Origin: a virus
DNA: 20,538 nt
Virus record (IMG/VR): IMGVR_UViG_3300037246_000278
Span: 1 to 20,538 of that record
Direction: 5' to 3' (one strand)
Part shown: positions 1-20,538 of the stretch, piece after piece
How positions within the stretch are numbered: position 1 is the first letter of the stretch
Layout of the letters: the number at the start of each line of letters is the position of its first letter
Translations under genes and position numbers: made by a program
The notes under the pieces: model-generated
Database searches by the model: none
Seen by the model: the letters and a program-made list of their open reading frames with translations, nothing else
Told to the model about the DNA's origin: nothing

Positions 1-1669
1 GAAGAGAATCATTTTTTCCTCCACCAAAATAACCATCATGTTTAGGAATAAAACATATTTGAGTATATGGAGCAGCTAAAGAATATTCATTATTTTCATA
101 TTTAAACCTATAACTAAATCTAACAAATTTTTCTTCTATTAAATCTGGATCACCAGTAAAATCTTTATTATACGTTGGATTAGCAGATATAGTAAACTTT
201 GCGCCATCCACTAAAGTATCTATACTTTTTGTTAACTGTACTACAATTCTAGCGCCTGGAGTAATAGCTGTAATTTGTTGTATAGTAACTTCATCTTCAA
301 TTGTAATAGCCGTTGTTCCACTTCCAGTTACCTCTGCTTGCCCTGGTTCTGCTGTTATATAATCTCCTACTCTAGGCGTAGGTTGTTGGCTAGGGTTTGC
401 AGCTAGATTATTATAAGCATATGAAAACTGAAAATCAGTATATGGTAAATAAGTACCTATTGGTAACGCAGTGAATGGAGGTGTTGCGGTCACAATTTGA
501 GCAGACGCATCAAAACCTCTAGCAAGTTTTCTTTCAAATTCATTACTCATAGTAGTATTACTAAAAGTAATATCTACATTTGTAGTTCCATTCCAAGTAC
601 CTGGTTGCATATTAGCAACACTGTTACCATCTTTAAAATTATTATAAATAACAACTATACCTGCTGGCGCTGCACCAGGAATTATATCTATCACGTTCCA
701 CAACTCTTGATCTTCTTGATCTGGAAAACCTGTTGCTATGTCACTTATTTTTATACCAGTAATATCAGATACTGTTAAATCGTATCCTTTAGCACCAGCT
801 CTTACTGTTGTGGATTGAGCTCCAGCTGTACATTCTTGTAAAACTTCTTTTAAAACTAAAGGAACTTTATAAGGATAATACTGAGCTACAGATATTTGGT
901 CTTCATTTACATAATGAATTGGTTCTATTAAATCTAATGGATTAGCTAAATCAACATTTATTCTTCTAGGTTGATTTCTGTTATCTGTCCAAAATAATAA
1001 ATTCTGTATTAAATTAACACCATACATTCTAAAATCTTTGTGAAAATTTAAAAAAGATCCTCTTACTAACAACGTTAAGGTATCATTATTTACATCGTAT
1101 CTATGTATTGTGTTAGCGTAACCTATATTTATTTCGTCACTAGCTGCAAGCGTAACTGTTTGACTTATGGTTATATTAGTTGTTGTAACATTTGATACTA
1201 TAGGATCTACTTCTTGTCCACCAGCTCCTGAAGGTTGACCGTTCCAATTAACTCCCCATAATAACATACCTAATTCTATTCCTAGAACTATTGGGTTTAA
1301 TAAATTACCTGCTGCATCAAAAAGTTCTATTACAGTTCCAGTTGCACCTGCTGGATCAGCATAAACAACTATATCTCTAGGACATCTTTCTGCACCTAAA
1401 TATCCTGCGCTAAATATATAAATACTTCCTGTAGGAGGATCAGTAAACTGCCCTATTATTTTACCCGTGTAACTTGAAAAATTTCTACCAGTGTAAAGAT
1501 ATTTTAATCTTTCATTACCTAAAATGTTCTCAAACTCTCCTACTTCTGATCCTTCAGATCTACTTATTTGTAAATTTTGAGCATCTCTGTATTCGCCATT
1601 TGGTAATATTCTCGCATCTAAATCTTTATTCATTTTAGATTTGAGGAAAGTATTAGTTATTTGTGGCAT
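1..1669 (-). CDS. Large phage structural protein, probable tail or DNA-stabilisation component (3' end cut by window)
   Basis: The frame is open from the ATG at 1669 to the window edge, giving 556 visible residues and no stop. The N-terminus reads MPQITNTFLKSKMNKDLDAR and continues with LPNGEYRDAQN and SEGSEVGEFENILGN (about residues 22-52). I remember this signature at the start of a large structural protein in marine and crAss-like phages, where it is placed with tail or stabilisation proteins. The rest is rich in beta-prone and Asn/Thr/Gly stretches with no transmembrane segment or catalytic motif. It starts 3 bases after the stop of the preceding connector gene and has no Shine-Dalgarno. 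Its place at the end of the head-neck series supports a virion role. Exact function (tail hub, stabiliser or fibre base) is inference. Confidence 0.7.
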   Translation of the reverse strand, partial: MPQITNTFLKSKMNKDLDARILPNGEYRDAQNLQISRSEGSEVGEFENILGNERLKYLYTGRNFSSYTGKIIGQFTDPPTGSIYIFSAGYLGAERCPRDIVVYADPAGATGTVIELFDAAGNLLNPIVLGIELGMLLWGVNWNGQPSGAGGQEVDPIVSNVTTTNITISQTVTLAASDEINIGYANTIHRYDVNNDTLTLLVRGSFLNFHKDFRMYGVNLIQNLLFWTDNRNQPRRINVDLANPLDLIEPIHYVNEDQISVAQYYPYKVPLVLKEVLQECTAGAQSTTVRAGAKGYDLTVSDITGIKISDIATGFPDQEDQELWNVIDIIPGAAPAGIVVIYNNFKDGNSVANMQPGTWNGTTNVDITFSNTTMSNEFERKLARGFDASAQIVTATPPFTALPIGTYLPYTDFQFSYAYNNLAANPSQQPTPRVGDYITAEPGQAEVTGSGTTAITIEDEVTIQQITAITPGARIVVQLTKSIDTLVDGAKFTISANPTYNKDFTGDPDLIEEKFVRFSYRFKYENNEYSLAAPYTQICFIPKHDGYFGGGKNDSL

Positions 1670-1672
1670 GTT

Positions 1673-2932
1673 TTATCGTTTTATCCATTTAGCTTTTCCA
1701 CGCATTACTTGAACTATTTCATCAAGTTTAATATTAGACAATCTAATTTTAGCATTTCTAAGTTTAGCACTTTTTTCTTGTCTTAATCTTTGAACTATAT
1801 ACTCTGGTTGATTTATTCTACTTGCTAAAATAGCGTGAGAAATATAAGAGTACAAAGCGTCTTCAGCTAATTTAGGTACTCTACTATCTAAATCATAAGC
1901 AAGTCCATCAGATATATATTCTAATACTATTAAAGATCCAATTAAATTACTAGAAAAAGATATTTTACCTTCTCTTTCATTCATATTAAACCATCCATTT
2001 GATTGAGCATATTGTGGTGACATTCCATATTGTTCACCCCAACCCCAATACCAGTAACCTCCATAACCCCAATTATAACCAGACCAATCCATACCTTCAT
2101 TATATAAAGCCATGTTAAAGTTTTGACTAATTAAATTAGTGTTAGCTTTTTTCCATCTATCTTCAGTTATAGAAGTACCTTCTAAATTTTCTTCAAAATT
2201 ATCTTGAACTGGAACACCTAAGTTATCTTGTAATGGTAATTCATAAGGTGAAGTGGTTAGATTATTTGAAGGATATATTATTCTTTGAACACCTAAGCTG
2301 TCTATACGAGACACTCTAACATAGTTAACATAGTCTTGTGGTAGTATAACGCTAAGAGTATGAGGAACATTTAATTCTTGAGATTTAACTGATTTTAAAG
2401 TATCATAACTAAATTCTTGTAATCCTCTTTTAGCATGAAATATTATATCACTTCTTCTTACATCAGGTATTAATTTATCTTTTCCTACAAATCCTACAAT
2501 AAAATTATTAACTATATCATTTAATGTTATATAAGAATAACTACCGTAATTTTGCTCAGTTGTAACGCCGTAAGCGTCTCTTGCTCCAAATGATCCTCCA
2601 TCAATAGTTTTTAATTGACAAACTAAGGTATTGTTTTGAGGAATACCTCCAGCTGCTGCTATACTAACTAAACTATTTCCGTTAGGTTGTACTGTTACGG
2701 TATAAGATAATATGTATTCTGTATATGTTAATCCATCTGGACTACTATATAATTTAAAATTGTTTAAAGCATAGTCTGCATTAGTTGGATCAAAGCTACC
2801 TAAATTTAACGCTGTGTTAAATGTAAAGGTGAAATCATTTTGACCACCTGCAGCTGTTACTACAAATCCCTGCGCTCCCGCGTAATATTGACTATTAGTT
2901 TCGGTTATTAAACCTCCATTTGGTGTTGACAT
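1673..2932 (-). CDS. Probable head-tail connector or tail-ring protein (T7 gp11-like in position)
   Basis: This 419-aa protein seems to have two parts. Residues about 15-125 are beta-rich and Asn/Gly/Thr-rich, like an added surface domain. From about residue 134 (YITLNDIVNNFIVGFVGKDK) to the end there is a mixed fold containing DVRRSDIIFHAKRGLQEFSY (157-176), then LPQDYVNYVRVSRID and a helical, basic C-terminus. The second pattern resembles the ring or tubular proteins that follow the capsid gene in crAss-like phages; this is from memory, not an alignment. Residues 283-302 are extremely rich in Trp, Tyr and Gly. The gene lies 3 bases after the 245-aa gene and 3 bases before the next, so the three are probably co-translated. 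A neck or tail-tube role is inferred. Confidence 0.65.
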   Translation of the reverse strand: MSTPNGGLITETNSQYYAGAQGFVVTAAGGQNDFTFTFNTALNLGSFDPTNADYALNNFKLYSSPDGLTYTEYILSYTVTVQPNGNSLVSIAAAGGIPQNNTLVCQLKTIDGGSFGARDAYGVTTEQNYGSYSYITLNDIVNNFIVGFVGKDKLIPDVRRSDIIFHAKRGLQEFSYDTLKSVKSQELNVPHTLSVILPQDYVNYVRVSRIDSLGVQRIIYPSNNLTTSPYELPLQDNLGVPVQDNFEENLEGTSITEDRWKKANTNLISQNFNMALYNEGMDWSGYNWGYGGYWYWGWGEQYGMSPQYAQSNGWFNMNEREGKISFSSNLIGSLIVLEYISDGLAYDLDSRVPKLAEDALYSYISHAILASRINQPEYIVQRLRQEKSAKLRNAKIRLSNIKLDEIVQVMRGKAKWIKR

Positions 2933-2935
2933 ATC

Positions 2936-3673
2936 TTATTGTTTTTCATTTGCATCTTGCGCGCTAACTGCTTGAGTAGCTATTTGTACTATTGAAGGAT
3001 CTTGTATAATAACTCCAGCATAAGCTAATACTCTTAATACAATTTCATCTTGTTCTGTAGGATCTAATTCAAATTGTATAGAAGTGCCTGGTTCATAAAT
3101 ATAAGCACCATTAATAGGATCAGTATTAAAATCCCATAACACATTATTTGGTTTAGTCAAATAGGAAATGCTTATATCCGTAGTTATAGTATTAGGATAT
3201 ACTTCTAGTGTGTTTTGCTCATATAAATATATAGGGAATTTATCTGTTGGTTGAGTTAAAGGGGAAAGAATTAATTGTCTTAACTCGTTACGCTGTGTGT
3301 ATTGACCTAGATCATAGTTTTTATAAAACACAGAACCTAATCTATACAATGTGTTTGTAGTTCCTACTACAACTGGATTATCTATAACAGCATTATCCAA
3401 TAAAGGAAAATTATTTGTTGGTACGTTATAGGGAATAGGAGCAATTCTTTGAAAAAACTGAAGCTTTTGTTCAATGTTTTTTACTCTATCTCCATATTCT
3501 GTGTCATTATCTGGTAAACGGTATTGTTGATTAAGATCACTTGCATAACCTTCAAATATAGCTAGTTGAACCTGAGTCGCAGCTTTGTTAAACTCATCAG
3601 GCGTCATATAACCTCTTTGTTGTTGATTAAGGATTAATAATACTGTTTGATATACTGTATCTACGTTTACCAT
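2936..3673 (-). CDS. Probable head-tail connector / ring protein
   Basis: A 245-aa protein. The N-terminal 60 residues are helical and include MTPDEFNKAATQVQLAIFEG (residues 23-42) and YRLPDNDTEYGDRVKN. The middle is beta-rich (VYPNTITTDISISYL, about 157-171), and the C-terminus has DPTEQDEIVLRVLAYAGVII, then a QA-rich end. The T-P-x-E/D-F-N-x-A-x-x-A/V-Q-x-x-I/L-F-E helix recurs, as I recall, in a ring protein just after the capsid genes of crAss-like phages. No signal peptide or membrane segment is visible. The gene is separated from its upstream neighbour by a strong hairpin and has an A/T-only leader without Shine-Dalgarno. It is probably part of the portal-proximal neck; the exact assignment is inference. 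Confidence 0.6.
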   Translation of the reverse strand: MVNVDTVYQTVLLILNQQQRGYMTPDEFNKAATQVQLAIFEGYASDLNQQYRLPDNDTEYGDRVKNIEQKLQFFQRIAPIPYNVPTNNFPLLDNAVIDNPVVVGTTNTLYRLGSVFYKNYDLGQYTQRNELRQLILSPLTQPTDKFPIYLYEQNTLEVYPNTITTDISISYLTKPNNVLWDFNTDPINGAYIYEPGTSIQFELDPTEQDEIVLRVLAYAGVIIQDPSIVQIATQAVSAQDANEKQ

Positions 3674-3692
3674 TATATTTTTATTTTAATAA

Positions 3693-3714
3693 AGAGGCAG
3701 ACGAATCTGCCCCT
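3693..3714 (-). terminator. Stem-loop in the gap between the 275-aa and 245-aa genes
   Basis: In transcript sense the stem is GGCAGA-TTCG-TCTGCC (3696-3711), a perfect 6-bp stem with a UUCG loop. Two more pairs follow after one mismatch (3693-3694 with 3713-3714). A moderately T-rich stretch (TCTTTATT) follows. It lies 8 bases after the stop of the 275-aa gene. It could be a terminator, an attenuator or an RNA-stability element; the U-tract is imperfect, so partial readthrough into the connector genes is likely. Confidence 0.65.
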
Positions 3715-3721
3715 ATTATTA

Positions 3722-4549
3722 TTATTTTAGTCTTTTTTCTATAGACTTAAATACTTCAACACCTTCATCTGTTTTAAACCAATGGGCTATTGCCGAATAT
3801 GGATTTTCATCAAATGGAACTGTCATTAGTTTTCTATCATTACTACCCCAATGCACAGATCTTTGATCTTGTGATACGTAAATTAAATTATTTTCTACCG
3901 CGTTGACAGCAAAGTTTCTTAATTGTACGTTTTCATCTGCGGCTAATGATAAAAATAATCTAGGATTCTTTTTAGCAAGCAACATTAAATCTCTTCTTAA
4001 TTCTTTTGAAGACATTTTATTTACTTTAGAACCATATTCTACTCTTACAATTGCTTCTGCAATATCAATATCCATATTTTTAGCAGCATTTAATGCTTCA
4101 ATTTCCCACTCTATAATTTCTAACTGATCTTCAGCTACTTTTTGTGGTACATGTTCTTGATATCTTCTATTTTTTAATGGGTGATATAAAGTAAGTAGTT
4201 TTTGCAAAGCTACATTTTCTTTAGGCACACTTAATGTTCCATCTCTAAAAGTAATATGTCCTAATGTAACCTCTCCTTTTTGTTCATCAACAAACGGGGA
4301 GTTCATATTGGTAGCATATCTAAGCTCTCTTTGTGAATTACTAGTAGCATCAAACCATAATAATGGATGTCTTCTAGTGTGTTTACTTGGAATAGTAAAA
4401 GTTAATGGTTCTTTATTACCTTTTAGTAAATAAGTTCTATTTTTAATTTCCCAGTTATCTTTTAAAACTGGTTTTTTTGTAAAAGTAGGTTGTGCTACTT
4501 CTACTTGTGGAGTATTTTCAACTACCACTTCTTTTTTTGTTTTTGCCAT
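3722..4549 (-). CDS. Uncharacterised protein next to the major capsid gene, probable head-associated protein
   Basis: A 275-aa soluble protein that I cannot assign to a named family. The first 30 residues are Lys/Val/Glu-rich and look disordered. Residues about 33-125 are mixed beta (NRTYLLKGNKEPLTFTIPSK, then RRHPLLWFDAT), with FVDEQKGEVTLGHITFRDG near 86-104. Residues 130-220 are mainly helical (EDQLEIIEWEIEALNAA; SSKELRRDLMLLAKKNPRLF). The C-terminus has WGSNDRKLMTVPFDENP. It lies directly downstream of the major capsid gene and is bracketed by two hairpins, so it may be expressed at its own level. Its leader is almost identical to that of the scaffold gene. A head completion or decoration role is a guess from position only. 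Confidence 0.6.
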   Translation of the reverse strand: MAKTKKEVVVENTPQVEVAQPTFTKKPVLKDNWEIKNRTYLLKGNKEPLTFTIPSKHTRRHPLLWFDATSNSQRELRYATNMNSPFVDEQKGEVTLGHITFRDGTLSVPKENVALQKLLTLYHPLKNRRYQEHVPQKVAEDQLEIIEWEIEALNAAKNMDIDIAEAIVRVEYGSKVNKMSSKELRRDLMLLAKKNPRLFLSLAADENVQLRNFAVNAVENNLIYVSQDQRSVHWGSNDRKLMTVPFDENPYSAIAHWFKTDEGVEVFKSIEKRLK

Positions 4550-4567
4550 AATATAATATAATTAAAT
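4550..4567 (-). promoter_or_regulatory. A/T-only leader shared with the scaffold gene
   Basis: In transcript sense the bases just before the ATG read ATTTAATTATATTATATT. The same 18 bases, with one change (C for T), stand immediately before the scaffold ATG at 7329. A related sequence precedes the ATG at 13265. There is no Shine-Dalgarno. It may be a translation-initiation leader. Confidence 0.45.
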
Positions 4568-4578
4568 AGTTTATAAAA

Positions 4579-4616
4579 TAATAATTACCCCTGCCAAAAG
4601 ACAGGGATAGTTATTA
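4579..4616 (-). terminator. Stem-loop after the major capsid gene
   Basis: In transcript sense the core is CCCTG-TCTTTTGG-CAGGG (4589-4606). After one mismatch the stem extends through about 7 more A/T pairs with one further mismatch, spanning 4579-4616. A TTTTAT stretch follows. It starts 11 bases after the capsid stop codon. It is likely a leaky terminator or a 3'-end stabiliser for the abundant capsid mRNA. Confidence 0.65.
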
Positions 4617-4627
4617 ATATTGAGTAA

Positions 4628-6082
4628 TTACACTCCTTTGAATAATACAAAGTTGTTAGCAGCTTGAGTTACTAAACATCTTTCTGAAAGGAAGTTTACT
4701 TCCATCGCATCAAGATCACTAGTAAACGCACCACCAGCAGAACCTGTTAACCAAGATTTCATTCTTCTATCATCACCTTGAGACGCTCTATATCTTACGT
4801 GTAAGAAAGGTCTACGGATGTTAGTTCCTAAAATTTGATCATAAACAGTTGTAGTACCAGCTGGGATTAATACTCCTTCAATAGAAGCAGGACCAGTCAT
4901 ACCACCACGCGTTGAAGCATCGTTTAAGTATTTCCAATCTGTTTTATAAAAGTCATAAGAACCTCTTCTGAAACCGCTAAAACCTAAGTTTAAAGCCATT
5001 TCTTCTGAGTTTTCAAATAATCCAAAAGCAGTACCACCTGCAGCTCCTGAAGAAATGCTAGCAAGCATATCATCAAACGCCAAAGCAGTAGCTCTATCTA
5101 AGAATAACATGTTTTCTTCAATAGCACCCTGAGTATCTAAGTTTCTAAGGATGTCATCAAAATCAGCAATACCCGTAGCTGGAGCAAATCCAACTTGTAC
5201 ATTACCTCTATCTTCAATAGAAGCAAATAAACCTTGAGTACCAATACCTGTTCCAGCTGCAGCAACTGCAGAACCTGGAGCAGCTATCTCACCTTCTACA
5301 CACATCATTTCTAAGTAGTCCTCAAATCTAAGTCTAGTTTCAGACTCAGCTTTTAAGTACCAAAGGTATCCACCAGTTCCATCTTCTGTAGCAACTTCTA
5401 CCCAACCAATTTGAGCCATATCTGAACCATTAACAACATACTTGTTTCTGATTATAATAGGGTTATTAGAGAATTGAGTAAATGAAGGATCAACACTAAT
5501 GTATTGAGTTCCTGTTACAGCACCAGGAGCACCTGGAGCATTAGGAGTAACGGATCCTTTTCCATATTCTGAACCATAAACGAAAACTTTTACGTTTCCA
5601 ACAATACCAGCAGCAGCTAAAGTTGCAGCAGTATAAGGTTCAACAGTTAAAACAAATGTTAAAGTGTTAGAAGCTGTTACTAAACATTTTACTTCGTTAC
5701 CGAAATCATCCATTACTACAATAGTAGATCTTGGAGATACAACGTTTTGAATAGTTCCAACTGCGCCTGGGTTTACATTAATTGTATTACCAGCACCTGT
5801 TTGTGTACAGTCATCATATGCAATATGTAATCTATTTTGTTCAGACCAGATTACTTGGTCACTTGTCATAGGTAGTTCAGCTCCAACCATTCTTAAGAAT
5901 CCAGATAAGGTTCTGTTACCATATCTTTCAACTTCAGCTTCATAAATCTCAGGTAAATACTGCTGTGCAAAATCTGCAAATGTAGCAGCAACACCAGGAT
6001 CTGTCCACTGTAAATAGTTTGAATTTAGAACTTCCTGTACTTGACTTGGTATAATACTACCAAATTGTGGGTTTAAAGCCAT
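4628..6082 (-). CDS. Major capsid protein
   Basis: A 484-aa protein of typical length for an HK97-fold capsid subunit, located after terminase, portal and a scaffold-like gene. The N-terminal part is helical (QEVLNSNYLQWTDPGVAATF, residues 17-36; then FAQQYLPEIYEAEVERYGNR). It continues with GAELPMTSDQVIWSEQNRLH. This N-terminus matches what I remember of capsid proteins in marine phages of this type. The middle is Gly/Ala/Val-rich beta structure. The gene appears richer in G/C than its neighbours (28 of 60 at 5221-5280 against 16 of 60 at 11641-11700 in terL), which fits a highly expressed protein. It starts 11 bases after the scaffold gene stop without a Shine-Dalgarno and is followed by a hairpin. 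It is the most probable client of the phage chaperonin, by inference. Confidence 0.85.
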   Translation of the reverse strand: MALNPQFGSIIPSQVQEVLNSNYLQWTDPGVAATFADFAQQYLPEIYEAEVERYGNRTLSGFLRMVGAELPMTSDQVIWSEQNRLHIAYDDCTQTGAGNTINVNPGAVGTIQNVVSPRSTIVVMDDFGNEVKCLVTASNTLTFVLTVEPYTAATLAAAGIVGNVKVFVYGSEYGKGSVTPNAPGAPGAVTGTQYISVDPSFTQFSNNPIIIRNKYVVNGSDMAQIGWVEVATEDGTGGYLWYLKAESETRLRFEDYLEMMCVEGEIAAPGSAVAAAGTGIGTQGLFASIEDRGNVQVGFAPATGIADFDDILRNLDTQGAIEENMLFLDRATALAFDDMLASISSGAAGGTAFGLFENSEEMALNLGFSGFRRGSYDFYKTDWKYLNDASTRGGMTGPASIEGVLIPAGTTTVYDQILGTNIRRPFLHVRYRASQGDDRRMKSWLTGSAGGAFTSDLDAMEVNFLSERCLVTQAANNFVLFKGV

Positions 6083-6093
6083 TTTTCTAAATT

Positions 6094-7329
6094 TTAATTG
6101 TTAAATGTTCGTTTTTTGATTTTTAATTTAGATGAATCTGCTCCACTAATTGCTTTAACCTTTAATCCTCCTACAAATACATCACCGCTAGCAACTTGCC
6201 TAGGTGAATCACTTGATGGATTTTTAGATTTTTTTACAATGTCTCTGACACCGTCTGCTTTACCTTGCTCATAAAAATGAGAGGCTAGTTTATCAGCATT
6301 CATCGCAGCATATAAAGCTTTATGGTAACCCGCTGGGTCTCCAATATTTCCTTCTTTGTCTAAAAATCGGTTAACAAAATTTTCAATATTAGATTGACTT
6401 TCAGCAATTTTCACTGGATCTTTTACTTTATACCTAAACTTTTTATCCCCCACACGATAATCAAAACCTTTGAATTCTGAGTTAAATAAGTCGTTGGTAC
6501 GGTTTTTAAAAAGCTCCTGTGATTGCTTTATATTTTCTTGCTGTTTATTATAACGTGTAAAAAAGTCCATAGCTTTTTGTTGCTCTTGTGTTACTCCAGG
6601 TCTTTGCTTTATATCTGCATAGTATTTAGATTTTTGATTTTCTAAATCCTTTTTAGCAACAGCAACAGCCTCTTTATAAGCTAGCTTTTTTCTACGTATG
6701 TCTTTTGGTTCATCTATTTCATCGTCAAAATCATAATCTTCTAAAATAAGACTAATATCTTCAGAATCAAGATGAGGTTTAGTTTGTTTTAAGTGTTCAC
6801 GAAGCAGTTGATCATTGTCTAATTTAGAATAATCTTTATTTAAATGTACATAATCTTCTACTGTCCCACCTGTTTCGTCCATAAATTTTACTAGTTTATC
6901 AATATTTTCTGGTAAAATCTTTTCTGGAGTAGATACTTCATCAGCCACTATATTTTCAACTGGTTTAGTATCTTCTGTTATTTCTTCTATAATCTCTGTG
7001 ATCGGAGTATCTGAATCTGTCTCGGTTGTTTTGACTTCAGTCTCTTGAATGGACCGTACTTCGTCATCCACTCTTTGTATATCTCCGGTTCGTTTATTTT
7101 CAGGTACGTCTCCTGTTCCTTGCTCTTGAACGGCATCTTTTTCAGGTTTTTTAGTTAAATCCATTTTAACCACATCAGGTGTAACTTCACCTTGTGATTC
7201 TGGTTTAGTGAAATCAACTTTCACTGGTTTATCATTTTTTTTACCTAAATTTTTAGGTTTTTTAGGTTTTGACTTTATTTTAAAGTCACCTTCTTGTCTG
7301 ACCTCTACGGCCACTTTTTGTTCTGCCAT
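6094..7329 (-). CDS. Probable head scaffolding protein
   Basis: A 411-aa, highly charged protein between portal and major capsid, the usual place for a scaffold. Residues 1-130 are low-complexity, Lys/Pro-rich and then Glu/Asp/Thr-rich, with a rough internal repeat (PVKVDFTKPE near 35-44; VVKMDLTKKP near 53-62). Residues about 140-350 are mainly helical, including DSEDISLILEDYDFDDEIDE. The C-terminus turns basic (LKVKAISGADSSKLKIKKR). A basic C-terminal coat-binding tail is known in scaffolding proteins such as that of P22. There is no transmembrane segment and no visible protease motif. Function is inferred from position and composition; a minor capsid or core protein is the alternative. Confidence 0.7.
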   Translation of the reverse strand: MAEQKVAVEVRQEGDFKIKSKPKKPKNLGKKNDKPVKVDFTKPESQGEVTPDVVKMDLTKKPEKDAVQEQGTGDVPENKRTGDIQRVDDEVRSIQETEVKTTETDSDTPITEIIEEITEDTKPVENIVADEVSTPEKILPENIDKLVKFMDETGGTVEDYVHLNKDYSKLDNDQLLREHLKQTKPHLDSEDISLILEDYDFDDEIDEPKDIRRKKLAYKEAVAVAKKDLENQKSKYYADIKQRPGVTQEQQKAMDFFTRYNKQQENIKQSQELFKNRTNDLFNSEFKGFDYRVGDKKFRYKVKDPVKIAESQSNIENFVNRFLDKEGNIGDPAGYHKALYAAMNADKLASHFYEQGKADGVRDIVKKSKNPSSDSPRQVASGDVFVGGLKVKAISGADSSKLKIKKRTFNN

Positions 7330-7347
7330 AATATAATATGATTAAAT
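7330..7347 (-). promoter_or_regulatory. A/T-only leader of the scaffold gene
   Basis: The transcript-sense leader ATTTAATCATATTATATT abuts the ATG and differs by one base from the leader of the gene starting at 4549. It lies in a 26-base gap after the portal gene. It has no Shine-Dalgarno. Confidence 0.45.
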
Positions 7348-7355
7348 AATTAATA

Positions 7356-9755
7356 TTAAATAACTGGTTGATTTATAAAATTTGGATCATCTTCAAAGTT
7401 TTTTGGCATCTCATTGTTTTGACGTTGAGATATCATTTGACTTTGTTGACTACCAGCTATTCTTGTTCTGTTGTCTTTACGATTTTCAATTTCTTGTTCT
7501 CTCGTTGTTTCTCTTTGTGTTTTCATTTGCTCTAATTGCATCTGATAATTAAATTCTTCAGCCATTAATTCACGCTTTATTGCAGCCTCAGTTTGCATTC
7601 TTTGAATTTCAAATTGAGATTTAGCTTCTTCTAAATTAACTTTTTCCTGAGTTAAAGCTTGTTGTTTAAGTACTTCTGATTCAGCTGCTTTTTCTGCCGC
7701 TTGAGAATTAGCGTTAGCTTGTTGCTGATTCATTTCCATTTGCATTTGTCTATCATGCTGTATTTTACGTCTACGTTTTTGTTTTAACATTTGATTTGCT
7801 AATTTTAAATTACGTATTTGACGAACTTCAATTGCGTCTTCTAAATCAATACCACCGCTAGATAAAGCAACTTGAATGTTTTCTTCTAATCTTTGTCTTT
7901 CTTCTTCATCTGGTTCTAAATCTAAATAAATACCAAAGTCATGTAGATTAATTTCTTGTAAACCATCTAGTGTAGCAGTGTTAAAAGCTGTTATACTGTT
8001 TTTTAAAGCATTAGCAGTTAAAGGATAATCTAACATATCATTAACTTTTTTAGATATATTTTCACACATTCTTAGTGTTAAAAATAAACTAGCATTGTTT
8101 ATATGTTTAGTAGCAATATTAGATGCTTGAGCTGCAATTTTTTGTAATCCAACTAATGTATCTTTATCAGCTAAACTTCCATCTCTTGCTTCATTTAATC
8201 CGGTCACATCTCTTATCATTTGTAAATAATAATTATATGTTTGAATTAAATTTTGTACTTTAGCTTGACCTGAGCCACTAGCTAGTTCTTGTACTGGAAT
8301 TTTTCCTCTATTTATGTCACCATCTTGAGTAAGTGATCTACCAACTACAGAACCAGTTTGGAAATACATGTTTAAAGCTTCGGCTGGATTATAATTTGTA
8401 CCATTACCAAGATCAACCTCAGCTAAACCATCCATATCTAAAAACACACCATCTGGCACCATTCTAGCTATAACTTGTTGTAGTTTTAAATGAGTTATTT
8501 GAATCATATCAGCAAATCCAGTAATTCTACCTACTATAGAATTAATTCTTCCTTTATACATTCTAGGAGCACATAATGCGTAATTCATTTCTACCTTAGT
8601 AGTATCAGCAAATGGTCTTGTCATGTTTTCTGCCATTTCCCATTTAAGCATTATATCGGTACCTAATATTTTAACTCCTTTATACAACACCTCTATTGTT
8701 CTTCCAACTCTTTCAAACATTTCGCTTTCAGGTGGATTAAAAGTGTCTGGCTTTTCTATAGCTTTTACCAAACCTTGTTCAGTTTCTTTTATTTTAAATA
8801 CTTGATCACTATACGTTTTATATTCAAAATACATTACAGGTATAGTGTTTTGATCCCATGGACCATTACCATAACCATACATATAACTTCTATTACCTTG
8901 AGATTGTTGTATTTTTTCTAATGTAGCATTATCTAAAGCTGGAAATTGTTTAGCTATTTCAGGAAGAGTTACGGCTTTTAATTCACCTATATAATATAAA
9001 TCTTCAAAATTAGGATCTTCTGTGTAAGAATAAACTAACATTGCTGGATCAACATAATCTACAGTAATACCATTAGAAGTATTAAAATCAGTTTTAACTG
9101 CTCCTATTCCACAAGTAACTAAATCATAATTAACTCTACGTCTTGTTAAATCCCATTTATTATAATCTAATATTTGATTTATAACTTCCTCTTCAGCAAT
9201 TTCTACAGACTGTTTATAAGATAACTGCATATGAAGTTCTAATTCTTCTGGAGTTTGAGGCAGTTGCTCTTCTGGTATAGTAGTATTAAATATTTCAGTT
9301 CCTAATTGAGCAGTAATTTTCTTCATAGTATCTCTAGCAAAAATATCTTGTGCTAAACTCTCTGCGTAATTAGTTCTTTTTTGAACCGCTCCTGGATCTT
9401 GAGCGTAAGCATTTACATCATAATCTTTGTTAGATATACCATTAGCTAATATATCTACAAATTTACTAATTATAGGAACTGGTTTCCAGTCTAAATTAAG
9501 ATAAGATAAATCTCCGTTAATAGATAGTTCATCTTTATATTTTTGAGTAGGTTGTTCTCCTCTAGCATATAATCTTAATCTATTATAATTATTCCAAGTA
9601 GTCATATACCTGTTACCGTTAGTTCTACCTAACATAAACCATTCTTGTTCTATAGCTTGAGCAACTTGCGTACCATATTCAAGAGATGATTTTTCAGCGT
9701 CACTAACCACTTGGCTAGGGAAAATACTACTACCGTTACTGTATATACTTTTCAT
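7356..9755 (-). CDS. Portal protein
   Basis: A 799-aa protein immediately after the large terminase (no intergenic base). Portals form the dodecameric DNA channel at one capsid vertex and dock the terminase. The N-terminus has YNRLRLYARGEQPTQKYKD (57-75), then LNLDWKPVPIISKFVDILAN (86-105). In the second half RDVTGLNEARDGSLADKDTL precedes VGLQKIAAQASNIATKHI. These patterns match my memory of the large portals of crAss-like and related phages. The last 160 residues or so are a Gln/Glu/Met/Arg-rich coiled-coil-like tail (RRRKIQHDRQMQMEMNQQQA and onward), ending in NFINQPVI. At 799 aa it is longer than many podophage portals (about 500-725 aa). The start has no Shine-Dalgarno. Confidence 0.85.
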   Translation of the reverse strand: MKSIYSNGSSIFPSQVVSDAEKSSLEYGTQVAQAIEQEWFMLGRTNGNRYMTTWNNYNRLRLYARGEQPTQKYKDELSINGDLSYLNLDWKPVPIISKFVDILANGISNKDYDVNAYAQDPGAVQKRTNYAESLAQDIFARDTMKKITAQLGTEIFNTTIPEEQLPQTPEELELHMQLSYKQSVEIAEEEVINQILDYNKWDLTRRRVNYDLVTCGIGAVKTDFNTSNGITVDYVDPAMLVYSYTEDPNFEDLYYIGELKAVTLPEIAKQFPALDNATLEKIQQSQGNRSYMYGYGNGPWDQNTIPVMYFEYKTYSDQVFKIKETEQGLVKAIEKPDTFNPPESEMFERVGRTIEVLYKGVKILGTDIMLKWEMAENMTRPFADTTKVEMNYALCAPRMYKGRINSIVGRITGFADMIQITHLKLQQVIARMVPDGVFLDMDGLAEVDLGNGTNYNPAEALNMYFQTGSVVGRSLTQDGDINRGKIPVQELASGSGQAKVQNLIQTYNYYLQMIRDVTGLNEARDGSLADKDTLVGLQKIAAQASNIATKHINNASLFLTLRMCENISKKVNDMLDYPLTANALKNSITAFNTATLDGLQEINLHDFGIYLDLEPDEEERQRLEENIQVALSSGGIDLEDAIEVRQIRNLKLANQMLKQKRRRKIQHDRQMQMEMNQQQANANSQAAEKAAESEVLKQQALTQEKVNLEEAKSQFEIQRMQTEAAIKRELMAEEFNYQMQLEQMKTQRETTREQEIENRKDNRTRIAGSQQSQMISQRQNNEMPKNFEDDPNFINQPVI

Positions 9756-11972
9756 TTAATCTATAATTTTTGATAAGTGACCTTTGTTATCATATCTTTT
9801 AATTCCTAAATCATAATTTTGTCTTATTAATTTAGGAACAGGTCTATATTTATTTTTATTACAAGCCATAATAGCAAGTCCTGAACTAATAGAAGCATCA
9901 TGTGTAGTTCTATTGTTTATATTAAATTTAGCCCAATCTTCTAATGTTCTTTGAAAATATATATCTCCGTAGCTAAGATCTTCTAAAAGACCAACTCGCT
10001 CTTCAATATAACTTTCTATTGCTGCAGCGTGCGCTTGTTTTATATCTTCACTAGAATTAGGTATTCCACCTATTTCTCTCTCTGTTATTGATAATTTATT
10101 ATATATTTTATCCGGTCTATTCATTGCAAAACCTCTATATCCTCTTCTTTTAAAATGATATAATAATCTAGGTTTATTATTTTCCGCAAGTATTGGCATA
10201 CCATAAAATATACAAGCCATTAACACATCTTCAAAAAATATCTCTGCTGTTTGAGGTCTAGCTATGTATTCTAAAAAGAAATGATTAGGAGGAATATCTT
10301 CCATGCTAAACTTAGTTAAACCATGTAATGAACCATTAGATCCTCTACCATCTACTGTTCCAGATATATCATAACTATCACATCCAAAAGCTCCTAAAGT
10401 TTCATTACCAGGATATTTTTTACCTAATTTTTTTATAATATTGTTTTGTAATCTTCTAGGTGGAACCCATGAAATATAAAATCTTCCATTTTTATTTGGT
10501 ACAAACAATACTTCAGTATCTTTTATTCCACCAACCCATTGAAATGAACCTTGAGTTACTACATTAGTGTTTTTAATATCCGCGTTCCAATCAATTTGTT
10601 GATAAATCTTAGTTAAATTAAATAAAGAGTTTTTAGATTCATCTCTAAAAGCGTGTTTAGTTGTACGTGGGAATTGTCTATAAAATTCATTCAACGCATC
10701 TTGATCTTCACTTAATCCTTCTACTTCATTTTTCCAATAATCTAAAACTCCTATTTTAATTTTTTGACCATGGGGATCTTCATCGGGAGTTTTTGGTGTG
10801 TCAAATACAGGTATTCCATGAGAATTAATGTATCCTTCGTAATTCCATTCCATAGGTATGAACAAAGAATATAATCCTGAGCGAGTCTGTCCATTGGCGT
10901 TTCTTTTAGTAACATCTGAGCTTTCATATAGTTTTTTAAAATTTCCACCACCTTTGTCTAATGCGTTTGAAGTTGAACCCATCATGCATTTTCCAATAAT
11001 TCTAGATCCTAATCTTAAACATGTTTTAGTAACTCTCCAATTGTTTAAAATATTATTAGGTCTTTCCCATTTACCTGATTCATCATGTACTAATAATTTT
11101 AATTTTTCACCATCATAACTATTATCTCCAGTATTTTTCCAATCAATAGTTGTATCTAATCCTTGTAGTTCTTCAGCTACTTCTCCTGTTATTATTTTTC
11201 TTCTAGTGAATTTAGACGCGGGTACTCTATACGCTAATTCTGTTTTAGGTCGATCCATACCATCTTGAATCGGTTTAAAGAAAAAAGGATAGTTAACTGA
11301 AATAGGAACTACCTTATCTGTAAACATTGTTTTTGCATCGGGTCCAGTTTTAGATAATATTCCATATCTTGAGTCACTTGATATAGTAGCTAAGTTAACT
11401 ACTTCTCCTGATGCCATAAAAGAAAAACCAGATCTACGATTTTTAAGATAACACATACCGTAACATCTGTTATCTGCTTTACACGCTTCCCAAAATATAA
11501 AAAATAATCTATTTGCTTCTCTAAAATCCGGTGGTCCTACATCAATTTTAGACCATTGTAAATACATGTAATGTGTTCCTGTTAGATAAATAGGTTTTTT
11601 ATTATTATAAAACCAAAAACCTTCTTCACGTTTAATAAACTCTTCATCAATAAAATCATACCATTTTTCTTTGAAATCTTCTGGATATTTATCCCATTCA
11701 AAAACACTTTTAATTTTTTTAAGAACTTTAGGTAATGGAGTTCTTTGCCATTTATTATTTTCAAACTTATGAATATCCTTATATGGTTTAGGTAATGCAA
11801 TTTTTAAACCTTGTATTTCATAAACCTCTTTAATTTGTCCAGTTTTAGATATAACAACCATATCATGTTCTTCGTTATATCCATATTCCCACTTCTTGTA
11901 TTTATTATTTCTTGCAAGTATTTTAGGTTTTATGTAGTTTTTTAAAACTTTATATAAATCTTGACTATACAT
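9756..11972 (-). CDS. terL: Terminase large subunit (ATPase-nuclease packaging motor)
   Basis: A 738-aa protein with both terminase domains. ATPase: Walker A-like KNRRSGFSF (177-185), Walker B LLVHDE (293-298) with the catalytic Glu298, and a coupling-motif-like MMGSTSNA (330-337). Nuclease: first acidic motif FGCDSYD (Asp532), a central AENN (596-599), and a C-terminal HDASISSGLA (Asp692). These fit the RNase H-like nuclease of large terminases. It drives DNA into the prohead and cuts the concatemer, acting at the portal vertex. The ATG overlaps the stop of the 92-aa gene by one base (TAATG). It is the only gene here with a good Shine-Dalgarno-like sequence, which lies inside the coding end of that gene. 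No small terminase is identifiable, though the 92-aa neighbour is a candidate by position. Confidence 0.92.
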   Translation of the reverse strand: MYSQDLYKVLKNYIKPKILARNNKYKKWEYGYNEEHDMVVISKTGQIKEVYEIQGLKIALPKPYKDIHKFENNKWQRTPLPKVLKKIKSVFEWDKYPEDFKEKWYDFIDEEFIKREEGFWFYNNKKPIYLTGTHYMYLQWSKIDVGPPDFREANRLFFIFWEACKADNRCYGMCYLKNRRSGFSFMASGEVVNLATISSDSRYGILSKTGPDAKTMFTDKVVPISVNYPFFFKPIQDGMDRPKTELAYRVPASKFTRRKIITGEVAEELQGLDTTIDWKNTGDNSYDGEKLKLLVHDESGKWERPNNILNNWRVTKTCLRLGSRIIGKCMMGSTSNALDKGGGNFKKLYESSDVTKRNANGQTRSGLYSLFIPMEWNYEGYINSHGIPVFDTPKTPDEDPHGQKIKIGVLDYWKNEVEGLSEDQDALNEFYRQFPRTTKHAFRDESKNSLFNLTKIYQQIDWNADIKNTNVVTQGSFQWVGGIKDTEVLFVPNKNGRFYISWVPPRRLQNNIIKKLGKKYPGNETLGAFGCDSYDISGTVDGRGSNGSLHGLTKFSMEDIPPNHFFLEYIARPQTAEIFFEDVLMACIFYGMPILAENNKPRLLYHFKRRGYRGFAMNRPDKIYNKLSITEREIGGIPNSSEDIKQAHAAAIESYIEERVGLLEDLSYGDIYFQRTLEDWAKFNINNRTTHDASISSGLAIMACNKNKYRPVPKLIRQNYDLGIKRYDNKGHLSKIID

Positions 11973-12250
11973 TACTTAGATCTCCTTTCTGCAAAACCTT
12001 TAAATTTAGATTCTTTTTTTTCTTCTACTTTAGGTTTATTTTCTAATAAATTTCTTTCTTCTTCAATTCTATTTAAAATTTCAAAAGCATCAAATATAGC
12101 TAATTTTTTTGTAGCTGCAGCGTTTTTAAGTCTGTCTGCGGAAATATCTGGTCCAAAATCTATAATTGGTTCTTTAGCAACTTTGATTAACTCTTTTACT
12201 GCTACTTGTCCAGCTTGGATTATATTCTTCTTCGTTTCCTTTATACTCAT
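11972..12250 (-). CDS. Small helical protein upstream of terL, unknown (possible small terminase)
   Basis: A 92-aa, highly charged and mostly helical protein. It contains KNIIQAGQVAVKELIKVAKE (8-27), then GPDISADRLKNAAATKKLAI and FDAFEILNRIEEERNLL. The C-terminus is Lys/Glu-rich and basic (KGFAERRSK). Similar small proteins sit next to terL in marine phages as I recall, without a defined function. Position makes a small terminase possible, but no helix-turn-helix is clear. Its first 77 bases overlap the end of the 208-aa gene in another frame, which is long for this compact genome. Its stop overlaps the terminase ATG by one base, suggesting coupled translation. Confidence 0.6.
   Translation of the reverse strand: MSIKETKKNIIQAGQVAVKELIKVAKEPIIDFGPDISADRLKNAAATKKLAIFDAFEILNRIEEERNLLENKPKVEEKKESKFKGFAERRSK
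11981..11988 (-). promoter_or_regulatory. Shine-Dalgarno-like site before the terminase start
   Basis: The transcript-sense AAAGGAGA, with AGGAG 9 bases before the ATG, is the only strong Shine-Dalgarno match I found before any start in the window. It is also the Glu-Arg-Arg coding end of the 92-aa gene, so it may be coincidental. Confidence 0.4.
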
Positions 12251-12800
12251 ATTTTATAACTATATCATTTGATTTCATACAATAAAGTCGTTCATTATTT
12301 ATAACAAACTCCCATTCAGCACCTGGTTTAAAACCTATCTTGTCACCTGGGGTGATTTTAGATGCTTCTAATGTATTATTACCTATTTTTAGTATACCAA
12401 TACATTTTTGTTCTTTACTAGTGCTTAGATTATTGTCGTCTTTTATAGGTTTTACAAAACATCTATCACCAAAAGATATCCATTTATTTTTATTTTTGTA
12501 TAAATAAACTTGATCTAATCCAACAAAATATAAGTTATCTTTAAAATAAGATTTACTATTATTTTGTTTACCTTTCATATTGTAGAATCTTCTAAAAATA
12601 TTTTGATGAACTACGATAATATCTCCTTTTTTTATTGGTGTATTAACACTAATTGGGGTTTCAATTACTTTAGCAAATCTATTAACAAACTTCCAAGATT
12701 CAATTTTAGTATTTAAAATTAAATTTTTTTCACCTATTTTTTTATCGTTAGCATATCTTTCCCCTAAAGGTTCTACAATAAACTCGTACAAGCTTTTCAT
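12174..12800 (-). CDS. Tandem GroES-like (Cpn10-like) protein, candidate double-domain co-chaperonin
   Basis: This 208-aa protein reads as two consecutive Cpn10-type barrels. First half (about 5-101): FIVEPLGERY matches the GroES start (x-x-RPLGDRV); ILNTKIESWKFVNRFAKVIE sits where the mobile loop and following strand lie; IKKGDIIVVHQNIFRR matches the V-x-x-GD-x-V-x-F region; LYFVGLDQVYLY matches the closing strand. Second half (about 107-186): ISFGDRCFVKPI, then CIGILKIGN, ITPGDKIGFKPGAEWEF and LYCMKSNDIVIKYE, again in GroES order. Neither half has the canonical GG-hydrophobic mobile-loop tripeptide. Tandem Cpn10 proteins are known in chloroplasts (Cpn20). The last 23 residues run past the barrel and overlap the 92-aa gene. 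Start overlaps the previous stop (TAATG). The co-chaperonin role is inference; it could instead be a structural protein using the same fold. Confidence 0.65.
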   Translation of the reverse strand: MKSLYEFIVEPLGERYANDKKIGEKNLILNTKIESWKFVNRFAKVIETPISVNTPIKKGDIIVVHQNIFRRFYNMKGKQNNSKSYFKDNLYFVGLDQVYLYKNKNKWISFGDRCFVKPIKDDNNLSTSKEQKCIGILKIGNNTLEASKITPGDKIGFKPGAEWEFVINNERLYCMKSNDIVIKYEYKGNEEEYNPSWTSSSKRVNQSC

Positions 12801-13039
12801 TAATATTCAAGATCGTACTCAATAGATATAGCCATGTTAGAATTAAATTTTTTCCATGGTAATACCTCGTTGTTTTTCTTTATATAAATGTTATATGAAT
12901 TATCATCTTCGTCAAGTAATATGTGTGATATTTCATGTCCACCATATACTTGTTGACCAACAGAATAATGCATAGCTTCATTTTTATAATCAGAACCAAT
13001 ACTGATTTTTCTTATTACATTATTCATTTTTAGCTTCAA
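12800..13039 (-). CDS. Conserved small phage protein, function unknown
   Basis: A 79-aa protein, mainly beta by appearance: NVIRKISIGSDYKNEAMHYS, then VGQQVYGGHEISHILLDEDD and WKKFNSNMAISIEYDLEY at the end. I recall very similar small proteins (IRKISIG-x-DY, then AMHY-x-VGQ) in marine phages, with no known role. The ATG at 13039 overlaps the previous gene by 20 bases. An in-frame ATG at 13027 (Met5) overlaps it by only 8 and gives an N-terminus closer to what I remember, so it is an equally good start. The stop overlaps the next ATG by one base. Confidence 0.65.
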   Translation of the reverse strand: MKLKMNNVIRKISIGSDYKNEAMHYSVGQQVYGGHEISHILLDEDDNSYNIYIKKNNEVLPWKKFNSNMAISIEYDLEY

Positions 13040-13265
13040 TTAAAGTATATTCTCCTGTTTCTAAATTAATATTAATAGGGCCATACTTTTCTTCTAATTC
13101 TTTTTTAATTTTTTCTTGAGAAGCATTAACACTTACGATGCTGTGTAATAAGGCATGTTTTCTAGCTTCAGCAACTCCTATGTCTTGTAATAGTTGTGCT
13201 AATTCAGCTTGATACTTGTTTACACTTGTTAATTCTTCCTCTGTTATTTTTTTAATTTCACTCAT
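13020..13265 (-). CDS. Small coiled-coil protein, unknown
   Basis: An 81-aa protein with a long heptad-like helix at residues 7-60 (EEELTSVNKYQAELAQLLQD, then VAEARKHALLHSIV and QEKIKKELEEKYG), ending in a short strand-like tail, NINLETGEYTLIEAKNE. Similar coiled-coil proteins ending in INLETGE recur in marine phages as I recall, without experimental function. It is too short and lacks the central beta hairpins for a prefoldin assignment. It follows a hairpin in a 54-base gap and has an A/T-only leader related to those at 4550 and 7330. Confidence 0.65.
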   Translation of the reverse strand: MSEIKKITEEELTSVNKYQAELAQLLQDIGVAEARKHALLHSIVSVNASQEKIKKELEEKYGPININLETGEYTLIEAKNE

Positions 13266-13289
13266 TATATTATATTTTATTTAATTTCT

Positions 13290-13313
13290 ATTTATATAAT
13301 CACTTATATAAAT
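13290..13313 (-). terminator. Perfect A/T stem-loop after the holin gene
   Basis: In transcript sense ATTTATATAA-GTGA-TTATATAAAT is a perfect 10-bp stem with a GUGA loop (a GNRA-type tetraloop), starting 6 bases past the holin gene. No U-tract follows (AGAAATTAAAT), so it is a poor classical terminator. It could be a processing or stability element, or a DNA operator palindrome. Confidence 0.5.
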
Positions 13314-13319
13314 CTTTTT

Positions 13320-13775
13320 TTACTTTCTAAATAGTTTTGTTGCCTTTTCTGTTGTTCGTCCACCGAAATAGGCTAAAACGACCGCCATCATGACCTTCTC
13401 AAAAGTATCGTTCCAAGTACTATTAATATGAAATGGTACACTTTCTACACTATCAAGTATACCTGCAAAAGAAAATACAACAATACACCATACTAAAACT
13501 AATGGACGTACATTTTTAGACATCCAAGAATCCGACATAGAATCTGCTTTCCATCTTGAAGTTATAGATTCTATTTCTTTATTCTGTTGTTCGTATATTA
13601 ATTGTTGTAGTTTTATTTTATCATCTAATGACGCATCTGATTTAGTTATTTCAGCTATTGCTTCTTTTGGGGATGTTACACCTTGTAATACATTTCCTAA
13701 TGTAGGATTAATTACTGAAGCAGCACCAAATAAAAGTTGCCCCACCGTAGTGTCTTTAAATTGTTTCTTTGCCAT
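13320..13775 (-). CDS. Holin, 3TM / GTA-holin-like family
   Basis: A 151-aa protein. The N-terminal 85 residues are soluble and helical (DKIKLQQLIYEQQNKEIESI, near 52-71), followed by SRWKADSMSDSWMSKNVRP (73-91). The stretch PLVLVWCIVVFSFAGI (91-106) is a clear membrane segment, and VMMAVVLAYFGGR (128-140) is a second; GRTTEKATKLFRK closes the protein. The series E-x-x-S-R-W-x-A-D, S-D-S-W, N-x-R-P-L and a terminal F-G-G-R-T-x-E-K is the pattern of the 3TM holin family (PF11351, holin for gene-transfer release) as I know it. Holins make the inner-membrane lesion that triggers lysis. The gene directly follows the HExxH gene with no gap. The assignment is by motif and topology, not by search. 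Confidence 0.75.
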   Translation of the reverse strand: MAKKQFKDTTVGQLLFGAASVINPTLGNVLQGVTSPKEAIAEITKSDASLDDKIKLQQLIYEQQNKEIESITSRWKADSMSDSWMSKNVRPLVLVWCIVVFSFAGILDSVESVPFHINSTWNDTFEKVMMAVVLAYFGGRTTEKATKLFRK

Positions 13776-14123
13776 TTAATATTTTTCGTAAGGATCTGTT
13801 TTTGTATAAGCTTCTTTTTCCCAAGGTAAATTAGGATTACCCTCGTCCATTTCACTTCTTTTCCAGCACTTTCCTTTCCAGTAAACGCAGTCATCATCAT
13901 AATCTAAATCACCTCTTTTAATTTGATCTATATGTACTTTTTCATGATCTACTATACTTTCTCTTTCTTCTGGATCTTTTATATCTTGTGATATTAATAC
14001 CGTACCGTTTTTGTTTCCTTTACCTAAACAACCCTCCTCTAAATCAGCATGATAAATAGGTGTGTTATCAATTTGTATAGGTGATTTAATACTAAAACCT
14101 TTTTTAATATATTTTTTAATCAT
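13776..14123 (-). CDS. Small HExxH metallopeptidase-like protein
   Basis: A 115-aa protein with the zinc-peptidase motif HEKVH (60-64) inside ERESIVDHEKVHIDQIKRGD (53-72). A conserved-looking WEKEAY follows at 101-106, where Glu104 could be a third zinc ligand, about 40 residues after the motif. This is the layout of minimal gluzincin-like peptidases. TVLISQDIKDP (41-51) precedes the motif as an edge strand. There is no signal peptide. Homologous small HExxH proteins occur in marine phages as I recall. It lies immediately before the holin, so a lysis role (peptidoglycan peptide cleavage) is possible; processing of virion proteins is an alternative. The start overlaps the stop of the 51-aa gene by 4 bases (ATGA). 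Confidence 0.6.
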   Translation of the reverse strand: MIKKYIKKGFSIKSPIQIDNTPIYHADLEEGCLGKGNKNGTVLISQDIKDPEERESIVDHEKVHIDQIKRGDLDYDDDCVYWKGKCWKRSEMDEGNPNLPWEKEAYTKTDPYEKY

Positions 14124-14275
14124 TTTCTTGAAGGAAACATTTTATTTAAAGCGGATTTTCTTGCATTACATCCACAAGGGACACCGGTTGCTTTTGATAT
14201 TTTATCAACTGCAGATTTGATGCCCGTTGCTTTTGTAAAATTTTCGATCTTATCTCCTAGACCTCTTGGTTTCAT
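14120..14275 (-). CDS. 51-aa CxC protein, unknown
   Basis: A short gene of 51 codons plus TGA. The protein begins MKPRGLGDKIENFTKATGIK and ends VPCGCNARKSALNKMFPSRK. The C-terminal C-G-C-x-x-R/K-x-x-x-L-N-x-x-F-P pattern recurs in small proteins of marine phages as I remember them, without known function. The Cys34-Gly-Cys36 pair could bind metal or be redox-active, or could just be structural. The start lies one base after the stop of the 136-aa gene, and the stop overlaps the next ATG by 4 bases. That tight fit, and the charged helical composition, argue that it is real despite its size. Confidence 0.7.
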   Translation of the reverse strand: MKPRGLGDKIENFTKATGIKSAVDKISKATGVPCGCNARKSALNKMFPSRK

Positions 14276-14276
14276 T

Positions 14277-14687
14277 TTAGCTAACTAGAATATCTTTCCA
14301 ATATACTCTTAACGTTTCATCGTATTTAATATTTGGATCATCACTATCTAATGGTAATAAAGCGCTAGCTTTTACACCACCTGGATTAGCAGTAATTGCT
14401 CTGTTGACAGCTTTTTTCATTAAAGCTAAGTAATCAGTTGCAGTTGGGCGATTACCTACATCCGCAGGGGATGTTGCGCTTCCAGCACTTGTTCCACAAG
14501 TTACTCTACAAGATAAACCACCAGTTAATTGAAGAACTACGTTGAATTCTCCACCTGCACCAGTTTCTGCTTTTACGTTTAAAACGTTATCTACATTTAC
14601 TAAGTTATCACCATCTAATGATGGATCTGCACCAGCTGTTGCTAAGTTATATCCACCTACAATGTTAAAGTTTATAAATTTTGCCAT
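14277..14687 (-). CDS. Small beta-rich virion protein candidate
   Basis: A 136-aa protein: MAKFINFNIVGGYNLATAGA, then NLVNVDNVLNVKAETGAGG, FNVVLQLTGGLSCRVTCGTS and DYLALMKKAVNRAITANPGG, ending YDETLRVYWKDILVS. The alternation of short beta strands with Gly/Ala/Thr turns, and the opening MAKFINF followed by NLVNVDNV, resembles small proteins I know from marine phage structural regions. No function is known to me. The codons look richer in G/C than in nearby genes, as in the capsid gene, which suggests high expression. Decoration or other abundant virion protein is my inference. Confidence 0.6.
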   Translation of the reverse strand: MAKFINFNIVGGYNLATAGADPSLDGDNLVNVDNVLNVKAETGAGGEFNVVLQLTGGLSCRVTCGTSAGSATSPADVGNRPTATDYLALMKKAVNRAITANPGGVKASALLPLDSDDPNIKYDETLRVYWKDILVS

Positions 14688-14701
14688 GTTTTAATTTTTA
14701 A

Positions 14702-14725
14702 TGTTTATATGTTTATATGTTTATT
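14702..14725. repeat. Three copies of an 8-base A/T-rich unit in the 64-base gap
   Basis: The plus strand reads TGTTTATA, TGTTTATA, TGTTTATT in direct succession. It lies in the leader of the 136-aa gene, 15 bases before its ATG. The rest of the gap (14726-14751) is less A/T-rich and has only a weak 4-bp ACAG/CTGT stem. This is the only one of the four longest gaps without a good hairpin. Confidence 0.6.
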
Positions 14726-14751
14726 GGTTTTGTACAGCTCCATGACTGTTA

Positions 14752-15255
14752 TTAGTAATCATCAGAAGTTCCAGTTAATTTACTAACATCTGGAACACCT
14801 TGTTTTTTTAATGTTTTTTCTCTATCTGCAATTTCTTTTTCTGCTTTTCTTTCTTCCGCTAAAGATTCCATTGCGTTAGTATAAGTTGTATATGCATTAG
14901 GGTCAAGAAGTTTTTGAGCAAAACTACCTTTTTTAATTTTATTTAGAGAATCTTGTTTTTTCTTTTCTTCATCTAATGCTGTTTGCTCTTTTTCTCTTTT
15001 TCTTGCTACATTTTCCCCTGCTGCTTTAGCTATATCTATACCAGTTTCTAAAATAGATCTAGCAGTTTTATTAGCTGAATCTAACATTACTTTATTATCT
15101 TCTATTTTTGGACTAGTATAACTAGTACCTAAAGTAGGTAAATTAAACGAAGTAGGCATAGAGCTTTTATATACGTTTAAAGGAGATTTATTATTAAAAC
15201 CTACAGTAAATGGATTTTTCATAAAAGCACTACGAATAGTGTTTAAAAAATTCAT
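14752..15255 (-). CDS. Helical protein with an SPLN motif, unknown, possible minor virion protein
   Basis: A 167-aa protein. The N-terminus MNFLNTIRSAFMKNPFTVGF leads into NNKSPLNVYKSSMPTSFNLP (21-40), which holds the KSPLN motif shared with two other proteins of this cluster. Residues 60-115 are a charged helix (ILETGIDIAKAAGENVARKR, then EKEQTALDEEKKKQDSLNKI). The end is helical (NAMESLAEERKAEKEIADRE) with a disordered acidic tail. No signal peptide or catalytic motif is visible. The start overlaps the preceding stop by one base (TAATG). I do not recognise a named family. A role inside the virion is suggested only by neighbours and the shared motif. Confidence 0.6.
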   Translation of the reverse strand: MNFLNTIRSAFMKNPFTVGFNNKSPLNVYKSSMPTSFNLPTLGTSYTSPKIEDNKVMLDSANKTARSILETGIDIAKAAGENVARKREKEQTALDEEKKKQDSLNKIKKGSFAQKLLDPNAYTTYTNAMESLAEERKAEKEIADREKTLKKQGVPDVSKLTGTSDDY

Positions 15256-16052
15256 TAACTTGTTTTTTTAGATTTTTTACCGGTTCTTTTGTCTAATTTA
15301 TTTGCTTTCTCTAATAATGATACAACTTGTGGGTTTCCATAATCATAATCATCTCCTCTTTCAGCTGCACTTTCTTGTGAAATTTTTATAGCTTTTTGTC
15401 TTAATTTATGCGCTCTTGTATGTCTAAACATTGGTGAGCCAGAATTTCTTGGTATACCAGGCTTAAAATCACTCAAAGGTCTATTTTCCTCTTCTTCCAT
15501 TACTAAGTTTGTATTATCTATATATTTTTGTTTTATACCTCCAGCTTCGTTGAAATATGTTGCTTCCCCATCAGGATATATGGTGTCACTAAGGCTCGTG
15601 TAACCTTGCACATTATTTCTTAAATCGTTTAAGCCTTGAACTTGATTTATTAAACCTCCAACATTCTGAGGATTAGGCATTCTTGTCATTCCTGATCCAA
15701 ACGTTGATGGACGTGAATCTATTATATCTTGTTCTCGTTCCATACCCCTCATTATTAACCTATCAGTATTATGAGCTCTATTAGAATCTATTTTGTTTTT
15801 ATGTTTATTTGGTGTGTAATGACCACTTACATGTCTTGACATTCCATTATGTTCAGCTCCTGTAGAATTATGTCCATCATAGTTGTAACTACCATGTGCA
15901 TCATCAAACAAAGCTTCTGCATGCCCAGTATGGCCTTCAGCCATTTGTTTTTTACCTCTTTTTACATCTTCTTCTTCCCATGAATTTACCATGTGATGTT
16001 TTGAGTGTTTAGCGTTTCCGCTATATTCACCATAATGTCCTTTATGTCCCAT
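15255..16052 (-). CDS. Histidine-rich low-complexity protein, unknown
   Basis: A 265-aa protein with 14 histidines in the first 94 residues (3, 6, 16, 19, 20, 41, 44, 53, 61, 68, 74, 78, 84, 94), in a Gly/Asn/His/Tyr-rich, probably disordered segment. The rest is Asn/Gln/Gly-rich with helices, for example LINQVQGLNDLRNNVQGY. It includes SGSPMFRHTRAHKLRQKAIK (about 204-223), where SPMF is a loose variant of the SPLN motif, and ends in a basic KRTGKKSKKTS. The gene follows the 220-aa gene after 9 bases and overlaps the next by one base. Metal binding is possible from composition but unproven. No family is recognised. Confidence 0.6.
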   Translation of the reverse strand: MGHKGHYGEYSGNAKHSKHHMVNSWEEEDVKRGKKQMAEGHTGHAEALFDDAHGSYNYDGHNSTGAEHNGMSRHVSGHYTPNKHKNKIDSNRAHNTDRLIMRGMEREQDIIDSRPSTFGSGMTRMPNPQNVGGLINQVQGLNDLRNNVQGYTSLSDTIYPDGEATYFNEAGGIKQKYIDNTNLVMEEEENRPLSDFKPGIPRNSGSPMFRHTRAHKLRQKAIKISQESAAERGDDYDYGNPQVVSLLEKANKLDKRTGKKSKKTS

Positions 16053-16061
16053 ATTTTAATT

Positions 16062-16724
16062 TTAACTATTAGCGTGATATGCAGCCAGTGTTTTCATAGC
16101 ATCTTCTTTAGAGCTAAAACCACTTTTCCAAATACCACCTTTTTTATTGTTTAATATAACAAATTCGTTACCTCTTTTTTTGATACAACCACTTCCGCCT
16201 TCTGATTCAGCACATCCTTTACCACTCATTTCATTTAGTGGAGAAGCTATTCTAGATGTTGGGTTTTTTTTTTGGTCTTCTTTTTGATATCTAGACATAC
16301 CTTCACCATGCGGATGCTTATGATCTTCATCTGTGTAGTTATTATATCCGTTTAATGGAGAAGCGTGTCTACCAATTCCACCATTACCTTTTAAGTAATC
16401 TTTATGTGTTGCTGATTGATCTCCATGTGAAGAACCATCATGTCCGTGGTAACCTTTATCTGTTCCTTTATAATTAGCATAATCTGTATGCGTTGCAGAC
16501 TGGTCGCCTTTCATTGAACCGTCTCTATATGCTGGAGAATCTTGTTTTCTGTGCATATCATCTACGATAGGCATGTATTTAAGTTCATCTACACCATGAA
16601 TACCATATTGACTAGCATTGTTAACTGGAGATGATTTTCTGTCCAGACCCATTTTTTTCTCTTCTTTTTGTCTTTTTAAAGCCGAGTTCATTCTAGGTAA
16701 TGGATTGTTTTGTGAATATCCCAT
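16062..16724 (-). CDS. SPLN-repeat, histidine-rich protein with a small C-terminal domain, unknown
   Basis: A 220-aa protein with two parts. Residues 1-165 are low-complexity and polar, with 11 histidines and recurring motifs: SSPVN (31-35), DSPAY (62-66), ASPLN (121-125) and ASPLN (161-164 with Ala160). GDQSATH occurs twice (73-79 and 101-107). The C-terminal 45 residues look folded: GCIKKRGNEFVILNNKKGG (179-197), then IWKSGFSSKEDAMKTLAAYH. This beta-beta-beta-alpha unit recurs in small marine phage proteins as I recall; its function is unknown. The 26-base leader is A/T-only. The disordered, motif-bearing front attached to a small domain suggests a scaffold-binding or packaged protein, but that is inference. 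Confidence 0.6.
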   Translation of the reverse strand: MGYSQNNPLPRMNSALKRQKEEKKMGLDRKSSPVNNASQYGIHGVDELKYMPIVDDMHRKQDSPAYRDGSMKGDQSATHTDYANYKGTDKGYHGHDGSSHGDQSATHKDYLKGNGGIGRHASPLNGYNNYTDEDHKHPHGEGMSRYQKEDQKKNPTSRIASPLNEMSGKGCAESEGGSGCIKKRGNEFVILNNKKGGIWKSGFSSKEDAMKTLAAYHANS

Positions 16725-16741
16725 AATTTCTAATTTATTAA

Positions 16742-16753
16742 TTTATTTATTTA
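16742..16753. repeat. (TTTA)3 tract at the end of the 164-aa gene
   Basis: Three TTTA units on the plus strand run into the stop codon of the 164-aa gene at 16751-16753. They are part of a longer A/T-only gap that is the leader of no gene but separates the 164-aa and 220-aa genes. Confidence 0.55.
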
Positions 16754-17245
16754 TTGTTGTACTTCTAAAGCTATTATACCTGTAGCAGTAGTACTGGTAG
16801 CATTAACTCTTTCTACTTGTAAATCTAAAGTTTGATTTGCAACTACTGGAATTGTTATAGCTTGTTGTTCGCTAACTGGAACCACTCTAACATCGCCAGC
16901 ACCTGTAATATATAAACTATATCCTGGTGATGTACTATTTGTGAAAGCTCTATAATTGCCTTTATATATTTCATAAATACCACCTGCTATTGCTCCTGAT
17001 AATTCTATATTATCACTGTCTGTAACACTTACTACTTCTACTATAGCACCTGCGCTATCATATACAACATCTCCTCCAGTTATATTAAAACCTTTTATAT
17101 TAGTTTCAGCGTTAGTAAATCCTTTACCAACATCGGTTAAGGTTGTTCCAGCACCTGTGTTAATACCAGCTACAATAACGCCTGGTTTAGGTATGTTTAT
17201 TGCATCATCAGGTCTTACTTCTGTTGCGTTTATATATATTGCCAT
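16751..17245 (-). CDS. Beta-rich small virion protein, probable capsid decoration or fibre-type protein
   Basis: A 164-aa protein made of short beta strands and Gly/Thr/Asp turns: MAIYINATEVRPDDAINIPK, then GVIVAGINTGAGTTLTDVGK, NIKGFNITGGDVVYDSAGA and IVEVVSVTDSDNIELSGAI. The C-terminus ITIPVVANQTLDLQVERVNA (130-149), then TSTTATGIIALEVQQ, resembles the ending I know from small phage and prophage structural proteins (LP-x-x-V-T-R-V-x-x-TGTTAT-x-I-x-AL). No membrane or signal segment. Its leader is the (TTTA)5 repeat. Abundance and virion location are inferred. Confidence 0.6.
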   Translation of the reverse strand: MAIYINATEVRPDDAINIPKPGVIVAGINTGAGTTLTDVGKGFTNAETNIKGFNITGGDVVYDSAGAIVEVVSVTDSDNIELSGAIAGGIYEIYKGNYRAFTNSTSPGYSLYITGAGDVRVVPVSEQQAITIPVVANQTLDLQVERVNATSTTATGIIALEVQQ

Positions 17246-17246
17246 T

Positions 17247-17266
17247 TTTATTTATTTATTTATTTA
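17247..17266. repeat. (TTTA)5 microsatellite forming the gap between two genes
   Basis: Five perfect TTTA units on the plus strand fill the 14-base gap upstream of the 164-aa gene and extend into the stop codon (17260-17262) and last codon of the 72-aa gene. In transcript sense it is an (AAAT)n leader ending AAAAATG, without Shine-Dalgarno. Confidence 0.8.
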
Positions 17267-17478
17267 TATACTTTTGCGTTCTGTGTAATTGGTCCACCTA
17301 CATAAGGAACTCCTCCTAATTTAAGTTTCATACCAGTTATACCAGAACTTGATCCTTGACCGTGTAGTCTACCTATTTGGCTTAATGGACCGTCCCATAT
17401 ATGAGATTCTCCAACTATACCTACTTTGCCTTTTCCCATTTTTTCTGCATGAGGATCGTATGTGTGATTATGTTTCAT
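17260..17478 (-). CDS. Small Gly/Lys-rich protein, unknown
   Basis: A 72-aa protein beginning MKHNHTYDPHAEKMGKGKVG, followed by IVGESHIWDGPLSQIGRLHG, QGSSSGITGMKLKLGGVPYV and GGPITQNAKVYK. The N-terminus carries three histidines within ten residues. The composition suggests an extended or partly disordered small protein. I recognise no domain. It sits between the 178-aa SPLN protein (9-base gap) and the beta-rich 164-aa protein (14-base gap). The uninterrupted frame and tight packing support it as a real gene; the role is unknown. Confidence 0.55.
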   Translation of the reverse strand: MKHNHTYDPHAEKMGKGKVGIVGESHIWDGPLSQIGRLHGQGSSSGITGMKLKLGGVPYVGGPITQNAKVYK

Positions 17479-17487
17479 GTTTTTTAT

Positions 17488-18024
17488 TTATAAAGTTATT
17501 AATTTTTTTGGTAATGATTTTAAATTTGTTATATCATTAGAAGCGTTGTATGGTTGTAATTGTGTATTCATAGAAGCTGTTCTTTGTTGATTATTACCAT
17601 ATATAGAGTTAGCTGTATTAACAGCTTGAGGAACAAAATTTCTATTAGACGTGTTAAACTCGTTCATTTGTCCAGCGCCTGGAACGTAGGGATTACCACC
17701 AGCTACATTTGCTTGAATACCTTGTACTGGTCCCACTCCACTCCATGAAGAAGACGAGGTGTTATTAACATCTCTATTAGCACTTGCAGAGTTCGCTATT
17801 TGATCTGAAGTTCCAATTTGAGGTCCAGCAAAAGGATCTACTGGAAGATTAACACTTCCTGGCATAAACCCAAAATTTAATGGACTCTTGTCTCTTAAGT
17901 CTTGAATTCTTCTTTCATGAAGCTCAATATCCATATCAGTTCCTTTTTTACCTTTAGCAACTTTTTTCTTGAATCTATCTTCTATTCTGTTAATGCGTTT
18001 TTCTATTCTTTTAGATTTACTCAT
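17488..18024 (-). CDS. Low-complexity protein with an SPLN motif, unknown
   Basis: A 178-aa protein. Residues 1-45 form a basic, charged helix (SKSKRIEKRINRIEDRFKKK; then IELHERRIQDLRD), ending in the motif KSPLN at 46-50. Residues 50-178 are Asn/Ser/Gly/Pro/Gln-rich and probably disordered (for example ANRDVNNTSSSSWSGVGPV). There is no membrane segment or enzyme motif. The start overlaps the stop of the winged-helix-like gene by 4 bases (ATGA), so translation is probably coupled. The basic helix followed by a disordered tail would suit a nucleic-acid- or capsid-binding virion protein, which is inference. I recognise no family. Confidence 0.6.
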   Translation of the reverse strand: MSKSKRIEKRINRIEDRFKKKVAKGKKGTDMDIELHERRIQDLRDKSPLNFGFMPGSVNLPVDPFAGPQIGTSDQIANSASANRDVNNTSSSSWSGVGPVQGIQANVAGGNPYVPGAGQMNEFNTSNRNFVPQAVNTANSIYGNNQQRTASMNTQLQPYNASNDITNLKSLPKKLITL

Positions 18025-18467
18025 CTTTCTTTATCTTTATTTACATTATATATAGATGTTTGTAGCACTTTATCTATATAAGTATTACCTTTCATTATTT
18101 TATTTCTTCTTGTGCTTGTAGGTATATCTTCTTCACCTAACATTATTCGGTAAATTCTTTGTATTAATTGTTTACCTTTAAAAGAAACTTTGTATATGTT
18201 ATATTTTTGAGTTGTTCTATTTCTATGTCGCCATACCACAACCCAATCATTTTGTATTAATCTATTCCATCTACGGTTATCCCAACTATAAGAATACGTA
18301 CCCATTTTAAAATCATTAATATTAAATAAATTTATACAATCTAGATAAATTAATAACTCTAAATCCGCATCATTTAAATCGTTGTTTTTTGAAGCCCATC
18401 GGCGTATTATACGATAATGTTTTAACAGGTTTAAATCTTTAAGATCTCCTGCTTCTAACTTTTTCAT
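18021..18467 (-). CDS. Winged-helix-like small protein, possible DNA-binding regulator
   Basis: A 148-aa, basic protein. Residues 10-40 are helical (KDLNLLKHYRIIRRWASKNN), then DLNDADLELLIYLDCINLFN (36-55 approximately). Next come YSWDNRRWNRLIQNDWVVVW and RHRNRTTQKYNIYKVSFKGK, an order of helices followed by a beta wing and a terminal helix that resembles MarR-type winged-helix proteins. The C-terminus GEEDIPTSTRRNKIMKGNTY is basic. I recall close relatives in marine phages without a demonstrated function. It is translationally coupled to groES upstream and to the 178-aa gene downstream (4-base ATGA overlaps on both sides). A transcription regulator is possible; a DNA-packaging factor is an alternative. 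Confidence 0.6.
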   Translation of the reverse strand: MKKLEAGDLKDLNLLKHYRIIRRWASKNNDLNDADLELLIYLDCINLFNINDFKMGTYSYSWDNRRWNRLIQNDWVVVWRHRNRTTQKYNIYKVSFKGKQLIQRIYRIMLGEEDIPTSTRRNKIMKGNTYIDKVLQTSIYNVNKDKER

Positions 18468-18724
18468 AAAACAACGACCACATCCTGTAACTTAATTACT
18501 TGGTATGTGATATTCTCTAATTCCATATAATGACCATTGTGACGATCATAAAATATAATATCTTTTTCTTTTACACCTTCTACTTCGTGTCCCACGGAAA
18601 TTACTTCAGCTTCAATATATCTTATATCAGTTCTATCGTTTTTACTTAAAAGTAATCCTCCTTGAGACTCTGTTATATTTTCCTCAATTTTTTTTATTAT
18701 AAGATATCTACCTACTGCTTTCAT
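18464..18724 (-). CDS. groES: Co-chaperonin GroES (Cpn10), phage-encoded
   Basis: An 86-aa protein (bacterial GroES is usually 94-97 aa). The N-terminal strand GRYLIIKKI replaces the usual RPL-x-DR. The mobile loop ENITESQGGLLLSKNDRTD (15-33) keeps the GG-hydrophobic tripeptide: Gly22-Gly23-Leu24-Leu25-Leu26 corresponds to the IVL motif of E. coli that inserts into GroEL. Then AEVISVGHEVEG and VKEKDIIFYDRHNGHYMELE form the barrel, and YQVIKLQDVVVVL the closing strand. It caps the GroEL ring as a heptamer during folding. The first 17 bases overlap the end of groEL, so the two are co-translated. It follows groEL, the reverse of the bacterial order. The shorter length mostly reflects a trimmed N-terminus and trimmed loops. 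Confidence 0.85.
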   Translation of the reverse strand: MKAVGRYLIIKKIEENITESQGGLLLSKNDRTDIRYIEAEVISVGHEVEGVKEKDIIFYDRHNGHYMELENITYQVIKLQDVVVVL

Positions 18725-20249
18725 TTGTTCTAATATTATTAATTACACAATCAGTAGATAAAATAGTAACTGCTACAGAAGCCGCGTTGGTTAAAGCGCT
18801 TTTTGTTACCAGTAATGGATCAATAATACCTTCCTTAACCATATGTACCATATCTCCTGTAACCACGTTTAAACCTTTTCCTTCTGTTTCTAGTTCTATT
18901 GGATCTATACCAGCATTAACTAATATAGTGTTATAAGGAGCTTTTATAGCGTTGTATAAAATGTTTTCGCCTATATCACTTTGGTCTAATGTTTTTGAAG
19001 CGTTAAGTAAAGCAACACCACCACCAGCTACAACTCCTTCTTTAATAGCAGCTTTTGTAGCACAGATAGCATCTTCAATTCTATCTTGTTTCTCTTTAAG
19101 TTCAATATCAGAATTAGCACCTACTTTAACAATAGCTACTTTTGCGCTTAATCTAGCTAATCTAAGTTCTAATCCTATAACTTGATGAGGTTTTAATTTT
19201 TTAGTTAAATCTTTCTTAACTTTTTTAATAATTTTTTCAACTTCTTTTGAAATATCTTCAACTTGTATTATAGTTTGATCATTATTAGAAGTTGTTTTTA
19301 AGCATGTACCTAAATAATCTATTTCTATAGTATTTAAATCATCTCCTAAATCTTCGTTTATTATTTGAGAATTTGTTAACAATGATAAATCTTCTAGTAT
19401 TTCTTTTCTTCTTAATCCAAAAGCTGGAGGATCAACTACATTTACTTTTATATTACCTTTCATTTTATTCATAACAAGAGCAGATAAAACCGCAGGTTCT
19501 ACTTGTCCTATAATAAATAAAGCTTTATTGTTTTTTATAACATATTCTAACACGCTTTGAATTTGTCTAATAGAATCAATTTTAGAATCTACTATCATAA
19601 CTAGTGGGTTATGTAATTCACAAGTACCTTTATCTTTATTTGTTATAAAATTTTGATTTAACAAACCTTTATCATACTCTACACCTTCTACTGTTTCAAC
19701 TTTAGTTTCACCCTCAGCAGATGGTTCCATCATTACTACACCTGTATTACCTACTTCAGTAAAAGCTTGGGCAATTAAATTACCTAACTCTGAATCATTA
19801 TTAGTAGATATAGTAGCTATTTGTTCAATTTTATTTTTTACTGGAACTGACTTAGATGTTATATAACTTATAACTTTATCAACACCTTTTAGTATTCCAT
19901 TTTTAATATCTCTTACGTTAGTTTTATCTAACTTTTTATAGGCTTCATGTAATATAGCGTGTGCTAATACAGTTGCTGTTGTAGTTCCGTCTCCAGCTTC
20001 TTTAACTGTTTTACGTGCTGCTTCTTTTAATAAAGTTGCTCCTATGTTTTCTACGGGATCTAAAAGTACTATAGAATCTGCTACTGTTACACCGTCTTTG
20101 GTTATAACTGGATTACCATGTGCATCTTCTAAAATTACACATTTACCGCTAGCTCCTAATGTAGAGCTAACAGCATTTGTGAGTTTTTCTATACCTTTAA
20201 AAACCTGTTGTCTGGCTTCAATGCCAAAATTCAGATTTTTTACAATCAT
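18708..20249 (-). CDS. groEL: Chaperonin GroEL (Cpn60), phage-encoded
   Basis: A 513-aa group I chaperonin (about 540-548 aa in bacteria). Conserved: Asp52 in KDGV (51-54), GDGTTT (86-91, with catalytic Asp87 at the E. coli position), VVAGGGVALL (407-416), IEDAICATKAAIKEG with Asp393 (equivalent to E. coli Asp398), and IIDPLLVTKSALTNAASVAV with Asp477. Apical domain: KMKGNIKVNVVDPPAFGLRR. Differences: the nucleotide loop reads LGASGK (31-36) rather than LGPKGR. By eye, E. coli groove residues Tyr199, Tyr203 and Leu234 are Leu196, Asn200 and Gln231. The C-terminus ends INNIRTNESSR with no GGM repeats. It folds proteins in a tetradecameric ring with ATP. The leader is (TTTAA)4. It is complete and likely functional, presumably adapted to phage clients. 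Confidence 0.93.
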   Translation of the reverse strand: MIVKNLNFGIEARQQVFKGIEKLTNAVSSTLGASGKCVILEDAHGNPVITKDGVTVADSIVLLDPVENIGATLLKEAARKTVKEAGDGTTTATVLAHAILHEAYKKLDKTNVRDIKNGILKGVDKVISYITSKSVPVKNKIEQIATISTNNDSELGNLIAQAFTEVGNTGVVMMEPSAEGETKVETVEGVEYDKGLLNQNFITNKDKGTCELHNPLVMIVDSKIDSIRQIQSVLEYVIKNNKALFIIGQVEPAVLSALVMNKMKGNIKVNVVDPPAFGLRRKEILEDLSLLTNSQIINEDLGDDLNTIEIDYLGTCLKTTSNNDQTIIQVEDISKEVEKIIKKVKKDLTKKLKPHQVIGLELRLARLSAKVAIVKVGANSDIELKEKQDRIEDAICATKAAIKEGVVAGGGVALLNASKTLDQSDIGENILYNAIKAPYNTILVNAGIDPIELETEGKGLNVVTGDMVHMVKEGIIDPLLVTKSALTNAASVAVTILSTDCVINNIRTNESSR

Positions 20250-20253
20250 AATA

Positions 20254-20273
20254 TTTAATTTAATTTAATTTAA
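20254..20273. repeat. (TTTAA)4 repeat forming the gap before groEL
   Basis: Four perfect TTTAA units on the plus strand make up almost the whole gap between the stop of the upstream gene (20274-20276) and the groEL ATG at 20249. In transcript sense the leader is (TTAAA)-like, ending AAATATTATG, with no Shine-Dalgarno. Confidence 0.8.
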
Positions 20274-20538
20274 TTATTTAAAGGTTTTCACGACTTTAGG
20301 ACCTTTTAAAAAGTCTACTTTTTTAGCATAGTGTTCTACTGAACCATCAATAGCTTGCTCTGCTCCTTCCATAGTTTCACGTCTTGTAACGTCGTGCCAA
20401 GTATCTTCATTTGGATCTTGGTATTCAGTTTGATAAAAACCGTTAGGTAATTGGGTTATCCTCCAGTTCTTTTTTTCTGCAAGATGTTTCCAAAGGTTAA
20501 TGGTTTCTTCTGTAATTTGTGGTTGACTATTCCACGTT
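20274..20538 (-). CDS. C-terminal part of an uncharacterised phage protein (5' end cut by window)
   Basis: The frame is open from the right edge to the TAA at 20274-20276 and gives 87 residues: TWNSQPQITEETINLWKHLA, then EKKNWRITQLPNGFYQTEYQ, DPNEDTWHDVTRRETMEGAE and AIDGSVEHYAKKVDFLKGPK, ending VVKTFK. It looks like a small alpha-beta domain (two helices and a beta hairpin with WRITQLPNGFYQTEY). I recall closely similar C-termini (TRRET-x-EGAE, then G-PKVVKTFK) in marine phage proteins without a function. The start and total length lie outside the window. The gene precedes groEL by 24 bases and probably shares its transcript. Confidence 0.65.
   Translation of the reverse strand, partial: TWNSQPQITEETINLWKHLAEKKNWRITQLPNGFYQTEYQDPNEDTWHDVTRRETMEGAEQAIDGSVEHYAKKVDFLKGPKVVKTFK

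Follow-up and report, generated by a model that had tools for sequence, protein, structure and literature searches.

Bacteriophage T4 encodes gp31, a single-domain co-chaperonin of the Cpn10 fold that works with the host GroEL. Phage EL carries a Cpn60-type protein, gp146, which according to the available portion of PMC7185714 has no functional interaction with GroES.

Plastid Cpn20, as found in Arabidopsis, Chlamydomonas and Plasmodium, consists of two Cpn10 domains joined head to tail, and how lids built from an even number of such domains fit a seven-fold chaperonin has been debated for the plant and apicomplexan proteins. In the accessible text of the respective sources, plant Cpn20 is described as coexisting with single-domain Cpn10 (PMC5780408), apicomplexan Cpn20 as keeping both mobile loops (PMC3542282), and lids made of tandem chains only as working both in plastids and with GroEL (PMC3542282, PMC5780408). 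For Arabidopsis thaliana, the available part of PMC4242682 reports that Cpn10(1) works only as a hetero-oligomer with Cpn20, that a Cpn20 mutated in its N-domain loop is inactive alone and active together with Cpn10(1), and that an assembly of three Cpn20 and one Cpn10 is thought by the authors to dominate in vivo; it also cites a need for four or more functional subunits among the seven of GroES if GroEL is to be bound.

The window analysed here, an entire IMG/VR virus record of 20,538 bases, encodes a GroEL, a single-domain GroES and a further protein of 208 aa with two predicted Cpn10 domains in one chain. Like gp31, the latter would be a phage-encoded co-chaperonin of the Cpn10 fold, yet with two domains instead of one, and unlike T4 the window phage has a GroEL and a GroES of its own. 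Its chaperonin is a closer relative of GroEL than that of phage EL, and is accompanied by two putative co-chaperonins. Plastid Cpn20, likewise of two head-to-tail domains and in plants likewise accompanied by a single-domain Cpn10, is the best full-length structural match; the phage protein differs from it in its packaging context and, from the apicomplexan form, in the loss of the half-2 loop. The features of the window are as follows.

12174..12800, minus strand: tandem Cpn10 gene, 208 aa (PHROG 13932 at E 1e-22, AF2 model, VIA)
12489..12800, minus strand: half 1, residues 1-104, predicted Cpn10 barrel (AF2 of the half alone, VIA)
12678..12767, minus strand: putative half-1 mobile-loop region, residues 12-41, with the tripeptide L27-I28-L29 at 12714-12722
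12249..12488, minus strand: half 2, residues 105-184, predicted Cpn10 barrel (VIA, hhalign)
12402..12443, minus strand: shortened half-2 loop, residues 120-133, no tripeptide (alignment)
12177..12248, minus strand: C-terminal tail of the tandem (residues 185-208), sharing its bases with the first part of the 92-aa ORF
12800..13039, minus strand: small conserved gene (79 aa when read from the listed TTG), directly upstream of the tandem (alignment)
11972..12250, minus strand: 92-aa ORF, candidate small-terminase-like part (alignment with TerL N-termini)
9756..11972, minus strand: terminase large subunit, terL (PHROG 6681, E 6.9e-163)
7356..9755, minus strand: portal protein (PHROG 6547, E 3.1e-142)
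18464..18724, minus strand: single-domain GroES, 86 aa, with a canonical GGLLL loop (Pfam Cpn10, 33.6 bits against a cut-off of 21.1)
18708..20249, minus strand: phage GroEL, 513 aa (Pfam Cpn60_TCP1, 191.7 bits)

Genomic neighbourhood and spread of the tandem gene

The plus-strand frame at 12174-12800 is full of stops, and the coding strand is the minus strand. Comparison of the window with a relative (L001) over 182 codons gave a dN/dS of about 0.15 (dN 0.08, dS 0.55), which points to purifying selection on the tandem gene. Residues 1-182 matched positions 1-197 of PHROG 13932 ('co-chaperonin GroES', a 200-aa model) at E 1e-22, and a search of viral contigs returned 560 related stretches; given these three results, the ORF is more than a chance ORF. 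To Pfam Cpn10 (PF00166) the window protein showed a weak match in its second half, scoring 15.7 bits against a cut-off of 21.1, which is passed by half 2 of phi38:1, Calle_1, G003 and four Pachyviridae phages. Across Pfam, NCBIfam and PDB profile searches, Cpn10 was seen in half 2 only (E 0.015-0.06), with the best NCBIfam model covering residues 108-185, and no Cpn20 was among the 8 PDB sequences found by the family profile at E up to 1.

By tblastn, relatives of the tandem were found in 77 of 50,697 phage records, comprising Flavobacterium, Cellulophaga and Maribacter phages and one Manatee Spring phage. More divergent tandems, missed by tblastn, adjoin terL in the Pachyviridae phi18:3, phi19:3, phi46:3 and phi13:2. 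When five queries were run against viral contigs, three gave 540-583 stretches each (at least that number for one of them) and the other two 4 and 20. Genome bins contributed 28 tandem loci, with Bacteroidota names on 16 bins; the non-Bacteroidota bins, archaea included, we take for binning noise. One scaffold labelled as an Aenigmatarchaeota chromosome (L296, CP070801.1) carries a fragment of one of these phages beside other genes and 400 N, and is probably chimeric. The cultured phages with a PHROG 13932 tandem infect flavobacteria.

Existing labels for these proteins in Cellulophaga, Flavobacterium and Maribacter phages are GroES/cpn10 or hypothetical. The statement in the first-pass annotation that single-chain tandem Cpn10s are not established for phages therefore has to be narrowed, since the family already exists as PHROG 13932 and is annotated as GroES/cpn10; what stands is that a two-domain make-up of phage GroES is unannounced in the titles and abstract beginnings searched, a body of literature in which subscription journals are thinly covered and an earlier mention is possible. 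The double Cpn10 is thus an architecture unannounced for phages in that literature, yet already a named protein family. Homologs of GroEL and GroES are noted in the available text on Panino (PMC11590407), and PMC7077304 contains none of the chaperonin words that were looked for.

On a common strand, the end of groES and the start of the tandem lie 5.66 kb apart, a distance that had been noted as 5.7 kb. The window GroEL has GDGTTT and RIEDA segments, which we take to hold the catalytic aspartates; they line up with the equivalent segments of 9rwr, the solved chaperonin that matches it best. The protein has no GGM-type C-terminal tail and ends in NNIRTNESSR. Downstream of the tandem follow the 92-aa ORF (with a 77-nt overlap), terL, the portal gene and virion genes. 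The 92-aa ORF corresponds in alignment to an N-terminal domain that elemo, phi38:1 and G003 carry as part of a longer TerL, being separate in the window and fused there; the tandem itself was considered as a small terminase and rejected on account of this neighbour. Close upstream, at 13320-13775, lies a holin-family protein (PHROG 3427, E 3.5e-18), and four ORFs at 14277-16724 had no PHROG match at E 0.01 or better.

We examined gene order in 292 loci, a set that includes contigs fetched twice and related phages, so that the loci are not independent. A terL gene lay downstream of the tandem on the same strand in 242/242 loci with enough flank, and a portal gene in all 162 that were long enough; PHROG 13932 tandems of phi18:3, phi38:1, the elemo phages and Panino occupy the same place beside terL. 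A relative of the 79-aa ORF, with its IRKISIG...MHY...WK motifs, stood directly upstream in 281/281 loci with at least 300 nt of upstream sequence, which makes it a possible partner of the tandem. It belongs to no named family, the Pfam MjAgo_N-like match of the window copy being sub-threshold (18.8 against 27 bits), and four of its relatives gave weak matches to PHROGs of unknown function; in phi18:3 the gene upstream of the tandem looks, by eye, unrelated to it. Sixty loci reached groEL or groES. Of these, 45 had groEL upstream on the strand of the tandem and 8 had it on the opposite one; for groES the numbers were 52 and 8. Both genes are on the opposite strand from the tandem in elemo. In phi38:1, a circular record, they are likewise on the other strand, separated from the tandem by 24 kb or more; in G003 a single GroES with a GGLIII loop is found among virion genes (L309:13416-13682). 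GroEL and groES thus change place between genomes, and the tandem stays with terL.

Predicted fold of the two halves

An AlphaFold model of the full tandem was built from a 94-sequence alignment. Of 264 loci with a phmmer hit, the window's own entry (L084) was excluded, and a further 11 did not fit the start pattern; 95 representatives below 88% identity were then used without L050, L058 and L059 and with L161 in place of L083, and L164 (one of the 11 start-pattern failures) and the window were added. The full-chain model reached a mean pLDDT of 87.4 and a pTM of 0.81, with lower confidence in the half-1 loop region (residues 12-41) and a pLDDT of 55 in the last block, which corresponds to the C-terminal tail. 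In Foldseek, the best solved structure for the full chain was 7ekq_R (E 2.2e-5), after which came a second 7ekq chain and chains of GroES. 7ekq_R is named 'Cpn20 co-chaperonin subunit' in the sequence library, and the entry is titled CrClpP-S2c, which we take to be the Chlamydomonas Clp protease with a co-chaperonin on top. VIA aligned 160 residues of the model (within residues 1-185) to 7ekq_R with Z 10.2 and rmsd 4.0, the two Cpn10 domains of the chain being arranged as in Cpn20.

Half 2 was recognised by both structure and sequence, with Z 8.5 in VIA to the GroES chain 8wuc_a (model residues 106-185) and an hhalign E-value of 1.2e-5 (probability 81) against a phage GroES profile. Sequence-only routes were weak for half 1: hhalign gave E 0.0066 (probability 5.7) against GroES and E 0.01 (probability 4.0) against half 2, both near noise. 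Half 1 was for this reason folded alone, giving a pLDDT of 87.8. The first 15 VIA matches of this model were all Cpn10, GroES, gp31 or Cpn20 structures with Z from 8.0 to 6.3, values near 8 being middling by the tool's own note; the best was 1wnr_C (Z 8.0, rmsd 2.6, 70 aligned), and the matches after the fifteenth were oxidoreductases at Z 5.2 and below, presumably with the GroES-like fold. Foldseek with half 1 alone was weaker (best E 3.9e-3). T4 gp31 (1g31) matched half 1 with Z 7.2 and half 2 with Z 6.2. Our reading is that each half is a Cpn10 barrel; for half 1 the assignment comes from predicted structure only, since its profile-level similarity to GroES is nearly absent. The claim of a second, double-domain GroES-like protein beside a phage GroEL and GroES is thereby borne out at the level of predicted structure, with Cpn10s returned for each half and Cpn20 for the whole chain, and the six GroES landmark motifs on which it had been based are all present verbatim in the 208-aa product.

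Pairing of terminal strands holds neighbouring GroES subunits together. In the model, the last strand of half 1 (98-103) runs through a short turn into the first strand of half 2 (106-109), joining the halves like adjoining GroES subunits, which suggests that the two are ring neighbours.

Mobile loops and companion chaperonins

All three positions of the half-1 tripeptide L27-I28-L29, which is followed by N30, are hydrophobic in 90 of the 94 aligned sequences, and at least two are in 94/94. The elemo phages have GLILN at the same position and phi18:3 has SGLEL; as these are close to canonical G-hydrophobic loops, we take residues 27-29 for a mobile-loop tripeptide whose glycines were lost in the window lineage. 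The corresponding stretch of half 2 (columns of residues 119-134) measures 16-18 aa in 91 of the 94 sequences, and the window lineage has no hydrophobic tripeptide in this half. Three phi38:1-like sequences have 26-27 aa there, two of them with GSIIV, and the half-2 loop of phi18:3 reads SLIYIP. Judging from these long half-2 loops in the phi38:1-like members and phi18:3, the ancestral tandem probably had two loops, of which the window lineage kept one. The first-pass annotation had the GG-hydrophobic tripeptide gone from both halves, which is literally true of the GG; half 1 nonetheless keeps its hydrophobic tripeptide and its loop, and the loss in half 2 is confined to some lineages. Besides the shortened half-2 loop, the C-terminal tail sets the window lineage apart from other PHROG 13932 members, being absent from the alignment rows of the elemo, Manatee Spring, Panino and Cellulophaga relatives.

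Co-occurrence was tallied over 30 tandem-bearing records of at least 50 kb, with phi38:1 counted once by leaving out its duplicate record W06. Of the 30, 22 came from viral or phage collections and eight were contigs of bacterial or archaeal bins, among which the contig of L301 was assigned by its length. Size was a stand-in for completeness, one member (elemoF) is titled 'partial genome', and some records are near-identical. A single-domain GroES was present in 28/30 and GroEL in 23/30, counts that include related phages and are not independent. In the viral and phage collections the numbers were 22/22 for GroES and 17/22 for GroEL, and among the bin contigs 6/8 for each; in one bin record (L308), GroES was missed by Pfam and found by the phage GroES profile. 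GroES was not found in two tandem-bearing records, namely a 56,458-base contig (L302), from whose bin a 3,430-base contig carries a GroEL-GroES pair, and the archaeal-labelled scaffold L296 with its short phage-like piece; since each miss has a plain reason, they leave our estimate for the mixed lid discussed below unchanged. Outside the tally, 11 records shorter than 50 kb had GroEL in 8 and GroES in 8. In Gundel_1, whose TerL shows 31% identity, tandem, GroES and GroEL are all absent by profiles.

Five records (G003, phi18:3, phi19:3, phi46:3 and phi13:2) keep the tandem and GroES with no GroEL found. The 123 CDS annotated in phi18:3 include no GroEL, and the window GroEL as query, run without a positive control, found none in three of the five. 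All five belong to lineages with a long half-2 loop, as aligned for G003 and two of the four Pachyviridae. Phi38:1 combines GroEL with a long, atypical half-2 loop, and Panino combines it with a short one; in these alignments, the association of a long half-2 loop with a missing GroEL appears as a correlation over few lineages. Because GroES mostly adjoins GroEL, the co-occurrence of the two with the tandem is inseparable in most genomes. The presence of GroES fits a lid built from tandem and GroES together.

Possible composition of the lid

The protein is very probably a co-chaperonin of some kind. From its predicted double Cpn10 fold, the loop pattern, the synteny and the co-occurrence with GroES, we infer how it might be placed in a ring, bind GroEL and be timed, and which clients it might serve. 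The reading we prefer, and to which we give an even chance, is that of a phage-made tandem co-chaperonin working like plastid Cpn20, most likely in a mixed lid with GroES. The tight hairpin between the barrels would make them neighbours in the lid ring, and, as two-domain chains alone cannot fill seven positions, the lid would consist of three tandems and one single-domain GroES (2+2+2+1 = 7). With one working loop per tandem, in half 1, a lid of the window lineage would present 3 + 1 = 4 loops, exactly the reported minimum. Such a ring would cap the phage GroEL or, in relatives without groEL, the host GroEL. The position of the gene among packaging and head genes suggests that the clients of the altered lid are probably proteins of the head, the portal or the terminase, folded at a late stage of infection. 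We do not file the protein as a Cpn20, since its half-2 loop is short and without the tripeptide; it is Cpn20-like by convergence or unknown descent.

A more far-reaching version, offered tentatively, has phages of flavobacteria and their relatives arriving independently at the plants' Cpn10 plus Cpn20 solution with an obligate lid of three tandems and one GroES. The half-2 loop would have mostly decayed beside the phage's own GroEL, leaving four loops, and both loops would be kept where GroEL is missing, to retool the GroEL of the host; the lid subunit would be wired into the packaging operon, the cage changing as the capsid genes switch on.

A GroES partner is not strictly required, since tandem-only lids work elsewhere, and the tandem could instead form its own ring on GroEL (four chains, with one of the eight domains left out, or some other number of chains). 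GroES would then have a task of its own, in the manner of T4 gp31, which acts alongside the GroES of the host. Cpn20 homo-oligomers that work with GroEL and functional concatemers of 6-8 domains, both described in the accessible text of PMC5780408 and PMC3542282, would be precedents for such a ring, and the tandem, which stays with terL, does lie apart from groES in the genome. The retention of GroES in 28/30 large records, the five without GroEL among them, argues for a shared lid instead, and in the window lineage a four-chain ring minus one domain would offer either three loops or just the four that are reported as the minimum. We consider a tandem-only ring unlikely.

The division into one half with a loop and one without would also suit a homo-heptamer in two tiers, with seven half-1 barrels as a lid with seven loops and seven half-2 barrels as an additional tier that would give the dome more room for large capsid subunits. 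There is a precedent in gp31, which enlarges the chaperonin cage for T4. The alignment of both domains with the Cpn20 chain 7ekq_R (Z 10.2) suggests ring neighbours, not stacked tiers, and the long half-2 loops of phi18:3, G003 and phi38:1 indicate that half 2 probably bound the chaperonin ancestrally, which makes the two-tier arrangement improbable.

The fixed place between the small upstream gene (281/281) and the terminase region (242/242 loci) could further be read as a Cpn10 fold recruited away from chaperonins, as a ring adaptor or assembly factor for portal or terminase or as a minor virion component; 7ekq, which holds Cpn20 chains on what is presumably a Clp protease, would show that tandem rings can sit on other machines. 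We regard this as very improbable. The half-1 loop tripeptide is kept, the candidate small-terminase-like part is a separate ORF, the adjacent one of 92 aa, and profiles see neither the tandem nor GroES nor GroEL in Gundel_1, whose TerL is related. Of the 123 CDS in the record of phi18:3, a relative of the window phage, 12 carry a note of MS/MS detection, with neither the tandem nor GroES among them; at the level of this record annotation, a virion role is disfavoured, as is the turn to a structural role that had been suggested for this protein. An annotation or assembly artefact, whether a chance ORF or two fused genes, has next to no chance of being right and is refuted, in spite of the window tandem falling below the Pfam cut-off, by the similar length and gene order of the tandem across hundreds of contigs and a number of cultured phages, by the dN/dS of about 0.15 and by the single continuous, confident model.

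Returning to the mixed lid, the cultured phages offer a GroEL and a GroES beside a tandem that has naturally lost one of its loops, together with two-loop and GroEL-less relatives, and this natural set makes stoichiometry and minimum loop number directly testable. The findings point to a possible chaperonin lid tied to head assembly in widespread aquatic phages. The available text of PMC13288928, whose tables list methylated proteins only and in which no mention of the tandem was found, reports the phi38:1 GroEL as detected by mass spectrometry in infected cells and, methylated, in free-virion preparations. Among BFVD models, a viral protein of 304 aa (A0A516L046) is a structural match to the tandem, possibly as a fusion with a neighbour or with a third domain.

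Follow-up and report, generated by a model that had tools for sequence, protein, structure and literature searches.

How does a phage come to carry a groEL gene followed by groES, in the reverse of the bacterial order, and what might it do with the pair? The question is raised by a 20,538-base IMG/VR record of a marine virus, analysed over its whole length and referred to here as the window, at the right end of which the two genes lie. All the genes of the window that could be confidently identified by profile matches are on the minus strand, and transcription from right to left puts groEL first and groES second. The first-pass annotation had described a groEL-first pair with a 17-nt overlap, and both reading frames proved to be real, each matching its Pfam family:

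18708-20249, minus strand: groEL (Cpn60, group I chaperonin), 513 aa; Pfam PF00118, E = 2.7e-56; phrog_5725 'chaperonin groEL', 5e-134
18464-18724, minus strand: groES (Cpn10 co-chaperonin), 86 aa; Pfam PF00166, E = 4e-8, residues 2-85; phrog_3188, 7e-12
18708-18724, minus strand: dual-coding overlap of 17 nt, comprising the last codons and stop of groEL and the groES start
18021-18467, minus strand: 148-aa product of the cluster's third gene; phrog_17028, 8e-9

Judged from these matches, both chaperonin assignments are secure. The overlap, ATGAAAGCAGTAGGTAG, is read in two frames, as the end of GroEL (...NESSR*) and as the beginning of GroES (MKAVGR...).

Genomic context and host

Several virion structural protein genes accompany the pair in the window, and the following phage features were located:

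9756-11972, minus strand: terminase large subunit (TerL), a phage-lineage marker; phrog_6681, 7e-163
7356-9755, minus strand: portal
4628-6082, minus strand: virion structural protein, 484 aa; phrog_13704 'virion structural protein', 3e-89
13320-14123, minus strand: holin region; phrog_3427, 3.5e-18

By its position, the 4628-6082 product is the probable major capsid protein. A small, metallopeptidase-like protein with an HEKVH motif is encoded beside the holin, and the two likely form a lysis region. Related terminases among named phages come from viruses of Flavobacterium, Cellulophaga, Maribacter, and Tenacibaculum, which makes a bacterium of the Bacteroidota the very probable host of the window phage, itself a podovirus.

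Gene order in phages and bacteria

Scanning IMG/VR with the window GroEL returned 281 stretches with relatives, of which 80, at 66-82% identity, were kept. In the window and these 80 relatives, groES directly follows groEL (81/81), with an overlap of 17 nt in 75 and 20 nt in six of them, always in the same frame. Because of this recurrence, the 17-nt overlap is far beyond chance, and a single-phage oddity or an assembly artefact is ruled out.

The same order extends to two further lineages. It is present in 79 of 81 contigs with relatives of the GroEL from Podoviridae sp. ctfjg026 (MW202828), where the spacing between groEL and groES ranges from -14 to +2095 nt, and in 14 of the 15 relatives of Elemovirus (Flavobacterium phages vB_FspP_elemoA-F), where the overlap is 1, 4, 17 or 20 nt and the remaining contig stops inside groEL; the two lineages together have 93 reversed contigs out of 96. 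Among 80 bacterial GroEL loci from a genome collection, groES comes first in 79 and was not detected in one, so that the reversed order occurs in none of the 79 bacterial loci having both genes. The order is thus a viral and not a bacterial trait, as had been suspected from the single locus, and it is an old family trait common to hundreds of related phages.

The accompanying claim that full-length phage GroEL genes are rare does not hold for this phage group, for which two IMG/VR scans returned 281 and 442 stretches with GroEL relatives. The pair itself is neither rare nor new, being shared by at least three phage lineages and already present in the deposited Elemovirus and ctfjg026 genomes, where, as far as we found, it has apparently gone unremarked. 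GroEL was reported in 2017 from 36 of 78 environmental genomes of marine relatives of Cellulophaga phage phi38:1 (PMC5332604), and GroEL together with GroES has been noted in Maribacter phage Panino (PMC11590407); our literature search, which covered few subscription papers, found no description of the reversed pair.

Bacterial order is seen in Immutovirus, in Bacteroides phages DAC19 and SJC03, and in Callevirus, the last with an ORF between the genes. Several other arrangements were observed. In the ctfjg026 group (L099-L178), the two chaperonin genes are separated by up to 2.1 kb of extra genes, and six contigs of phages that do not belong to the main clade (L241-L244, L248, L271) have groES ~1.8 kb downstream of groEL, with a gene in between. 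One contig far from the main clade (L314) has a separate reversed pair that overlaps by 4 nt; its GroES, at 130 aa, contains a long insert. The crAss-like phages phi14:2 and cr108_1 were considered as further reversed pairs and rejected, their downstream ORFs having no Cpn10 match. The top phage match by tblastn, 'Acinetobacter phage MD-2021a' (L098, CAKLQH020000021.1), was also discarded; it carries a near-identical Acinetobacter haemolyticus groESL locus with housekeeping genes and is apparently a mis-deposited bacterial contig.

Origin of the reversed pair

In the GroES tree, all reversed-order phages except L314 fall in one clade (support 100/99), which also contains the long-branched Callevirus GroES. 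Since long-branched GroELs joined each other, a second GroEL tree was built without them; here the reversed-order phages form one clean clade (100/99), which is recovered with an SH-aLRT of 86 when all long branches are kept. The nearest GroELs outside this clade are those of Immutovirus and another viral contig, followed by bacteria. In both trees, the reversed-order phage clade lies outside bacteria and is nested in no bacterial lineage; the phylogeny, which had been proposed as a check on a viral origin of the order, revealed no reversed-order bacterial operon lineage containing both genes.

Within the clade, GroEL and GroES distances are correlated with r = 0.85, a value reached in none of 2000 permutations, and the two genes have therefore been together since the clade's origin. 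A TerL homolog is present in 38 of the 40 contigs tested, with identities of 79-91% in the closest group, then 71-73%, 64-67%, and 46-49%, and a homolog of the capsid-like gene (4628-6082) in all 37 contigs of 37. Because the same contigs share a terminase of stepwise decreasing identity and the capsid-like gene, the pair has been inherited with the phage backbone. In the IMG/VR contig of L139 (L413:236-3565), TerL carries an in-frame, intein-like insert that matches Hint and LAGLIDADG homing endonucleases.

The single clade in both trees, the co-divergence, and the shared terminase and capsid-like genes argue for a single origin in an old lineage of Bacteroidota podoviruses, in which the reversal most likely took place once; from the ancestor of that lineage, the groEL-then-groES order would have been passed on with the backbone. 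The earlier suggestion that the pair was rearranged in a viral lineage gains support from the viral character of the order and from the one clade in both trees. Gene order alone fails to separate a captured and reordered operon from two separate captures, and the data fit an ancient capture of the whole operon, reordered later, as well as they fit separate captures.

A recent capture of a host operon, or bacterial DNA in the assembly, would fit the best solved-structure matches, which include an ancestral Bacteroidetes-group chaperonin, and the identity to the window GroEL of about 42% reached by bacterial GroELs. However, bacterial GroELs do not exceed about 43% identity, compared to the 66-82% of the 80 phage contigs, and the record also holds terminase, portal, and virion genes. 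With no bacterial locus of reversed order (0/79) and a clade outside bacteria in both trees, contamination or recent capture is ruled out by genomic context, the order census, and phylogeny, and we regard it as extremely improbable.

Comparison with individual relatives shows how far the arrangement is shared. Elemovirus resembles the window in its reversed, adjacent genes and in its homologous TerL (46-49%), GroEL, and GroES, but its reference phage has an overlap of 1 nt (its relatives, 1-20 nt), the module is on the strand opposite TerL, and its GroEL is about 38% identical to that of the window. In ctfjg026 (TerL 64% identical), groEL precedes groES on the TerL strand as in the window, whereas the genes are separated by a 4-nt gap and do not overlap, and its relatives often have genes between the two. 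Callevirus (Cellulophaga phages phi38:1, phi40:1, and Calle) likewise has a TerL homolog (about 35-38%), GroEL, and GroES; despite this relatedness, groES precedes groEL with a gene between them, and its GroES forms a very long branch. Reversion or a separate acquisition in Callevirus is possible.

Features of the phage GroEL and GroES

The window GroEL is about 40% identical to bacterial GroEL and has full-length Cpn60 homology, PF00118 covering protein residues 23-505 (profile positions 1-488 of 490). Mapping against E. coli GroEL shows that the ATPase residues D52, D87, and D393 (equivalent to E. coli D398) and the GDGTTT motif are kept, and active-site residues are kept across the clade. 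By these features, it is a typical group I protein and is predicted to form rings. Several apical substrate/GroES-binding residues are altered in the window GroEL; the equivalents of Y203 and L234 are changed in most clade members and mostly polar in the window's group. Inter-ring contact residues are not conserved in the window GroEL, with E434 deleted. The GGM C-terminal tail is missing in the window GroEL and its clade: it was found in 74 of 78 bacterial GroELs, whereas among 197 phage GroELs that precede a groES the single carrier, L196, is not a clade member.

The chaperonin of Pseudomonas phage EL (gp146) is, like that of the window, a phage-encoded GroEL homolog, but it is about 22% identical to GroEL, has no known GroES, and its ring dissociates with ATP (PMC7185714). 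The window GroEL is not of this EL/OBP type, given its full-length group I match and the adjacent groES. The altered inter-ring and apical residues, together with the ability of the phage EL GroEL to work without GroES (PMC7185714), would be consistent with a ring that holds phage proteins and prevents their aggregation without a closed cage, the co-chaperonins having other roles. We consider this improbable, since no GroES is known from EL-type phages while groES is always beside groEL here, and the phage GroES co-diverges with GroEL and keeps the hydrophobic tripeptide of its mobile loop.

This loop carries a GGLLL motif, with a hydrophobic tripeptide of the IVL kind, and a GGLLL/SGLIL-type motif is present in 186 of 190 relatives. 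The AF2 model of the window GroES has a pLDDT of 87 and matches GroES in Foldseek with an E-value of 8.6e-6 and a TM-score of 0.81, and T4 gp31 (1g31) with 1.5e-3. The segment of the roof hairpin is missing in the alignment of the window GroES, and no hairpin strands are seen in its AF2 model; nearly all clade members have a GroES of 83-91 aa without this segment. Loss of the roof was rejected as a phage-only hallmark, the segment being also absent from the GroES of a Helicobacter (L374) and of a member of the Nitrospirae (L385).

T4 gp31 is a GroES-fold phage lid without roof loops, like the window GroES, and folds a 56-kDa capsid protein (PMC6318259). It differs in having a longer mobile loop and in serving the host GroEL, whereas the window phage brings its own. 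The phage co-chaperonins might nonetheless mainly re-cap the host GroEL in the manner of gp31 (PMC6318259), the phage GroEL being accessory; many phages encode GroES alone (PMC7185714), and the second co-chaperonin described below is encoded apart from groEL, adjoining TerL. This alternative also seems unlikely, because GroEL active sites are intact throughout the clade and the joint divergence of GroEL and GroES fits a mutual rather than a host partnership.

A predicted tandem co-chaperonin near the terminase

The first-pass annotation had missed a second co-chaperonin gene, located upstream of the terminase gene at a distance of about 200 nt:

12174-12800, minus strand: 208-aa second co-chaperonin with a predicted tandem (Cpn20-like) GroES fold; phrog_13932 'co-chaperonin GroES', 1e-22, residues 1-182

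The AF2 model of the protein has a pLDDT of 78, with low values at residues 17-37, and its only solved-structure match below an E-value of 0.001 in Foldseek is the chloroplast Cpn20 7ekq_R (6.5e-6, 203 columns). The C-terminal half is GroES-like by profile comparison (hhalign, 1.5e-4); the N-terminal half is weakly GroES-like by sequence, and its assignment rests on the predicted fold. All of the 37 related phage contigs compared (37/37) carry the gene, invariably on the same strand as the terminase and 167-849 nt upstream. Elemovirus has it near TerL, annotated as 'chaperonin cpn10', ctfjg026 upstream of TerL, and Callevirus adjoining TerL. No convincing form was found in 296 Bacteroidota genomes, which yielded one marginal match with a broken frame.

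Single-domain and tandem-domain co-chaperonins also occur within one system in chloroplasts and apicoplasts (Cpn10 and Cpn20), and chloroplast lids combine the two (PMC5780408). The fold match of the phage tandem protein to Cpn20 7ekq_R extends over nearly the full length, but the sequence identity is very low (12%). The reversed pair alone is a new member of a known set, and its combination with the predicted tandem co-chaperonin is a variant worth testing.

Proposed function of the chaperonin system

Taken together, these features make it likely, in our assessment, that the phage encodes a self-contained group I chaperonin kit for its virion proteins, consisting of a GroEL ring, a GroES lid, and a tandem lid, with a single reversal of the gene order. 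The phage GroEL would form ATP-driven rings capped by the phage's own lid or lids, and the capped rings would fold or hold virion proteins, the major capsid protein being the likeliest client. By analogy with T4 gp31, the lost GGM tail and the lost lid roof may provide a larger or more open cage for these proteins, and the altered apical residues may confer a preference for the phage lids over the host GroES.

A more elaborate version of this kit is a complete, independently evolving two-lid machine. In it, a Cpn10 without a roof and a tandem protein of the Cpn20 kind, perhaps combined in mixed rings, would close an enlarged cage suited to the capsid protein, as a viral counterpart of the chloroplast Cpn60/Cpn10/Cpn20 system. 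We put this forward tentatively, as rather doubtful; that mixed Cpn10/Cpn20 lids form in the phage as in chloroplasts is speculative. A tandem co-chaperonin beyond plastid lineages would be relevant to the symmetry mismatch between even-numbered lids and seven-fold rings.

For the phage lineage, the favored self-contained kit would mean that an entire chaperonin system can settle lastingly in phage genomes and come to define a lineage, and need not be a passing host-gene pick-up, distinguished by its own gene order, a trimmed GroEL tail, a roofless lid, and a second, tandem lid. The existence of cultured carriers (Elemovirus and Callevirus) makes the client proteins, and the reason for the phage's own lid pair, directly testable.

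Overlaps and expression of the cluster

With the groES start inside the end of groEL, the 17-nt overlap may couple the translation of groES to that of groEL. Downstream, groES and the 148-aa gene share 4 nt (ATGA), the ATG of the latter overlapping the groES stop; the gene is conserved at ~148 aa, and its 4-nt overlap is kept in 75 of 77 relatives. The groEL-groES overlap could also be devoid of regulatory meaning and reflect genome compaction after a chance start codon, a serious alternative that we place somewhat below even chances. Its variable length in the wider clade (1, 4, 14, 17, and 20 nt) and, in the ctfjg026 group, the frequent separation of the two by other genes speak for compaction, whereas its restriction to 17 or 20 nt in an invariant frame in the window's group (81/81), and the overlap of the next gene with groES, speak against it.

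The invariant DCVIN codons just 5' of the groES start raised the possibility of a dedicated initiation signal, which was rejected. Codon entropy in this stretch is low but only ~9th lowest along groEL, so that it does not stand out within the gene. A scan for promoters and terminators gave no excess over shuffled sequences. Short AATTA-type tandem repeats are located directly 5' of the groEL start (20250-20272) and are also found in close relatives.
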